Notes under the pieces: model-generated
The model's input: the letters and a program-made list of their open reading frames with translations, nothing else
Database searches by the model: none
Told to the model about the DNA's origin: nothing
Assembly (NCBI RefSeq): GCF_036323475.1
Contig: NZ_AP028934.1
Coordinates: 1,116,001-1,180,000 of the forward strand
Source: Solobacterium moorei
Lineage (GTDB): Bacteria; Bacillota_I; Bacilli_A; Erysipelotrichales; Erysipelotrichaceae
Direction: 5' to 3'
Length of the DNA: 64,000 bases
In this document: positions 1 through 64,000 of the stretch, in pieces
Numbering within the stretch: position 1 is the first letter of the stretch
Layout: each line of letters opens with the position of its first letter
Made by a program: the position numbers and the translations under genes

Positions 1-47
1 CCAAAATCATTAAAACAGTACGTGGACTAGGATACAGGATGGACTAA
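1..47 (+). CDS. Response regulator, C-terminal end only (partial)
   Basis: The window opens inside a gene. The frame starting at base 3 gives a short tail ending TVRGLGYRMD and a TAA stop at 45-47. That tail is the usual last beta-hairpin of the winged-helix DNA-binding domain of OmpR-family response regulators. The stop lies one base before the ATG of a histidine kinase, so the two form a two-component pair. The rest of the protein is outside the window, so its receiver domain cannot be checked. Confidence 0.75.
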   Translation, partial: KIIKTVRGLGYRMD

Positions 48-48
48 T

Positions 49-1050
49 ATGAAGTATTTACGTAATCAAGATATTCTTCGTGAGATATTCATATCTTTTG
101 TGATTGGTGTTGTATGTATGATCAGCACATATCCACTAATTGGTGAATATGCAATACTATTTCTGCTTTTGACGCTTATTCTTATTGGAATCCATTATTA
201 TTTCTCTATCAAGCGTTATCAACAAATTGCACAACTCAGTTTATCATTAGACAAAGTACTACATGGTAATGCGATTCAAATTAATGACCACTATGAAGGA
301 GAATTATCTATTCTCAGTGATGAGATATCAAAGATGATAACCAAACTCAATGAACAAACAGAACTACTACAAAAAGATAAAGTACGTTTAACCAATGCAA
401 TCGCAGATATCTTTCATCAAATGCGAACACCACTTACATCGATTAACTTATCGCTAACGGTCTTAAATGATGAACATCTTTCCGCTGATAAAGCACTCTA
501 TTATCGTAGAGATATCAAGAAACAACTAGAAAAAATACAATGGTTGATTGAGACGTTACTTAAGATGTCTAAAATCGATGCGAAGACGGCTATCTTCCAT
601 CGACAAGAAATACTTGTAAAAGATATCCTAACAAAGGCAATGGAACCATTCGCAATTCCAATGGAATTAAAAGAACAAAAATCGATTCTAAGTTGTACAA
701 ATGAAAAGATGTTCGTGGATAATCAATGGATGATGGAAGCCTTCGGTAATCTAATTAAGAATGCAGTGGAGCATACACCAGATGGTGGCACAATTCAACT
801 TATCGCAAGTGAAAATCCGTTATATACAGAGGTCATCATTCAAGATAACGGCGAAGGTATTCCTGAAGAAGATATTCCATATATGTTTGAACGCTTCTAT
901 AAAGGCAAGAACGCAAAACCTGAAAGTGTAGGCATTGGTCTAGCATTTGCACGTATGATCATCACTGCACAAAACGGTACAATTAGTGTTAAAAACAATC
1001 CAGATGGCGGAGCTTGCTTTAGTGTACGTTTTTATAAACAAATCATTTGA
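49..1050 (+). CDS. Membrane sensor histidine kinase
   Basis: This 333-residue kinase is the sensor of the two-component system whose regulator ends just upstream. Two hydrophobic segments at about residues 12-28 and 34-51 are separated by only a few residues, so there is almost no extracellular domain. The H-box FHQMRTPL places the phosphorylated histidine at residue 123. The N-box (GNLIKNAVEHT), G1 box (DNGEGIP), F box (FERFYKG) and G2 (GIGLA) follow in order, so the ATPase domain is complete. Kinases with such a short loop, next to an ABC transporter of the kind that follows, often sense antimicrobial peptides through the transporter (BceS-like logic). That role is inferred from context. 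Confidence 0.9.
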   Translation: MKYLRNQDILREIFISFVIGVVCMISTYPLIGEYAILFLLLTLILIGIHYYFSIKRYQQIAQLSLSLDKVLHGNAIQINDHYEGELSILSDEISKMITKLNEQTELLQKDKVRLTNAIADIFHQMRTPLTSINLSLTVLNDEHLSADKALYYRRDIKKQLEKIQWLIETLLKMSKIDAKTAIFHRQEILVKDILTKAMEPFAIPMELKEQKSILSCTNEKMFVDNQWMMEAFGNLIKNAVEHTPDGGTIQLIASENPLYTEVIIQDNGEGIPEEDIPYMFERFYKGKNAKPESVGIGLAFARMIITAQNGTISVKNNPDGGACFSVRFYKQII

Positions 1051-1072
1051 TCCTGTGAAAACAGGATTTTTA
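1051..1072 (+). terminator. Intrinsic terminator after the histidine kinase
   Basis: A 6-bp perfect stem TCCTGT/ACAGGA with a GAAA tetraloop is followed by five T residues. It begins right after the kinase stop codon and separates the two-component genes from the ABC genes. The ABC genes therefore probably have their own promoter in 1073-1125, where a TATACT hexamer is seen at 1112-1117 but no good -35. Confidence 0.8.
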
Positions 1073-1140
1073 AATCTTACAAACTGTCATCGTTGTGTCA
1101 CATTTACTTTTTATACTGTAGATATAGGGAGGGTTTTCAT

Positions 1141-1827
1141 ATGGAAGTTTTACGTATTGAGCACTTAACAAAAATCTATGGAAAAGGGGAAAATGAAGTG
1201 AAAGCCTTGGATAATGTTTCATTTACAGTTGAACAAGGTGAGTTTGTGGCAATTATTGGTCCATCAGGATCAGGGAAATCAACACTATTACATATGCTTG
1301 GAGGAGTTGATAAGCCAACACGTGGAAAAGTGTTTGTAGGTGGGCAAGATGTTTACGCACAAAACGAAGAACAGCTTGCAATATTCCGGCGTAGAAAAGT
1401 TGGTTTAATTTATCAATTCTACAATTTAATTCCTGTGCTAAATGCAGAAGAGAATATCACATTACCAGTATTGATGGATGGAAAAGAAGTGAATCAAGAA
1501 CGCCTTGAAGAGTTATTAAATGTGTTAAATCTACAAGAAAGACGTACAAATCTACCAAACCAACTCTCTGGTGGTCAACAACAACGTTTATCCATCGGTA
1601 GAGCACTCATGAACGCTCCGGCAATCGTACTTGCGGATGAACCGACAGGAAACCTTGATAGTAAAAATAGCCAAGAAATTGTAGAACTATTAAAGCTATC
1701 AAATAAGAAATACCAACAGACTATGATCATCATTACTCACGATGAAAGTATTGCCTTACAAGCAGATCGCATTATCTCGATCGAAGATGGAAAGATTACA
1801 AGAGACGAAAGAATTCGTGAGGTGTAA
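1141..1827 (+). CDS. ABC transporter ATP-binding protein (MacB/BceA type)
   Basis: A 228-residue ATPase that powers the permease encoded immediately downstream. Walker A is GPSGSGKST at residues 40-48, the Q-loop reads YQFYNL, the ABC signature is LSGGQQQR, and Walker B continues into LADEPTGNLDS, the sequence typical of the MacB/LolD/BceA group. The frame is open upstream to 1093, but the ATG at 1141 is preceded by a strong AGGGAGG ribosome site and gives the conventional N-terminus, so that start was chosen. The stop overlaps the permease start region. Confidence 0.92.
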   Translation: MEVLRIEHLTKIYGKGENEVKALDNVSFTVEQGEFVAIIGPSGSGKSTLLHMLGGVDKPTRGKVFVGGQDVYAQNEEQLAIFRRRKVGLIYQFYNLIPVLNAEENITLPVLMDGKEVNQERLEELLNVLNLQERRTNLPNQLSGGQQQRLSIGRALMNAPAIVLADEPTGNLDSKNSQEIVELLKLSNKKYQQTMIIITHDESIALQADRIISIEDGKITRDERIREV

Positions 1828-1829
1828 TG

Positions 1830-4544
1830 ATGAGTATATTTACAAAACTTACACAACGCTATCTTTCCAAGAATAAAACGAGAACGATTGTAACTCTGAT
1901 TGGTATTATTGTATCCATGGCTTTATTTACCGCAGTCATTGAAGGTGCATACAGTGGCTATGAGTTCTTAAAAAATCGTGAGATTGCCGTAACGGGTGAA
2001 TGGCAAGTCATCCTAAATGAAGTTGATGAAAAAGGCTTAGAAGAAGCGAAGGAAAACCAACAAATTGTAAAATACGAAAACGTGTATACGCTTGGTTGGG
2101 CGGCTGTTGATAATGAAAACGATGGTAAACCATATCTTCTTGTACAATCTTTAGGAGATACACAACATGCATTATTCCCAATCAATTTAGTTTCAGGACG
2201 TATGCCTGAAAAGCAAGATGAAATCCTATTACCAGAAAACTTTATTGCAAATGCAAAAGAGAAGTATCAAGTAGGTGATACGATTACTTTAGAAACTGGA
2301 CAACGCTACTTAGAAACAGAAAAACTCAGTGAAAATAATCCTTATCTAGAAAAAGAGAGTTTGAAGAATACAACAGAACATACGTTTACCATTGTGGGTA
2401 TCATGGAACGTTTGCCATTTGAGATTGAAGAGTTCTCTTGTCCTGGGTATACATGCATTACAAATGGTTTTCACACAGATAGTCAGAAACTATTCTTAAC
2501 AATTCAGTCACCAAGTAAAATGCAGGAATTCTTAATGCGTCAAACGATTTCAGATTCTTATGTTCCACATTCTGATTTATTACGCTTTTACGGCGCATTT
2601 AAAGCAAGTGGAGAACGTTCCGTACTAATTGGTTTAACAACAATACTAGTACTACTCATTGCGTATGGTTCCATTTCGCTCATTTATAATTCGTTCTCAA
2701 TTTCCATCAGTGAAAGAATTCGTCAGTTTGGTATTATGAAATCAGTTGGCGCATCCAATCGACAGATCCATCGTATGGTTCTTTTTGAAGCATTTCTACT
2801 CGCAATCATCGGTATTGTTTTTGGCGTTATTGTTGGATGCGTTGGCATTGGCATTACACTTGCTTGGGTTCAAAATAACTTCATTGTGAATCTCGCAAAT
2901 AAAGTTGGCACAGGTTTACGTTTAGTTATTAGTCCATTACCGATTCTTATCGCAGTAGTGATATGTTTAGTAACGACGATTGTTGCGGCATATATTCCAG
3001 CATATAAAGCAATTCATAAATCTGCGATTGAAGCAATTCGTCAAAGTGATGAAATCATCATTAAACCTAACGAGGTAAAGACATCAAAGCTTACCCAGAA
3101 ATTATTTGGATTTGCTGGTGTAATGGCAACTAAGAATTTTAAACGTAATAAACGAAAGTATCGTTCAACAATACTTTCCTTGGCGTTAAGTGTCATTCTA
3201 TTCATCTCTGCTGCATCATTAACGCGGTATGTAAATAAGATGTTATTGATAGAGAATAGTAATGATCACAAGATAAATGTCATGTATAATGCCTGCGTAG
3301 ATGAACAAGAAGATGTTGAGCAACGATTCAATGTCATTAAGACGATTCCTGAAATTCAAAATATCGCAATTACTCAGAAAATCTTTGATGAAGTCTATAT
3401 TCAACGTAATTACATTGCGTCTGAATATTGGACGGCAGAAAACCAACAGAATCTACGCCGTATCAAAGATGCGGTAGGTGTGAGTGTTGAACTTGTTTTT
3501 GTAGATGATGATACATTTAAGAATTTGTGTAAGCAAAATAGAGTTGATTCATCCAGTTATTTTGATGAAAGCCATCCAAAGGGACTATTGTACAATTACG
3601 TTGTGCAATACTTTATGAGAGACGGAAAGGCACTTAAAAGAGATGTTTCAGTGATAGATTCAAAGGGAAAAGATGTGCCGATGTTTGTTCGCGAATACAA
3701 AGAAATAGAGGGGTATGTGAGTTTATATGAGCCATATATCAAAAATGGAAAGCAGTACTATCTCTTCTATCCGATAGGGTATATTGAAGAAATGAAAGGT
3801 TTTGAAAACTTAGACATGCGTAAAGCAAAACTCTATCCAGTTGAAGAAATTGATATTGATATTCCACTTGTGGCAGGTGCACAAATTGAAGAGAATCTAT
3901 TTACATTAAATCGTAATACAATGCAGCTAATCTATCCAAGAAGTATGGCAACGACACTATTTGCAAATACAGACGCAAGTTATATAAAACGATTATCTAA
4001 TCCGGAGATTGGCATACAAACAGATAAACATGCTAGTGTTGCACAACAACTAGAAAAGATTAAAAAGGATAATGGTTGGAGTGCAGATACAATCTTTGAC
4101 TTTGACCGTGAACGTCAAAACAACCGTATGTTTATTTTAGTGATTAATGTATTCTCGTATGGCTTTATTCTCCTAATTGGTGTAATAGCGATTGCGAATG
4201 TATTTAATACAATTTCCACAAACATTATTCTTCGACGGAAAGAATTTGCGATGTTACGATCGGTTGGTATGTCTGAGAAAGGCTTCCAAAGAATGCTTAA
4301 TTATGAGTGTTTGATCTATGGTTGTCGAAGCTTGGCCATTGGTCTTCCGATTTCGTTTGTCATTTCATTCTTTGTTTATCGAGTGATAAACCAAATGATA
4401 CAAGTCGATTACATCATTCCTTATGTCAGTATACTACTAGCAATCGCCATGGTATTTGTAGTTGTGTTTATCACCATGTTGTATACAACAAGAAAGATAC
4501 GTAGAAATAATGTGATTGAAGAATTACGTATTGAAAATATTTAG
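1830..4544 (+). CDS. ABC transporter permease with two FtsX domains
   Basis: A large permease of about 904 residues. It has one membrane segment near residue 20, a long extracellular domain, three segments at about 265-395, a second N-terminal segment near 450, another extracellular domain and three final segments at about 770-885. This is the duplicated FtsX/MacB_PCD layout. Start choice: ATG occurs at 1827 (overlapping the ATPase stop) and at 1830; GAGGTG at 1819-1824 is better spaced for 1830. Its position behind a two-component system suggests export of, or resistance to, an antimicrobial peptide or lipid. The substrate cannot be told from sequence. Confidence 0.88.
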   Translation: MSIFTKLTQRYLSKNKTRTIVTLIGIIVSMALFTAVIEGAYSGYEFLKNREIAVTGEWQVILNEVDEKGLEEAKENQQIVKYENVYTLGWAAVDNENDGKPYLLVQSLGDTQHALFPINLVSGRMPEKQDEILLPENFIANAKEKYQVGDTITLETGQRYLETEKLSENNPYLEKESLKNTTEHTFTIVGIMERLPFEIEEFSCPGYTCITNGFHTDSQKLFLTIQSPSKMQEFLMRQTISDSYVPHSDLLRFYGAFKASGERSVLIGLTTILVLLIAYGSISLIYNSFSISISERIRQFGIMKSVGASNRQIHRMVLFEAFLLAIIGIVFGVIVGCVGIGITLAWVQNNFIVNLANKVGTGLRLVISPLPILIAVVICLVTTIVAAYIPAYKAIHKSAIEAIRQSDEIIIKPNEVKTSKLTQKLFGFAGVMATKNFKRNKRKYRSTILSLALSVILFISAASLTRYVNKMLLIENSNDHKINVMYNACVDEQEDVEQRFNVIKTIPEIQNIAITQKIFDEVYIQRNYIASEYWTAENQQNLRRIKDAVGVSVELVFVDDDTFKNLCKQNRVDSSSYFDESHPKGLLYNYVVQYFMRDGKALKRDVSVIDSKGKDVPMFVREYKEIEGYVSLYEPYIKNGKQYYLFYPIGYIEEMKGFENLDMRKAKLYPVEEIDIDIPLVAGAQIEENLFTLNRNTMQLIYPRSMATTLFANTDASYIKRLSNPEIGIQTDKHASVAQQLEKIKKDNGWSADTIFDFDRERQNNRMFILVINVFSYGFILLIGVIAIANVFNTISTNIILRRKEFAMLRSVGMSEKGFQRMLNYECLIYGCRSLAIGLPISFVISFFVYRVINQMIQVDYIIPYVSILLAIAMVFVVVFITMLYTTRKIRRNNVIEELRIENI

Positions 4545-4554
4545 TGTAACTCTA

Positions 4555-4578
4555 GAAGGTACTACGGTACCTTCTTTT
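4555..4578 (+). terminator. Intrinsic terminator after the ABC permease
   Basis: GAAGGTAC and GTACCTTC form an 8-bp stem with a TACG loop followed by TTTT. It lies 10 bases after the permease stop and ends the operon before the oppositely oriented tmcAL. Confidence 0.8.
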
Positions 4579-4612
4579 CAATGAAAAGAACATTAGTGTT
4601 ACCTAATGTTCT
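4577..4612 (-). terminator. Intrinsic terminator for tmcAL, overlapping its stop codon
   Basis: On the minus strand AGAACATTAG pairs with CTAATGTTCT (10 bp, 6-base loop) and is followed by TTTTC. The first arm includes the last codons and stop of tmcAL at 4603-4605, so termination is built into the end of the gene. Confidence 0.7.
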
Positions 4613-5724
4613 GATGAGATATAGTGAGCACCACTAATTTCTAATTTTAATAAATGTTTTCTTTCTTCACTTGGTAATACACTGGTATAGAGTAGGGTAC
4701 TACGGTATTCCAGTGTTCTCCATGGGAATGGTACATCTGCAAACTTACTGCAGATACGCATATCTTCCTTACGCATGTCATGGAGCCATTTCTTACCGGT
4801 ATCATTGAAGGCAAGAATACGTAAGTGGTCAAGTGCTGGTAGACGTTGTGCTTCGTATTTCGTTAACTGTACCATCGCTTGTAAGATACTACGACGAATA
4901 CGGTTGCTGGTGTAACGATAGGTTGTGGCATCCTGTAAGAAGCCTTCATACGTATCGTTATCTGCTGCACATTTACGCAAGTGATTTTCGATTCCTTCGT
5001 TAAATAAGAATAAATCTTCTAATTGCTTACGAGAAGAAGTTAGTAAGTATGTACGCAAGTAAGGATAGAATTGTTCAGGATAAACCAGTGTACTTTCTTT
5101 GAGTATTTCTTCTATTGGTGTCGAACTTGCTAGACTCTCATTGTTTTTGAGTGCTTTACGAATCGCTAAGGCACTTGCGTTTTCAGAAATTTCTGGATTA
5201 AGATAACCGCTTGTGCGCTGTACGATAACTGGTTGAATATTAGAGCCTTTTAAATATTTTAAATAAGAAACAGCTAGAATATCATTTGGTTCCATAGAAC
5301 CTGTTAAAAGACTATATGCACGAGGGAAAGACATGCCTGTCTGCATGCTTTCTCTTAAGTTATCTGGATTGAGAGATGTATCCGCGATTTCTTGTAGGTT
5401 TTCTAAATTCGCACACTCACTACCAAAGGAGATGTAGTCAACTTTCGCAATCTTTAAAAGTTCCACAGCACCATACGCAAACTTAGAAGCACTTTGGGTT
5501 GCGTAAAAATATGGTAGTTCAATTACTAGATCAACACCATTTTCAATCGCTACCTTGGCACGTTTCCACTTATCAATGATTGCAGGTTCTCCACGCTGTA
5601 CGAAGTTACCAGACATAACAGCGATAACCATATCACAACCACTTTGTTTTCTTGCTTGTTCGATTTGATAGCGGTGTCCATTATGGAATGGATTGTATTC
5701 CGCTATGATTCCACATACTTTCAT
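4603..5724 (-). CDS. tmcAL: tRNA(Met) cytidine acetate ligase
   Basis: A 373-residue protein of the TmcAL (formerly YlbM/UPF0348) family, which uses acetate and ATP to make N4-acetylcytidine at the wobble base of elongator tRNA-Met. The N-terminus GIIAEYNPFHNGH carries the HxGH-like nucleotide-binding motif of this nucleotidyltransferase superfamily. It is followed by the family-typical SGNFVQRGEPAI. Length is slightly below the usual 390-420. It stands alone between two oppositely oriented units and has its own terminator. Confidence 0.92.
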   Translation of the reverse strand: MKVCGIIAEYNPFHNGHRYQIEQARKQSGCDMVIAVMSGNFVQRGEPAIIDKWKRAKVAIENGVDLVIELPYFYATQSASKFAYGAVELLKIAKVDYISFGSECANLENLQEIADTSLNPDNLRESMQTGMSFPRAYSLLTGSMEPNDILAVSYLKYLKGSNIQPVIVQRTSGYLNPEISENASALAIRKALKNNESLASSTPIEEILKESTLVYPEQFYPYLRTYLLTSSRKQLEDLFLFNEGIENHLRKCAADNDTYEGFLQDATTYRYTSNRIRRSILQAMVQLTKYEAQRLPALDHLRILAFNDTGKKWLHDMRKEDMRICSKFADVPFPWRTLEYRSTLLYTSVLPSEERKHLLKLEISGAHYISSEH

Positions 5725-5791
5725 TTCTCAAAATTCCTTTACAGTTGATATGATACAATGAAATCAATCAAACAAGAAAGGATATTTCTTT

Positions 5792-6661
5792 ATGACAGAA
5801 CTAATTTATAAAATCATAAAACCTGAAACAGAAGTGAAGGCAACACTTGTTTGTGTACATGGTATGCAAGAACATCATGCTCGTTATATTTCCTTTGCAA
5901 GAGAGTTATCTAAGCAAGGGGTTGCAGTATTAATTTATGACTTACCAGGTCATGGCGAGGCTTTTAAGGATGAACTAGGATACTTTGCGGATCAAAATGG
6001 CGATGAAGTACTGATTCAATCCGTAGACATGATGGTTAAGAAGCTACATGCGGAATACCCAGATGTACCACATTTCTTATTTGGACATTCCATGGGTTCT
6101 ATCATTGTTCGTTTATATCTAGAACGTAATGATGATTTTGCTGGTGTGATTCTGTGTGGAGCACCAAACTATCAACCAGCAGCCAGTTTTGGTAAGAAAC
6201 TTGCACAGTTACTTGTAAAGCTCAAAGGTCCTAAATCTAAGACCAAACTATTAACAATACTAAGCCTTGGTGCATTTAGTAAATCTGTAAAGAATGCAAA
6301 GACACCAATTGATTGGTTATCCTATAATGAAGAAAACGTACAAGAATACCTAAATGATGAATTATGTGGTGTGCCTTTTACAGATGCAGCTAACCGTGAC
6401 TTATTTACAATGGTAAGTCACTTACATCATTCATTTACAGCAAAGAATACATCTTTGCCAATTCTATTTATTAGTGGTGAAGATGATCCGTGTACTGGTG
6501 GAACGCTAGGGTTAGTAGATAGTATCTCGACATTGCAGAAAAATGGATATGCAAATATTGAAAACATTACTTTTACAAAAATGCGTCATGAGATTCTCAA
6601 TGAGAAGGAGAATCATCTTGTAATCGAAGAGATTATTAAATTTATTTGTCAGAATCAATAA
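5792..6661 (+). CDS. Alpha/beta hydrolase, lysophospholipase/monoacylglycerol lipase-like
   Basis: A 289-residue serine hydrolase of the Hydrolase_4 type. The nucleophile elbow GHSMGS places the catalytic serine at residue 100. The oxyanion region is CVHGMQEH, the acid is probably in GEDDPC, and the histidine in MRHEIL near the C-terminus. No signal peptide is seen, so it should be cytoplasmic. Lipid turnover is inferred from the family; the natural substrate is unknown. A GAAAGGA ribosome site precedes the ATG, and the gene is single, with a terminator after it. Confidence 0.85.
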   Translation: MTELIYKIIKPETEVKATLVCVHGMQEHHARYISFARELSKQGVAVLIYDLPGHGEAFKDELGYFADQNGDEVLIQSVDMMVKKLHAEYPDVPHFLFGHSMGSIIVRLYLERNDDFAGVILCGAPNYQPAASFGKKLAQLLVKLKGPKSKTKLLTILSLGAFSKSVKNAKTPIDWLSYNEENVQEYLNDELCGVPFTDAANRDLFTMVSHLHHSFTAKNTSLPILFISGEDDPCTGGTLGLVDSISTLQKNGYANIENITFTKMRHEILNEKENHLVIEEIIKFICQNQ

Positions 6662-6722
6662 AAGATTTGGCACAAATATTTTCTGAAAGAAAAGGTTAAG
6701 AGGGTATTTTCCATCAATTTTT

Positions 6723-6741
6723 CGCTTTTACAAGCGTTTTT
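6723..6741 (+). terminator. Intrinsic terminator after the hydrolase
   Basis: CGCTT/AAGCG stem with loop TTAC and a run of five T. Confidence 0.7.
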
Positions 6742-6755
6742 CGGGGGATATTTGA

Positions 6756-6783
6756 TTGACTTTGAAGTGCGGTTTGTTATAAT
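6756..6783 (+). promoter_or_regulatory. Sigma-A promoter of yceD-rpmF
   Basis: TTGACT at 6756-6761 and TATAAT at 6778-6783 are separated by 16 bases. Transcription would start near 6790, just ahead of the ribosome site of the DUF177 gene. Confidence 0.78.
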
Positions 6784-6813
6784 TTATAAGCGTTAACGAG
6801 CGAGGAGACTGCC

Positions 6814-7317
6814 GTGAAGTGGACAAAAACAGAGTTGCTGCGTGATTTGCAGAATGTAGATTTTGACGAAGATGTAGTAATAAAGAATGATGAACTGAAA
6901 AATGACAGCGGAATCTTATCTGTTGAAGATGTTCACGTTGAAGGTCACGGATATATCGACGATGAGGATGATCGCTTCTATGTAGATATGCATATTACAG
7001 GCACAATGATTTGTCCTGATGCTATTACAAATGAACCGATTGAAGTTCCTCTAGATGTCGAAAGTCAAGAAACATATGTCTTTGAAGAAACTGATGAAGA
7101 TGGGGTACGCCTCGTTACCAGTGAAGTCGTTGATCTGATGCCTGCAGTGATAGATGCTATCCTGTTGGAGGTACCACTTCAAGTGACTGAAGCAGTAGAG
7201 GGTGAATATCCGCATGGCGATGGCTGGCAGATATTTACAGAAGCTGAGTATCAGGAAAGCCGGAAAGATCAATTGGATCCGCGTCTGGCAGGACTGAAGC
7301 AATTCAAAAATGAATAG
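6814..7317 (+). CDS. YceD family protein (DUF177)
   Basis: A 167-residue acidic protein of the YceD/DUF177 family, whose genes almost always sit just before rpmF, as here (16 bases apart). Members are linked to 23S rRNA or large-subunit maturation, but the exact activity is not established. The start is a GTG at 6814 with AGGAG about eight bases upstream; no ATG fits better. The conserved core MTGTMICPDAITNEPI-like stretch lies near residues 55-75. Confidence 0.85.
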   Translation: MKWTKTELLRDLQNVDFDEDVVIKNDELKNDSGILSVEDVHVEGHGYIDDEDDRFYVDMHITGTMICPDAITNEPIEVPLDVESQETYVFEETDEDGVRLVTSEVVDLMPAVIDAILLEVPLQVTEAVEGEYPHGDGWQIFTEAEYQESRKDQLDPRLAGLKQFKNE

Positions 7318-7333
7318 TAGGAGGTGCTAGACA

Positions 7334-7492
7334 ATGGCTGTACAACAGAGAAGAAATTCTAAGACGAGAAAGAACAAGAGAAGAACACATTACAAGTTAA
7401 ATGTACCTACACTCGTAAAGAATGCTGCAGGTGAATACGTTCGCCCACACCATGAAGGTTCTTACGTTAAGGAAACAACAGAATCCAAATAA
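7334..7492 (+). CDS. rpmF: 50S ribosomal protein L32 (cysteine-free form)
   Basis: A 52-residue ribosomal protein starting MAVQQRRNSKTRKNKRRTHY. The usual C+ form of L32 has a four-cysteine zinc ribbon in its second half. Here that part (NAAGEYVRPHHEGSYV) has no cysteine, so this is a zinc-independent C- paralogue or variant. GGAGG precedes the ATG. Co-transcribed with yceD and followed by a terminator. Confidence 0.93.
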   Translation: MAVQQRRNSKTRKNKRRTHYKLNVPTLVKNAAGEYVRPHHEGSYVKETTESK

Positions 7493-7502
7493 AGTTGGAA
7501 AT

Positions 7503-7529
7503 AAAGATGCTGAATTGGCATCTTTTTTT
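7503..7529 (+). terminator. Intrinsic terminator after rpmF
   Basis: AAAGATGC/GCATCTTT 8-bp stem, 7-base loop, followed by seven T. Confidence 0.88.
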
Positions 7530-7622
7530 CTGCTTTATTTATGTGAAAATATCTACTAATTCATATTACAAATCGTATAATTAGAATAAATAATATTTCT
7601 ACTTTTTTATAGGAGAACTTTC

Positions 7623-8240
7623 ATGTTAGACAATAAAGGTTTTGATGTGTGGGCTGAAGAATATGACACTTCAGTTAAATTATCAAATAAAGAAAACACG
7701 TATCCTTTTGCGGGTTATAACAAAATCATTTATAAAATCTATAAAACTGTGATATCCAAGCCAAACGCAACTGTACTAGATATAGGATTTGGGACAGGTA
7801 CGTTAACACAGAAACTCTATAGCTATGGATGTGATATTTATGGTCAAGATTTTTCGTTAAGAATGATAGAACTGGCTTCTAATAAAATGCCGAATGCTAG
7901 TCTGTATCGGGGAGACTTTACAAAAGGAATAGTTGATAAATTGAAACAACATTCCTATGATTTTATCATCGCAACATATTCCATTCATCATCTTAAAGAA
8001 GCAGAGAAAATTAAATTTCTTCATGAATTATTAAGTCTGTTAAGCGAAAATGGAATGATTTTAATTGGAGATGTCATGTTCGAAACTCAGGAACAATTGG
8101 AAAAATGCAGACAAGATCTATTAGGCAAATGGGACTATGATGAATTTTATTGTGTTGTTTCTGATTTACGAAAAGAGTTTCCAAATTTACAATTTGAGCG
8201 TATTTCATTCTGTTCTGGGATCATTTCATTATTAAAGTAA
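7623..8240 (+). CDS. Class I SAM-dependent methyltransferase
   Basis: A 205-residue protein with the Rossmann-type motif I VLDIGFGTGTL near residues 55-65, an acidic loop (GQDFS) after strand 2, and IIATYSIHHL as the motif-IV strand. It belongs to the broad Methyltransf_25/11 group. The substrate is not recognisable. It has a TAGGAGAA ribosome site and stands alone; an isolated TATAAT at 7576-7581 may be its -10. Confidence 0.75.
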   Translation: MLDNKGFDVWAEEYDTSVKLSNKENTYPFAGYNKIIYKIYKTVISKPNATVLDIGFGTGTLTQKLYSYGCDIYGQDFSLRMIELASNKMPNASLYRGDFTKGIVDKLKQHSYDFIIATYSIHHLKEAEKIKFLHELLSLLSENGMILIGDVMFETQEQLEKCRQDLLGKWDYDEFYCVVSDLRKEFPNLQFERISFCSGIISLLK

Positions 8241-8298
8241 TGAGATATGATAGTATTTCATGTTGAAATGATTTACAACTTGTATTTTGTTATTCACT

Positions 8299-8321
8299 GA
8301 GAAGATTTCATTCTTCTCTTT
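8299..8321 (+). terminator. Weak intrinsic terminator after the methyltransferase
   Basis: GAGAAGA/TCTTCTC 7-bp stem with loop TTTCAT, followed by TTTC. The T tract is short, so this is less certain than the others. Confidence 0.45.
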
Positions 8322-8375
8322 CTATTGCTATATAAGAAGTCGTTTGTTAAAGTCTATTTGAATTAAGGAGTTCCT

Positions 8376-9593
8376 ATGAGTGTAAGAGCGGAAGTATTAA
8401 ATATATTAGAGCGTGTATTTCGTCAAAATGGTTTTGCATCTTTACTTTTAAGAAGGGCAAATATCTCGAAAGAGGAGATGGGCCTTGCAAGTGAGATCAT
8501 ATATGGAACGATACGTAATAAAACACTATTAGAGGAACAGTGGCGTCCGTTTACCAAACATGTAAAGCCAAGAGTGGTTGCTTTACTCAATATGAGTGTG
8601 TATCAGTTACTGTTTTTGGATAGTATTCCTTCCTATGCCGTCATCTTTGAGGCAGTAGAGCTTGCTGGTAAATCGGAGAAGGAATTTGTAAATGCTGTCC
8701 TTCGTAAGGTACAAGTAGCGGGATTAAGAAAGCCTGCAGGCAATACGATTGAAGAACTTGCGGTTTTAACTTCTCATCCACTTTGGATTTTACAGCTATG
8801 GAAGGCTCACTATAGCTTTGAAACAATGAAGGAGATTGCCTTACATAATCAGGAACCATCACTTGTATATGGTAGAGTGAATACCTTGAAGTGTAAGAAA
8901 ACGGAGATTGCTCAAATGCCGGATGTACGCATGCTAGAGGATGATTGTTTCTTTTATGCAGGTATCTTACAAAGAACAGAACTATTTTCAAAGGGAATGG
9001 TTTTGATTCAAGATCGTCACTCACAAAAAGTAGTGCGTAAATTAGATGTTTTACCTGGTATGCAAGTATTAGATGCTTGTGCTGCACCAGGTACAAAGAC
9101 ACAGCAGATTGCTTGCTTAATGAAGAATCAAGGCAAGATAATCGCTACAGATTTGTATGAAGCGCGTTGCAATCTGATTGATGAATTAATGAATCGTACA
9201 GGTGTATCTATTGTTAGTACACAGCAGAATGACGCAACAATCACAGGTAAATTTCCGAAGGAAAGTTTTGATCGTATTTTGATTGATGCACCTTGTTCTG
9301 GGCTAGGGGACTTATCCCACAAGCCAGAGATTCGCTGGCATCTAGAACCTACATCAATCGATGAACTTGTGCGCACACAAGAAGCGATACTAGATGCCAA
9401 CGCGGAGTATTTACGTGTTGGTGGAATCCTTGTGTATAGTACCTGTACGTTAAATCGTAAGGAAAATGAACAACAAATCAAAAAGTTCTTAGTGAAGCAT
9501 CCTAACTATGGCTTGTTAGAAGAAGAAACTCTATTCCCAATGGAAAACGATGCGGATGGCTTTTATTACGCAAAATTAAAGCGTAATCAATAG
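8376..9593 (+). CDS. rsmB: 16S rRNA m5C967 methyltransferase RsmB
   Basis: A 405-residue RNA methyltransferase. Residues 1-130 match the NusB-like RNA-binding domain of RsmB. The catalytic half contains motif I DACAAPGTKT, motif IV DAPCSGLG with one conserved cysteine, and motif VI YSTCTL with the catalytic cysteine. The family methylates C967 of 16S rRNA. Slightly shorter than the usual 430-450 residues. AAGGAG precedes the ATG. It leads the rRNA-modification and signalling cluster that continues with rlmN. Confidence 0.92.
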   Translation: MSVRAEVLNILERVFRQNGFASLLLRRANISKEEMGLASEIIYGTIRNKTLLEEQWRPFTKHVKPRVVALLNMSVYQLLFLDSIPSYAVIFEAVELAGKSEKEFVNAVLRKVQVAGLRKPAGNTIEELAVLTSHPLWILQLWKAHYSFETMKEIALHNQEPSLVYGRVNTLKCKKTEIAQMPDVRMLEDDCFFYAGILQRTELFSKGMVLIQDRHSQKVVRKLDVLPGMQVLDACAAPGTKTQQIACLMKNQGKIIATDLYEARCNLIDELMNRTGVSIVSTQQNDATITGKFPKESFDRILIDAPCSGLGDLSHKPEIRWHLEPTSIDELVRTQEAILDANAEYLRVGGILVYSTCTLNRKENEQQIKKFLVKHPNYGLLEEETLFPMENDADGFYYAKLKRNQ

Positions 9594-9625
9594 GGTTATT
9601 CGCGTTTGAAACATTGGATAACATA

Positions 9626-9654
9626 TCGAGAAATTAGTGTGATTGTGGTAATAT
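9626..9654 (+). promoter_or_regulatory. Probable promoter of rlmN, giving a leaderless start
   Basis: TCGAGA at 9626-9631, a 17-base spacer ending in TGG, and TAATAT at 9649-9654 form an extended -10 promoter. The expected start of transcription, six to eight bases downstream, coincides with the rlmN ATG at 9662. Confidence 0.5.
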
Positions 9655-9661
9655 ATTAACT

Positions 9662-10702
9662 ATGCAAAGTATATATGATTTAAATATAAAGATGGCGACA
9701 GATATGCTCGCTGAAAAAGGACAAAAATCTTATCGTGCAAAGCAATTATTTCAATGGCTTTATCGTAAGCGTGTGGGTTCATTCCAAGAGATGACTGATA
9801 TGCCTGCGAGTCTATTAGAAGAACTTGCACAGGAATATTCGATTGAACCTGTTAAGGAAATTACGCGTCAGGTGGCTCGTGATGGAACTACTAAATATCT
9901 TTTCCAGCTGGCAGATGGTTCCTCTGTTGAAACAGTTTTGATGCATTTCCACTTTGGGGAAAGTTTATGTGTAACAAGTCAGCTTGGTTGTAACATGGGC
10001 TGTACTTTTTGTGCGTCTGGCTTATTAAAGAAACAGCGTGATTTAACAGCTGGTGAAATCGTTGGACAGGTTATGTTTATCCAGAAGGAACTCGACAAAA
10101 TAGGTAAGCGTGTTGATAATGTCGTTATCATGGGTACAGGTGAGCCATTTGATAACTATGATAATGTGATGCGTTTTTGTGAGATTATCAATAGTGATTT
10201 AGGTCTAGCAATAGGAGCAAGACATATCACAATTAGTACCTGCGGTATCGTTCCACGTATTAAGGATTTTGCCAAGGGTCATTATCAATATAACCTAGCA
10301 ATCTCTCTACATGCGCCTAATGATGAATTACGTCGCAAATTAATGCCTATTGATCAAGCATATCCTTTGGATGTCTTGATGGATGCATTACATGAATATA
10401 GTGAAGGTAACAATCGTCGTATTACGTTTGAATATATCTTATTACATGGGGTAAATGATACAGATGCACATGCGATACAGCTAGCGAATTTGATTCGTGG
10501 TATGAATGCATATGTGAATCTCATTCCATATAACCAAGTGGATGAGAACGGGTATGTTTCGACGAATGAAAAAGTCGCATTGCATTTCTATGATGTACTC
10601 ATGAAACATGGTGTAAAAGCTACCTTGCGTTCTAAACATGGCGATGATATTGATGCGGCCTGTGGTCAGCTTCGCGCAAAACATGAAAAGGGTAAACTTT
10701 AA
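9662..10702 (+). CDS. rlmN: Dual-specificity RNA methyltransferase RlmN (radical SAM)
   Basis: A 346-residue radical-SAM enzyme that makes m2A2503 in 23S rRNA and m2A37 in tRNAs. The cluster cysteines are C110, C114 and C117 (CNMGCTFC), followed by GEPFDNYDNV and the C-terminal cysteine in DAACGQL near residue 337 that completes the methyl-transfer pair. The N-terminus SIYDLNIK aligns with the usual start of the family, so ATG 9662 is correct although no Shine-Dalgarno lies in front of it. prpC follows after two bases. Confidence 0.94.
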   Translation: MQSIYDLNIKMATDMLAEKGQKSYRAKQLFQWLYRKRVGSFQEMTDMPASLLEELAQEYSIEPVKEITRQVARDGTTKYLFQLADGSSVETVLMHFHFGESLCVTSQLGCNMGCTFCASGLLKKQRDLTAGEIVGQVMFIQKELDKIGKRVDNVVIMGTGEPFDNYDNVMRFCEIINSDLGLAIGARHITISTCGIVPRIKDFAKGHYQYNLAISLHAPNDELRRKLMPIDQAYPLDVLMDALHEYSEGNNRRITFEYILLHGVNDTDAHAIQLANLIRGMNAYVNLIPYNQVDENGYVSTNEKVALHFYDVLMKHGVKATLRSKHGDDIDAACGQLRAKHEKGKL

Positions 10703-10704
10703 AC

Positions 10705-11454
10705 ATGAAATACTATGGAATAACAGATAAAGGATTGGTGCGTAAAAGTAACCAAGATAGTTATGTCATTGCGACAAATGTAGCGGGTGAAGTATTCGCG
10801 ATTGTCGCAGATGGTATAGGCGGAAATTTAGGTGGGGATATTGCCAGTAGAATGGCGGTAGCCCATTTTTCGCGTGTATTCTCTGAGACAGAGCAATTTC
10901 GAGATGTGGATGAAGTAAAACAATGGTTGAATCGTGAAGTGAAAATCTGTAATTCCGCAATCTTCGATTATGGGAAACAACATGTAGACCTTAAGGGAAT
11001 GGGTACAACATTATGTGCTGCTTTGATTACACATATTGGTATCTTTATTGTAAATATTGGAGATTCTCGTGCATATGCATGGTGGCATGCAGGTAAGATG
11101 AAACAGTTAACTGTCGATCATACACTTGTTAATGATATGTTAATGCATAACGAGATTACACCTGAGGAAGCCAAAACATTCCCACGTCGTAATGTTTTGA
11201 CCAATGCACTAGGTGTTTGGGAAGATGTAAAGTGTGATATTACACATCATATCGAGAAGATTGATGGCTTACTTTTATGTAGTGATGGCCTACATGGCTA
11301 TGTGTCAGAAAAGACAGTGTTACGCGTTGTGATTGATCCACATAAAGATCCTTCCTTACGTGCACGTAAGTTAATTAAACTAGCTTTAGAAGCTGGTGGT
11401 TTTGATAATACAACGGTTATCTTATTAGACTTTGTTGGAGGCTACACACTATGA
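10705..11454 (+). CDS. prpC: PP2C-family Ser/Thr protein phosphatase
   Basis: A 249-residue Mn-dependent phosphatase that reverses phosphorylation by the kinase encoded next. Typical motifs: SNQDSY near the start, the metal-binding ADGIGGN, GMGTTL, VNIGDSRAY, and CSDGLHGY with FDNTTVI at the end. Its stop overlaps the prkC start by four bases (ATGA), the standard translational coupling of phosphatase and kinase in Gram-positive bacteria. Confidence 0.93.
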   Translation: MKYYGITDKGLVRKSNQDSYVIATNVAGEVFAIVADGIGGNLGGDIASRMAVAHFSRVFSETEQFRDVDEVKQWLNREVKICNSAIFDYGKQHVDLKGMGTTLCAALITHIGIFIVNIGDSRAYAWWHAGKMKQLTVDHTLVNDMLMHNEITPEEAKTFPRRNVLTNALGVWEDVKCDITHHIEKIDGLLLCSDGLHGYVSEKTVLRVVIDPHKDPSLRARKLIKLALEAGGFDNTTVILLDFVGGYTL

Positions 11455-13127
11455 ACAAAAAGAATGTAGTCGCTAACCGTTATGAAGTTGTACAGCATAT
11501 TGGACAAGGTGGTATGGCTGATGTATTTTTGGCTATCGATACCATTTTAAATCGTCACGTCGCAATCAAGATTTTACGCTCTGATCAAAGTACAGACGCG
11601 ATTAGTATCTTACGTTTTGAACGTGAAGCACAGGCTGCCACAACATTAGCGCATCCAAATATTGTAGAAATCTATGACGTTGGTGAGTATAAGAATCATC
11701 ACTATATCGTCATGGAATATGTGGATGGTAAGACGTTGAAGAAAGTGATTCGCGACCGTGCACCTTTATTAAATCTAGAAGCAGTCGATACGATGAAGCA
11801 GTTAACTTCTGCAGTTGCGGAAGCACATAAGCGTGGTATCATTCACCGGGATATTAAACCACAGAACGTCATTGTTAAGTCTGATGGTTCTTTGAAGATT
11901 TTGGATTTTGGTATCGCAACTGCCAAGGGTAGTGCACAATTAACACAGGCAAATAATGTTATGGGTTCTGTTCATTACTTAGCTCCAGAGCTTGCGAAGG
12001 GTGAACCAGCATCTCCACAATCAGATATCTATGCTTTAGGTATTGTATTCTATGAGATGTTAACAGGGGATGTTCCTTTTAAGGCAGACCAAGCTATACA
12101 GATTGCACTACAACATATGAGAGAGCCTATGCCAAGTGTACGTAAAGCGAATCCAAATGTTCCACAATCTGTAGAAAATATCATTATCCGTGCAACTGCG
12201 AAGAATCCAAAGCTACGTTATCAAAGCTGTGATGAAATGTTGAATGACCTAGAAAAGTGCATGTCACCAGAACATCAAAATGACAAGCCTTTTAGTCTGA
12301 ATGATCCCATTGATAAGACACCAACCAAACAAGAAAAAGAAGATATAAAAGCAGGGATGACGAGAAGTACATCTCTTTCACGCATTGCGAATAAACGTAC
12401 CAAAATCTATATCACCGCAATCTTAGTATTATTTGCGATGTTTGCGGTGATTGCTGGTTTATTCTTGGCAGGAATTCTACCACCGAAATCAAAGAATGTT
12501 ACAGTTCCTAATGTATCAAATATGGATGTTGCACAAGCAACTGCAGCCCTTCAGGAACAAGACCTTGAAGTCGATCAAGATGATATTACATACCAGTTGT
12601 CGAAAGATAGTATTGAAGGGGTTGTCATTGGCACAGAACCTGCTAGTTCTAGTGAAGTAGAGCGTCATTCCAAGGTGAAACTCATTGTATCTAGTGGCGT
12701 TGGTCAAGAGATGCCAAACTATGTTGGGAAAAATATTGATGATGTAAAGGCATCACCACCTTCTGCGATTCACTTAATTGAGAAAGAAGAACAGAGTGAT
12801 AAGAAACCTGGAACGATTATTCGCCAAGAAGGTGTTGCGGCTGGAGAGCTTTATGATACAGCAGGTGAAACAGATCTGACACTATACTATGTGCCATATA
12901 TAAAGGTTACAATTCCAGCAGATATTATTGGTAAACCGATTGAAGATGCGACAGCACAATTAGAAGCTATGGGAGTAACTGTCGTACGTGCACACCGTGA
13001 TACATCTGCGTTACCGCAGAGTGAAATTGATAAAATCAAAGTTGGTACTGTCATTGAGACAATGCCAGCTGCAGGTAGCGAATATACACAGAAAAAGGAT
13101 AGTTATGTCACATTATACTTTTACTAA
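11451..13127 (+). CDS. prkC: PASTA-domain Ser/Thr protein kinase
   Basis: A 558-residue eukaryotic-type kinase. The kinase domain (about 10-275) has the glycine loop GQGGMADV, the ATP-binding lysine K40, HRDIKPQN with catalytic D134, and DFG at 152-154. One membrane segment follows at about 318-343, then three extracellular PASTA repeats (about 347-415, 416-480 and 481-558). Such kinases bind muropeptides or lipid II and adjust cell-wall synthesis, division and translation. The second PASTA repeat looks shorter than the other two. Confidence 0.93.
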   Translation: MNKKNVVANRYEVVQHIGQGGMADVFLAIDTILNRHVAIKILRSDQSTDAISILRFEREAQAATTLAHPNIVEIYDVGEYKNHHYIVMEYVDGKTLKKVIRDRAPLLNLEAVDTMKQLTSAVAEAHKRGIIHRDIKPQNVIVKSDGSLKILDFGIATAKGSAQLTQANNVMGSVHYLAPELAKGEPASPQSDIYALGIVFYEMLTGDVPFKADQAIQIALQHMREPMPSVRKANPNVPQSVENIIIRATAKNPKLRYQSCDEMLNDLEKCMSPEHQNDKPFSLNDPIDKTPTKQEKEDIKAGMTRSTSLSRIANKRTKIYITAILVLFAMFAVIAGLFLAGILPPKSKNVTVPNVSNMDVAQATAALQEQDLEVDQDDITYQLSKDSIEGVVIGTEPASSSEVERHSKVKLIVSSGVGQEMPNYVGKNIDDVKASPPSAIHLIEKEEQSDKKPGTIIRQEGVAAGELYDTAGETDLTLYYVPYIKVTIPADIIGKPIEDATAQLEAMGVTVVRAHRDTSALPQSEIDKIKVGTVIETMPAAGSEYTQKKDSYVTLYFY

Positions 13128-13136
13128 GGAGTGCTT

Positions 13137-14000
13137 ATGATTGCACGAATCACGAAAATCGTATCGAAGAATTATCGTGTCTTAACTTCTGATAAGAAGT
13201 ATTATGATGCGATTGTAATGGGAAAAGTGCGTCGTCAAGATGCGCCTGTTGCTGGAGATTTGGTAGAGTGTGAAGAGATTGATGGCCGCTATGTCATTCA
13301 GAAAATCATGCCACGAACCAATCGCTTGATACGACCAGCAGTAGCGAACGTTGACCAAGCACTCATTGTGATGAGTGTAAAAGATCCTGACTTTTCAACT
13401 GCATTAATTGATCGCTTAAGTATGCTTATCATGCATGCGGGTGTTGAACCAGTTTTAATTATTACAAAATGTGATTTAGGCTTTAGCCAAGAAGTGGAAG
13501 AACAGATCCAAGCTTATGAAAAGGGTGCGATGAAAGTCATTCGTACCGCAAAAGGTAGCTTAGATCCATCGATTGCAGGTCTTTTAACAGATAAGATTTC
13601 AGTATTAACTGGTCAAAGTGGTGCTGGAAAGAGTACGCTATTAAACCAATTAGAGCCATCATTCCATCTTGCAACACAAGAGATTTCAAAGGCACTTGGA
13701 AGAGGTAAACATACCACAAGACATAATGAATTGCATGAGGTTGCAGGGGGGCTTGTGGCAGATACACCTGGTTTTAGTTCCCTAGATTTTTCTCATATTC
13801 AAGCTAGTGAATTAGCTGAATATGTACCAGACTTTGTACCATACCTACATGATTGCCGCTTCAATGACTGTGTTCATCAAAATGAACCGGGTTGTAAGAT
13901 TAAAGAAGCAGTAGAAGCAGGTAAAATATCCAAAGAACGCTATGAGAACTATCTCGGCGTTTTACAGATAATTCAAGAGAGAAGGGAGAAATACATATGA
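13137..14000 (+). CDS. rsgA: Ribosome small-subunit GTPase RsgA
   Basis: A 287-residue circularly permuted GTPase for late 30S maturation. An OB-fold N-terminus is followed by G4 (TKCD), then G1 GQSGAGKSTLLN and G3 DTPGF in permuted order, and a C-terminal zinc site (CRFNDCVHQNEPGC). The start was set at ATG 13137 because AAGGAG lies six bases before it; the upstream in-frame GTG at 13131 overlaps the ribosome site. It overlaps rpe by four bases. Confidence 0.94.
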   Translation: MIARITKIVSKNYRVLTSDKKYYDAIVMGKVRRQDAPVAGDLVECEEIDGRYVIQKIMPRTNRLIRPAVANVDQALIVMSVKDPDFSTALIDRLSMLIMHAGVEPVLIITKCDLGFSQEVEEQIQAYEKGAMKVIRTAKGSLDPSIAGLLTDKISVLTGQSGAGKSTLLNQLEPSFHLATQEISKALGRGKHTTRHNELHEVAGGLVADTPGFSSLDFSHIQASELAEYVPDFVPYLHDCRFNDCVHQNEPGCKIKEAVEAGKISKERYENYLGVLQIIQERREKYI

Positions 14001-14650
14001 TTGTTGCACCATCCGTATTATCTTTAGATTACAGTCACATGACTGAACAATGTGAATTACTAAATTCCTCCAAGGCAGAGTGGATGCACTTTGACGTTAT
14101 GGATGGACACTTTGTAAAGAACTTAACATTTGGGCCAGATATCCTAAAGGGATTTGTAAAACTATCACCATTATTTAAAGATGTTCACTTGATGGTTACA
14201 GATCCTAAGATGTTTGCTGATGTATTTATTAATGCTGGTGCAGATCAGATTACCTTCCACGTTGAAACAATTTACGACAAAGAAGAGATCAAAGCACTTG
14301 CAAAACATATCCATGAACAAGGAAAGAAAGCTGGACTTACATTAAAGCCACAAACACCAATTGAAGTACTAAAGCCATTCTTGCATGATTTTGACTTATT
14401 CTTGATTATGAGTGTAGAACCAGGTTTTGGTGGACAGAAGTTTATGCCAGAGGCACTAGAACGTATTCGTACACTTCGTACATGGTTAAATGATGAAGGC
14501 CTTGATACGCATATTGAAGTTGATGGTGGTATCAACGAAGAAACAGGTGCTTTATGTGCTGAAGCAGGAGCAGATGTGCTTGTGGCAGGTTCTTATGTCT
14601 TTAAGAATAATATCCACGAAGTATGCGAGAAATTATGGAAGCTTCAGTAG
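13997..14650 (+). CDS. rpe: Ribulose-phosphate 3-epimerase
   Basis: A 217-residue TIM-barrel enzyme interconverting ribulose-5-phosphate and xylulose-5-phosphate in the pentose phosphate pathway. Family motifs include HFDVMDGHFV near residues 32-41, VHLMV, MSVEPGFGGQKF and EVDGGI with the catalytic aspartate. It lies between rsgA and thiN, the conserved Bacillota order, and overlaps the thiamine pyrophosphokinase start. Confidence 0.95.
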   Translation: MIVAPSVLSLDYSHMTEQCELLNSSKAEWMHFDVMDGHFVKNLTFGPDILKGFVKLSPLFKDVHLMVTDPKMFADVFINAGADQITFHVETIYDKEEIKALAKHIHEQGKKAGLTLKPQTPIEVLKPFLHDFDLFLIMSVEPGFGGQKFMPEALERIRTLRTWLNDEGLDTHIEVDGGINEETGALCAEAGADVLVAGSYVFKNNIHEVCEKLWKLQ

Positions 14651-15243
14651 TTATTATCCTAAAACGTTGTGAATCCATTCCGACTGCAGAAAACTATATT
14701 GGTGTAGATAAAGGTGCCTTAACACTTGCAAGAAGTGGTAAGAGAATGTTACTGGCAATCGGTGATTTTGACTCTGTAGAAGAAAGCGATTTATCTTGTA
14801 TCAAAGAATACAGTGATGCATTTATTCAACTAAATACAATCAAGGATGATACCGATGGTGAGGCAGCAGTTATGTATGCTATCGGGAAGGGATATCAAAA
14901 AATACACCTCTATGGTGGACTTGGTGGTAGAGTAGACCATGCGATGATTAATCTACGGTTGGTATCACGCTTTCCTGAAACTGTATATCTCCATGATGAA
15001 AATAACTTTATTTATTCTCTTGGTGAGGGCATATATTCCATTGGTAAACGCGATTATACATACATTTCATTCTTTACCGAAGATGAATCAATTATCACCT
15101 TGGAAGGGATGAAATACCCATTAACCAATCAAAAGCTTACCAATAAAGATACCTATACAACTTCCAATGAGATTTTGGAAGAGATGGGTATCGTCACTGT
15201 GCATACAGGTAAGGTTACAGTAATACAATCAAAAGATGCATAA
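14635..15243 (+). CDS. thiN: Thiamine pyrophosphokinase
   Basis: A protein of about 202 residues that transfers pyrophosphate from ATP to thiamine. Diagnostic sequences are GVDKGAL, AIGDFDS and KDDTDGEAA for the metal and pyrophosphate site, and GGLGGRVDHAMINL. ATG codons at 14623 and 14635 are both in frame; the later one gives the more usual short N-terminus (MEASVVIIL). The gene overlaps the end of rpe and closes the operon at a strong terminator. Confidence 0.9.
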   Translation: MEASVVIILKRCESIPTAENYIGVDKGALTLARSGKRMLLAIGDFDSVEESDLSCIKEYSDAFIQLNTIKDDTDGEAAVMYAIGKGYQKIHLYGGLGGRVDHAMINLRLVSRFPETVYLHDENNFIYSLGEGIYSIGKRDYTYISFFTEDESIITLEGMKYPLTNQKLTNKDTYTTSNEILEEMGIVTVHTGKVTVIQSKDA

Positions 15244-15247
15244 AAAA

Positions 15248-15271
15248 AATTCCCTTCGGGGAATTCTTTTT
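15248..15271. terminator. Bidirectional terminator between thiN and rpmB
   Basis: AATTCCC/GGGAATT with a TTCG tetraloop. Eight A residues precede it and CTTTTT follows, so it can stop transcription from thiN (plus) and from rpmB (minus). Confidence 0.9.
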
Positions 15272-15285
15272 CATATAACCGGCGA

Positions 15286-15489
15286 TTACTCAGCAGTTTT
15301 AGCCTTAGCTCCTGCCTTTAATGTCTTTAATGCGCGAGCTGAGATCTTAACTGTCTGTGGCTTGCCATCAACGATCATGTGAACCTTTTGCAAGTTCACA
15401 TTCCACTTACGACGAGTAGCACGTAGGGAGTGGGAACGTCTGTTTCCTGACATTGCTTTCTTACCGGATACAGCACATACTCTGGACAT
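15286..15489 (-). CDS. rpmB: 50S ribosomal protein L28
   Basis: A 67-residue L28 starting [16 protein letters not shown]. The reading frame is open further upstream, but AGGAGG lies just before the ATG at 15489, which matches the family start. The single CxxxG element remains but the zinc-ribbon cysteines of some L28 forms are absent. Its place next to the rsgA-rpe-thiN operon and opposite in direction is the classical Gram-positive arrangement. Confidence 0.95.
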
Positions 15490-15523
15490 ACCATAACCTC
15501 CTTTACTTATAATTTGCTTACAA

Positions 15524-15552
15524 AAGATATCATAGATTACTTGTAAATGCAA
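15524..15552 (-). promoter_or_regulatory. Promoter of rpmB
   Basis: On the minus strand TTGCAT (15547-15552) and TATCTT (15524-15529) are 17 bases apart, with TGA just before the -10 (extended -10). Confidence 0.7.
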
Positions 15553-15678
15553 CCAAAAAAGTAGTAGTTAGATTTGTTTTTCAAAGATTCATATAGAAGA
15601 TGCAGAAATGAATTATGTAAATTCTATGAAAATAGGCTGTTTATGGATGGTAATCGACTACATTTTGAAATGCAAATG

Positions 15679-15687
15679 TGATAAAAT
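15679..15687 (+). promoter_or_regulatory. Extended -10 element before ftsA
   Basis: TGATAAAAT at 15679-15687 fits an extended -10 element about 28 bases before the ftsA start codon. No good -35 is seen at the standard distance. Confidence 0.4.
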
Positions 15688-15715
15688 ACGAATATAACTG
15701 AAAGGAGACTTCACG

Positions 15716-16978
15716 GTGACAGATAAACAGATTTATGCGGCAATTGAGGCTGCTGACCATGAGGTTCGATTAGTAATTGGTGAGTTTTTCAACACCAGAT
15801 TTAATATTATAAAGGTTGAAAGAGTACCATGTAGCGGACTCTCTTATAATGGCATTACAGACCAACAGGCTTTGATTGGTTCCATCAAACAGGCAATAGC
15901 GTCTGCAAAGAAGATGGTTGGTGCTAGTGTACAACAGGTAATTCTTGCAATTCCTGCATTTAATTTAAAGCGTATTTCTTTGAAATCAACAGTTGATATT
16001 GAAGGTATCGATGGAACTGTAACGATACAAGACGTACGTAATGCAATCAAGAAAGCGGAAGCAGTAAATATTGGCAATGATAGTGCTTTGATTCAGACGG
16101 TATGTGTAAAGTATACGGTCAATGGTATGACAACACGCCGTATTCCACTTGGAGAAAAGTGCTCTCAGTTGATTGTTGATATTGACTTATTGTGTGCAGA
16201 TCGTAAATTTGCCTATGACTTAGTAACTTGTGTAGAAAAAGCAGGTCTAAAAGTAATGGATATCTTTGCGGATATCTATGCTGTAGGGAAAGAGGCTGCT
16301 CTATTTGAACAGTCCGTTGATCGCCAAGTGATTGTCTTAAAGGTAGAACGTGATGCAACGACATTAGGTCTACTCTATAAGGGAAGATTTGCGGCATCTA
16401 CAATCTTACCAATGGGACTTGGAAATATCGCAAATGCAGCTGTCGAAAAATATGGCATTAATATGAAGAATGCTATTGAGTTAATCAAGTATAGTGCAAG
16501 ACTTGATCAGACAGTTTGTTCCTCAAATATTATCCATATTTGGAACGATAATGGTGAAAATAGAACCATCAGTGAGCAGGAGTTAGTAGACTGTATTCGC
16601 CCTAATATTGAAACATGGTTGAATGCAATTACAGAAACTTGCGAAGGAATCTTGCAAGCAGGTGAAACAACTGTTATTATTACTGGTGAAGGTGGCGAAA
16701 CTATAGGTTTAGAAAACCTTTTAAGCAAGCGCCTAAATGTAGAAGTTAGAGATTATATTCCGGAAACATTAGGGGGAAGAAATGCAGCATTAACCGCATG
16801 TCTCGGATTGTTCTATGCCTACCAAGATAGATTACCTATTATCGGTCAGACTGAAAACAGCTTAGATCTTGATGCTTTTATCAAAAACGTATCCTACCGT
16901 GATAGAAAGGTAGAGACTACGAAAGAAGATACCTTGACAAATAAACTCAAGGGATTGTTTCTCGATGGAAAGAAATAA
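15716..16978 (+). CDS. ftsA: Cell division protein FtsA, divergent
   Basis: A 420-residue actin-like protein placed 18 bases before ftsZ, which it should tether to the membrane. The start is a GTG with AAAGGAG upstream. The overall fold pattern is that of FtsA: 1A/1C subdomains, the KYGINMKNAIELIKYSA helix region at about 245-261, ITGEGG at 322-327. It ends in an amphipathic helix (LTNKLKGLFLDGKK) typical of the membrane-targeting sequence. However, phosphate-1, normally DIGTSS-like, reads IEAADHEV (10-17), and phosphate-2, normally DxGGGTTD, reads KVERDATT (209-216). ATP binding is therefore doubtful. Family identity rests on position, length and the C-terminus. Confidence 0.82.
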   Translation: MTDKQIYAAIEAADHEVRLVIGEFFNTRFNIIKVERVPCSGLSYNGITDQQALIGSIKQAIASAKKMVGASVQQVILAIPAFNLKRISLKSTVDIEGIDGTVTIQDVRNAIKKAEAVNIGNDSALIQTVCVKYTVNGMTTRRIPLGEKCSQLIVDIDLLCADRKFAYDLVTCVEKAGLKVMDIFADIYAVGKEAALFEQSVDRQVIVLKVERDATTLGLLYKGRFAASTILPMGLGNIANAAVEKYGINMKNAIELIKYSARLDQTVCSSNIIHIWNDNGENRTISEQELVDCIRPNIETWLNAITETCEGILQAGETTVIITGEGGETIGLENLLSKRLNVEVRDYIPETLGGRNAALTACLGLFYAYQDRLPIIGQTENSLDLDAFIKNVSYRDRKVETTKEDTLTNKLKGLFLDGKK

Positions 16979-16996
16979 ATTGGAGAGGTAAACGTT

Positions 16997-18079
16997 ATGG
17001 CAGAATTAACTTACAACCAGGTAGCAAAAATCAAGGTATTTGGTGTCGGCGGAGCAGGTAGCAACGCTGTAAACCGCATGGTACAGGAAGGCGTTCAGGG
17101 TGTTGAATTCTATATCGCTAATACTGATCTTCAGGCAATGGATATTTCTCCAGTTGCAAATAAGATTCAGTTAGGTAAAGAAGGTCTTGGCGCTGGTGGT
17201 AACCCAGACAACGGACGCAAGGCAGCTGTAGAAAGCGAAGACGCAATCCGTAAATCTATGGAAGGTGCCGACATGGTATTCCTTACAGCAGGTATGGGTG
17301 GCGGAACTGGTACAGGTGCAGCCCCATTATTCGCAAAGATTGCTAAGGAACTTGGATGCTTAACAGTAGGTATCGTTACTAAGCCATTCAATTTCGAAGG
17401 TAAGAGAAGAGAAAGAAATGCTGAACAGGGTCTTGAACAGCTCAAGGAATATGTAGACTCATTAATCATCATTTCTAATAATAAAGTGTTAGAAGTAATC
17501 GGACATATTCCATTCCAGGATGCGTTTAAAGAAGCAGACAATATCTTACGTCAAGGCGTACAGACAATTACTGACTTGATTGCTGTTCCTGCAATGATTA
17601 ACTTGGACTTCGCGGACATTAAGAGTGTTATGGAGGGTCAAGGTTCCGCATTATTCGGTATTGGTATGGCTGATGGCGATGACAAGGCTAGAGAAGCTGC
17701 AGCACGCGCTATTCAATCTCCATTACTAGAAGCACAGATTGCTGGTGCGAAGAGTGCTATCATTAACGTTACTGGTGGTACAAGCATGTCCGCATTTGAT
17801 GCATCTGAAGCTGTTGACTTCATCCGTGAAGCAGCTGGTAATGATATCGATATCATCTTCGGTGTAGCTATTAACGACAAGATTGGCGATGCAATTATCG
17901 TTTCTGTTATCGCTACAGGTTTCGAGTTGTCTGAACCTAAGAAGGAAGAAGAAAAGAAGGCTGCTCCTTCCACAAAGCCAGCGAGTGGTGTTTCATTACA
18001 GAATGATGACTCTGCTGTATTTGGCTCTTCAACTTCTGATGCAAGCGACAGTATTCCTGGTTTCTTTAGAAGAGGTTAA
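16997..18079 (+). CDS. ftsZ: Cell division protein FtsZ
   Basis: A 360-residue tubulin-like GTPase that forms the division ring. The tubulin signature GGGTGTGAAP and the T7 loop region NLDFADIKSVM are intact, so GTPase activity at the subunit interface is expected. After a short linker of about 40 residues, the C-terminal peptide DSIPGFFRRG matches the conserved tail that binds FtsA, SepF or ZapA-type partners. GGAGAGG precedes the ATG. Codon usage here is richer in common codons than in neighbouring genes, as expected for an abundant protein. Confidence 0.97.
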   Translation: MAELTYNQVAKIKVFGVGGAGSNAVNRMVQEGVQGVEFYIANTDLQAMDISPVANKIQLGKEGLGAGGNPDNGRKAAVESEDAIRKSMEGADMVFLTAGMGGGTGTGAAPLFAKIAKELGCLTVGIVTKPFNFEGKRRERNAEQGLEQLKEYVDSLIIISNNKVLEVIGHIPFQDAFKEADNILRQGVQTITDLIAVPAMINLDFADIKSVMEGQGSALFGIGMADGDDKAREAAARAIQSPLLEAQIAGAKSAIINVTGGTSMSAFDASEAVDFIREAAGNDIDIIFGVAINDKIGDAIIVSVIATGFELSEPKKEEEKKAAPSTKPASGVSLQNDDSAVFGSSTSDASDSIPGFFRRG

Positions 18080-18083
18080 TTTA

Positions 18084-18108
18084 AGAGGGCATTTGTGTCC
18101 TCTTTTTT
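18084..18108 (+). terminator. Intrinsic terminator after ftsZ
   Basis: AGAGGGCA/TGTCCTCT (8 bp with one G-U) with loop TTTG and six T. Confidence 0.85.
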
Positions 18109-18135
18109 CATATCTATCATAAAGGGGAGGTAGTT

Positions 18136-18588
18136 ATGCAGTACAATCATCATGTATCCGTAAGTGGTTTAATTGTGAATGAAAATGACGAAGTATTACT
18201 CGTCAAAAATGCTTTCCGTGGGTGGGAGTGTCCAACAGGATTTGTGGCAGAACATGAATCACTACAAAATGCGCTTGAAAGAATTATTTTTGATGAGACA
18301 GGTGTGAAGGTCACGATTCTTGATCTTGTTGGAATCAACAAGGACCTAACATTTAACAATGTAAATGTAGACTTTATTTGCAAGTATGAAAGTGGAGAAC
18401 TTGTAGCTAACGGCAGTAGCCAAGAAGTAAAGTGGGTCAATAGGATGGATGCTAAACTTATGGTAAAAGATGCACTTGTGCATGAGATGCTTCAAAACAT
18501 GCTTTACTATCGCGGTAAAGTTGGATGTTGGAATTTCAAGAAGAATCCATTTGAAATGATTGAAAAAGATATTTATCCAAAGATTTAA
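18136..18588 (+). CDS. Nudix-type hydrolase with degenerate Nudix box
   Basis: A 150-residue Nudix-fold protein. The Nudix box region begins GFVAEHESLQNALER and continues IIFDETGV. Glycine, the first glutamate, arginine and the last E-x-G are in place, but the glutamate that should follow the arginine is isoleucine and the next one is aspartate. Catalysis may be altered or lost, or the protein may act as a sensor. GGGGAGG precedes the ATG. It lies after the ftsZ terminator with no obvious own promoter. Confidence 0.75.
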   Translation: MQYNHHVSVSGLIVNENDEVLLVKNAFRGWECPTGFVAEHESLQNALERIIFDETGVKVTILDLVGINKDLTFNNVNVDFICKYESGELVANGSSQEVKWVNRMDAKLMVKDALVHEMLQNMLYYRGKVGCWNFKKNPFEMIEKDIYPKI

Positions 18589-18613
18589 AAATTGATGAAA
18601 GATTTGTTTTTAC

Positions 18614-18639
18614 AGTCGCATATTCGCTATGCGACTTTT
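18614..18639 (+). terminator. Intrinsic terminator after the Nudix gene
   Basis: AGTCGCATA/TATGCGACT, 9 bp perfect, loop TTCGC, then TTTT. Confidence 0.85.
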
Positions 18640-18675
18640 CATATACTTTTCAAAATGCTCTTAAATGATATCCGA

Positions 18676-18681
18676 TATAAT
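18676..18681 (+). promoter_or_regulatory. -10 hexamer before the small zinc-ribbon gene
   Basis: A perfect TATAAT 24 bases before the start codon. The -35 region is poor, so only the -10 is called. Confidence 0.4.
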
Positions 18682-18704
18682 GAAAGTGAAAGGTTGGTTT
18701 CGAT

Positions 18705-18926
18705 ATGGCATCTGGTGTAAAAGTTAATAAGAATGAATCAACGATGGCATCTTTACAGAAACGATTACCACATTGGATCCATCATACACGTGTTGATGAA
18801 AGTAATGTGAATGGAATTGTTTATTTACCGAAGTGCGATTGTTCGGAATGTGGATATACTGTAAGTTTTGAAAAGCCTGTTTGTCCTCATTACCATGTGA
18901 AGATGAATGTCTTTCAAAAGAAGTAG
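18705..18926 (+). CDS. Small protein with a CxCxxC and CPHYH motif, unknown function
   Basis: A 73-residue protein that I do not recognise. The first half is basic and polar. The second half has CDCSECGY at about residues 43-50 and CPHYH at about 60-64, a spacing that suggests a zinc ribbon (Cys/Cys with Cys/His). AAAGG precedes the ATG, a TATAAT lies upstream and a hairpin follows, so it looks like a real monocistronic gene. Confidence 0.65.
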   Translation: MASGVKVNKNESTMASLQKRLPHWIHHTRVDESNVNGIVYLPKCDCSECGYTVSFEKPVCPHYHVKMNVFQKK

Positions 18927-18941
18927 TCACTGATGGATTTG

Positions 18942-18963
18942 CATGCTTTATTGCATGATTTTT
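18942..18963 (+). terminator. Short terminator after the small zinc-ribbon gene
   Basis: CATGC/GCATG stem with loop TTTATT, followed by A and five T. Confidence 0.5.
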
Positions 18964-18971
18964 CACTATTG

Positions 18972-18980
18972 TGGTATAAT
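18972..18980 (+). promoter_or_regulatory. Extended -10 promoter before the CNNM gene
   Basis: TGGTATAAT with a weak TTGCAT 18 bases upstream of the hexamer. It would place the RNA start near 18987, giving a leader of about 97 bases before the main ATG. Confidence 0.5.
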
Positions 18981-19012
18981 TCCAACATTAGTAAGAAAGG
19001 TGAGTGTTTATT

Positions 19013-19087
19013 TTGGAGGGTTCATCAGTTCCGCCGGAAGACAATATATGTATTAATATGACAAATGAAAGCGAGATCCGCATATGA
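19013..19087 (+). CDS. Possible 24-residue upstream ORF coupled to the CNNM gene
   Basis: A TTG codon at 19013 has AAAGGTGAG eight bases upstream, the best ribosome site of this leader. The frame runs 24 codons and stops with TGA at 19085-19087, overlapping the ATG of the membrane-protein gene at 19084 (ATGA). The main ATG itself has no good ribosome site. This suggests translational coupling through a short leader peptide (MEGSSVPPEDNICINM and eight more residues). No similarity is recognised. Confidence 0.4.
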   Translation: MEGSSVPPEDNICINMTNESEIRI

Positions 19088-20349
19088 ATCAAGCAGGACA
19101 GTATATTCTAGCGATTATAGTGCTTGTTTTCTTTTCGGGTCTTTTTTCGGCTATAGAAACAGCATATTCTGTAGCGAATAAAATTCGTTTGAAGAATATG
19201 TATAGTGATGGTGAGGAAAAAGCAGGTGAAGTATTAAAAGTTCTTGAAAACTTTGATCGTTTTTTAGTCACAGCGTTAATTGGTAATAATGTTGTCAACA
19301 TTATTACAGCGACTGTAGGTACATTGTTATTTACAATGTGGGTTGGTACAAATGGCCCAACTGTATCAACAGCAGTTATCACAATCTTAGTATTGGTTTT
19401 TGGTGAGATTACACCAAAGTCACTTGCAAAGCAATTCCCTGAAAAGGTTGCGATATATACAGTTGGATTTGTAAAGCTTGTACAAGTCTTATTAACACCA
19501 ATTACTTGGTTGATGCTGGGGTGGCAGTGGATTGTTAGTAAGGTTATTCATATCGAAGAAGATGACCCCGATATCGCAGATGAATTGATTACGATGGTCG
19601 ATGAGGCAGAAAAGGATGGAGACCTTGAAGAACATGAGTCCGACTTAATTTCTGCAGCTATCGAGTTTAATGATCTTGAAGTTATGGATGTGTTTACACC
19701 GCGTGTGGATATTATTGCGGTAGATGTTAACGATCCAATTGAAAAGATTGAAGAAGTATATCGTATGAATTCATATTCACGTTTACCTGTGTATGAGTCA
19801 TCGATTGACCATATCATTGGTGTCATTCATGAGAAGGATTTCTATGAGTTGATTTATCGCAACCAAACATCTTTACGCAAGATTGTAAAGCCGGTTGTTT
19901 ATACAAGTCCAAACACAAAGATTTCTCAGTTATTAAAGAAGCTACAAACAAACAAGACACATATGGCTGTTGTCCTAGATGAATTTGGCGGTACTGATGG
20001 TATTATTACTGTTGAAGATATCATCGAAGAACTCGTAGGTGAAATTTGGGATGAACACGATATTGTTGAAGAGTTCTATACAAAAATCAATAATACAACA
20101 TACCTCATTAAAGGTGATGCAGAAGTGGATGATATGTTTGATCGTTTCGACATCGAAGATGATGATGAAGATGAGGGATATATCTCTGTCTCTGGTTGGG
20201 TGATTTATCGTCTTGGTCACATCCCTGAGGTTGGTGAATCATTTGATTATAAGAATCTGCATGTCACAGTTACAGAAGCAGATCAAAGAACTGTGTTACA
20301 AGTTAAAGTAACAATTCAAGAAACAGAAACAGATAAAGAAGACGAGTAA
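19084..20349 (+). CDS. CNNM/CBS/CorC membrane protein (hemolysin-family transporter)
   Basis: A 421-residue protein of the CNNM/YtfL-TlyC group. An N-terminal DUF21 domain (about 1-190) carries the membrane segments, including FSGLFSAIETAYS and a GEITPKSLA motif. Two CBS domains (about 215-330) contain VMDVFTPRVD and LDEFGGTDGI. A CorC_HlyC domain (about 340-415) closes the protein. Homologues are involved in Mg or Co efflux and metal homeostasis. The name hemolysin is historical. The ATG overlaps a possible leader ORF. Confidence 0.9.
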   Translation: MNQAGQYILAIIVLVFFSGLFSAIETAYSVANKIRLKNMYSDGEEKAGEVLKVLENFDRFLVTALIGNNVVNIITATVGTLLFTMWVGTNGPTVSTAVITILVLVFGEITPKSLAKQFPEKVAIYTVGFVKLVQVLLTPITWLMLGWQWIVSKVIHIEEDDPDIADELITMVDEAEKDGDLEEHESDLISAAIEFNDLEVMDVFTPRVDIIAVDVNDPIEKIEEVYRMNSYSRLPVYESSIDHIIGVIHEKDFYELIYRNQTSLRKIVKPVVYTSPNTKISQLLKKLQTNKTHMAVVLDEFGGTDGIITVEDIIEELVGEIWDEHDIVEEFYTKINNTTYLIKGDAEVDDMFDRFDIEDDDEDEGYISVSGWVIYRLGHIPEVGESFDYKNLHVTVTEADQRTVLQVKVTIQETETDKEDE

Positions 20350-20379
20350 TTCGTTTTCTTTTCGATTATGGGAGGAGTT

Positions 20380-21111
20380 ATGCAACAATACTTCAGTGAT
20401 ACACCGCTCGTGGTAGGTCAAGAATATATCTTTAATAAAGACCAAGCACATCATGCTAAGAATGTTGTTCGTTTACATCACGAAACGATTCGATTGGTTT
20501 ATGATGGAATTGGGTATTTTGCGGATGCCTACAGCAAAGGAAAAGACTTTGTTGCGATGGTTTTAGAGAAAGATGAGCGCATCAATGAGATTGGTGTTGA
20601 AGTAACACTTGCGATGGGACTCATTCGTAAAGAGAAGTTCGAGCTTGTATTACAGAAGGCGTGTGAACTCGGTGTAACACGTATTGTGCCATTTGAGTCC
20701 ATACGTTGTGTTGTGCGTGCTAAGAAAGAAAAAGAAGATAAACAACAAGCACGTCGAATCGATATTCTCCAAGAATCTGCAGAACAGTGCAAACGAAATC
20801 GGATTCCTGAAATCACACCAATTGTGCAGCTAAAGGATCTTGTAAAGTATCGCTCTGATGTTAACGTACTGCCATATGAAAATGCATACTCTAAATCAAA
20901 ATTTATGACAGAGGTTTTATCGCCAGGACAGTCCGTTACGTTTGTGATAGGACCAGAGGGTGGTTTTGCATCTGAGGAAGTAGAGTTTTTACAACAGAAT
21001 GGTTTTGAAGCCATTACATTAGGGAAACGTATTCTAAGAGCAGAAACGGCAGCAATGTATGCATGTGCTGTCATTAGTGAACGAAATGAAGCATATGAGA
21101 ATACACTTTAA
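20380..21111 (+). CDS. rsmE: 16S rRNA m3U1498 methyltransferase RsmE
   Basis: A 243-residue SPOUT methyltransferase. The C-terminal trefoil-knot motifs are clear: VIGPEGGF, then ITLGKRILRAETA. The N-terminal PUA-like domain includes HHAKNVVRL. An in-frame ATG exists at 20368, but it lies on the ribosome site GGGAGGAG, so ATG 20380 is the start. The gene follows the CNNM gene and precedes a Mur ligase in the same direction with short gaps. Confidence 0.92.
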   Translation: MQQYFSDTPLVVGQEYIFNKDQAHHAKNVVRLHHETIRLVYDGIGYFADAYSKGKDFVAMVLEKDERINEIGVEVTLAMGLIRKEKFELVLQKACELGVTRIVPFESIRCVVRAKKEKEDKQQARRIDILQESAEQCKRNRIPEITPIVQLKDLVKYRSDVNVLPYENAYSKSKFMTEVLSPGQSVTFVIGPEGGFASEEVEFLQQNGFEAITLGKRILRAETAAMYACAVISERNEAYENTL

Positions 21112-21126
21112 TAAAGGGTAAGACAA

Positions 21127-22596
21127 ATGAAATTAACAGATTTTTTTGAAAATGTACCGGATATTGAAATTAAGAGTTTGATGGATGATAGTCGTAAGAA
21201 ACGACCGAACTCTATCTTTTTCTGTGTCAAAGGACTCGTAAATGATGGTCACGAACATATCGATGAAGCGATTGCAAATGGTGCAATTGTCATTGTGCAT
21301 AGTGAGCCAATAGAGAAGATTAATCCTGATATTACATACATCAAGGTGAAGGATGTTGTACATGTCTTTAATCAGGTCGCAGATAGTTTCTATGATTATC
21401 CTAGCCACCATATGACGATGTATGGTGTTACAGGTACAAATGGTAAGTCATCCGTTGCTTGGATTATTCGTAACATCTTGAATCAAATTGAACCAACCGC
21501 ATATGTTGGTACAATTTCCATTGAATACAACAATGTAAAACTACCACCACTTGTCGCCTCACCAAATATCGATGAAGTACATGGTATCTTGCGTGACATG
21601 GTAGATGCAGGAATTAAGAACTGTGCCTATGAAGCTTCTTCTATTGCAATTGATCAAGGAAGATTGGATGCGATAGACTTTGATGTCGCAATCTTTACAA
21701 ACTTGACCCATGATCACTTAGATTATCATGGCACGATGACAAACTATTTCAATGCGAAAAAGAAATTGTTTGACCAGCTAAAAGAAGAGGCGATTGCGAT
21801 TGTAAACGTTGATGATCCTAGTGGAATGAAGATCGTTCAAGATACGCAGGCGAAGGTGTTTACTTATGGTATTGATTATGAGGCTGACTATCGTGTCACA
21901 GATTATCATTTGTTAAAAGACAGTACACGGTTTACTTTGCATGTAAATGATCATGATTATCGCCTAGAGACAAATCTCATCGCACGTTTTAATATCTATA
22001 ACCTTGTAGCTGCGATTGCGGCAATACATCAAAAGGGCGTATCCATGGATGATATTGCCAGTTACATTCAGCACTTAAACCAAGTGGAAGGAAGAATGGA
22101 ACGCATCCAAGATGGCCAACCCTTCAATCTAATTGTAGACTTTGCTCATACTGCAGACGGTATTGAAAAGGTATGCCAATACGCTTCTTCCATCACACCA
22201 AAGGATTGTAGAATCATTGCGATTACAGGTAGTGCAGGTAAGCGTGATACTGCCAAACGTCCAATATTCGGTGAGATACTAGACCATTATTGTGATATGA
22301 TTATCTTAACGGAAGATGACTCACGTGGTGAAAGCGTACGTGAAATCGCTGAAGATATTGCCAAAGGTATACATCATAAGAACTATGTGATTATTGAAGA
22401 TCGCTATGATGCGATTCGGCAGTCAGTTGAATTATGCTCAGAAGGAGATACCATTTTGGTATTAGGAAAAAGCAATGAAAAGTTCATTGCTCGTGAATTT
22501 GGACGTGAATCCTATGAAGGTGATGATGTCATCTGCCATGAAGTATTGAAGAAATATTATTTTGGTGATGAAGGAGGACTAGATGAAACCGAGTAA
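21127..22596 (+). CDS. murE: Mur ligase, MurE type (UDP-MurNAc-dipeptide amino-acid ligase)
   Basis: A 489-residue ligase with the MurE layout: N-terminal UDP-binding domain with [16 protein letters not shown]-binding [10 protein letters not shown] at about residue 100, [13 protein letters not shown], and C-terminal domain with GSAGKRD. It should add the third amino acid of the peptidoglycan stem peptide. At the specificity position the usual DNPR (diaminopimelate) or DNPA (lysine-type) motif is replaced by DDSRGE, so the added residue cannot be predicted, and a MurE-like paralogue is possible. Its end overlaps deoC by 14 bases. Confidence 0.82.
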
Positions 22597-23224
22597 GTAT
22601 ATCGACCATACAATTTTAAAACCTAACGCAACAAGTGAGCAAATTATTAAGTTGTGTGAAGAAGCAGTTGCAAATGATTTTGCGTCAGTTTGTATTAATC
22701 CATGTTGGATTCCTACGGCAAAGGCTGCTTTAGCAGGCTCTGATGTGAAGCTTTGTGTTGTTGTGGGATTTCCACTAGGTGCAATGACAACGGAAGCAAA
22801 AGTGTTTGAAACAAAGGACGCAATCGAAAAGGGTGCACAAGAAGTTGATATGGTTATCAACGTTGGTAAATTAAAAGACCATGATGATATTTATGTAACC
22901 AATGAAATTCGTCAGATTAAGAATGCATGCGGTAATTTAACACTGAAGGTAATTATCGAAACATGTCTTTTAACAGATGAAGAAAAGGTACGTGCATGTA
23001 AGGATGCCGAAGCAGCTGGTGCTGATTTCGTGAAGACATCCACTGGTTTTTCGACAGGTGGTGCAACGGTTGAAGATGTTAAACTCATGAAGGAAACTGT
23101 TGGTGATCGTTTAAAGGTAAAGGCTTCTGGTGGTGTTCGTACAAAGAAAGACTTTAAGGCAATGATTGAAGCTGGTGCAGAGCGTATCGGAGCATCTGCT
23201 GGCGTTGAATTAATTAAAGAATAA
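22583..23224 (+). CDS. deoC: Deoxyribose-phosphate aldolase
   Basis: A 213-residue class I aldolase that splits 2-deoxyribose-5-phosphate to glyceraldehyde-3-phosphate and acetaldehyde. The Schiff-base lysine is K151 in VKTSTGF, D89 lies in EVDMVINVG, and KASGGVRT follows near the end. GGAGG lies inside the end of the Mur ligase gene. The other nucleoside-salvage genes that often accompany deoC are not here, although cdd lies about 4 kb downstream. Confidence 0.95.
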
Positions 23225-23248
23225 TTCCTATTCACAAAGTGAATGAAC

Positions 23249-23291
23249 AAAAAAGCAGATATTTTCGTAATCGAAAATGTATCTGCTTTTT
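23249..23291 (+). terminator. Strong terminator after deoC
   Basis: A long hairpin: AAAAAGCAGATA pairs with TATCTGCTTTTT, and TTTTCG with CGAAAA inside it, with a two-base bulge and loop TAAT. The A/T flanks make it usable in both directions. Confidence 0.9.
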
Positions 23292-23349
23292 GATAGGAGA
23301 TTTATATCATAATTACGTAAAAAACCTGTGTAATAATCGTATAAATATC

Positions 23350-23378
23350 TTGCAATGGTGTAATGGATTTGGTATGAT
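23350..23378 (+). promoter_or_regulatory. Sigma-A promoter of rpsU
   Basis: TTGCAA at 23350-23355, 17 bases, TATGAT at 23373-23378. Confidence 0.8.
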
Positions 23379-23413
23379 ACTAATGCTTTATAAAAGAGAA
23401 AGGGGGGTTAGGA

Positions 23414-23596
23414 ATGTCTAGAGTCGTCCTCAAAGAAAATGAGAATTTGGATGATGCGCTACGCCGTTTCAAGCGTCAGGTATCCCGCAATGGAACCCTC
23501 GCCGAAGCTCGTAAGAGAGAGTACTACGTTAAGCCTGGTGTTAAGAGAAAGCTTAAGATCGAAGCTGCTCGTAAAGCGAGAAGAAGAGGAAAATAA
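23414..23596 (+). CDS. rpsU: 30S ribosomal protein S21
   Basis: A 60-residue basic protein with the S21 start [20 protein letters not shown] and the arginine/lysine-rich tail ARKARRRGK. It binds near the anti-Shine-Dalgarno end of 16S rRNA. AGGGGGG precedes the ATG. It is a single-gene unit with its own promoter and terminator, not linked here to dnaG-rpoD as in enterobacteria. Confidence 0.96.
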
Positions 23597-23620
23597 GGAG
23601 TGCGCAAGCATTTCTTTTTT
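23594..23620 (+). terminator. Terminator overlapping the rpsU stop
   Basis: AAGGAGTGC/GCATTTCTT 9-bp stem (two G-U pairs), GCAA tetraloop, T tract. Confidence 0.75.
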
Positions 23621-23723
23621 TATGTTTTTTGTACTATCTTGATTTGAGTTTGTTATAATTAATTTGCGACTAGTATTTAACCATAAATATAATTCGATTT
23701 TATTTAGAAAAAGGTGAATAATC

Positions 23724-24599
23724 ATGTCTAAGAACGACTCAAAGTTTCAAGTGAAGTTTATGTCTTTTATGTTTAAAGGCAAGGAAATCTTCAAGCCTTT
23801 AAACACAGGTTTTATTGATGACAGAGTAAGTTGTATCAGAGAGTATGTTGCGAATATCTATTTTTATTCCAAAGATGGACATACGATTATGATCGATGCA
23901 GGCTATAACTATGACCGATTTGCAGAGAAGCTGCAGTGGCTTGATATAAATCCAAAGGATATTAAAGAGATTCTCGTTACCCACCAAGATACAGACCATG
24001 TTGGTGCAATTGAAAAAGGCAGTGATGAACTTTTCGGCGATGCTACAATCTATATTGGAAAAGTAGAGAATGAATACTTAGAAGGTCGTAAGCATCGTAA
24101 AGTCTTCTGGGGCTTAACAACATTACCACAGGTCATCATCAATAATCCCAAAATACTAATTGAAGATGAGCAGGTATTTTACATTGGTAATATTAAGATT
24201 GAAGCGTTTTTAGTACCTGGCCATACTTGGGGACATCTTGTATATCTGATTGATGACTGTTATCTATTTACTGGAGATACGATTTGGCTTGGTGCAGATG
24301 GTGGTTATGCATTTCTAAATACACTTGCGGAAGACCGTAAGCTTCAATGTAAATCATTACAGAGACTGAAAGAGATACTTGAAAAACGTAATCTACAGTT
24401 AAAAATAATTACAGGTCATACAGGATGGACGAATGACTTTGCTTTTGCGTTTGCACATATTGATGAAATCTGTAATTCACTCCGAAGAAAACCAAAAATT
24501 CATGACCCTAAAGCACCGTATGATGGTTTTGATGAAAGAGATGATACAGAGGCTAACGCAAAACGTGGTTATCTTGAGCAATGCTATAAAGGAAACTAA
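23724..24599 (+). CDS. Metallo-beta-lactamase-fold hydrolase
   Basis: A 291-residue MBL-fold protein. The metal motif reads THQDTDHVG (HxDxDH form, common in uncharacterised members), followed by VPGHTWGH, FTGDT and ITGHTG, which provide the remaining ligands. So a two-metal hydrolase site is likely complete. Substrate unknown; glyoxalase II-like or lactonase activity are possible. AAAAAGG precedes the ATG. It stands alone and converges on a lipoprotein gene. Confidence 0.82.
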   Translation: MSKNDSKFQVKFMSFMFKGKEIFKPLNTGFIDDRVSCIREYVANIYFYSKDGHTIMIDAGYNYDRFAEKLQWLDINPKDIKEILVTHQDTDHVGAIEKGSDELFGDATIYIGKVENEYLEGRKHRKVFWGLTTLPQVIINNPKILIEDEQVFYIGNIKIEAFLVPGHTWGHLVYLIDDCYLFTGDTIWLGADGGYAFLNTLAEDRKLQCKSLQRLKEILEKRNLQLKIITGHTGWTNDFAFAFAHIDEICNSLRRKPKIHDPKAPYDGFDERDDTEANAKRGYLEQCYKGN

Positions 24600-24600
24600 A

Positions 24601-24629
24601 AAATAAACTCCGCTAGTCGGAGTTTATTT
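24601..24629. terminator. Bidirectional terminator between convergent genes
   Basis: AAATAAACTCCG/CGGAGTTTATTT, 12 bp perfect, loop CTAGT. It serves the MBL gene on the plus strand and overlaps the stop codon of the lipoprotein on the minus strand. Confidence 0.85.
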
Positions 24630-25241
24630 ATCCAATAATTCATTTAATCGTGTTTTATATTCTTCGATTTGTGCTTCTGTAATTTGTACTGTATGTGCAT
24701 CATAATCAAAACTTAACATGAAGCCTATAACTTTACCATCACGAATCACAGCTACATATGGAACATAAATCTTATTTGTGCCATCTCCTGAGACATCACC
24801 AAGTAACTCTTGGAGTTTGACATAAGTTGAATTGTTTTCGTTACGTAGATCGCTTTCTTTTGTGTTTTCTGGACGTACGTTAACATACTTAATCTTAACG
24901 TTCTTTTGAATGGCAACATCATTTAAGATAGGTATTAAATCTTGACACCAAGGACAATCACGGAAGCCGAGGAATACGATGTGACTTTCTTTGTTTTCAA
25001 TGTAGGAAACAACATCTTCCATCGTGGCTTTTTCAAATGGAGTGTTTTTAGCCGCTAGTAAATCTTCGTAGAGTTTTGCTTTATCTTCGCTTGATTCACA
25101 TTCTGCAAAGGCGGCACATCCACCAGAATTCTCACTTGTGCTTGTGTTATTTGTATTTGAAGTATTTGATGTTTGAACTGTTTGTTTTGTGCATCCAGTT
25201 AATAGCATCAAACTTAATAGAATCATTATTCTTTTTTTCAT
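24624..25241 (-). CDS. Thioredoxin-fold lipoprotein
   Basis: A 205-residue exported lipoprotein. The signal peptide ends in lipobox LTGC with C17 as the lipidated residue. A serine/threonine/asparagine-rich linker (about 18-45) leads to a thioredoxin-like domain with the redox motif CPWC at 96-99 in FLGFRDCPWCQDL. A cis-proline-type loop (VPYVAVIRDGKVIG) follows. It may reduce or isomerise disulfides of cell-surface proteins, or resemble bacteriocin-transport accessory proteins. A second cysteine pair candidate (GGCAAFAEC) lies in the linker. Confidence 0.82.
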   Translation of the reverse strand: MKKRIMILLSLMLLTGCTKQTVQTSNTSNTNNTSTSENSGGCAAFAECESSEDKAKLYEDLLAAKNTPFEKATMEDVVSYIENKESHIVFLGFRDCPWCQDLIPILNDVAIQKNVKIKYVNVRPENTKESDLRNENNSTYVKLQELLGDVSGDGTNKIYVPYVAVIRDGKVIGFMLSFDYDAHTVQITEAQIEEYKTRLNELLDK

Positions 25242-25351
25242 TTGGATAACTCCTTTTGTATTAAGTAGTTTAGCATAAAACCAAACTGAGCGTAAAGCAT
25301 TTTCAACTATGGAGATACCTGTTAAGATATTGGTACTAAGGAGACATTATT

Positions 25352-26347
25352 TTGGAAAATATAAAATCAATTCACTTAGAGGGAATGAAAGAGCAGATTG
25401 CGATGAATATCATTGGTAATCATGATAGAAATCTAATTGTTTTAAGTTCGCAATTTGAAAAAGATATTTCTTATCGAGATAATACATTTTTTGTTAGAGA
25501 TTGCGGTGATGAAGAACTACTGCTGATTCAACGTGTTTTAACAGCATTGATGACGCTTGCAGAACAGAATAAAGTCATCAGTGAACAGGATGTTATCTAC
25601 GCTAGCCGCTTACTAGCGAAAGAACAGACAATTGACTTTTCGTCAATGAGTTCTGAAATTATCGGCAGAACAATGAGTGGAAAGGCAATTGTGCCTAAGA
25701 CGTTAGGACAGTATGCTTTTGCCAAAGCAATGGATAGTGCTGCGGTTGTATTTGCGATAGGACCTGCGGGTACTGGTAAAACATTCTTAGCAGTCACAAA
25801 GGCAGTTAGTGCATTAAAGAAGGGTGATGTAAAGCGTATCGTTCTAACACGCCCTGCTGTAGAAGCGGGAGAAAGCTTAGGCTTTTTACCAGGTGATTTA
25901 AAGGAGAAAGTCGATCCATACTTAACACCTCTCTATGATGCGTTACATAACATGTTGGGTAATGAACAGACAGAGAAGTTAATAGAAAAGGGTACGATTG
26001 AGATTGCGCCACTTGCGTATATGCGCGGTCGTACGCTGGATGATGCATATGTCATCTTGGATGAAGCACAGAATACAACCGCATCGCAGATGAAGATGTT
26101 CCTAACAAGACTTGGCTTTGGCTCTCATATGATTATCACTGGTGATGTTACCCAGATTGACTTAAATCATAATCAGACCAGTGGTCTTATTGAGGCTACC
26201 CGTATCCTAGAGGGTTTAAGTGAAATTAGAATTATGGAATTAAGTGCGGATGATGTCGTACGTCATCCTATCGTACAGAAGATTATTGAACGCTACAGCA
26301 AAGAAGATGAACAAAGACGTGAATTGTCTTTGAAGAAGCGAGGCTAA
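25352..26347 (+). CDS. phoH: PhoH-like ATPase
   Basis: A 331-residue PhoH family protein. Walker A is GPAGTGKT, then VLTRPAVEAGE, Walker B ILDEAQNT and sensor ITGDVTQID. An N-terminal KH-like extension of about 100 residues is typical of PhoL/YbeZ. The start is a TTG at 25352 with AAGGAG eight bases upstream. It directly precedes ybeY, its functional partner in ribosome maturation and quality control. Confidence 0.93.
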   Translation: MENIKSIHLEGMKEQIAMNIIGNHDRNLIVLSSQFEKDISYRDNTFFVRDCGDEELLLIQRVLTALMTLAEQNKVISEQDVIYASRLLAKEQTIDFSSMSSEIIGRTMSGKAIVPKTLGQYAFAKAMDSAAVVFAIGPAGTGKTFLAVTKAVSALKKGDVKRIVLTRPAVEAGESLGFLPGDLKEKVDPYLTPLYDALHNMLGNEQTEKLIEKGTIEIAPLAYMRGRTLDDAYVILDEAQNTTASQMKMFLTRLGFGSHMIITGDVTQIDLNHNQTSGLIEATRILEGLSEIRIMELSADDVVRHPIVQKIIERYSKEDEQRRELSLKKRG

Positions 26348-26348
26348 T

Positions 26349-26807
26349 ATGGAAATCACATATATCAATAAAACCAACCAAGATATACATGCATATGAGG
26401 AATTCTTCCAGTCAATCGCAAAGCGTACAGAGAAGGAGCTCAAATTAGCAAAAGATTTAGAAATCAGTATTACGTTTGTTCGCTCCCGTACTATTCATAT
26501 CATCAACCGCGATTATCGTGGGATTGATCGACCAACGGATGTAATTAGTTTTGCGATTCGTGATGGTTTAGAAGCTTTCATCCCAGATGAAGAAAAGGAC
26601 CTAGGTGATCTTTTTATCAACATTGATTATGTAAGAAAACAAGCAAGAGAATATGGTCACTCTGAAAAGCGAGAAATGGGATTCTTATTCACGCATGGAC
26701 TTTTGCATTGCTTGGGCTATGATCATATGAATCCAGACGATGAGAAGAAAATGTTCGCCTTACAGGATAGGATCTTAGATCCGATTATTAGTCGCAATGA
26801 AAAATAA
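26349..26807 (+). CDS. ybeY: Endoribonuclease YbeY (rRNA maturation)
   Basis: A 152-residue metalloprotein with the zinc motif THGLLHCLGYDH, which is the conserved H3xH5xH pattern. YbeY acts in 16S rRNA 3-prime processing and ribosome quality control. One base separates it from phoH and it overlaps dgkA by 11 bases. Confidence 0.95.
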   Translation: MEITYINKTNQDIHAYEEFFQSIAKRTEKELKLAKDLEISITFVRSRTIHIINRDYRGIDRPTDVISFAIRDGLEAFIPDEEKDLGDLFINIDYVRKQAREYGHSEKREMGFLFTHGLLHCLGYDHMNPDDEKKMFALQDRILDPIISRNEK

Positions 26808-27132
26808 GTTCTATGTGGCATTTGTAGGGCTTGTATCTTCGCTTCGAGATAAGAGTGTACAGATACAGTATTTTCTTGCGATACTAGCGTGTATTGCAGC
26901 ATGGATAATTGGTTGTAATTATTATGAATGGCTTGCGATACTTCTTTGTATTGGACTTGTAGTAATAACGGAAATCTTAAATACATGCATTGAAAAACTA
27001 TGTGATTTATATTCAACAGAAAGAAATGAAAAGATTAAATATATCAAAGACTTAGCTGCTGGTGGTGTATTATTTGCATCGCTGATTGCACTAGGTGTTG
27101 GTATCTTGGTTTTCATTCATCATCTGATTTAA
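26797..27132 (+). CDS. dgkA: Undecaprenol/diacylglycerol kinase, DgkA family
   Basis: A 111-residue membrane protein with three hydrophobic segments at about 30-50, 52-70 and 92-110. The family motif ILNTCIEKLCD with the catalytic glutamate and DLAAGGVL are present. In Gram-positive bacteria this family mainly phosphorylates undecaprenol, recycling the lipid carrier for cell-wall synthesis. It overlaps ybeY, as in many Bacillota. Confidence 0.9.
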   Translation: MKNKFYVAFVGLVSSLRDKSVQIQYFLAILACIAAWIIGCNYYEWLAILLCIGLVVITEILNTCIEKLCDLYSTERNEKIKYIKDLAAGGVLFASLIALGVGILVFIHHLI

Positions 27133-27143
27133 AGGAGGTCATT

Positions 27144-27545
27144 ATGACACGTGAAGAATTAATTGAAGAGGCTTTTAAAGCAATGGAAAATAGTTACGCT
27201 CCATATTCCAATTTCCATGTTGGAGCAGCTGTTCTAACCAAAGATGGAAAAGTATTCTGGGGTGCAAATATTGAGAATGCTTCTTTTGGAGCAACCAATT
27301 GTGGTGAGCGTTCCGCAATCTTTGCGGCTTACTCCAATGGTTATCGTAAGGAAACAATTGAAGCACTTGCGATTGTAAGTGATGGAGATCGTATTGCGGC
27401 ACCATGTGGAATTTGCCGGCAGGTCTTAAGTGAACTTATTACAGGTGATACGCCAATCTATCTATCCAATCGTAAAGATGAGATGGATACATGCATTAAT
27501 GAATTATTACCTTACCAATTTACAACAGAGGATGTATGTCGATGA
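27144..27545 (+). CDS. cdd: Cytidine deaminase
   Basis: A 133-residue tetrameric-type deaminase for cytidine and deoxycytidine. The zinc site is complete: CGERSA with the catalytic glutamate (residues 53-58) and PCGICRQ with two more cysteines. NIENASFG is the substrate-binding motif. AAGGAGGT precedes the ATG. The end overlaps era by 10 bases. Confidence 0.95.
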   Translation: MTREELIEEAFKAMENSYAPYSNFHVGAAVLTKDGKVFWGANIENASFGATNCGERSAIFAAYSNGYRKETIEALAIVSDGDRIAAPCGICRQVLSELITGDTPIYLSNRKDEMDTCINELLPYQFTTEDVCR

Positions 27546-28435
27546 GAAGTGGCTTTGTTGCGTTAGCGGGAAGACCAAACGCTGGTAAAAGTACTTTAAT
27601 CAATTCCTTGATTGGTGAAAAGGTAGCCATTGTATCAAGCAAGCCTCAGACAACACGCTCTGAGATTCGTGGCATTTACACAGATGAAAACTGCCAGATT
27701 ATTTTTACGGATACACCTGGTATTCATAAGCCTAAATTCCGCTTAGAATCACGTATGAACAAGGAAACTGCAGATGTTATTCAGGGTGTGGATTTAATCT
27801 ATCTTGTTGTGGATGCTAGTACTCCATACGCTAAGGGTGATGAGTTTGTTTTAAACATGGTTAAAAATACAGGTTTACCAGTATTCTTAGTCTTGAATAA
27901 GATGGATAAGATGCAGCCTGAGAAGATTGTGAAAGTAATTCAACAGTGGCAAGAGCGCTATGACTTTGCGGAATACTTCCCATTATCTGCGAAATTTGGA
28001 CGCTCCTTTGAAGATCTGATCAAGACGACAAGCAAGTATCTTCCAGAAGGTGACTTATTATATCCGGCAGAGATGACAAGCGACGGTGCAGAAAACTTCC
28101 GTATTGCGGAGTTAATCCGTGAAAAGATTCTTATCCAAACAGAAGATGAAGTTCCTCATGCGGCTGCAGTACTGATTGAAAATAAAGAATTCAAAAAGGA
28201 TAAGGTTTATATCCAAGCAATGATACTTGTAGAACGTGATAGCCAAAAGGGCATCATGATTGGTAAGCAAGGACAGATGTTAAAGAAGATTGGTTCTTTA
28301 GCACGTGAAGATATTGAAAAGTTACTTGGTAAGAAGGTCTTCTTAGAATTATTTGTTCGTGTAGAAAATGAATGGCGCTCACGAGATGCCCGTATCACTG
28401 AATATGGATATGGTGGGGCAAGTCGAGATGAATGA
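27536..28435 (+). CDS. era: GTPase Era
   Basis: A 299-residue GTPase for 16S rRNA maturation. G1 is GRPNAGKST, G2 region TTRSEIRG, G3 DTPGIHKP and G4 NKMD. The C-terminal KH domain includes GKQGQMLKKIGSLAR. It overlaps cdd at its start and recO at its end (ATGAATGA), so translation is coupled. Confidence 0.96.
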   Translation: MSMRSGFVALAGRPNAGKSTLINSLIGEKVAIVSSKPQTTRSEIRGIYTDENCQIIFTDTPGIHKPKFRLESRMNKETADVIQGVDLIYLVVDASTPYAKGDEFVLNMVKNTGLPVFLVLNKMDKMQPEKIVKVIQQWQERYDFAEYFPLSAKFGRSFEDLIKTTSKYLPEGDLLYPAEMTSDGAENFRIAELIREKILIQTEDEVPHAAAVLIENKEFKKDKVYIQAMILVERDSQKGIMIGKQGQMLKKIGSLAREDIEKLLGKKVFLELFVRVENEWRSRDARITEYGYGGASRDE

Positions 28436-29180
28436 CCGCATCACTGGTTTTGTATTAAAGCAAAGCGACTATCGTGAGGCAGATGTGATACTCACTGTAC
28501 TTACAAAAGAGTATGGAAAGTTATCCTTTGTAGCACAAGGTGTACGCAAGATGACTAGCAAGAATGCTGGCTCTATCATGCCTTATACAAAAACAGAAAT
28601 CCTATTTGATTATAATGAAACAAAGACAATCTTCCGTTTGAAGAATGCACGTTGTAAGGAGTATTATCGCTCCATGCATGAAGATATTGCAGCCTCTAGC
28701 GCAGCTGCAGTTGCGGCTGAACTCATCAATGTTTTAACACTACAAGCAAGCAGCGATATGACAAATAGCGATGAGTATGCATTCCTGGATATTGTTTTTT
28801 CAAAACTAGATGAAGGCTATGATCCAACACTAGTACTATCTTTACTATTTGCGGATATGCTAGAACTTGCGGGGTTATTGCCAGATGTGGATGCATGTGT
28901 CACCTGTGGAAATACCCATGTTGTTACGGTAAGTCCGAAGGATGGAGGTTTCTTGTGTCAAGAACATGCGGAAGAACATCATATTCCATTTATGAAAACA
29001 GAAGACTTACGTCGTTTCCGTTTATTATGTAAAGCAGGACTTGAGAAAATTGGTATCGTCAATCGGTATATCGAAGGTGACATGAAGGATTTACAGTACT
29101 TAGTAGATATCTTATATATCCATGCGGATATCCAATTAAAATCAATGGATTTCTATATGCATTTGCATACGATTATATAA
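28428..29180 (+). CDS. recO: DNA repair protein RecO
   Basis: A 250-residue recombination mediator that helps load RecA. An N-terminal OB fold begins RITGFVLKQSDYREAD, a helical domain follows, and a zinc-finger-like part has CVTCGN and FLCQEH. The frame is open back to 28368, but only the ATG at 28428 gives the family start; the longer form would run through era. Gene order era-recO-glyS is standard in Bacillota. Confidence 0.93.
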   Translation: MNDRITGFVLKQSDYREADVILTVLTKEYGKLSFVAQGVRKMTSKNAGSIMPYTKTEILFDYNETKTIFRLKNARCKEYYRSMHEDIAASSAAAVAAELINVLTLQASSDMTNSDEYAFLDIVFSKLDEGYDPTLVLSLLFADMLELAGLLPDVDACVTCGNTHVVTVSPKDGGFLCQEHAEEHHIPFMKTEDLRRFRLLCKAGLEKIGIVNRYIEGDMKDLQYLVDILYIHADIQLKSMDFYMHLHTII

Positions 29181-29279
29181 AGAAAACGAACCAGTAAATT
29201 AGAATGATTTTTCTGAAAACTGCATTGAGTTTGAATCTCGGCGTTTCAAAATTAGATGGGGTGTCGAAAAATGGATTGT

Positions 29280-29317
29280 AAAGAAGGATGGGGCGAATAT
29301 TGACCCCATCTTTCTTT
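29280..29317 (+). terminator. Hairpin, probable terminator downstream of recO
   Basis: AAAGAAGGATGGGG pairs with CCCCATCTTTCTTT (14 bp, one G-U) around a 10-base loop. It ends in a T-rich arm and lies about 100 bases after recO. Confidence 0.6.
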
Positions 29318-29468
29318 GACCATCATGAACTATGCGCACAAGTGTATGGTTTTTATCATGTTAGTGTTGAAATGAAGAAATAGACAACTATATTCTGATT
29401 TAGAATTGCTTCAAAGGTCGGGATTTGAAAAAATTGATTATACATGCATCAAAGAATGCTCAAGTTAA

Positions 29469-29780
29469 TTCAAAGAAGAGGCAACAAGTAGTTCCACCAA
29501 TATTGAATCCATTACGCATTTTCTGGAAGATATAGATGAAAGCTTCTTGGAAATGCTATTAAGAAAGATCAATGTGAGTGGCATGCGTAATGTAGATTGC
29601 TATAAGAAAGCAAATATTAATTGCAAACCATTCTCAAAAATACGTTCTGATAGATTATATAAACCATCGAAGCCAACAGTTTTGGCATTCGCACTAGCAT
29701 TAGAATTATCGTTAGATGAAATACATTCAAATCAAAAGATAGGAATCGTTAGGAGAGCATTACTTATCCGTAAATTATGA
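29469..29780 (+). pseudogene. Remnant of a protein C-terminal domain (broken)
   Basis: An open frame between stops encodes about 103 residues with no good start: a TTG at 29547 lacks a ribosome site. The stretch FLEDIDESFLEMLLRKIN and further YKKANI, FSKIRSD, KPSKPTVLAFALALELSLDE resembles, from memory, a C-terminal helical domain found in various Bacillota proteins, for example after macrodomains. The part that should continue past LSLDE is lost, with unrelated residues and a stop. The N-terminal partner domain is absent. A decayed gene is the best explanation. Confidence 0.55.
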
Positions 29781-29810
29781 TCCTCTGGGCAAGATGACCT
29801 AGAGGATTTT
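29780..29810 (+). terminator. Terminator after the gene remnant
   Basis: ATCCTCT/AGAGGAT stem with additional GG/CC inside, followed by TTTT. Confidence 0.7.
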
Positions 29811-29859
29811 CCATGTGTCAAAGTATGCTTTTAATGCGGTGAAATGACGTGTTGTGACA

Positions 29860-29888
29860 TTGAAAATACAGTTCGTAAATGCTATACT
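29860..29888 (+). promoter_or_regulatory. Promoter of the glyS-dnaG-rpoD-trmK operon
   Basis: TTGAAA at 29860-29865, 17 bases, TATACT at 29883-29888. The leader is short, about 35 bases, so no T-box precedes this aminoacyl-tRNA synthetase. Confidence 0.72.
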
Positions 29889-29928
29889 TAACAAGATTTG
29901 AAGGGAATATTATGGAGGTCCGATTTCA

Positions 29929-31308
29929 ATGGATAGACAAAAGACATTCGACTTAATTGTTTCGCATGCAAAGAATACAGGATTTGTATTTCAAGGCTCA
30001 GAAATTTATGGTGGTTTGAGTAATACTTGGGACTTTGGCCCTTTAGGTGTTAATTTGAAAGATAACATCAAGCGTGCGTGGCAAAAGAAGTTTATACAAG
30101 AAGATCCAAACAACGAAGAGATTCAAGCAGCAATCTTAATGAATCCTAAGGTTTGGGAAGCGTCAGGACACTTAAAGGGTTTCTCTGATCCTTTAATGGA
30201 CTGCAAGCAGTGTCATACAAGACACCGTGCTGACCAGTTAATTGAATCCTTCTCCAATGGAACAGTAAATCCAGAGGGTTGGAGCAATGAACAGATGGAA
30301 CAGTACATCAAGGATAATAACGTTCCATGTCCTGATTGTGGTGGACATAATTTTACATCCATTCGCCAGTTCAACTTGATGTTTAAGACCTTCCAAGGAA
30401 CATTGGAAGATTCTAAGAATACAATTTATTTAAGACCTGAAACAGCACAGGGTATGTTTGTGGACTTCAAGCAAGTGGCTCGTGCATATCGTAAGAAGCT
30501 ACCATTTGGTATCTGCCAGATTGGTAAGTCTTTCCGTAATGAAATTACACCAGGTAACTTTATCTTCCGTACACGTGAATTTGAACAGATGGAAATGGAA
30601 TTCTTCTGCAAGCCAGGTACAGATGATGAGTGGTTCCCATATTGGCGTAACTTCTGCATGGATTGGATTGTAAAGTTGGGTGGAAATCCAGAAAACTTAC
30701 GTTTCAGAGACCATGAGAAGGAAGAATTATCATTCTACTCAAAGGGCACAACAGACATCGAATACAAGTTCCCATGGGGATGGGGTGAAGTTTGGGGTAT
30801 TGCAGACCGTACAGACTACGACTTAACACAACACCAGAATACATCTGGTAAGGATTTGACCTACTTAGATCCAATTACGAATGAGAAGTATCTTCCATAT
30901 GTAGTTGAACCAGCAGTGGGTGTTGAACGTCTATTTTTCATGTTCTTTACAGATGCATATGATGAAGAAACACTTGAAAATGGTGAGACACGTGTAGTAA
31001 TGCGCTTTAACCCAGTGCTAGCACCTGTTAAGGCTGCAATCTTACCACTTCGTAAGAAGTACGCTGAAAAGGCAGAAGAGATTCGTCATGAATTATCCTA
31101 TGACTTCACAGTGACATATGATGAAGCAGGTTCTATTGGCAAGCGTTACCGTCGTCAAGACGAAGTTGGTACACCATTCTGTATCACAATTGATGAGCAG
31201 ACAATGGAAGACGGTACAGTTACAATCCGTTACCGTGATTCTATGGAACAGGAACGTATGACTGTAGAAGAAGTACGTAACAAGATTTGTAAGGAAATTC
31301 GTTTCTAA
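29929..31308 (+). CDS. glyS: Glycyl-tRNA synthetase, dimeric (alpha2) type
   Basis: A 459-residue class II synthetase that charges tRNA-Gly. Motif 2 lies in FRNEITPGNFIFRTREFEQ, motif 3 in EPAVGVERLFF, and the zinc-like insert has CKQCHTRHR and CPDCGGHN. It is the single-chain form found in archaea, eukaryotes and some Bacillota (such as Staphylococcus), not the GlyQ/GlyS tetramer. TGGAGGT precedes the ATG. dnaG follows 12 bases downstream. Confidence 0.95.
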   Translation: MDRQKTFDLIVSHAKNTGFVFQGSEIYGGLSNTWDFGPLGVNLKDNIKRAWQKKFIQEDPNNEEIQAAILMNPKVWEASGHLKGFSDPLMDCKQCHTRHRADQLIESFSNGTVNPEGWSNEQMEQYIKDNNVPCPDCGGHNFTSIRQFNLMFKTFQGTLEDSKNTIYLRPETAQGMFVDFKQVARAYRKKLPFGICQIGKSFRNEITPGNFIFRTREFEQMEMEFFCKPGTDDEWFPYWRNFCMDWIVKLGGNPENLRFRDHEKEELSFYSKGTTDIEYKFPWGWGEVWGIADRTDYDLTQHQNTSGKDLTYLDPITNEKYLPYVVEPAVGVERLFFMFFTDAYDEETLENGETRVVMRFNPVLAPVKAAILPLRKKYAEKAEEIRHELSYDFTVTYDEAGSIGKRYRRQDEVGTPFCITIDEQTMEDGTVTIRYRDSMEQERMTVEEVRNKICKEIRF

Positions 31309-31320
31309 GAAGGAGGGAAT

Positions 31321-33084
31321 ATGGCAAAGATAAGTGATCATGATATAAATGCCATTCGTGAAAAAGCGGATATTGTCGATGTCATCGGTCACTATATTCA
31401 GGTTCATCGCAAAGGGAATTCCTATGTGGCGATTTGTCCTTTCCATGATGATCATGATCCATCGATGTCTATTTCTCCAGAAAAGAAAATCTATAAATGT
31501 TTTGTGTGTGGTAGTGGTGGTAATGTGTATACATTCGTACAAAACTATGAAAATATCACATTCCCTGAAGCTGTTGGTAGAGTTGCGTCTTTGATTAATT
31601 ATCCTTTGCAGGTTGATGTTGATATTAAACAAAGGTCTAGCAAAGATCCTCATAAAGAAGCATTATACAATGTTATGAATGCGGCGATTCAGTATATGAT
31701 GTATCAACTTGATACAGTTGAAGCACTTAGTGAAAAGAAATATCTTGAAAAGCGTGGGATGACCGCTGATTTGATCCAAGAGTTTCAGATTGGCTATAAT
31801 CCAAATCAAACAGCGTTATATCACTTCTTACATGCCAAAGGTTTTAGTGATGCGGATATGAATGGTACGAATTTAATACGTATCAATGAATCTGGTATCC
31901 ATGATACCTTCGCTGGTCGTATTACTTTCCCAATTCATGACCAATATGGAAATCCGATTGGATTTAGTGCACGTATCCTTGATCCAAATAATCCTTCCAA
32001 GTATATCAATACAAATGAAACAGATATATTTACCAAGGGTGATATTGTATATAACTATCACCGTGCAAAGGCTGTTGCTCGTAAGGAAGGAAAGATTTAC
32101 GTATGTGAAGGTGTAACAGATGTCATTGCCTTTGCCAAGGCTGGTATCTTCAATGCAGTGTGTACACTTGGTACGTCCTGTACAGAAAGACAGATTCATC
32201 TGTTAAAGAATATCGCTGCGAAGATTGTATTCTGCTATGATGGCGATCGTGCTGGGCAAGCTGCTACCTTACGTGCAGTTCATATGGCAAGAAAAGCAGG
32301 CTGTGATGTATCGGTGATTCGCAATTTGACGGGAAAAGATCCAGATGAACTTGTACGCGAACAAGGAAATGAAGGCTTAAAGAGTGTTCTCAAAGATGAA
32401 GTTACTTGGATGGAGTTTGTGATTGAATACCAAGTAGCACAGACAAATCTAAATAACTACTCGGATAAAAAAGAATTGGTTCGTAAGCTACAAGCAGATA
32501 TTGCGACGTTAGCTGACGAAGTAGACCGCCGATACTTTACACAACAATTGGCTGAAATGACACATATGCCAGTTGACTATATACCGCAAACATCAAATAG
32601 GTCAATCAACCAAACCATACAGAAGAAACTGACGATTCCGGATGGTTCGCTTGATGCGGAAGACTTAATACTGATGATGATGTTGAAGTCATCAACACAT
32701 GCTCATACATTTGAAGTAGAGTTAGGGTATTTAAATGACAAGACACACAAGCTATTGGCGATGTTAATTATTGATAGTTTACATACATTCCAAGACGCTG
32801 ATCCAAGTCATTTGATTGACCGCACGAATAAGCAAGAAGTAAAGGATTTACTAACAAGACTAGTTTCCATGCCTGCATATGATATTGACTATGACGAAGC
32901 AGTCCTAAAGGGCGCCATTCGCAAGGTAAAAATTACAACATTGCAGAAGGAGAGAGATGCGTATTACGAACAACTCTCACAAGCTGGTCTTAACGATATG
33001 AGTCAAAAGGTACTTATGGAAAAATACCAAAAGTGCATTCAAGAACTGAGGAGGTATCTCGATGAAGAAGAAGGAAGCAACTAA
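31321..33084 (+). CDS. dnaG: DNA primase
   Basis: A 587-residue primase that makes RNA primers at the replication fork. The N-terminal CHC2 zinc finger is [12 protein letters not shown] followed by [10 protein letters not shown]. The TOPRIM core has [11 protein letters not shown] and [10 protein letters not shown]. The C-terminal part should bind DnaB helicase. AGGAGGG precedes the ATG. It overlaps rpoD by 23 bases. Confidence 0.96.
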
Positions 33085-34468
33085 AACTACGAAAGCTTCA
33101 AAGAAAGAAAAAGAGGAAGTTGTAGTAGAAAAAGCAACTTCCAAAAAGACAAAGGGAGTTGTGATTGAAGAAAAAACTCCTAAGAAAACAAAAGAAGTAA
33201 AAGAGAAAAAGACAAAAGTGAAAGACAACAAGAAAGACACAAAAGAAATTGATACATATAAGCGTTCGGGTAAGGTGAAAGAATTAAAGAACCTTGATGA
33301 ACTCAAAGAAGATTATAAGGAAATTGCGAAGAAGAGCGGTTCCATTGCACAGAAAGATATCATGGCATCCTTAGAGCACTTAGATATGTCTGACGATGAT
33401 ATGGATGAACTCTGGGATTGGTTCAATACAGAGAATATCCAAATTGCTGAAGATGATGATATTGAAGAACTCACTGCTACAGAAGACGATGATTTAGATC
33501 TATTGGACGATGATGTTGATAATGAAGAGGATGAAAATGTTGACGATAAAGATCATGATTTAGATGAAGATGATGAGGAAAAACCATTATCTAATCTACT
33601 TGATCTAACATCATTTTCTTCAGGTGGTAATGTACAGTTAAATGATCCTGTTAAGATGTACTTAAAGGAAATTGGACGTGTACCACTCTTAAAGCCAGAA
33701 GACGAACCTGAAATCGCAAAGCGTATTGAAGAAGGCGATGAAGAAGCTAGAAATATCTTGATTTCTAGTAACTTACGTTTGGTCGTATCTATCGCTAAGA
33801 AATATGTTGGTAGAGGTATGTTGTTTTTAGATTTAATTCAAGAAGGTAACATGGGTCTTGTAAAGGCAGTTGAAAAGTTTGACTATACAAAGGGCTTCAA
33901 GTTCTCTACATACGCAACATGGTGGATTCGTCAGGCCATCACACGTGCAATTGCAGATCAAGCTAGAACAATCCGTATTCCAGTACACATGGTAGAAACA
34001 ATCAATAAGTTAACACGTGTACAGCGTCAATTGGTTCAGGAATTAGGTCGTGATCCTTCTGCAGAAGAAATTAGCCAACGTATGGAAGGCATCTCTCCTG
34101 AAAAGGTAAGAGAAATTCAAAAGATAGCCTTAGAACCTGTATCACTTGAAACACCAATCGGTGAAGAAGATGACTCTCACTTAGGTGACTTTATCGAAGA
34201 TAAGGAAGCCCTCAGTCCGGACCAATACGCAAGTAATCAGTTATTGAAGGATGAAATCAATAGCGTTCTGAGCGGTCTAACAGAACGTGAAGAAAAGGTA
34301 TTACGCTTACGTTTTGGTTTATATGATGGACGTACACGTACACTTGAAGAAGTAGGACGTGAATTTAGCGTTACACGTGAACGTATTCGTCAGATTGAAG
34401 CAAAAGCACTACGTAAATTGAAACATCCTTCACGCTCAAAGAGATTAAAGGATTTCTTTGACAAGTAA
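33062..34468 (+). CDS. rpoD: RNA polymerase primary sigma factor
   Basis: A 468-residue housekeeping sigma-70. Region 1.1-like residues lie at about 76-130, region 1.2 starts at [11 protein letters not shown] (195), region 2 includes [18 protein letters not shown] and [13 protein letters not shown], region 3 follows, and region 4 ends [17 protein letters not shown]. Two unusual low-complexity parts are seen: a lysine/glutamate/threonine-rich tail at 1-75, strongly basic in places, and an acidic stretch at 129-175. AGGAGGT lies inside the end of dnaG. The many TTGNNN-17-TATAAT promoters here fit this sigma. Confidence 0.96.
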
Positions 34469-34469
34469 G

Positions 34470-35129
34470 ATGAATTTACGTATCCAGAAAATTGCGGATA
34501 TGATAAACAAAGGCGTGGTCTTGGCAGATATTGGTACAGACCATGCCTTTCTTCCTATTCTAGCAATCAAAAATAAAAAGGTACAAAAAGCATACGCTTG
34601 TGATATTGCAAAGGGACCATTAGAGATTGCCAAACGCAATATTCAAGCGGAAAATCTTGATGGTCAAATTGAGACAATCTTATCCGATGGCTTTGAACAT
34701 GTACCAACAGATGTGGACGTTGTGGTGATTGCTGGTATGGGCTACTATACAGCAAAAGATATCCTTGAAGCTGCAGGGAAAAAACGCTTGTCTACTTGTA
34801 AACAACTGATTGTTGAAGTCAATCGTAAACCAGAACTTTTACGGAAATGGATTAGCGATCATCACTATACGATTGATCAAGAAGAGTTAATTACAGAGCG
34901 TGATTTCGATTATATCGCAATCAGTTTTACAACGGACTATCATGAATCATATCGTGATGATGAGATTCTCTGTGGAGTTTATCTCCAACAAAAAAAGGGG
35001 AAAGAATATCTTTCCTATTGTGATCGCCAGATTGCCTTTATTAGTGGTGTTTTAGCAAAGTATCCTCATAACGATGACTATCGTAAAGAATTGTTACAAC
35101 AAAAGAAGTATTGGCTAGAGGCAAAATAA
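34470..35129 (+). CDS. trmK: tRNA (adenine22-N1)-methyltransferase TrmK
   Basis: A 219-residue Rossmann methyltransferase that methylates A22 of tRNAs, found mainly in Gram-positive bacteria. Motif I is LADIGTDHAFLP, then YACDIAKGP and VVIAGMGYYT. The frame is open to a TTG at 34458, inside the last codons of rpoD, but the ATG at 34470 gives the usual MNLRIQKIADMI start. In Bacillota trmK typically follows sigA, as here. Confidence 0.92.
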   Translation: MNLRIQKIADMINKGVVLADIGTDHAFLPILAIKNKKVQKAYACDIAKGPLEIAKRNIQAENLDGQIETILSDGFEHVPTDVDVVVIAGMGYYTAKDILEAAGKKRLSTCKQLIVEVNRKPELLRKWISDHHYTIDQEELITERDFDYIAISFTTDYHESYRDDEILCGVYLQQKKGKEYLSYCDRQIAFISGVLAKYPHNDDYRKELLQQKKYWLEAK

Positions 35130-35157
35130 AAACGCGGTTCTTAGATCCACGTTTTTT
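35128..35157. terminator. Terminator between trmK and rpsT
   Basis: AAAAACG and CGTTTTT flank a further GG/CC pair with one mismatch, loop TTCTTAGAT. A-rich on one side and T-rich on the other, so it can serve both converging genes. Confidence 0.75.
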
Positions 35158-35422
35158 ATTTCTGAATGGAATTGACAGCCTTAGCGAGTCTTGACTTCTG
35201 ACGAGCAGCATAGTTGTTATTCTTGATATGAGATACAACTGCCTTGTCTAAGCACTTATTTGCTGTGTTGTAAGCAGCAGTAGCAGCTTCAACGTCCTTA
35301 GCTTCTACAGCTAAAAGAACCTTCTTGATTGCTGTCTTTAGTTCGCTCTTCTGTCCAGCCTTCGCATTCTGTCTTTTCAGATTAGTTAGTGCGCGCTTCT
35401 TCTGTGACTTGATATTTGCCAT
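35156..35422 (-). CDS. rpsT: 30S ribosomal protein S20
   Basis: An 88-residue lysine- and alanine-rich protein starting MANIKSQKKRALTNLKR, the standard S20 N-terminus that binds 16S rRNA. AGGAGGT precedes the ATG. It is a single-gene unit facing away from fmt, with a strong promoter. Confidence 0.96.
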   Translation of the reverse strand: MANIKSQKKRALTNLKRQNAKAGQKSELKTAIKKVLLAVEAKDVEAATAAYNTANKCLDKAVVSHIKNNNYAARQKSRLAKAVNSIQK

Positions 35423-35455
35423 GAGTACACCTCCTGTCCACTTATTAGCATTAGG

Positions 35456-35484
35456 ATTATATCAAAGTGAAGTATAAAATGCAA
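35456..35484 (-). promoter_or_regulatory. Sigma-A promoter of rpsT
   Basis: On the minus strand TTGCAT, 17 bases, perfect TATAAT. Confidence 0.82.
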
Positions 35485-35512
35485 TGAAAACCCCAAAAAA
35501 GTAGGGTATAAT
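35484..35512 (+). promoter_or_regulatory. Promoter of fmt-lepA-hemW
   Basis: ATGAAA at 35484-35489, 17 bases, perfect TATAAT at 35507-35512. It is back-to-back with the rpsT promoter, the -35 elements adjoining. Confidence 0.55.
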
Positions 35513-35533
35513 ATCACGGTGGAGGTATGAGAG

Positions 35534-36472
35534 ATGAAACAGATACGAATTATATTTTTTGGTACAACAGAATTTGCTAGCGGTATATTACAGACTTTAA
35601 TTGACGAAGGATATAATGTCGTAGCCGTTGTTTCTCAACCAGATAAACCGGTTGGTAGAAAGCATACCATCCAGATGACACCAATACATGTATTAGCAGA
35701 TCAATGTCAGATTCCGGTGATTCAACCAGATCTTTTGAAGGAACACGTGGATGATGTATTACGATATGAACCAGAGTTAATCTTAACTTGTGCGTATGGT
35801 CAATTCGTACCAGTACGCATTCTAGAATATCCACGTTATGGTTGTATTAATGTACATCCATCACTTTTACCAAAGTATCGTGGAGGAGCACCAATTCATC
35901 ACGCAGTCATGGGTGGTGAAACAGAGACAGGTGTAAGTCTTATCCAGATGACAAAAGCCATGGATGCAGGAGATATCTATGCAAGAGTCACAACCCCACT
36001 TGGCAAAGATGAAACGATGGCAGAATTAAACCAGCGTTTACTTGTCTTAAGTAAGCAACTAGTCAAGGATAATTTAGAAGATTACATTGCAGGAAAATTA
36101 GTGGGAGAACCACAGGATGATAATAAAGTAATCCTTGGATTAAACATTACAAAGGAAGAAGAAAAAGTACAGTTTGCGGTAGAGGATGTACAGACTCTCT
36201 ATAACCACATTCGTGGTTTAATTGATTGGCCAATGCCATATGGTGTGGTTGGTGGAAAGCGTATGAAGTTCTGTAAGGTTAGAATGAGAAAAGAAGACCA
36301 TCAAGTTAAACCTGGAGAAATCTTAGGCTTCAAGAATCATGCGATGGAAGTCGCAAGCATTGGCGGTATTATCGAAGTTTATGAACTACAGCCAGAAGGC
36401 AAGAGCAGAATGACAGCAGATGCTTATGCCAATGGTGCAGGTAGAAATATGATAGGGAAGGTATTTGAGTAA
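35534..36472 (+). CDS. fmt: Methionyl-tRNA formyltransferase
   Basis: A 312-residue enzyme that formylates initiator Met-tRNA using 10-formyl-THF. The catalytic region has NVHPSLLPKYRGGAPIH with the conserved Asn-x-His, and the substrate loop is KPVGRKHTI. GGAGG lies eight bases before the ATG. lepA starts immediately after the stop with no gap. Confidence 0.95.
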   Translation: MKQIRIIFFGTTEFASGILQTLIDEGYNVVAVVSQPDKPVGRKHTIQMTPIHVLADQCQIPVIQPDLLKEHVDDVLRYEPELILTCAYGQFVPVRILEYPRYGCINVHPSLLPKYRGGAPIHHAVMGGETETGVSLIQMTKAMDAGDIYARVTTPLGKDETMAELNQRLLVLSKQLVKDNLEDYIAGKLVGEPQDDNKVILGLNITKEEEKVQFAVEDVQTLYNHIRGLIDWPMPYGVVGGKRMKFCKVRMRKEDHQVKPGEILGFKNHAMEVASIGGIIEVYELQPEGKSRMTADAYANGAGRNMIGKVFE

Positions 36473-38278
36473 ATGGACCAAAAGCACATACGAAATTTCT
36501 GTATTATTGCCCATATCGATCATGGCAAATCGACATTGGCAGACCGTATTCTTGAAATGACAGAAACGGTAAAAGAACGTGATATGAAATCACAACTTCT
36601 AGATGAAATGGATCTAGAAAGAGAACGTGGGATCACAATTAAACTCAATGCAGTACAGCTAAGCTATACCGCTAAAGATGGACAGGAGTATCTTTTTAAT
36701 TTAATTGATACACCGGGTCACGTCGACTTTACATACGAAGTATCACGCTCACTAGCGGCTTGTGAGGGTGCGATTTTAGTCGTTGACTCTACACAAGGCG
36801 TACAAGCACAAACACTCGCAAATACCTATCTAGCATTAGATAATAATCTAGAAATCCTACCTGTTATTAACAAAGTAGACATGATGAATGCTCAACCTGA
36901 TGTCACAATCCGCGAGATTGAAGATATCATCGGTTTGGATTGTAGTAATGCACCACTCATTTCTGCTCGTAGCGGATTAAACGTTGATAAAGTATTAGAA
37001 CAGATTGTATCTCATATTCCAGCACCAAGTGGAGATGAAAACGCACCACTACAGGCATTAGTATTTGACTCCTTTTATGACCCATACCGTGGTATTATCG
37101 CACTGATTCGTATCCGCGAGGGTAGTCTTTCCGTCGGTGATAAGATTCGTTTTATGGCAACTGGTGCAGAATATGAAGTACTAGAAGCAGGCATTCGTAA
37201 TCCACGTGAAGTAAAGATGAATACTTTAATGTGCGGTGATGTAGGCTGGTTCGCGGCTTCAATCAAGTCGATTCAAGATGTACGTGTTGGTGATACAGTA
37301 ACGAAGGTAGACAATCCAGCAAAGAAACCTTTATCTGGTTACCGTAAGTTAAACCCAATGGTATATTGCGGTCTATATCCAACAGATGCAGCCAAATATG
37401 GTGACTTACGCGAAGCATTAGATAAATTACAGTTAAACGACGCATCCTTACAGTATGAACCAGAAACATCACAAGCCTTAGGTTTTGGTTATCGTTGCGG
37501 ATTCTTAGGACTCTTGCATATGGATGTTATTCAGGAGCGTTTGGAAAGAGAATATAATCTTGACCTTATCGCAACTGCACCATCCGTTATCTATCATGTA
37601 TACCTGCCAGATGGTTCCATGGTAGAAATTGATAACCCAGCTAGAATGCCAGATGCAGCAAGAATCGACCGTGTCGAAGAGCCATATGTAAAGGCAAGTA
37701 TTATGGTGCCAGATACTTATATCGGCGCAATCATGGATTTATGCCAAAATAAGCGTGGTATTTATCAGACAATGGAAATCATTGATACAGGCAGAAACAT
37801 GATTATTTATGAATTACCACTTTCGGAAATCATCTTTGATTTCTTTGATAAGTTAAAGTCATGTTCAAAGGGTTATGCCTCATTAGACTATGAATTAATT
37901 GGCTATCGTGCACAAGATCTTGTGCGTATGGATATTCTATTGAATGGCGAAAATGTCGATGCACTATCAGTGATTATTCATCGCTCAGAAGCGTATGCAC
38001 GTGGCTCTGCAATTACAGTGAAGCTAAAGGAGCTCATCCCTAAGCAACAATTCGAGATTCCTGTACAGGCTGCCATTGGTGGTAAGATTATTGCTAGAAC
38101 AAACATCAAGTCCTTGCGCAAGAACGTACTTGCTAAGTGCTATGGTGGTGATATCTCCCGTAAGAAGAAACTTCTAGAGAAACAAAAAGAAGGAAAGAAG
38201 AGAATGAAGGCAGTAGGATCTGTAGAGATTCCACAGGAAGCGTTCATGTCTGTTCTATCAATGGATGATGATAACTAA
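36473..38278 (+). CDS. lepA: Elongation factor 4 (LepA)
   Basis: A 601-residue translational GTPase. G1 is [11 protein letters not shown]2 RERGITIK, G3 DTPGHVDF and G4 NKVD. The LepA-specific C-terminal domain ends in [15 protein letters not shown]. It binds stalled or assembling ribosomes. The ATG directly abuts the fmt stop, and the only ribosome site (GGAAGG) is inside fmt. It overlaps hemW by 14 bases. Confidence 0.97.
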
Positions 38279-39365
38279 ACCAAAGCATCTATACTTGCAT
38301 GTACCATTCTGTAGAACAATCTGTGCATACTGTGATTTCTGTCATGTAGGCTATCAAGAAACTGTCGCAGAACAGTGGCTAGAGGCAATTACAACTGATA
38401 TTCAAAATCGTCACATCAATGAAAATCTTGTGACGATATATATCGGTGGTGGTACACCAACTGCACTATCTTCATCACAACTAGATCAATTACTTCGTTT
38501 ATTGGATCCTTATGCACGCATGGTACAGGAATATACGATTGAAATTAATCCGGAAACATTTGATGAATACAAAGCAAAGATATTACAAAAACACGGTGTT
38601 AACCGTGCAAGCATAGGCTTTCAAACATCAGATGAAAAACTACTACAGATGATGAACCGACATCATCGACTAAAAGATGTCGCAGAAACGATGAGACTAT
38701 TACGTAAGTATGGTATCGATAACATCTCACTAGATTTAATGTACTCATTACCTACACAGACCATGGAATCTTTAGAAAAGTCAGTGAAGGATGCGATTGC
38801 ACTAGAACCAACACATTTATCGTTATACTCATTAACGATAGAACCAAATACAGTCTTTGCGAAAAAGGGATATGAACATCTTGATGATGATATCGAAGCA
38901 GATATGTATGAATGGATTTGTAAGATACTTCCACAGTATGACTATCAACAATATGAAATTAGTAACTTTACGAAAGCAGGTATGATTTCACAACATAACT
39001 GTGCCTATTGGAACTATCAAGACTTCTATGGCATTGGTTGTGGTGCAAGTGGACTTGAAGGAAGCATACGTTATGATATTCCAAAGAATGTAAGAAAGTA
39101 CATCGAAGAACCATCTATCAAAGATACGATCGATTTAGCGCTCCAAGAACAAATGTTTGAAGCAATCATGATGGGACTTCGCTTAAAAGAGGGAATGCAT
39201 ATCCAACTCTTTGAAGAAAGGTTCCACACATCCGTATTAGAAGTTTATCGTACTCAGATTAATAAGTTATGTAATGAAGGAAAACTCATCCTTGAAAAAA
39301 ACCGTCTTCGTTGTAGTGAAAAAGGATTTGAAATTCTAAACAGTATTTTATTGGAGTTTATGTAG
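38265..39365 (+). CDS. hemW: Radical SAM heme chaperone HemW
   Basis: A 366-residue radical-SAM protein formerly called oxygen-independent coproporphyrinogen oxidase. The cluster motif CRTICAYC lies near residues 17-24, followed by IGGGTPTAL and EINPETF. The lack of the HemN-type N-terminal extension marks it as HemW, a heme-insertion factor. lepA-hemW is a conserved Bacillota pair. It ends at a long hairpin. Confidence 0.92.
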
Positions 39366-39404
39366 TATACAAATGAATGCTTCTAGAAACAATTGAATCA
39401 ATTT

Positions 39405-39454
39405 ATTAAAACCCATGCATTATATGATTTATCATATAATGCATGGGTTTTAAT
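39405..39454. terminator. Long perfect inverted repeat, terminator after hemW
   Basis: A 23-bp perfect stem from 39405 to 39427 pairs with 39432-39454 around a TTTA loop. The arms end in A/T-rich tracts, so it can act as a terminator in both directions. The stem is unusually long for this genome. Confidence 0.75.
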
Positions 39455-39601
39455 TTTGAAAAATGTAGAAATAAGATACATATACAGTGTATAATCAATA
39501 GGAAAATATTGATTTTATTACTAAAGTCAATCTATTAATCAGCCAACATTTTATTATGTATACAAAACTATAATGAGAAGTTCATACAAAGGGGAAGGGT
39601 T

Positions 39602-40390
39602 ATGAAGAAGTTAATTACTATTTTTGCAATCATTTTTACATTTTTATTGAGTGGCTGCTCAATGTTAAAACCCAAAGTGGAGAGACTGCTTGACTGGTCT
39701 TTTCAGTATAATGAGCATACCAATGATTACAGTCTGTTTTTTGGACTTGCTGATAAAAATAATAAACTACTTGCATCAGCTGCAACAGTAAATATACGTA
39801 TTGTAAATGATGAAAATGAAGTTGTTTATACAGGGACTAAAAATGTTTCTGTTAGTGATTTTGATTATTATACTAGCAAGGTGCGAGGGGAACAGTATCT
39901 TGCAAATGTTAGAATTTCAGAATCTGAAATTACAACAGGAAAATCGAGCCATGGCAAGGTTTATTTTTCAGTATATCAGTCTAATGAATTTGCATTTGAT
40001 GAAGTAAACTGTGAAGTGTTATCGGGATTACCATTAAAAGATGTAAATATTCAATTCAATACTTTTCCATTAGATCTCAATTCGTATGGTTATTTTGAAG
40101 ATGTTCCATCAGTTATTCAGATACAGTCTGTTGAATACAACTACTCAAAAGATTTCACGCCATCAATAAGCTTCACTGTATATGGAGAAAAACTCAGTGG
40201 TAGCGATAATATAACTTATGACAGTATAGGTTATAAATTAATTGATAGTGCTGGATATACAGTTGACACAGGAACAATCATGTTTTCATCTTTACATACA
40301 GGTGAAAAGTTTAAAGATGATTCGATATATTTCTATAATGCTATTCCAGGAGAAACATATACATTACTATTTTTCGAGAAAGACTTGTAA
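39602..40390 (+). CDS. Lipoprotein of unknown function
   Basis: A 262-residue predicted lipoprotein. The signal peptide MKKLITIFAIIFTFLLSGC has lipobox LSGC, so C19 would be lipidated. The mature part is rich in beta-strand-like alternations and aromatic residues, with no motif I can name; it may have two immunoglobulin-like halves (about 30-130 and 145-262). AAGGGGAAGGG precedes the ATG. It is flanked by the hemW terminator and the rpsO promoter, so it is its own unit. Base composition is somewhat more AT-rich than neighbours. Confidence 0.75.
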   Translation: MKKLITIFAIIFTFLLSGCSMLKPKVERLLDWSFQYNEHTNDYSLFFGLADKNNKLLASAATVNIRIVNDENEVVYTGTKNVSVSDFDYYTSKVRGEQYLANVRISESEITTGKSSHGKVYFSVYQSNEFAFDEVNCEVLSGLPLKDVNIQFNTFPLDLNSYGYFEDVPSVIQIQSVEYNYSKDFTPSISFTVYGEKLSGSDNITYDSIGYKLIDSAGYTVDTGTIMFSSLHTGEKFKDDSIYFYNAIPGETYTLLFFEKDL

Positions 40391-40415
40391 TCAGACTTGA
40401 TTTGGGTTTTAAATA

Positions 40416-40444
40416 TTGCATACATAGGGATTGTATGCTATTAT
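40416..40444 (+). promoter_or_regulatory. Promoter of rpsO
   Basis: TTGCAT at 40416-40421, 17 bases ending TGC, TATTAT at 40439-40444 (extended -10). Confidence 0.78.
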
Positions 40445-40460
40445 CTAATGGCTTTCTTGC

Positions 40461-40479
40461 TGGGGGTGACGTATCCTCA
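40461..40479 (+). promoter_or_regulatory. Hairpin in the rpsO leader, possible S15 autoregulatory site
   Basis: TGGGGG and TCCTCA form a 6-bp stem with two G-U pairs beside G-C pairs, loop TGACGTA. The leader is about 75 bases. S15 often represses its own mRNA by binding G-U/G-C elements in such leaders; assignment here is inferential. Confidence 0.35.
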
Positions 40480-40528
40480 AAAGTTATGCTCGGTTTGGAA
40501 GTTCTATAGAAAGAAAGAGGAAAATGAA

Positions 40529-40795
40529 ATGTTATCAAAGGAAACAGTAGCACAGATTGCAAAGGATTTTGGTCGTAAGGAAGGTGACACAGGTTCTGTT
40601 GAAGTACAGGTTGCTCTATTAACACACCAGATCAACACATTAACTGTACATATGCAGGCTAATAAGAAGGACTATTCTTCTAACCGTGGTCTATTAAAGA
40701 TGGTTGGTCGTAGAAGAAAGATGCTCGATTACCTCAAGAAGCATGATGTTAACCGTTACCGTGAATTAGTTCAGAAGTTAGGATTAAGAAAGTAA
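40529..40795 (+). CDS. rpsO: 30S ribosomal protein S15
   Basis: An 88-residue primary 16S rRNA-binding protein with the typical [17 protein letters not shown] and [11 protein letters not shown] segments. The start was set at ATG 40529 after AGAGGA; the reading frame is open further upstream but without a fitting start. Usually rpsO sits next to pnp. Here about 5 kb, containing an ABC exporter operon, separates them. Confidence 0.95.
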
Positions 40796-40800
40796 TTGTG

Positions 40801-40826
40801 AAAGCAGACATTGAACTGCTTTTTTT
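40801..40826 (+). terminator. Intrinsic terminator after rpsO
   Basis: AAAGCAG/CTGCTTT stem, 8-base loop, seven T. Confidence 0.85.
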
Positions 40827-40868
40827 GTACTTCAGGTGTACAATTAGATAGGAAAAGGGACATAAGTC

Positions 40869-41570
40869 ATGAGCTATATTACATTTCGAGAAGTAAGAAA
40901 AACATATCATGTTGGTGAAATCGATATTCATGCATTGGATGGTGTCAACTTTGAAGTAGAACAGGGCCAGGTTGTCGTTGTGGCTGGTGCCAGTGGTGCT
41001 GGTAAGAGTACAATTTTAAACATTCTTGGTGGAATGGATACTGTCACAAGTGGTTCTGTTATCGTAGATGGAAAACATGTTGATGCGATGAATGAAAAAG
41101 AGTTAACTGACTATCGTCGTTTTGATATTGGTTTTGTCTTCCAATTCTATAACTTAGTACAGAATCTTACTGCTTTGGAAAATGTAGAATTAGCTTCAGA
41201 AATCTGTAAAAATCCACTGGATCCAAAAAAGGTTTTGGCACAGGTGGGCTTACAAGATCGTATGAATAATTTTCCTGCACAATTGTCCGGTGGTGAACAA
41301 CAGCGTGTAGCGATTGCTAGAGCAATTGCTAAGAATCCTAAGTTACTTTTATGTGATGAACCAACTGGTGCACTCGACTATGTAACAGGGAAACAAATCT
41401 TACAATTACTACAGGATACAGCACGTAATCATGGCATGACGGTCATTATCATTACACATAATCTGGCCATCTGTCCGATGGGAGATTTAGTCTGTCATGT
41501 CAAAAGTGGAAAAGTTATCTCAATTGAAAAGAATGATCATCCAAAGGATATAACGGAGATAGAGTGGTAA
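40869..41570 (+). CDS. ABC transporter ATP-binding protein (MacB/LolD type)
   Basis: A 233-residue ATPase. Walker A is GASGAGKST (residues 40-48), Q-loop FQFYNL, signature LSGGEQQR, Walker [12 protein letters not shown]. It should energise the very large FtsX-type permease encoded next, overlapping by one base. Together with rpsO upstream and pnp downstream, the operon interrupts the usual rpsO-pnp pairing. Confidence 0.92.
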
Positions 41571-44500
41571 TGGCGAAAAAGGTATTTCACAAAAATGTAT
41601 TTCGCTTAATCAAGTCGACAAAAGGTCGGTTCTTTTCACTATCCGCAATTGTATCGATTGGTGTTGCGTTCTTTATTGGTGTTAGTGCCAGTGCACCGAT
41701 GATGGCTGCTAGTGTTGATTCCTATGATGATAGTTACGATTTAAAGGACTTTACAATCTATTCAAATTATGGTTTTCAAGAGGATGATATAGAAGCTTTA
41801 AAGAAGGTAGACTCTGTACGTACAGTTGAGCCAGCTTACTTTGTAGATGAGATTGCGACAGATAGTAAGGGAACACAACTTGTGAGAATTCATTCTTATG
41901 ATTCATCACATACAATCAATCGCTTTAAACTTGTAGAAGGACGTATGCCTGAAAATGACCATGAAGTTGTTGCGGAGCGAAATGGCAATATAAAGTCAGG
42001 CTTTGAAGTGGGAGATACAGTAAAACTATCACTTCCGGATGGTTCTCGAAGTGGTGTTTTGCCTGTTCAGGAAGTGACAGTTGTTGGTGTTATTGATACA
42101 CCTCTATATCTAAATATGTCTAAAGAAACTAGTACGTTAGACAACTTACCAATTAATTCGTATCTATACATTCCTTCGACTGCGTTTGATTCTTCAAATT
42201 ATTTAGAGCTAAATATCGTAACAGATGATGGCAAAAAACTATCTTCCTTCTCAGATTCATATGAAACGTATATTGCGGATGTAAAAAAGAAGATTGAAGA
42301 ACTTGCGACAACGCAAGAAAAAATAACTGCACTCAAAATTAAAGAAGACGCAATGCGCGAGTATAACGATGGGATGCAGAAGTACATCGAGGGTACAAAG
42401 CAATATCAGGATGCGCTAGAAACATATCAAAAAGAAATTGCGGATGCCCAACAAAAATTATCCGATAGTAGAGCAAGTGTCTCTGCTGGGGAAGTGGAGA
42501 TTGCTAACGCAAAAGAAAATCTAAATAATGCGCAGAATACTTTGAATACAGAAAAGGCTAATCGACAAGCAGAGATTGATAATCAACAGGCAATCATCAA
42601 TCAAAACCGAGAGATACTACAATCCAGTCAACAAACTTTAAACAATCAAAAGGCTAGTCTTGAACAGAATGAACAGGATTTAACAAAGGCACTTGTTGCT
42701 TTACCAGATGCGATTCGTTTATATCAGACGGAAATTCAATTCCGTCAAGGAATTGAAAAGTTTGGAATTAGTGGATCAACGCAGTTAACGTTTTTAATAA
42801 TGTTCCGAGAAGAGTTAAGGCCATTATGTGAAGCAATGTTTCCGGAAGGCTATACTGGTAAAACGGTTTCGGATTTACAAGCTGCTTTAGATAATCACTT
42901 ACAACAAATTGACCAAAACTTCTCTTTAACCGCATCCACAAAGGAAGAACGGTTGGTTGAATTACAGAACTTACAAACACAATATACCGCTGACCTTGCG
43001 GATGTTCAGAATGCTTTAACGGTAACGATTCCTGCATCTCAACAACAAATTACTGATGGTTTGACGGCGATTGATCAAGCTCAACAACAACTGAGTCAAG
43101 GCCAAGCAACTTTAAATCAAAAGATTGCGGATGGTCAGGCTAAGATTACTGCGGGTTGGCAAGAAGTATATGCAAACGAAAATAAGTTAGCGGATGCTAG
43201 AGTGCAGATTGCAGATGGTGAAGCACAATTAAATACTGCAATTACAGAAGGTGCAAAGAAGTTAAATGATGCATTGGAAGAGTTGAATCTGTCTAAGGCA
43301 AAATTGACGGATGCTAAAAAGAAGATTGATGATTTAGCAGAAGGAGAGTGGACGATACTTGATCGTAAATCTCATTATGCAAGTGTGACTTTCAAGAATA
43401 CGATTCACCAAATGGAGGCTATATCGCGAGTATTTCCAGTATTCTTCATCTTGGTAGCGGCACTTGTATGTCTAACGACAATGACACGTCTTGTTGAAGA
43501 ACAACGTAATGAAATCGGTACTCTACGCGCACTTGGCTATACGAAATGGCAGTGTACATCAAAGTACCTATTCTATGCGATCTTCGCTACAATTATCGGT
43601 ATTGTTGTGGGAAGTATTTTAGGACTTAGTTCGTTTCCGATTATTATTTATCATGCATGGAGAATGATGTATATCTTACCTCCAATTCATTTTGTAATAC
43701 CTTCTGGGCTGATTGGTTTTACTGCAATACTTTTTATCTTTGCGATGAGTATTGCGACTTGGTTTGCATGCAAAGCAGATACACAGGATGTGCCATCACA
43801 ACTGATGCGTCCAAAAGCACCACCAATGGGTAAGAAGACATTCTTGGAGAATATTCCATTGATTTGGAATCATCTTAGCTTTACAGATAAAGTAACCATG
43901 CGAAATATCTTCCGTTATAAGAAGCGTTTCTTTATGACAATTATTGGTGTAGCAGGATGTACTGCACTCATGTTAATTGGATTTGGTATTCGTGATTCTA
44001 TTTCCAACATGGTTGATATTAACTTTAAAGAAATTATTCAATATGATGGCATGGTTAACTTTGAAGATGATGCAAGTGATCAAATCAAAGCAGAGGCACT
44101 AAAACAAATTCAATCAACTGAGAATGTTATGGATGCACAAGAGGGTTTTGTTTATACGACAAAAACATATGATGATAAAGTGGATGAGACTGCGACTGTT
44201 CATGTTTTTGATAAAGAGGATGTATGTCGGGAGTTTAACTTACGTACACGTGTAGGCCATAAACCAATTTCACTTACAGATGATGGTGTTATCATCAACG
44301 AGAAGTTAGCAGAGAATCTAGATGTTCATATTGGAGATAAGATTACAATCGAAGATGCGGAAGGAAGCCCACATGAGGTAAACGTCAGTGGTATCACTGA
44401 GATGTATGTCAATCACTTTGTTTTGATAAGTCGTAAATATTACAAAGAAGTATTTGGCAAAGATGCCGGTAGTAATACCGTCTATCTATCTACGACAGGT

Positions 44501-45013
44501 GATGATGTAGCTCAGAAGTTACTCGCAAATCATATTTCAACGATTCAAGGTGTTGAAGGCATTTCTTTATTCAATGGACAACTAGATAATTTCTATTCCA
44601 TGGTTAAAGGTTTGAATGGAATTATTTGGGTGCTCATTTTCTCAAGTATGTTACTGGCGTTTGTTGTATTGAGTAATTTAATTACTGTTAACATCAGTGA
44701 AAGACAACGCGAGATTGCGACCTTGAAAGTTCTTGGCTTTAGAAGATCTGAGGTTAAGAAGTACATTTTTAAAGAAAACAATTTGCTTGCTGGAATCGGT
44801 GGTATCGTTGGAATTCCGGTAGGGATTGCGCTACATCGTTATATTATGCGTACGGTTGAGATGGACTATTTGATGTTTGGTAGAAATATCAAATGGATAA
44901 GTTTCTTATATGCATTTGTTTTAACGATACTATTTAGTGTGATTGTTAATTGTATGATGACCAAGAGATTAAATAGTATCCGTATGGTAGAGAGTCTAAA
45001 GAGTGTAGAATAA
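41570..45013 (+). CDS. FtsX-type ABC permease with a long extracellular coiled coil
   Basis: A permease of about 1147 residues. The first membrane segment is near residue 25, then an extracellular domain, then a long helical, Gln/Ala/Asn-rich region at about 245-605 with heptad-like patterns (LNNAQNTLNTEKANRQAE and similar). The first FtsX membrane block lies at about 625-750, a second N-terminal segment at about 790, a second extracellular domain and a final block at about 1025-1140. The ATG at 41570 overlaps the ATPase stop. GTG 41564 is possible but too near the ribosome site. Such proteins move lipids or lipoproteins, or control cell-wall enzymes mechanically; the substrate is unknown. 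Confidence 0.87.
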   Translation: MAKKVFHKNVFRLIKSTKGRFFSLSAIVSIGVAFFIGVSASAPMMAASVDSYDDSYDLKDFTIYSNYGFQEDDIEALKKVDSVRTVEPAYFVDEIATDSKGTQLVRIHSYDSSHTINRFKLVEGRMPENDHEVVAERNGNIKSGFEVGDTVKLSLPDGSRSGVLPVQEVTVVGVIDTPLYLNMSKETSTLDNLPINSYLYIPSTAFDSSNYLELNIVTDDGKKLSSFSDSYETYIADVKKKIEELATTQEKITALKIKEDAMREYNDGMQKYIEGTKQYQDALETYQKEIADAQQKLSDSRASVSAGEVEIANAKENLNNAQNTLNTEKANRQAEIDNQQAIINQNREILQSSQQTLNNQKASLEQNEQDLTKALVALPDAIRLYQTEIQFRQGIEKFGISGSTQLTFLIMFREELRPLCEAMFPEGYTGKTVSDLQAALDNHLQQIDQNFSLTASTKEERLVELQNLQTQYTADLADVQNALTVTIPASQQQITDGLTAIDQAQQQLSQGQATLNQKIADGQAKITAGWQEVYANENKLADARVQIADGEAQLNTAITEGAKKLNDALEELNLSKAKLTDAKKKIDDLAEGEWTILDRKSHYASVTFKNTIHQMEAISRVFPVFFILVAALVCLTTMTRLVEEQRNEIGTLRALGYTKWQCTSKYLFYAIFATIIGIVVGSILGLSSFPIIIYHAWRMMYILPPIHFVIPSGLIGFTAILFIFAMSIATWFACKADTQDVPSQLMRPKAPPMGKKTFLENIPLIWNHLSFTDKVTMRNIFRYKKRFFMTIIGVAGCTALMLIGFGIRDSISNMVDINFKEIIQYDGMVNFEDDASDQIKAEALKQIQSTENVMDAQEGFVYTTKTYDDKVDETATVHVFDKEDVCREFNLRTRVGHKPISLTDDGVIINEKLAENLDVHIGDKITIEDAEGSPHEVNVSGITEMYVNHFVLISRKYYKEVFGKDAGSNTVYLSTTGDDVAQKLLANHISTIQGVEGISLFNGQLDNFYSMVKGLNGIIWVLIFSSMLLAFVVLSNLITVNISERQREIATLKVLGFRRSEVKKYIFKENNLLAGIGGIVGIPVGIALHRYIMRTVEMDYLMFGRNIKWISFLYAFVLTILFSVIVNCMMTKRLNSIRMVESLKSVE

Positions 45014-45678
45014 TGAATTATACCTACATACTGGAATGTGAAGACCATACTTACTATACTGGTTGGACCAATGATTTAGAAAAAAGGTTTCAAGCCCATC
45101 TAAATGGAAAAGGGGCTAAGTATACAAAGTCACATCGTCCCTTACGCATCGCGTATTATGAAATGCATGTGACGAAGAAGGAAGCGATGCGAAGAGAGTG
45201 GAGGATCAAACAAATGACAAAGAAAGAAAAAGCACAGTTAATTAAAAGTCCATTAACAAATGTGGAATTATTTGATAAAGAGAAATTTAGGAGAGCAAAG
45301 TTTAACCGGGAATTACATATTCTCTATGCGCCAAGTAGTGGTAAGGTCATCATGGATATGAATGATGTGGCTGCGGAGATTTTATGCAAAGATGAAAAAT
45401 TTATCGAATTACCTGTGCAAAACAATGAGGATTGGGAAACGCATGAACCAGTTATCAACCGTAATGGCGATTCTTTCTCAGTAAATATTGCTAGCGATGA
45501 TCATCCGATGGATGGTAACCATCATATTGCCTTTGTGATTTTGCAATATGAAAAGGGTTATCGTGTTGTATATTTTGATGAAGGTGAAAAACCAGAAGTA
45601 AAGTTCTATCAAGATGAGCCAGTTATTGCGGTCTATGCATACTGTAATCAACATGGTCTTTGGTGCATTGAAGCATAA
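45013..45678 (+). CDS. GIY-YIG domain fused to a desulfoferrodoxin-like (superoxide reductase) domain
   Basis: A 221-residue protein with two unlike halves. Residues 1-80 are a GIY-YIG domain of the UPF0213 type: YTYILECEDHTYYTGWTNDL, R25, and REWRIKQ with the metal-binding glutamate at E62. Residues 100-221 resemble desulfoferrodoxin. The iron centre II ligands of superoxide reductase are matched: H144 (ETHEP), H164 and H170 (DHPMDGNHHI), C211 and H214 (CNQHGLW). The conserved lysine before the first histidine is threonine. The preceding desulforedoxin-like part (100-130) has lost its cysteine pairs except C125. The ATG overlaps the permease stop, so it ends the ABC operon. Whether both domains are active is unknown. 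Confidence 0.85.
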   Translation: MNYTYILECEDHTYYTGWTNDLEKRFQAHLNGKGAKYTKSHRPLRIAYYEMHVTKKEAMRREWRIKQMTKKEKAQLIKSPLTNVELFDKEKFRRAKFNRELHILYAPSSGKVIMDMNDVAAEILCKDEKFIELPVQNNEDWETHEPVINRNGDSFSVNIASDDHPMDGNHHIAFVILQYEKGYRVVYFDEGEKPEVKFYQDEPVIAVYAYCNQHGLWCIEA

Positions 45679-45688
45679 CAAAGACATA

Positions 45689-45717
45689 TTCAATTTACAG
45701 TGTGGCTGTGATACAAT
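45689..45717 (+). promoter_or_regulatory. Promoter of pnp
   Basis: TTCAAT at 45689-45694, 17 bases ending TGA, TACAAT at 45712-45717 (extended -10). Confidence 0.5.
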
Positions 45718-45768
45718 GGGAATGTTGAAAATTTGAAAAGTCGAGAACAGACAGAGGTTAGAAGAAAA

Positions 45769-47991
45769 ATGGAAAAGTACAAGAAGAGTTGGGAATTTCA
45801 TGGCCGTACATTGACAGTTGAAAACGGTGAAATTGCCAAGCAAGCAGGAGGTTCTGTAGTTATTCGTTATGCGGATACAACAGTACTGTCTACAGCAACA
45901 GCAAACAACCAAGCAAAGGATACAGATTTTTTCCCATTAACAGTTTTATATCAGGAAAAGATGTATGCTGCAGGTAAGATTCCTGGCGGATTTACACGTC
46001 GTGAAGGTAGACCGACAGAACATGCAACATTAACAGCGCGTTTAATTGATAGACCAATTCGTCCTTTATTCGCGGAAGGTTTCCGTAATGAAGTACAAAT
46101 CGTTAATACAGTATTATCATGCGATCCAGACGCTAGTTCTGAGATGGCATCCTTATTTGGCTCATCATTAGCACTATGTATTTCAGATATTCCATTCAAC
46201 GGACCGGTAGCTGGTGTAATGGTTGCGCGTGTCGATGGTGAATACATCATTAATCCAAGCGTTGAACAGGAAAAGAATTCTGATTTAAATGTAACAGTTG
46301 CTGGTACAAAGAATGCCATCAACATGGTCGAAGCAGGTGCTAAGGAAGTATCAGAAGAAGATATGCTCAAGGCCTTGATGATTGGTCATGATGCAATTAA
46401 GGAATTATGTGCAATTCAAGAAGAAGTTATCGCAGCGTGCGCAAAGGAAAAGATGGAAGTTTCTTTATATGAAATTAATCCCATTGTTAAGCAGTTGGTT
46501 GATGAAAAGGGTGCACAGCGTATTCGTGAAGCAGTTTCTATCAAGGGCAAACTTGAACGTTACGGCAAGATTGATGAATTGATTGCCGAAATGGAAGAAG
46601 AAGTTGCTAAGTTAGAATGGGAAGATGATAAGGCACGTGAGAAGGCTGTTAAACAAGCACATGAATATGGTGTTGAAGTTGAAGCAGGTGAAGTACGTCG
46701 TTTAATCTCTGAAGAAAAGATTCGTCCAGATGGACGTGGACTAGATGAACTTCGCCCGTTGGATTCACAGGTTGACTTACTACCACGTGTACACGGTTCT
46801 GCGATGTTCACTCGTGGTGAAACACAGGTATTATCTGTTACAACATTAGGTCCATTAAGCGATGCACAATTGATTGATGACTTAACAACAGAAACTGAAA
46901 AGAGATTCATGCACCAATATAACTTCCCACCATTCTCTGTTGGTGAAGTTGGACGTATGTCTTCTCCTGGACGTCGTGAAATTGGTCATGGTGCCCTTGG
47001 TGAAAGAGCTCTTTTACAGGTATTACCTACAGCAGAAGAGTTCCCATACGCAATTCGTACCTGTGCAGAAGTATTAGAATCAAATGGTTCATCTTCACAG
47101 GCAAGTATTTGTGCAGGCACAATGTCATTGATGGCTGCTGGTGTTCCTATTAAGGCGATGGTAGCTGGTGTGGCTATGGGTCTTATTACAGTTGGTGATA
47201 CATACTCTATCTTGACAGATATTCAAGGTATGGAAGACCACTATGGAGACATGGACTTTAAGGTGGCTGGTACACGGAACGGTATCACTGCTTTACAGAT
47301 GGATATCAAGGTAACTGGTATTTCTGAAGAAATCCTACGCGAAGCTTTAGCGCAAGCGCATAAGGGCCGTATGGAAATTTTAGACAATATGGAAACAGCA
47401 ATCTCCACGCCACGTGATCACGTATCTGAATGGGCACCAAAGATGGCTCAGATGATGATTCCAGTAGAGAAGATTCGTGTTGTTATCGGTAAGGGCGGCG
47501 AACAGATTGATAAGATTATCGCTGCTTGTGATGGCATCAAGATAGATATCACAGATGATGGTAAATGCGTATTCTATCATACAAAACAGGACATGATTGA
47601 TAAGGCAATGCAGATTGTTGGAGACTTGATTCGTGAAGCAAAGGTTGGCGACATTTATGATGCGACAGTATTAGAAGTACGTGAATCATTTGCCTTTGTA
47701 ACATTGTTCCCAGGAACTGATGCATTACTCCACGTAAGTGAGCTTGCTTGGACTCGTGTAGAGAAGATTCAAGATGCATTACACGTAGGTGATGTAATTA
47801 GGGTTAAGGTTACTGGTGTTGATGCAACAGGTAAGGTTAAGGTTTCTGCTAAGGAATGTCTAGAAAAGCCAGAAGGCTATGTAGAACCAAAGAAGAACTT
47901 TAAACCACAAGGTAAAGCAAATTTCCATAAAAAACGCGAAGGTGCTAACGTGGAACGCAGAGTTTTCAGAAAAAAAGAAAACGCTGAATAA
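45769..47991 (+). CDS. pnp: Polyribonucleotide nucleotidyltransferase (PNPase)
   Basis: A 740-residue phosphorolytic 3-prime exonuclease. Two RNase PH domains surround a helical domain, followed by KH (VIGKGGEQIDKI, about 575) and S1 (about 630-700), and a short basic tail. Catalytic-site sequences such as FTRREGRPTE and SPGRREIGHG are intact. The frame opens upstream to a TTG at 45733, but the ATG at 45769 matches the family. The AGAGG ribosome site is a little far, about 12 bases. Confidence 0.96.
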   Translation: MEKYKKSWEFHGRTLTVENGEIAKQAGGSVVIRYADTTVLSTATANNQAKDTDFFPLTVLYQEKMYAAGKIPGGFTRREGRPTEHATLTARLIDRPIRPLFAEGFRNEVQIVNTVLSCDPDASSEMASLFGSSLALCISDIPFNGPVAGVMVARVDGEYIINPSVEQEKNSDLNVTVAGTKNAINMVEAGAKEVSEEDMLKALMIGHDAIKELCAIQEEVIAACAKEKMEVSLYEINPIVKQLVDEKGAQRIREAVSIKGKLERYGKIDELIAEMEEEVAKLEWEDDKAREKAVKQAHEYGVEVEAGEVRRLISEEKIRPDGRGLDELRPLDSQVDLLPRVHGSAMFTRGETQVLSVTTLGPLSDAQLIDDLTTETEKRFMHQYNFPPFSVGEVGRMSSPGRREIGHGALGERALLQVLPTAEEFPYAIRTCAEVLESNGSSSQASICAGTMSLMAAGVPIKAMVAGVAMGLITVGDTYSILTDIQGMEDHYGDMDFKVAGTRNGITALQMDIKVTGISEEILREALAQAHKGRMEILDNMETAISTPRDHVSEWAPKMAQMMIPVEKIRVVIGKGGEQIDKIIAACDGIKIDITDDGKCVFYHTKQDMIDKAMQIVGDLIREAKVGDIYDATVLEVRESFAFVTLFPGTDALLHVSELAWTRVEKIQDALHVGDVIRVKVTGVDATGKVKVSAKECLEKPEGYVEPKKNFKPQGKANFHKKREGANVERRVFRKKENAE

Positions 47992-47998
47992 TCAATAA

Positions 47999-48022
47999 AA
48001 GAAGGCGTACAGCCTTCTTTTT
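47999..48022 (+). terminator. Intrinsic terminator after pnp
   Basis: AAGAAGGC/GCCTTCTT stem, loop GTACA, T tract. Confidence 0.85.
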
Positions 48023-48038
48023 CGGAGGAAAAGTAACT

Positions 48039-48692
48039 ATGCGTATGCGTAAAAAGAAATGGGCAGAACCATGGATTGAAGAACATCGTGATTTTGTCTA
48101 TCAAAACCCAGTAGAAAATAAAGGCAAATGGAAACAATTACTACAACGCGAAACATTACATTTAGAGATTGGTACTGGTAAAGGTGGATATCTTAACGGC
48201 ATGGCTAAACTTTATCCAAATGAAGCGTGGGTAGGAATTGAAAAAGATATTAGTGCGGGTGCAGTCGCTGCACGTCATGCAGTGGAAGAAGAAAATCCAT
48301 TACTAGAGAATAAGCGTTTTATCATTGCCAATGCCGAACAACTACAGGAGTGGTTTGCGACTGGAGAGGTTGATGTGATTCATTTGAACTTTTCTGATCC
48401 ATGGCCAAAGAAAGGCAATCATAAACGTCGTCTTAGCAGTGCGAAGTTTTTAGGGATGTATCGCGATATCTTAACAGAAGATGGATACATTCGCATGAAA
48501 ACAGATAATAAAGATCTATTTGAAGATTCAGTGTTGTATTTCTTACAGAATGATTTTACACTCACAGAATTCTCTGTAGACTTCCGTCGCAAAGAACATG
48601 CGGAAGATGTCATTACAGAGTATGAAACACGCTTTATGGAACTTGGTCAACCAATTTATCAACTTTGTGCCAAGCCATGCAGACATAAATAA
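48039..48692 (+). CDS. trmB: tRNA (guanine46-N7)-methyltransferase
   Basis: A 217-residue methyltransferase that makes m7G46 in the tRNA variable loop. Motif I is LEIGTGKGGYL, then GIEKDIS, and the family signature NFSDPWPKKGNHKRRL. CGGAGGAAAAG precedes the ATG. Length and motifs are normal. Confidence 0.95.
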   Translation: MRMRKKKWAEPWIEEHRDFVYQNPVENKGKWKQLLQRETLHLEIGTGKGGYLNGMAKLYPNEAWVGIEKDISAGAVAARHAVEEENPLLENKRFIIANAEQLQEWFATGEVDVIHLNFSDPWPKKGNHKRRLSSAKFLGMYRDILTEDGYIRMKTDNKDLFEDSVLYFLQNDFTLTEFSVDFRRKEHAEDVITEYETRFMELGQPIYQLCAKPCRHK

Positions 48693-48723
48693 ACTATGAT
48701 ACGATAATGCAAAGGGGTAAGAT

Positions 48724-49398
48724 ATGGGAAAGAAGATTTTAGCAATCCTATTATGTATTGTATTAACTGGTTGTACAAAGTCTAGTCAAGCCATGCAAGA
48801 AAGACTAGATCAAGAGATTGCAACAGTGAGTGCGTTACCTATCCCAAGTGCAAGTCATCGAAAACCATTCTATACTTACTATACAGAGCCATCGATTGGA
48901 CATTATCGTTCAACCGAGACGTCAAATGAGTTTAGCTATCAATCCACAAAGTTTGTGATGAACCTAAACGTACAAGCAATTATGGATTCTTCAACTGATA
49001 TTACGCAATCTATCTATACACAAAAGCCGATTGCGAAAAATACAGGAAGCTTTCAAAATATGCTAGATGAAACAGTAAGTTATGTATGCGAAATCTATCA
49101 GGTTGATCGTCATTATGCCGTATTTTTTACATCATCAGCAGTGAATTTGTTTGGGGTTTCAGATGTTGGCGGAGCAACAGAACTTGCGGGAAAAATGTAC
49201 TCTATTGCTCGTAGTGTCGTTGTGCGTAAAGATGTTGTTCTACAAGTATATACACATGAAAGTGCTATCAATTATGAAGGGGAAGCAATCAATCTTTATA
49301 AGGATATTGCGCCTGAAGAGGGTACCTTGCAAGAACTAATTGAGGATAAGACACGAATCGATAATAAAAAAGATAAGAATAAAATAACTGATAATTGA
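48724..49398 (+). CDS. Lipoprotein of unknown function
   Basis: A 224-residue predicted lipoprotein. The signal peptide MGKKILAILLCIVLTGC carries lipobox LTGC with C17 lipidated. The mature part begins with a charged helix, then SIGHYRSTETSNEFSYQS and a mixed alpha/beta body. The C-terminus is Lys/Asp-rich. I do not recognise the family. AAGGGGTAAG precedes the ATG. It follows trmB by about 30 bases without a terminator between, so co-transcription is likely. Confidence 0.75.
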   Translation: MGKKILAILLCIVLTGCTKSSQAMQERLDQEIATVSALPIPSASHRKPFYTYYTEPSIGHYRSTETSNEFSYQSTKFVMNLNVQAIMDSSTDITQSIYTQKPIAKNTGSFQNMLDETVSYVCEIYQVDRHYAVFFTSSAVNLFGVSDVGGATELAGKMYSIARSVVVRKDVVLQVYTHESAINYEGEAINLYKDIAPEEGTLQELIEDKTRIDNKKDKNKITDN

Positions 49399-49499
49399 TG
49401 AAAACATACTTAAAACGCGTTATTTTATGATAAGATATAACTTAACAAGGAAAGAGAAATAGAATAAAATACTATTGTATATAAGAAAGGATAGACCTT

Positions 49500-50342
49500 A
49501 TGCTCAAGAAATTACAAAACTTATTATTTGAGGATGATGATGAATTTGTAGAAGACAACACTGAAGCGGAACAAGTTTCAGCTTCTGCTCCAGTTAAACC
49601 TGCTGTACAACCGCAAGTAACTCCTGTAGAGGAGACAGCACAAATTCCAGTTAAGCCCGAGCCGGTTTCTGAGATTCCACCAGTACCAACAATTCCTGTT
49701 GAACCAGCACCTGTAAAGACATCCTCAGTATTTTTAGATAATGAACCTAAGAAGTCAACTATGATTAATCTTGATGATGAGGATAGCAAACCAGTAGAAA
49801 AGAAGCCAGCTGTTAAGTCTGAAGTAAAACGTGAAGAGGTTAAGCCTTCTAAGGAATACCGTTTTAATCCGGTTATCAGTCCTATTTTCGGTATTGATGA
49901 AAAAGATATGGATGCTGTAAAGACAACTACTTCTAAACTTACTGAGAAGGAAAAGGCTAAGTTTGAAAAGAATGTTACACCAATTCTTTCACCTATGTAT
50001 GGCATCGCTGTTGAAAAGCCAGTTAAGCCAGTTGTGAAGGTTGAAGAATCTGTTATGACTGAGACAGTGAAGAAGAGTGAGCCTGTAAAGATTCCATCAC
50101 CAACAATTGAGGATGAGATTCCAGAATTCTCATTGGATGATATTCTCAGCACTCGTGATCAAGAACCAAAGCAGGAAGAGGATGATTTGTTTGGTTCAAC
50201 AGCAACTTCTGAATTTGATTTTGGTAATGATGACCAATTATTCCCAAATCTAAGCTTTGGTGATTTGGAAAAAGAAACTGCTGAAGATAGCACAACGATT
50301 ATCTCTCGTTCAAGTTTGAACGATCATAGTTCACATAAATAG
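49500..50342 (+). CDS. Acidic disordered protein with repeated SPxxGI motif, upstream of murC
   Basis: A 280-residue protein with an amphipathic N-terminus (MLKKLQNLLFEDDDEF), a Pro/Val/Glu/Lys-rich middle and an acidic C-terminus. It looks largely disordered. Two similar short motifs stand out: NPVISPIFGI at 123-132 and TPILSPMYGI at 160-169. A third conserved-looking acidic patch is EIPEFSLDDIL near 200. No enzyme motif is present. The layout (possible membrane-binding helix, flexible linkers, short linear motifs) fits a scaffold or adaptor, and the neighbour murC suggests cell wall or division. AAGGATAGACC precedes the ATG. Function unknown. Confidence 0.8.
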   Translation: MLKKLQNLLFEDDDEFVEDNTEAEQVSASAPVKPAVQPQVTPVEETAQIPVKPEPVSEIPPVPTIPVEPAPVKTSSVFLDNEPKKSTMINLDDEDSKPVEKKPAVKSEVKREEVKPSKEYRFNPVISPIFGIDEKDMDAVKTTTSKLTEKEKAKFEKNVTPILSPMYGIAVEKPVKPVVKVEESVMTETVKKSEPVKIPSPTIEDEIPEFSLDDILSTRDQEPKQEEDDLFGSTATSEFDFGNDDQLFPNLSFGDLEKETAEDSTTIISRSSLNDHSSHK

Positions 50343-50348
50343 TTAATC

Positions 50349-50406
50349 AAAACGGTCGTTAATGTTTGAAAGAGATTCGCTTTCGATGTCGACCGTTTAT
50401 TTTTTG
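50349..50406 (+). terminator. Terminator with nested hairpin before murC
   Basis: AAACGGTCG pairs with CGACCGTTT around about 30 bases that contain a second hairpin (GAAAG/CTTTC). A run of T follows. The murC ribosome site lies directly after it, so it could also attenuate murC transcription. Confidence 0.7.
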
Positions 50407-50414
50407 GAGGTCTT

Positions 50415-51794
50415 ATGGAAAGATATACATTAGATTTTAATAAGCCAGTACATATCTTCTTTATTGGTATTGGTGGTATCAGTATGAGTGGTCTTGCAAA
50501 AGTGTTGGCAGATCGTGGTTTTCAGGTAAGTGGATCTGATAACCATGAAACAGAACTAACGAAGATGCTAGAACAACATGGTGCGAAAGTATTCTACGGT
50601 GGTCAAAAGGCGGAGAATATTACAGATGATATTGATGTAGTTGTATACACAGCTGCGATTCATCCAGATAATCCTGAATATGTGTCAAGCGTAGAAAAGA
50701 AAATTCCTATGATGACACGTGCAGAACTACTTGGCGAACTTATGGAAAACTACAAGCACAGTATCGCTGTCAGTGGTACACATGGTAAGACTACTACAAC
50801 ATCTATGTTGAGCTATATCTTGATGGCAGCTAATACAGATCCAACAATTAGTCTTGGTGGTATGCTTGCACATATTGGTGGCAATATTCGTGTCGGAAGA
50901 GGACAAACATTCTTAACGGAAGCTTGTGAATACACAAATAGTTTCTTAGAGCTTAAACCACTTGTTGGAATCATCTTAAACGTTGAAGCAGATCACTTAG
51001 ACTTCTTTAAGGATTTAGATGATATTCGTTTATCGTTTAGAAGGTTTGCATCTGGCATCAAAGAGGGTGGAACACTCGTTATCAATCATAGTATTCAAGA
51101 TAAAGAATATATTATTGGTGATTTTAAAGGTACAGTCATTACTTTTGGCGAAGATGGTGATATGCATGCAAGGAATATTGCATATGATGCATTAGGAAAC
51201 CCTGGCTTTGAGGTATATTACAAGGATGAAAAACTGGGTGATGTACAACTACTCGTTCCAGGTAAGCATAATGTAGATAATGCATTGGCTGCGATTGCGA
51301 CTGCATATAGCATCGGTATTGATTTTACTGCAATTAAACAAGGTCTAGTAAGCTATAGTGGTGTTGATCGTCGGTTCCAATATAAAGGTAAGTGTAATGG
51401 TGCAACAATCATCGATGACTATGCACATCATCCCCAGGAAATTGAAGCAACACTCAATGCCGCAAAACATTACCCACATAAAAAGTTGTATGTTGTATTC
51501 CAACCACATACGTATTCACGCACAATTGCGTTATTACCGGAATTCGCAAAGGCATTAGAGAATGCGGATGTCGTAATACTTGCGGAAATCTACGCAGCCC
51601 GTGAAGTGAATACAACAGGTGTTAGTGCAGAAGATATCTCGAAGTTAATGAATCAAAGTAAAGTAACATCATTCTACTTACCAACTTTTGAGGAAATTGT
51701 AGATTATCTACGTAGCCATCTTGAAGAAGGTGACCTATGTATTACCATGGGTGCTGGGAATGTCACAGATATTGGACCAAAATTAGTGAAATAA
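50415..51794 (+). CDS. murC: UDP-N-acetylmuramate--L-alanine ligase
   Basis: A 459-residue ligase adding the first alanine of the peptidoglycan stem. The N-terminal Rossmann domain starts FIGIGGISMSGLAKVL, ATP-binding GTHGKTTTTSML is near 115-126, EADHLDFF in the middle and DDYAHHPQEIEA at the start of the C-terminal domain. GGAGG precedes the ATG. It has no visible separate promoter downstream of the nested hairpin at 50349, so it may depend on read-through from the upstream gene. Confidence 0.96.
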   Translation: MERYTLDFNKPVHIFFIGIGGISMSGLAKVLADRGFQVSGSDNHETELTKMLEQHGAKVFYGGQKAENITDDIDVVVYTAAIHPDNPEYVSSVEKKIPMMTRAELLGELMENYKHSIAVSGTHGKTTTTSMLSYILMAANTDPTISLGGMLAHIGGNIRVGRGQTFLTEACEYTNSFLELKPLVGIILNVEADHLDFFKDLDDIRLSFRRFASGIKEGGTLVINHSIQDKEYIIGDFKGTVITFGEDGDMHARNIAYDALGNPGFEVYYKDEKLGDVQLLVPGKHNVDNALAAIATAYSIGIDFTAIKQGLVSYSGVDRRFQYKGKCNGATIIDDYAHHPQEIEATLNAAKHYPHKKLYVVFQPHTYSRTIALLPEFAKALENADVVILAEIYAAREVNTTGVSAEDISKLMNQSKVTSFYLPTFEEIVDYLRSHLEEGDLCITMGAGNVTDIGPKLVK

Positions 51795-51801
51795 CATTTA
51801 G

Positions 51802-51828
51802 CCGGTTGGATAAAACCAATCGGTTTTT
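51802..51828 (+). terminator. Intrinsic terminator after murC
   Basis: CCGGTTGG/CCAATCGG 8-bp stem (one G-U), loop ATAAAA, five T. Confidence 0.82.
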
Positions 51829-51927
51829 GTTTTGTTGATGATAATCGTCAAACATCATATAATGAACATAAATAAAAGTAATACCATCCTTAGATTGCAT
51901 TCATTCTCACTTAATATAGGAGGATTT

Positions 51928-52197
51928 ATGAAATATAAAGTCTTTGAGTATGCAGGATATATCTGTATTTTAGTGTCTTATATCATTGCGACTTTAGCCC
52001 AGAGGGCAGAAGGTGTTTTTGTGGTGATTGGATTAGTTGCTTCATTAGGATTGTTGTTAGGTTCTATTATTTGCTATGTGTTATATCGCAAATATAATCC
52101 AAATAAAACTACGATATTCAAAAATAAAGCGGAACTTTTGATTCTTGTAATTCCTTTCATAATTGTGATTTTAGTACTGATATCGCTACGTAAATAA
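51928..52197 (+). CDS. Small membrane protein, three hydrophobic segments
   Basis: An 89-residue protein with hydrophobic stretches at about 9-24, 30-50 and 67-85 and a short basic loop YRKYNPNKTT. No family is recognised. The frame extends upstream to 51832, but AGGAGG lies just before the ATG at 51928, so the short form is the gene. It sits between the murC terminator and a promoter, thus probably monocistronic. Its own promoter is not obvious. Confidence 0.65.
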   Translation: MKYKVFEYAGYICILVSYIIATLAQRAEGVFVVIGLVASLGLLLGSIICYVLYRKYNPNKTTIFKNKAELLILVIPFIIVILVLISLRK

Positions 52198-52300
52198 TGA
52201 ATCTAGTTTTATGTAGATAATTGCATCAAATACTTCAAATATAGTACTAAAAATAGAAATATCTGATTTATTAGTATTTTTTCGAAAGCGCATTCTATTA

Positions 52301-52329
52301 TTGAAAACTTTTTCATAAATGACTATAAT
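52301..52329 (+). promoter_or_regulatory. Sigma-A promoter before the DUF948-like gene
   Basis: TTGAAA at 52301-52306, 17 bases, perfect TATAAT at 52324-52329. The region 52198-52300 shows nothing else. Confidence 0.8.
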
Positions 52330-52349
52330 GTTGGAAAGAGGTAATCAAT

Positions 52350-52739
52350 ATGGATCAATTGATACAGGATTTACAAATCGTATGTACACAACTATTACCA
52401 ATCATAGGAGCGGTAGTTTTGGTCTTTTTGTGTATCCTATTACGAAAGGTGTGGCAGACAGTCGATGTTTTAAGGAAAACAATCGAAGGTTTGGATCCTA
52501 CACTACGTTTAGTAGATAAGAGTATCGAGAAGGTTCAAGCACCGCTAGATACTGTTGCCAAATACAGCAAAACCTTTGATAAGGTTCATGACAAGACATC
52601 TGCTGCGATTGGCAAGATGACAGATTTTGCAAATGATAAGTTAGATTCTTTAAAAGAAACAATCAAAACTGGTGTAAATCCAGAGGATGATCTTCCTGCT
52701 CAAGTTCAGGAAGTTGAAAAGGAGACTACAAATGGCTGA
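52350..52739 (+). CDS. Membrane-anchored DUF948/YtxG-like protein
   Basis: A 129-residue protein with one membrane segment at about 13-33 (LLPIIGAVVLVFLCILL) followed by a long amphipathic helical region with regularly spaced aspartates and leucines, and an acidic tail. This fits the DUF948 group of general-stress-type proteins, in which an N-terminal anchor carries a coiled coil. AAGAGG precedes the ATG. It overlaps the next gene by eight bases, so the two are co-translated. Confidence 0.7.
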   Translation: MDQLIQDLQIVCTQLLPIIGAVVLVFLCILLRKVWQTVDVLRKTIEGLDPTLRLVDKSIEKVQAPLDTVAKYSKTFDKVHDKTSAAIGKMTDFANDKLDSLKETIKTGVNPEDDLPAQVQEVEKETTNG

Positions 52740-53418
52740 TGAATTAAAGAAAGATGAAAAATCTACATTCAACGAGTTTGATGACAGCACTGAGCCTATT
52801 GAATCAATTCAAAAGACTGTTGAGGATCTCAAACGTAAAATTCAAGAATTAAGTACGGAAGAAGAAGGAAAGACTACAACTGAAGAAACTTCTGAAAAGG
52901 AAGATGAACAGTTTAAGATTCCTGATTTTATTGCACCGCATGCGGAAACATTACAGCAGATGAAAGATACAACTGTTAAGACTTTTAATACGGTCAAAGA
53001 GGAAGTTGTCGATAAGACAAAGAAGGCGGCGTCTGTCGTAAAGGAAAAGGCAGAAAAGCTCAATGAAAACGAAGATATTCGTAAAACATTAGATTATATT
53101 AAAAAGAATGCAACTAAGGCTTATGATACAGCGATGATTAAACTTGATGAGATTAAGCAAGAACCTAAAGTGAAGGAAGTATCTGATAAAGCAAGCGATG
53201 CTTATCAACAAGCCAAGGATTATATCGTACCTAAGACAAAAGAAATCACAAATGTTATCAAGGATACAACGCAAAAGACAATTACAAAGGTAAATGATTT
53301 TGTAAATCGTCCAGATGTGCAGGATACGATACAAAAAGTGAAGGATACTACAAAAAAAGCTGTAGATAAGAGTATTGAAACAGTAAGAAATATGATTCAT
53401 TCAAAGGATGAGAAGTAG
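52732..53418 (+). CDS. Helical repeat protein (LEA/apolipoprotein-like)
   Basis: A 228-residue, very charged helical protein. The N-terminal 60 residues are acidic. From about residue 80 it has loosely repeated 11-residue-like units such as KDTTVKTFNTVKEEVVDKTK, AYDTAMIKLDEIK and DTTKKAVDKSIETV, typical of LEA-like or apolipoprotein-type amphipathic helices. No signal peptide or membrane segment. The start is ATG 52732, after AAAAGGAG. It overlaps the DUF948-like gene, with which it may form a membrane-associated pair. Confidence 0.7.
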   Translation: MADELKKDEKSTFNEFDDSTEPIESIQKTVEDLKRKIQELSTEEEGKTTTEETSEKEDEQFKIPDFIAPHAETLQQMKDTTVKTFNTVKEEVVDKTKKAASVVKEKAEKLNENEDIRKTLDYIKKNATKAYDTAMIKLDEIKQEPKVKEVSDKASDAYQQAKDYIVPKTKEITNVIKDTTQKTITKVNDFVNRPDVQDTIQKVKDTTKKAVDKSIETVRNMIHSKDEK

Positions 53419-53428
53419 GAGGTATACG

Positions 53429-54433
53429 ATGAAACGAGTAACAATCTACGATGTCGCTAAAGAAGCTGGCGTTTCGCTGGCTACTGTTTCCCGTGTAATC
53501 AACGGTTCAAACGTTGTAAAAGCACCTACAAAGGAACGTGTTGAAGCTGCTGTTGAAAAGTTAGGTTATAAACCAAATGCGATTGCACAGGGTCTTGCGT
53601 TACAGAAGTCTACTTCTATCGGTTTGGTAGTTCCTGAAGCTAGTTTTACTTATACTGGTCAAGTGATTAATGGTTTGATTGATGTAGCTAAGATTTATAA
53701 CTACAATATCATGTTACATACAATCACAGCTGGTATTACAGATATCAATACTGTGATTGAGGATATTATCAAGTCACATGTGGATGGTGTTGTTATCTTC
53801 AACGATAAGCTGGTTGCTGGTGATATGGATGCGCTAAGCAAGTACAATATCCCAATCGTTGTCATTGGTAACAAGATTAATGGTAAGGGTATTAGTAGTG
53901 TTTATGTCGATATCAAGAAGGCTGTCTTTGAACTTGTTTCGAAGTTCTTAGAAGAGGGTAAAGATAATATTGGTATTTTAGAAGACCGTAAGAATCCACA
54001 GCAGTATGAGAAGATGGTTACTGGTGCAAAGAAAGCATATGAAGCTCGTGGTAAGAAGTTTACTGGAGCAATCTCTATTCCTTCTGATGCACGTACATCT
54101 TATGCATTCTTATCGAAGTGGATGAAAGACCATCGTTATGATGTTGTTATTGCAAATAGAGATTCCCAATGCTTCGCATTGTTAAACGCAAGTAGAGAAA
54201 ATAATATTTCTATTCCGGACGAAATGGAAGTTGTATGTGTGCTTGATACGAAGTATAATTCCATGGTACGTCCACAGATTTCTAGTTTCTCCATTCCTTC
54301 CTATGACTTAGGCGCTGTTTCTATGCGTGTCATGACAAAGTTATTACAGAACGAAGAAGAAAGTCACGAAGAAAAGGGCGAAAGCATTGAATTAAGTTAT
54401 CTGTTTACTCCAAGACAGACAACAAAGAACTAA
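53429..54433 (+). CDS. ccpA: LacI-family catabolite regulator CcpA
   Basis: A 334-residue regulator. The helix-turn-helix TIYDVAKEAGVSLATVSRVING and hinge KPNAIAQGLA are those of CcpA, and the periplasmic-binding-like core follows, ending with FTPRQTTKN. CcpA binds cre sites together with Ser46-phosphorylated HPr to control carbon use. The start was set at ATG 53429 after AGGAGG; the frame is open further upstream. Location just before tyrS recalls the ccpA-tyrS neighbourhood of some Bacillota. Confidence 0.9.
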   Translation: MKRVTIYDVAKEAGVSLATVSRVINGSNVVKAPTKERVEAAVEKLGYKPNAIAQGLALQKSTSIGLVVPEASFTYTGQVINGLIDVAKIYNYNIMLHTITAGITDINTVIEDIIKSHVDGVVIFNDKLVAGDMDALSKYNIPIVVIGNKINGKGISSVYVDIKKAVFELVSKFLEEGKDNIGILEDRKNPQQYEKMVTGAKKAYEARGKKFTGAISIPSDARTSYAFLSKWMKDHRYDVVIANRDSQCFALLNASRENNISIPDEMEVVCVLDTKYNSMVRPQISSFSIPSYDLGAVSMRVMTKLLQNEEESHEEKGESIELSYLFTPRQTTKN

Positions 54434-54439
54434 AAGCGT

Positions 54440-54650
54440 TGAATAGAATGAGTAGTCACATGTATGCATGTGTAGAGAGATTCCGGTTGGTGAAAGGAAT
54501 TTTGTATTGGTGATGAATACATCTAGGAGCTGTTTATCTCAAAAGGTAAACCGTTACTCTGCGTTAAAGAGAAATGAGTGTACGATGATTCGTAAACTAA
54601 GGTGGTACCGCGCTGAGGCGTCCTTAGAAATATGGGCGTCTTTTATTATG
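54440..54650 (+). promoter_or_regulatory. T-box riboswitch controlling tyrS
   Basis: The leader has the T-box landmarks in order: AGAGAG of Stem I (54473-54478), the Stem I distal part CCGGTTGGTGAAAGG, a specifier codon UAC for tyrosine in GAATACATC (54518-54520), and the conserved T-box AGGTGGTACCGCG (54600-54612). It ends in a terminator stem GGCGTCC/GGGCGTC with wobble pairs, followed by TTTT (to about 54645). Uncharged tRNA-Tyr should stabilise the antiterminator and turn tyrS on. Confidence 0.92.
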
Positions 54651-54671
54651 GCGCTAGGAAAGGATTAGTAT

Positions 54672-55919
54672 ATGAATTTTATTGAAGAATTACAGTGGCG
54701 TGGCTTAGTCAAAGATTGCACAGACAAGGAAGGACTAGGTGAACAGCTTAAGAATCCAACAACGATTTATTGTGGATTTGATCCAACAGCAGATTCTCTC
54801 CATGTAGGACACTTACAACAAATCCTATTATTACGTCGTTACCAGTTACAAGGACATCAACCAATCGCATTATGCGGTGGCTTTACAGGTATGATTGGTG
54901 ATCCACGTCCTACAACGGAAAGAAAGCTTTTAACACATGAAGAAGTACTTCATAATGCTGAATGCATCCGTGAACAGCTTGCTAAGTTTTTATCCTTTGA
55001 AGGCTCTAACGCAGCTATTATGGAAAACAATAATAACTGGCTGGGTGAGATGCATTTATTGGACTTCTTACGTGACTATGGTAAGTTATTTAACATCTCT
55101 TACATGTTACAGAAGGATACAATCAAGAAGAGATTAGATTCTGGCATTTCTTATACAGAATTTAGTTATACGATCTTACAGTCTATCGACTGGTATAACT
55201 TATTTAAGAAGTACAACTGTCAGATTCAAATTGGTGGTTCTGACCAATGGGGTAACTTAACTTCTGGTATGGAGCTTATTCGTAAGATGGAGGGTGATAA
55301 TGCGAAGGTATTTGGTATTACTTCACCATTAATTACAAAGAGTGATGGTTCTAAGTTTGGTAAATCAGAAGGTAAGAATATCTGGTTAGATCCAGCTCGT
55401 ACAAATGCGTATGAATTCTACCAGTTCTGGTTGAATACACCAGATGCAGATATCGTAGACTACCTTAAGAGACTTAGCTTCCATACACCAGAAGAAATCA
55501 TGGGTTATGAAGAATCTCTCAAGAACGCACCTGAAAAGCGTGAAGGACAGAAGGTACTAGCAGCAGAACTAACGGAACTTGTTCATGGTAAAGATGGATT
55601 AAAGAAGGCACTACGTATCACTGAGACATTCTTCAAGGGTGATATTATGACTTTATCTCCAGAGGAGATGAAGGAAGGTTTAGCAGATGCAAAGAAGGCA
55701 GCTGTAGAAGATGGTGTGACTTTGATTGATGCGCTTGTTACGGCAGAAGTATGCAAGTCTAAATCAGAAGCACGTAAGTTAATTGAACAGGGTTCTGTAT
55801 CAGTTAATGGCAATAAGGTCACAGATATTCAGGCTGTATTACATCAGTCAGAAGCTATCAACCAAGAATTCTCTATCCTTAAAAAAGGGAAAAAGAATTA
55901 CTTTGTATTAACATTCTAG
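54672..55919 (+). CDS. tyrS: Tyrosyl-tRNA synthetase
   Basis: A 415-residue class I synthetase. The HIGH motif is HVGHL (within DSLHVGHLQQ), and the KMSKS-like loop reads KFGKSEG. Asp/Gln tyrosine-binding residues lie in IGGSDQWGN. The C-terminal S4-like RNA-binding domain (about 350-415) has SKSEARKLIEQGSVSVNG. It is controlled by the T-box immediately upstream. Confidence 0.96.
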   Translation: MNFIEELQWRGLVKDCTDKEGLGEQLKNPTTIYCGFDPTADSLHVGHLQQILLLRRYQLQGHQPIALCGGFTGMIGDPRPTTERKLLTHEEVLHNAECIREQLAKFLSFEGSNAAIMENNNNWLGEMHLLDFLRDYGKLFNISYMLQKDTIKKRLDSGISYTEFSYTILQSIDWYNLFKKYNCQIQIGGSDQWGNLTSGMELIRKMEGDNAKVFGITSPLITKSDGSKFGKSEGKNIWLDPARTNAYEFYQFWLNTPDADIVDYLKRLSFHTPEEIMGYEESLKNAPEKREGQKVLAAELTELVHGKDGLKKALRITETFFKGDIMTLSPEEMKEGLADAKKAAVEDGVTLIDALVTAEVCKSKSEARKLIEQGSVSVNGNKVTDIQAVLHQSEAINQEFSILKKGKKNYFVLTF

Positions 55920-55924
55920 TGCAT

Positions 55925-55952
55925 ACGGATAGTCAAAAGGCTATCCGTTTTT
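55925..55952 (+). terminator. Intrinsic terminator after tyrS
   Basis: ACGGATAG/CTATCCGT 8-bp stem, loop TCAAAAGG, five T. Confidence 0.88.
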
Positions 55953-55964
55953 ATAACTGTTCTA

Positions 55965-55973
55965 TGGTATAAT
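55965..55973 (+). promoter_or_regulatory. Extended -10 promoter before the lipoprotein-murJ-rsuA unit
   Basis: TGGTATAAT at 55965-55973, 18 bases before the start codon, implying a very short leader. A -35 is not clear. Confidence 0.5.
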
Positions 55974-55991
55974 TACAGGCGAGGTATTTGT

Positions 55992-56495
55992 ATGTATAGA
56001 TGTTTATTGGTCATTGCAATCTGTATCTGCATGTTATCTGGCTGTGCTAAAAAAGACACAGAAACAAATGCGGCCATGGAATTATATGAGAGTTATTATA
56101 CAGAAGTTTTAAATACAAAAAACTATCGTGAATCTAGTGATTATTTTTCAATCAGTACTGAGATGACACAGTTATCTGATGGTACATATCGCTATTATGT
56201 GATTATAGATAATCCTAAGACAGAGATGTATCATTGCCGTATTTTTGCGGTGGAAAATGATATTGCGTTTGCGGATAATGACAAGATGATGCCATCATTA
56301 GGTATTTTTGATACGGATGTATCACTTGTACCAAATCAAGTAGATAAATCAAAAGGTTTGATGAAGGGACTTGTTATCAGTGGGGAAAGTTCTAAAGACC
56401 ACGTCGATTTGAAGCTTGTTGTGGAATGGCGTGATCAAGACAACAAACAAGTTATCAAACAATACATACAAAAAGAGTTAAAATATGAGAAGTAA
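55992..56495 (+). CDS. Lipoprotein of unknown function
   Basis: A 167-residue predicted lipoprotein. The signal peptide MYRCLLVIAICICMLSGC has lipobox LSGC with C18 lipidated. The mature part seems a single mixed beta domain with YYVIIDNPKTEMYHC and VEWRDQDNKQ. The family is not recognised. GCGAGG precedes the ATG. It lies 14 bases before the flippase gene in one apparent operon, which hints at a link to the cell envelope. Confidence 0.75.
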   Translation: MYRCLLVIAICICMLSGCAKKDTETNAAMELYESYYTEVLNTKNYRESSDYFSISTEMTQLSDGTYRYYVIIDNPKTEMYHCRIFAVENDIAFADNDKMMPSLGIFDTDVSLVPNQVDKSKGLMKGLVISGESSKDHVDLKLVVEWRDQDNKQVIKQYIQKELKYEK

Positions 56496-56509
56496 GAGGA
56501 GTTGGATAC

Positions 56510-58153
56510 ATGAAAGAAACAAATACAATTAAAAAATCGTTTATTGCCAGTTCCTTAACGACTTCTGCGGGCATCTTTATTACAAAGCTAATCGGTTTGT
56601 TCTATATCGTCCCATTTAAAGCAATTGTCGGACAGCAGGATATGATTTATTATTCTGCAGCGTTTGATTATTATACGATTCTGTTACAGATCTGTAGTGC
56701 GGGTATCCCGTTTGCCTTAGCAGCACTAGTCGCAAAGTATCTTTCTAAAAATGACTATAAGACAGTTATACTAGTACGTATCTTAGCGACGAGTTTATTG
56801 ATGGTTTCTGGTTTTGCGATGGCTGTATTATTCATTGGCTTTTCAGGACCACTGGCAGCTCGCGCATTAGGTGGTATATCATATTCTGCTAATGAACTTG
56901 CGGCGATGCAGAACTCATTTGTCATTCTTGCGATGGCCTTATTCCTTGTATCTGTTTTGTATAGCTATCGTGGATATTATCAAGGTGCCAAGGAAATGCA
57001 GCAATATTCCCTATCACAAGTCATTGAACAATTTGTACGTGTAGGTTTCTTACTTGGTGCAGGTTGGTTTGTTGTGTACATTCTACATCTTCCAAAGATT
57101 GTTTATATCTATACAGCGGTAGGCGGGACTGGTGTCGGCGCGATGGTAGCCTTACTACAGTTTATGAACTTTGACCGTAAACACTTTAGGGATGTACAGC
57201 AAAAGGCTAAACGACAGTCTACAAACTCCGTCGCAATCAAAGAGCTTATTCGTGAGTTTGTAATGTATGTGATTCCGTTCTTGTTAAGTTCTATCTTGGC
57301 AAATTCACAGGTACTTGTGAATACAAATTTCTTTGTGTCTGTGATGGAAGGCTTGGGGATGCAACATAGTCAAGCAACGATGCTGTTGAGTATTATCCAG
57401 ACAAACTGTGATAAATTAACATCGATTCCACAGGTAATTGGGAATGGTTTTGCGGCTGGTGCCGTCCCATTTATCACTGTTTCTTTGGTTCATGCGGATT
57501 GGAAGGGACTACGTAAGTCTCTTGAAGATTGTCTTGGCACAGTATTCTATATTGTGATTCCAGTCTGTGTATCAATGGCTGCTTTATCAGGTCCAATCTA
57601 TTACATCATGTATGGTGCTAAGGAGTTGGAATATGGACAAGTAGCGTTATTCTGGTCCAGTATCTTAGCGTTTGGCACAACTGTTACACCCGTATTATTA
57701 TCAATCTTATTGTCTCTTAAGATGAGAAGACATACTTTGATTTACTTCTTAATCGGCTTCTTGGTAAAGGTTGTAACGTTCTATCCATGTTGTTATTTAT
57801 TTGGCTATTCAGGCGCAATCATCTCCAGTATTCTTTGCGAGATTACCTTCATCGCGCTCAGTATCTATAAAATTCAAAAGACATATCCAGTACGTGTGAA
57901 GAATATGATCATTCGCTTGCTGAAGATTATTATCTGTTGTTTTGCGATGAATGGTATCTATGTTATTGTACGTTGGATTGGCATTGATCCTACGCAGTAT
58001 CCTCGCTTACTTGCGATTGTATTAGTCGGTATGATCGGAAGCTTGGGAATGGGCGTATACTTTGCTAGTAGCGAATTATTCCGCTTACCAAAATCGATCT
58101 TCCATCGAGATTTACGTGGAATGTTCAATCGCATTCTTCGTCGAGGTGCGTAA
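56510..58153 (+). CDS. murJ: MurJ/YtgP-type lipid II flippase (MVF/MATE superfamily)
   Basis: A 547-residue polytopic protein with about 14 membrane segments and the N-terminal SSLTTSAGIFITKLIGLFY of the YtgP/SpoVB/MurJ group. Charged residues within early segments and the long loop FDRKHFRDVQQKAKRQ are as expected. YtgP homologues of Gram-positive cocci and bacilli flip lipid II. The following rsuA-type gene supports YtgP identity because this pair is conserved. A SpoVB-like role is less likely since no sporulation genes are near. Confidence 0.82.
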   Translation: MKETNTIKKSFIASSLTTSAGIFITKLIGLFYIVPFKAIVGQQDMIYYSAAFDYYTILLQICSAGIPFALAALVAKYLSKNDYKTVILVRILATSLLMVSGFAMAVLFIGFSGPLAARALGGISYSANELAAMQNSFVILAMALFLVSVLYSYRGYYQGAKEMQQYSLSQVIEQFVRVGFLLGAGWFVVYILHLPKIVYIYTAVGGTGVGAMVALLQFMNFDRKHFRDVQQKAKRQSTNSVAIKELIREFVMYVIPFLLSSILANSQVLVNTNFFVSVMEGLGMQHSQATMLLSIIQTNCDKLTSIPQVIGNGFAAGAVPFITVSLVHADWKGLRKSLEDCLGTVFYIVIPVCVSMAALSGPIYYIMYGAKELEYGQVALFWSSILAFGTTVTPVLLSILLSLKMRRHTLIYFLIGFLVKVVTFYPCCYLFGYSGAIISSILCEITFIALSIYKIQKTYPVRVKNMIIRLLKIIICCFAMNGIYVIVRWIGIDPTQYPRLLAIVLVGMIGSLGMGVYFASSELFRLPKSIFHRDLRGMFNRILRRGA

Positions 58154-58855
58154 ATGTTGCGGCTAGATCGTATCCTAGCAAATGCGCGTGTTGGAAGCCG
58201 CAGTGAAGTCAAGAAACTAGTTAAAGAAAAACGTGTACGTGTCAATGGCGAAATCGCAAAGTCGTCTGACATGCGTGTTGATGAAAATACAGCAGAAATT
58301 TTTGTGGACGATATACCAGTCACTTATGAGAAATATGTGTATTACATGTTAAACAAACCGGCTGGTTATATCAGTGCTACCGAAGGTAAAAACTGTCCTA
58401 CAGTTTTAGATTTAATCACAGAAGACTATAAAGGTATGTTTCCATGTGGACGATTGGATAAGGATACCGAAGGCTTACTCATGATTACCAATGATGGTCC
58501 TTTGGCACATGAACTGTTATCACCGAAGAAACATGTCGAAAAAGAGTATTACGTTGAACATACACTACCGCTAACAGAAGAGGATATCGCTAAGATTGAA
58601 TCTGGTGTTACATACAATGGTGTAAGTTATAAACCGGCAGTATATAAAAAAATCTCTGATACTTCTTGTACTCTGACTATTCAAGAGGGGAAGTATCATG
58701 AGATTAAATTCATATTTAATTCAGTTGGTGATAAAGTTGTCTATCTAAAACGTCTTCGTATGAAGAATCTTGTTTTAGATGAAACTTTAAAACCGGGTGA
58801 ATATAGACCTCTTACAAAGGAGGAATTAGAAGATCTTAGATCAATTGCACGTTAA
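58154..58855 (+). CDS. rsuA: RsuA-family 16S rRNA pseudouridine synthase
   Basis: A 233-residue enzyme. The S4 RNA-binding domain (1-60) begins RLDRILANARVGSRSEVKKL. The catalytic motif GRLDKDTEGLL contains the nucleophilic aspartate. The start directly follows the stop of the flippase gene. Its last 20 bases overlap the end of ispH on the other strand, so no terminator separates these converging genes. Confidence 0.92.
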   Translation: MLRLDRILANARVGSRSEVKKLVKEKRVRVNGEIAKSSDMRVDENTAEIFVDDIPVTYEKYVYYMLNKPAGYISATEGKNCPTVLDLITEDYKGMFPCGRLDKDTEGLLMITNDGPLAHELLSPKKHVEKEYYVEHTLPLTEEDIAKIESGVTYNGVSYKPAVYKKISDTSCTLTIQEGKYHEIKFIFNSVGDKVVYLKRLRMKNLVLDETLKPGEYRPLTKEELEDLRSIAR

Positions 58856-59747
58856 CAGTCTTTGGTAATTGCCAGATGCCTGTACGTGCATATTCATTTA
58901 AGAAGTCAACGACTTGGTCGGTGATAGAGTTTGGTGTAGAAGAACCACTTGTAATTGCGATTCTCTTATGATTGTCAATCATGGCAGGTGTTAAATCTAA
59001 AACGCTATCGATGAGATAGGACTCTTGGATACCTGCATGCTTAGCAATATGCGCAAGTTGATTGGAGTTATTGGAACGCGCATCTCCAACAACAATCAAT
59101 AAATCAATATCCTGTAGTTGCAGTACCGCTTCTTGGCGCTTGCTAGTGGCGTTACAGATTTCCTTTGCGACCGTTGCGTCAGGGAATATTCCTTTGCAAT
59201 GTGCAATGATTTCGGCTGTATCTAGCATAGAAAGCGTTGTCTGATTGGTTATGAGAATATTTTTGAGCGATAACTTCTTTAGTTCATCTACATCTTCAAT
59301 GGATGTTACAAGATGAATCTTATCAGAGATACCAACAGTTCCTTCAGATTCAGGATGATTCTTCTTACCGATGTAGATGATATCACCAATAGTACTATGT
59401 TCCTTGACAAGGTTATGTGTGCGGATGACATCTGGACAAGTCGCATCTACACAGGTAAGTCCCTTTGCTTTGGCAGCAGCGATTACATCGTCACTAACAC
59501 CATGAGCAGTAAAGATAACGATACCGTTTGGAATCTCTTCTAAAAGTTCCATACGGGTCTTATTTTTATCCTCAACAAAGTGAATGCCTAACTTGCGGCA
59601 AGCATCAACTACAAATTGATTATGCACAATCATGCCTAACATGGTAACAGGGATATCTGGGTTTTCCTTGACTGTTTTCTTGGCAATGAGAATTGCACGA
59701 ACAACACCTTGGCAATACCCTCTAGGGATGACTTTTATGATTTCCAT
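58836..59747 (-). CDS. ispH: 4-hydroxy-3-methylbut-2-enyl diphosphate reductase
   Basis: A 303-residue iron-sulfur enzyme, the last step of the MEP isoprenoid pathway. The three cluster cysteines are C12 (GYCQGV), C104 (DATCPDV) and C198 (EICNAT). Catalytic histidines are H42 (VHNQFV), H82 (TAHGV) and H131 (KNHPES), and the substrate loop is SGSSTPNSI. So this organism uses the MEP route. AAAGGA precedes the ATG. It is divergent from cshB. Confidence 0.95.
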   Translation of the reverse strand: MEIIKVIPRGYCQGVVRAILIAKKTVKENPDIPVTMLGMIVHNQFVVDACRKLGIHFVEDKNKTRMELLEEIPNGIVIFTAHGVSDDVIAAAKAKGLTCVDATCPDVIRTHNLVKEHSTIGDIIYIGKKNHPESEGTVGISDKIHLVTSIEDVDELKKLSLKNILITNQTTLSMLDTAEIIAHCKGIFPDATVAKEICNATSKRQEAVLQLQDIDLLIVVGDARSNNSNQLAHIAKHAGIQESYLIDSVLDLTPAMIDNHKRIAITSGSSTPNSITDQVVDFLNEYARTGIWQLPKTVNVQLI

Positions 59748-59758
59748 AGCAGAGTCCT

Positions 59759-59787
59759 TTCAAACCGTAAATAAAATCGGTTATACT
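59759..59787 (+). promoter_or_regulatory. Promoter of cshB
   Basis: TTCAAA at 59759-59764, 17 bases, TATACT at 59782-59787, in the 56-base gap between the divergent ispH and cshB. Confidence 0.5.
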
Positions 59788-59803
59788 AATTATAGGTGAT
59801 AAA

Positions 59804-61171
59804 ATGAAGAAATTTGAAGATTTTAATCTAAAAGATACAACAATGGCCTTTATTGAGAAGAACCATTTCAAACAACCAACACCAATCCAAGAACAGGTGA
59901 TTCCATCTGCTTTACGTGGCAAGGATGTGATTGGTCTTTCTAGTACAGGCTCTGGTAAGACACATGCATACTTAATTCCAATTATGGAGAAGGTAGACCC
60001 TAATAAGGATGAAGCACAGGTGATTATTACTGCACCAACACGTGAACTTGCAACACAGATTTATGAGATGGCGAAAGTTATGACAGAAGTTATTCCTGAA
60101 CTTCGTGTACGTTTATACGTTGGTGGACGTGAGAGAAGTAAGGACGTTGAGCAACTTGAAAAGTCTCAACCACATATCGTTGTCGGGACACCAGGTAGAA
60201 TTAAGGACTTATTCCTAAATGGTGGTACTTTGCGTATTGATAAAGCAATCATGCTTGTGGTGGATGAAGCAGATATGACACTTGAGTATGGATTCTTAGA
60301 TGAAATTGATGCCTTTGCAGGAAGGCTGGGTGACCATTTACAGATGCTTGCATTCTCAGCAACAATGCCAGACCAGTTAAAGCCATTTATCAATAAGTAC
60401 ATGCATCATCCAATCACATATCAGATTGGTGAGAAAGTACGCTTTAATCCAGATATTAAGCATGTGTTGGTACCTTGTTATCATCATAGCTATGCAGAGA
60501 CGATTTTATCAATCTTGCCTGGCTTTCAACCATATGTATGTTTAATCTTTGCTAATACACGTCAAGAAGCTTCTGCAATTGCGGAAGAACTTCGCAAGAA
60601 CAAAGTATCTGTCAGTGAAATTCATGGTGATTTAACAAGTCGCAAGAGAAAGCAAGCGATGAAGAGTATTTCCAATGCGGAACATACATACGTCGTTGCG
60701 ACTGACTTAGCTGCACGTGGTATTGATATTGGAGAAGTAACACATATTATTTCTTGTGGGTTCCCAGAAGACTTAGAATACTATATTCATCGTGCAGGAA
60801 GAACAGGTAGAGCAGGTTCTAAAGGTACATGCTATGCCTTGTATCAAGAAAGTGATGATCAAGCAATTCGTTCCTTACAAAAGCGTGGTATTAAGTTTGA
60901 GCATGCCCGTCATCGTACTAGTGGTTGGCAGACACTACATCCATACGGACAAAGACGTCTTAAGACGGATGATGAACTAGAAAAGAAGATTGCTATGATT
61001 ATGACGAAGAAGAGTACAAAGGTAAAACCAGGCTATAAGAAGAAACGTGCAGCTGCCATTGATCGCGTACATCGTCAGAAGAAACGTGAAATGATTCGTA
61101 GCAAGATTCGTGAAGAGAAAAAGGCTATGTATAAAGAACGTGCAAGAAAAGATAGAGAAGGACTTTCATAA
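59804..61171 (+). CDS. cshB: DEAD-box RNA helicase (CshB-like)
   Basis: A 455-residue helicase. The Q motif is FKQPTPIQEQ, motif I SSTGSGKT, Ia PTREL, Ib TPGR, II VDEAD, III SAT, V TDLAARGID and VI HRAGRTGR. The C-terminal 60 residues are strongly basic, for RNA binding. The neighbour ispH matches the arrangement of cshB (yqfR) in Bacillus. CshB acts in ribosome assembly and mRNA turnover, particularly in the cold. Confidence 0.92.
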   Translation: MKKFEDFNLKDTTMAFIEKNHFKQPTPIQEQVIPSALRGKDVIGLSSTGSGKTHAYLIPIMEKVDPNKDEAQVIITAPTRELATQIYEMAKVMTEVIPELRVRLYVGGRERSKDVEQLEKSQPHIVVGTPGRIKDLFLNGGTLRIDKAIMLVVDEADMTLEYGFLDEIDAFAGRLGDHLQMLAFSATMPDQLKPFINKYMHHPITYQIGEKVRFNPDIKHVLVPCYHHSYAETILSILPGFQPYVCLIFANTRQEASAIAEELRKNKVSVSEIHGDLTSRKRKQAMKSISNAEHTYVVATDLAARGIDIGEVTHIISCGFPEDLEYYIHRAGRTGRAGSKGTCYALYQESDDQAIRSLQKRGIKFEHARHRTSGWQTLHPYGQRRLKTDDELEKKIAMIMTKKSTKVKPGYKKKRAAAIDRVHRQKKREMIRSKIREEKKAMYKERARKDREGLS

Positions 61172-61184
61172 GTTCTTCTTTTTT
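61156..61184 (+). terminator. Terminator overlapping the end of cshB
   Basis: AGAAGGACTT/AAGTTCTTCT 10-bp stem (one G-U), loop TCAT, six T. The stop codon is inside the hairpin. Confidence 0.8.
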
Positions 61185-61226
61185 AGATATATTTATAAAA
61201 CTATTACAAAATATTTTTAAATAGAG

Positions 61227-61255
61227 TTGATATTTGCCTGTGGCAGATCTATAAT
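61227..61255 (+). promoter_or_regulatory. Sigma-A promoter of the sdpR-sdpI-like operon
   Basis: TTGATA at 61227-61232, 17 bases, perfect TATAAT at 61250-61255. The -10 is overlapped by the palindromic operator and a half-site lies just before the -35. Confidence 0.8.
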
Positions 61256-61282
61256 CTATTTAAAGAAATACTTAAATAGATT
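61253..61282. promoter_or_regulatory. Palindromic operator for the ArsR-type repressor
   Basis: AATCTATTTAA (61253-61263) and TTAAATAGATT (61272-61282) form a perfect 11-bp inverted repeat with an eight-base spacer. A further TTAAATAGA half-site is at 61217-61225. The sites bracket the -35/-10 region, the expected position for autorepression. Confidence 0.75.
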
Positions 61283-61295
61283 GAGAGGTGATGGA

Positions 61296-61571
61296 ATGGC
61301 AATCAAAGATATTTTAACGGCACTTGCAGATGACAATCGTAGGAATATCTTAATGAAATTAAAGGAAGGTAAGATTAATTCTGGAGATTTAGCTGAACAG
61401 TTAGGGATGTCTCCACAAGCACTATCGTATCATCTAGCAAAGCTGAAAAAAGCCGATTTGATTTACGAAACAAAGTATAAGAATTTTATCTACTATGAAT
61501 TAAACTTATCTATTTTAGATGAAGCAGTAATGTGGATTTCTGACTTGAAGGGAGAAAAAAATGAAGAATAA
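61296..61571 (+). CDS. ArsR-family regulator, SdpR-like
   Basis: A 91-residue winged-helix repressor. The recognition region SGDLAEQLGMSPQALSYHLAKL is clear. No metal-binding ELCVCDL motif is present, consistent with the SdpR subgroup that represses itself and a membrane immunity gene. The frame is open to 61227, which lies in the promoter, so ATG 61296 after GAGAGGTG is the start. It overlaps the SdpI-like gene by 11 bases. Confidence 0.88.
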   Translation: MAIKDILTALADDNRRNILMKLKEGKINSGDLAEQLGMSPQALSYHLAKLKKADLIYETKYKNFIYYELNLSILDEAVMWISDLKGEKNEE

Positions 61572-62208
61572 AAAACTATATTACATACTTATGTTTTTGC
61601 CTTTAGTAGCTAGTGTAATCGCATTACAGTTTCTACCTGATGTGATACCAGCTCACTATAATATCGATAACGTAGTTGATCGCTGGGGAAGCAAATATGA
61701 AATCTTGATATTGCCAGTTGTAACGATTGCGTTTGGATTCTTTTCATTAGCGATGGGTAGAATTGCCCAGAAACAAGAACCACAAGGAAACAATAACGAG
61801 AAGAGTAGTTTACTAGTAGGTAACTGTGTTTTACTTATCTTTAACTTACTTTGTGGATTTATGATTTATTCAAGTTTGCATAAGGTTGAGAAATTAGAGT
61901 TTGCGTCATTTACATTTGTACAAATCTCATTTATTATCATTGGAATTTTCTTAATTGTAATCAGTAATCTCATGCCTAAAGTCAAAAGAAATAGTGTATT
62001 AGGCTTTCGGACAAAACAGACTATGAAGAATGATGAGATTTGGAAAAAATGTCAACGATTTTCAGGTTTTACAGGTGTAATGACAGGCTTTGTGATTGTG
62101 GTAATTAGCTTTCTTTTTAACAATATAACATTGATTATTTCTGCTTTGATTATCACATTCTTAAAAATAGGAATTGATATTGCCTATAGTTATAAAGTTG
62201 ATTGTTAA
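61561..62208 (+). CDS. SdpI-family membrane protein
   Basis: A 215-residue protein with six hydrophobic segments. The N-terminal DUF1648 part has PDVIPAHYNIDNVVDRWGSK, and the C-terminal SdpI part has MPKVKRNSVLGFRTKQTM. In Bacillus subtilis SdpI gives immunity to the SdpC toxin and sequesters SdpR. No sdpABC toxin genes are found here, so this may be an orphan immunity or membrane-stress module. An IS element lies 27 bases after the stop. Confidence 0.87.
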   Translation: MKNKKLYYILMFLPLVASVIALQFLPDVIPAHYNIDNVVDRWGSKYEILILPVVTIAFGFFSLAMGRIAQKQEPQGNNNEKSSLLVGNCVLLIFNLLCGFMIYSSLHKVEKLEFASFTFVQISFIIIGIFLIVISNLMPKVKRNSVLGFRTKQTMKNDEIWKKCQRFSGFTGVMTGFVIVVISFLFNNITLIISALIITFLKIGIDIAYSYKVDC

Positions 62209-62218
62209 AATTCTTCTT

Positions 62219-62232
62219 AAAAAGAACAGTAC
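62219..62232 (+). repeat. Left arm of an IS-split terminator hairpin
   Basis: AAAAAGAACAGTAC is complementary, with one mismatch, to GTACCGTTCTTTTT at 63771-63784 on the far side of the insertion sequence. Joined without the IS, the arms would form a 13-of-14-bp stem followed by T residues right after the SdpI-like gene. Confidence 0.65.
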
Positions 62233-62235
62233 AAT

Positions 62236-62259
62236 TGAGGTGACCCCTAAAAGTTAGAC
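62236..62259 (+). repeat. Left terminal inverted repeat of the IS
   Basis: It begins TGAGGTGACCCC and ends AAAAGTTAGAC. It matches the reverse complement of 63745-63768 except at five positions. Confidence 0.8.
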
Positions 62260-62291
62260 TTTTTACGAGATGACTTTGGTCATCTCTTTTT

Positions 62292-63110
62292 TTATGAAGC
62301 TAGAAGATGTTGTCTGTATTGAACAGGACTCATCCATCCTAACTTTTCTTTTATTCGTTGCTCATTGTAATAATTAATAAATCTTTCTATTTTTAGCTTC
62401 AGTTCATCGAAACTATAGTACATGACTCCATAGTATATTTCTTGTTTAATCAGTCCAAAGAAATTTTCCATAACTGAGTTATCAAGGCAGTTTCCTTTTC
62501 GAGACATACTCTGGAAGATTCTTTCTTCTTTTAATCTACGTGTATAAGCGTTCATCTGATATGCCCATCCTTGATCAGAATGAAATGTTCTTCTATATGG
62601 GCAGTCTGTAGTGATTGTAATAGCTTTCTCCAAGGCATTCATCACGTTTTCTGCAGAAGGTCTCTTACCAATTTCGTAACTAAGTATCTCACCACTACAC
62701 ATATCCATAAATGGATCTAGATAAAGCTTATGTATTGTCATATGCCCCTTTGTATCGACTTCATAATACTTGAATTCAGTTGTATCTGTTGTTATTTTCT
62801 GATGCGGTATATGTGTCTTGAAGCGTCTGTGAATTCTATTAGGCGCAACTCTTCCAACTGTTCCTCTATAAGAACTGTATTTTCTGCTTTTGCGAGTATA
62901 AGACGTTACCTGTAAGTGAAGCTTTTGTATGATTCTCTGTACTTTCTTTTTGTTAATGATATATCCATGGTTGCGAAGTTCTCCAACGATTCTACGGTAG
63001 CCATAATCCTTATTATTTGCACGAATTTCTTGTATGTTTTCTTCAATCTCTTTATCAGGATTTTCTCTATCAAATCTCTTTTGCCAATACATATATGTCG
63101 CTTTTGACAT
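62292..63110 (-). CDS. IS3-family transposase OrfB (DDE integrase core)
   Basis: A 272-residue catalytic subunit. Catalytic residues lie in TTDTTEFKY (first D), FHSDQG (second D) and NSVMENFFGLIKQE (E), the DDE triad. The HTH_21-like N-terminus includes DYGYRRIVGELR. The reading frame stays open well upstream of its ATG and overlaps orfA in the -1 frame, where it continues with family-like residues (KNERTALVINSLRQKFKLKD). This indicates programmed frameshifting to make OrfAB, as in IS150. Confidence 0.9.
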   Translation of the reverse strand: MSKATYMYWQKRFDRENPDKEIEENIQEIRANNKDYGYRRIVGELRNHGYIINKKKVQRIIQKLHLQVTSYTRKSRKYSSYRGTVGRVAPNRIHRRFKTHIPHQKITTDTTEFKYYEVDTKGHMTIHKLYLDPFMDMCSGEILSYEIGKRPSAENVMNALEKAITITTDCPYRRTFHSDQGWAYQMNAYTRRLKEERIFQSMSRKGNCLDNSVMENFFGLIKQEIYYGVMYYSFDELKLKIERFINYYNEQRIKEKLGWMSPVQYRQHLLAS

Positions 63111-63133
63111 TCCGGTATATAAGAGAAGGTCTT

Positions 63134-63712
63134 TTAGCTTGAACTTTTGTCGGAGACTGTTGATGACGAGTGCCGTTCTCTCATTCTTTCTTCGTCCTCT
63201 AAACGCAGCCTCCTCAGTTCTTTTAAAAATGCATTCTCTATTCTTAACCGAAGAAGTTCATCTTCTAATTTCTTTATATGTTCTACACTTGTATTAACAG
63301 AAGCTTCTTCCATGAGTTTGTTTTGAGTCTTTCTATCTGTCTTATCCATAGCTTTCCTTCGACCCTTTCGGCGTGATTTTAACGCATCAGGACCTGCTAT
63401 ACGAAAGCGATTAACCCAGTTGCCAATCGTAGCTGGGTTCTTAATGCCATTCTGTATAGCTAACTCTTGATATGTGATTTCACTTGTTAAATACAACTCT
63501 ACAATAGAAAGTTTCATTTCGAAAGAATAAACTTCATTTTCTCGTGAGCGCAATAAACCATCATTTCCAAATGCTTTATAGTTTTTCACCCATTTGTGTA
63601 GCTGGGATTTAGAGCCTAATCCATATTTTTTAGAAAGATATAGAATTCCTCCTTTACCATTCAAATATTCTAAAACTATTTTTTTCTTGAATTCAAAACT
63701 GTGTTTTGTCAT
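63134..63712 (-). CDS. IS3-family transposase OrfA (helix-turn-helix)
   Basis: A protein of about 192 residues with two helix-turn-helix units (about 5-55 and 65-110), a basic linker RRKGRRKAMDK and a leucine-zipper-like helix (HIKKLEDELLRLRIENAFLKEL). It binds the terminal repeats. The start was set at ATG 63712 (MTKHSFEFKK) because GGAGGT lies just upstream; the ATG at 63730 falls on the ribosome site. The out-of-frame tail after LEDEER suggests the frameshift site lies in GAAGAAAG nearby. Confidence 0.88.
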   Translation of the reverse strand: MTKHSFEFKKKIVLEYLNGKGGILYLSKKYGLGSKSQLHKWVKNYKAFGNDGLLRSRENEVYSFEMKLSIVELYLTSEITYQELAIQNGIKNPATIGNWVNRFRIAGPDALKSRRKGRRKAMDKTDRKTQNKLMEEASVNTSVEHIKKLEDELLRLRIENAFLKELRRLRLEDEERMRERHSSSTVSDKSSS

Positions 63713-63744
63713 AAAAATACCGACCTCCATTCGTTAGATTCTTG

Positions 63745-63768
63745 GTCTAACTTTTGGGGGTCGGTACA
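63745..63768 (-). repeat. Right terminal inverted repeat of the IS
   Basis: Read on the minus strand it begins TGTACCGACCCC and ends AAAAGTTAGAC. Confidence 0.8.
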
Positions 63769-63770
63769 AT

Positions 63771-63784
63771 GTACCGTTCTTTTT
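63771..63784 (+). repeat. Right arm of the IS-split terminator hairpin
   Basis: GTACCGTTCTTTTT, complementary to 62219-62232 with one A-C mismatch. It ends in five T, as an intrinsic terminator would. Confidence 0.65.
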
Positions 63785-63791
63785 AGATAAT

Positions 63792-63813
63792 AAAAATCGA
63801 TCGAAGTCGATTT
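63792..63813 (-). terminator. Terminator of the tRNA gene
   Basis: On the minus strand AAATCGA/TCGATTT with loop CTTCGA, followed by TTT. Confidence 0.75.
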
Positions 63814-63818
63814 AGTAG

Positions 63819-63892
63819 TGACGCGTACGGGATTCGAACCCGTGAATGCCGCCTTGAGAGGGCGGTGTGTTAAGCCGCTTCACCAACGCGCC
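63819..63892 (-). tRNA. tRNA-Glu, anticodon CUC
   Basis: A 74-base cloverleaf on the minus strand. The acceptor stem is GGCGCGT/ACGCGTC, the D stem GTG/CAC, the anticodon stem CCGCC/GGCGG with loop CTCTCAA, and the T arm ACGGG TTCGAAT CCCGT. Discriminator base A is followed by CTA, so the CCA end is not encoded and must be added. The anticodon CUC reads GAG. Confidence 0.93.
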
Positions 63893-63913
63893 GTTATTGA
63901 AGCTTGCTAATAG

Positions 63914-63942
63914 ATTATACTAAATGAGAATCGATACTTCAA
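63914..63942 (-). promoter_or_regulatory. Promoter of the tRNA-Glu gene
   Basis: On the minus strand TTGAAG, 17 bases, perfect TATAAT. The -10 ends 21 bases before the mature tRNA 5-prime end. Nothing else is seen between it and the end of the window. Confidence 0.75.
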
Positions 63943-64000
63943 TAAAAAGTTTTGGAAAATGCTTGTTGGAAGGGATGCGTAATCAATAGATATATATGAT

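Follow-up and report, generated by a model that had tools for sequence, protein, structure and literature searches.

The window, meaning the whole 64,000-nucleotide stretch of Solobacterium moorei DNA that was analysed, carries an ftsA gene followed 18 bp downstream by ftsZ (Table 1). The earlier note had put the gene in the FtsA place before ftsZ, and this placement stands; an FtsZ match was likewise found in 109 of the 110 ftsA loci for which flanking sequence was available. The order of the genes upstream is rlmN, PP2C-type phosphatase, PASTA kinase, rsgA, rpe, thiamine pyrophosphokinase, divergent rpmB, ftsA and ftsZ, where all names except those of ftsA and ftsZ are assumed by us from a reading of the sequence. 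The genome is a single contig of 2.6 Mb, and its nearest named relatives are Erysipelotrichaceae and Solobacterium MAGs, Lactimicrobium massiliense, Anaerorhabdus furcosa and Holdemania.

Table 1. Features of the ftsA-ftsZ locus, with positions in the window
Feature	Position	Strand	Residues	Description and basis
ftsA	15716..16978	+		begins with GTG and encodes 420 aa; folds as FtsA, nucleotide site replaced; open-frame list, profile match and AlphaFold2 model
Phosphate-1 position, IEAADHEV	15743..15766	+	10-17	canonical L-D/E-I-G-T/S-x-x-V; alignments and hairpin tip
1C (SHS2) subdomain, FtsA-specific	15974..16186	+	87-157	Pfam SHS2_FTSA, 35 bits, above cut-off
Phosphate-2 position, KVERDATT	16340..16363	+	209-216	canonical D-I-G-x-x-x-T; alignments and hairpin tip
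Adenosine-loop position, ITGEGG	16679..16696	+	322-327	canonical xTGGxx; alignments
C-terminal helix, TxKLKxxL/F	16934..16963	+	407-416	probable membrane-targeting segment; predicted helix and family conservation
ftsZ	16997..18079	+		next gene; TIGR00065, 399.8 bits, above cut-off
FtsZ C-terminal tail, DSIPGFFRRG	18047..18076	+		peptide normally bound by FtsA; read from sequence

Identity of the window protein

The gene encodes a true FtsA, the only one that this member of the Erysipelotrichaceae has. The curated model TIGR01174 (ftsA, NCBIfam) matches residues 10-354 with E=1.6e-34, at a score of 119.6 bits that lies below the cut-off of 175.85; a member of the order's other family (f2, presumably Coprobacillaceae and referred to here as the sister family) scores 193 bits on the same model. 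The FtsA-specific 1C (SHS2) domain takes the place of 1B, as is seen both in the SHS2_FTSA match and in the PDB matches of the predicted structure. That prediction, which the earlier note had called for, was made with AlphaFold2 from an alignment of 102 sequences and gave an FtsA fold with a mean pLDDT of 93, whose 19 top-ranking PDB matches are FtsA without exception, with S. aureus FtsA first (TM 0.79 by query, 0.87 by target). The structures closest to the model are those of S. aureus FtsA, the ATP-bound one included, and the ranking obtained for a sister-family protein with intact motifs is much alike. The model resembles the ATP-bound conformation, but AlphaFold2 tends to give that conformation anyway. 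Other families fit poorly: the window protein scores 31.5 bits on the MPN316 family (NF045748, cut-off 500) and 24 bits on PilM (TIGR01175, cut-off 133), and the MreB_Mbl profile has no match in it. Many other FtsA proteins of the Erysipelotrichaceae also score under the curated cut-offs, with the consequence that automatic annotation misses, mislabels or down-scores the gene in this family.

As regards the C-terminal amphipathic helix described by the earlier note, the segment is helical in the model and its TxKLK pattern is conserved in the family (T408, K410 and K412 are among the 50 most conserved columns of the family alignment), but its amphipathicity is weak in the window protein alone. 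The helical moment is ordinary, 27% of shuffled sequences reaching as high a value, and is by itself unconvincing as proof of a membrane helix. The (I/V)PxFF tail of FtsZ is retained in other members of the family. When the adjacency of ftsA and ftsZ, the FtsA fold, the conserved C-terminal segment and the FtsZ tail are taken together, it is very likely from context that the window FtsA is a working FtsZ tether. As a separate observation, residue 301 of FtsA is W in 78 of 96 family members and I, L or M in others, and the FtsZ tail in a sister-family example reads VPAFLR rather than (I/V)PxFF; these two differences may possibly mark a coevolved contact.

A genome-wide search found one FtsA-like gene in the window genome, so the idea of a second, intact FtsA was rejected. 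No MreB was found in this genome either, the sole MreB_Mbl match being DnaK (613 aa frame, GIDLGTTNS), and FtsA may therefore be the only actin-type cytoskeletal protein of the organism, and one without nucleotide motifs. The motifs of DnaK (GIDLGTTNS, YDLGGGTFDVS) are intact, which argues that there is no problem of sequence quality or genetic code. SepF, the alternative tether, is present in the window genome.

Replacement of the nucleotide motifs

Canonical FtsA proteins, as represented by TIGR01174 and by those of E. coli, T. maritima and S. aureus (structures 7q6d, 4a2b and 3wqu), share with the window protein the whole-length fold, the 1C/SHS2 subdomain, the neighbouring ftsZ, the C-terminal helix and the size, but in the window protein all three nucleotide motifs are replaced, by EAAD, KVERDAT and TGEG, and the score of the Pfam FtsA domain is below its cut-off (16.8 against 31.8). 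The placement of the motifs is borne out by three independent routes. Profile alignments set IEAADHEV over S. aureus SIDIGSSSV and E. coli LEIGTAKV, and LKVERDATTL over IDIGEDVTQV and VDIGGGTMDI, so that relative to these two proteins E/D-I-G-S/T has become E-A-A-D at phosphate-1, D-I-G has become K-V-E at phosphate-2 (with K209 aligned to E. coli D210), and TGG has become TGE in the adenosine loop (TGGx to TGEG). The predicted structure has two hairpins, built from strands 5-12/16-25 and 204-210/215-221, whose tips, A13-D14-H15 and E211-A214, are the phosphate loops, and the replaced motifs correspond to these two hairpin tips and to the helix start that line the FtsA ATP cleft. The earlier note had allowed that intact phosphate-binding residues might lie elsewhere in the sequence; a search found no other D-x-G-T/S/G motif anywhere in the window protein.

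The earlier note had called both phosphate motifs unrecognisable and the adenosine motif partly kept, and each of these statements requires some qualification. At phosphate-1 the motif is indeed gone from the hairpin tip, where the G and the T/S are lost, but E in place of D is no loss, because E. coli FtsA has E14. At phosphate-2 the D and the G are lost, but D-x-G-G-G-T is the wrong yardstick for Firmicutes, since S. aureus FtsA, whose structure was solved with ATP, reads DIGEDVTQ and is already without the GGG run. Some glycines of the adenosine motif do remain, but it is less intact than had been claimed, since 81 of the 97 sequences from the family have E or D at its middle (second) glycine. 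The overall change in the composition of the site can be summarized by counting over 20 pocket-loop positions, at which the Erysipelotrichaceae have on average 6.0 acidic residues and 2.6 glycines, while the corresponding figures are 3.1 and 5.9 for the sister family, 3 and 6 for E. coli, and 4 and 4 for S. aureus. Compared with the sister family, the acidic residues in these loops are doubled and the glycines are reduced by more than half, and such loops are unlikely to bind the phosphates of ATP.

Distribution and conservation of the replaced site

Of the 295 genomes that represent the order, 277 yielded a homologue. In two genomes, G041 and G062, FtsA, SepF, FtsZ and DnaK were all without a match despite a stated completeness of 98-99%, and these genomes were taken to be unreadable rather than lacking these genes. 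The sequences compared were 97 from 55 genera of Erysipelotrichaceae together with 20 genera of the sister family; E. coli K-12 and the PDB supplied the canonical references, and a phylum-level baseline search at a strict threshold returned the same class only.

The alignment with FtsA from related Erysipelotrichia which the earlier note had proposed demonstrates that the replacement is common to the family. The phosphate-1 glycine is missing from 94 of 96 readable Erysipelotrichaceae sequences, mostly with A, S or T instead, and the exceptions that have it are an isolated sequence and the two species of one deep genus, in which all three motifs are kept. The S/T residue that follows is D or E in 88 of 96 sequences. 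At phosphate-2, E stands in place of the glycine in 72 of 97 sequences, and most members have K, N or R where the aspartate would be. The same replaced motifs occur in the isolates Holdemania massiliensis, Anaerorhabdus furcosa and Lactimicrobium massiliense. The suggestion that the feature might be lineage-wide is thus upheld, with one genus excepted among the 55 sampled. Conservation of one replacement throughout the family goes beyond chance, and as far as sequences can tell it is virtually certain that the family as a whole lacks the canonical nucleotide motifs and has others in their place. The sister-family FtsA, in contrast, keeps the phosphate-1 D, G and S and the adenosine glycines in 20 of 20 cases (phosphate-1 LDIGSATxKL, adenosine VGGGGE), as well as phosphate-2 DIGYxxST, although it resembles the window form (20-27% identity) in having ftsZ adjoining in the loci with flanks and in the presence of SepF.

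The genus that forms the main exception, g21 (loci L283 and L284, from two species whose FtsA proteins are 53% identical), keeps LDIGSY, N-(L/I)-G and GGGG, and at the sequence level its FtsA is a natural control, or before-after pair, inside the Erysipelotrichaceae. A quick tree has g21 branching first, while a more careful tree does not resolve its placement near the base of the family; the AU test does not reject a tree in which the lost forms make up one clade (p=0.45). The loss would appear to have taken place near the family base, once or a few times.

Within the family the replacement is conserved as (L)EIADHEVR, and few parts of the protein vary less: when windows of equal length are ranked by conservation, residues 10-19 come in the top 2.6%, with E16 and R18 each more than 90% conserved. 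The pocket residues G324 (96%), G326 (92%), T215 (86%) and E11 (84%) also stay conserved. The phosphate-2 segment has average conservation only, which points to the phosphate-1 hairpin as the key new element. The dN/dS ratio is 0.009-0.136 in eight pairs, and this, together with the conserved replacement, indicates strong purifying selection rather than decay.

Elsewhere in the class, among the families coded f5-f19, the phosphate-1 glycine is kept in f12, f13, f7 and f9 and is wholly or mostly lost in f8, f10, f19 and the TGA-reading f5 genomes, which we take to be Spiroplasma-like; parsimony on the FtsA tree requires four changes for this glycine in the wider class. The phosphate-2 glycine is kept in f8 and f19. 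Relaxation of the FtsA nucleotide site thus seems to recur in this part of the Firmicutes, the Erysipelotrichaceae form being the most uniform and among the most complete. In f8 the phosphate-1 glycine is mostly lost and the phosphate-2 D-x-G is kept. Two f5 loci with in-frame TGA (L185 and L186) have phosphate-1 LEIKNYSF and adenosine GEI, a lost site on a long branch. The mollicute FtsA-like families (NCBIfam MPN316 and MAG3720) resemble the window protein weakly (E=1e-7 to MPN316), and the two f5 genomes have the same kind of loss, but these families occupy a separate branch of the tree, have other replacement residues, and lack the conserved EIADHEVR. Eukaryotic nucleotide-free actin-related proteins also keep the actin fold with a non-functional nucleotide site; they differ in function and are paralogues beside true actins, whereas in the window genome it is the cell's only FtsA that is affected.

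Nucleotide control and alternative explanations

The role of ATP in FtsA is disputed: many groups have found little or no ATPase activity (PMC6450608), yet in E. coli FtsA the changes E14R and D210A in the ATP pocket abolish function (PMC10213515), so the window protein must work differently from its E. coli counterpart. The earlier note's proposal that nucleotide control has been lost or replaced is well supported by the acidic residues at the phosphate positions and the purifying selection, together with this effect of D210A, and it is likely from the sequence that the pocket of the window FtsA binds no ATP. The reading that we favour, and hold to be probable, is that of an FtsA tether in which the nucleotide site has been replaced by a fixed internal acidic/arginine structure, ATP-Mg is not bound, and the tethering of FtsZ is constitutive. 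The ATP site would have been exchanged for a fixed core consisting of E-I-A-D-H-E-V-R at phosphate-1, E-R at phosphate-2 and G-E-G in the adenosine loop, and the pocket would no longer bind ATP-Mg. A salt-bridge network between E11, D14, E16, E211 and E325 on the one side and R18 and R212 on the other, proposed from the charges, would hold the two actin lobes in one conformation. The tethering of FtsZ and the recruitment of the divisome would then proceed constitutively through protein contacts (the FtsZ tail, self-association and the membrane helix), and the dynamics of the Z-ring would come from GTP hydrolysis by FtsZ and not from an FtsA ATP cycle. In 76 of 96 family sequences position 14 is acidic and the phosphate-2 loop also contains a basic residue, which suggests an internal salt bridge in place of ATP-Mg; that such a bridge is the reason for the conservation is a tentative suggestion, somewhat short of even. 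E. coli provides a precedent in that, to judge by the title of the 2014 work of Herricks and colleagues (cited in PMC5508204), ATP-pocket defects of its FtsA are reportedly bypassed by dimer-interface changes.

The conserved G324, G326 and T215 are a counterpoint, since they could indicate some ligand in the pocket. If ATP or some other nucleotide is still bound in a non-canonical manner, through E11, the adenosine-loop glycines, R212/R18 and an altered geometry, then FtsA could still cycle. The conservation of these three residues and of E11 would fit such binding, as would the ATP-bound S. aureus FtsA with its phosphate-2 loop lacking the GGG run, and E. coli FtsA(E14R) still bound ATP in vitro (PMC10213515), which indicates that single changes need not abolish binding. 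However, in the family three motifs have changed together, and to acidic side chains at positions that contact anionic phosphates, with the phosphate-1 glycine almost always gone and the phosphate-2 aspartate mostly basic or N, so that non-canonical binding is considered unlikely. That the cleft has instead become a pocket or surface for some other ligand or partner (a small molecule or divisome protein), with EIADHEVR as its putative binding site, is quite improbable: the replacement is conserved far above the average of the protein, as would be expected of a functional site and not of a mere filled hole, but there is no candidate ligand, and a conserved buried core is the simpler reading because known structures of FtsA have the phosphate loops far inside the cleft that separates the two lobes.

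Two further explanations attribute the changes to degeneration or to error. If SepF had taken over as the tether, nucleotide control would be dispensable and FtsA would be degenerating. Of 196 genomes examined from the order, 188 gave a SepF match, but SepF is equally present in the sister family, where the motifs are kept, and it was not found in 13 of 13 genomes of f8 (e.g. G300, G404 and G504), where the phosphate-1 glycine is mostly lost; its presence is therefore no predictor of the loss. Takeover by SepF is thus disfavoured as a cause and, because the replacement motif is strictly conserved and dN/dS lies far below 1, is very improbable. Misalignment, a frameshift, an assembly error or a pseudogene might be suspected from the scores of the window protein below the cut-offs of automatic family models, but such artefacts can be regarded as excluded by the 420-aa open frame, the recurrence of the motif across about 95 independent genomes, several isolates among them, the confident fold, the intact adjoining ftsZ, the intact DnaK motifs and the evidence of selection.

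No description of a replaced FtsA ATP site was found in the open-access literature searched, a scope that leaves most subscription journals outside. A family of gut bacteria in which FtsA is without its ATP motifs, with close relatives that keep them, allows a direct comparison bearing on what ATP does in this protein. That nearly all Erysipelotrichaceae divide with an actin-fold FtsZ anchor which has no nucleotide cycle, that is, with a salt-bridged core and a constitutively "on" FtsA, we judge to be slightly better than an even call. Across almost the whole family the shape of FtsA has been kept while the parts that hold ATP have been replaced, and the protein probably works without the ATP cycle that is thought to drive proteins of this kind.
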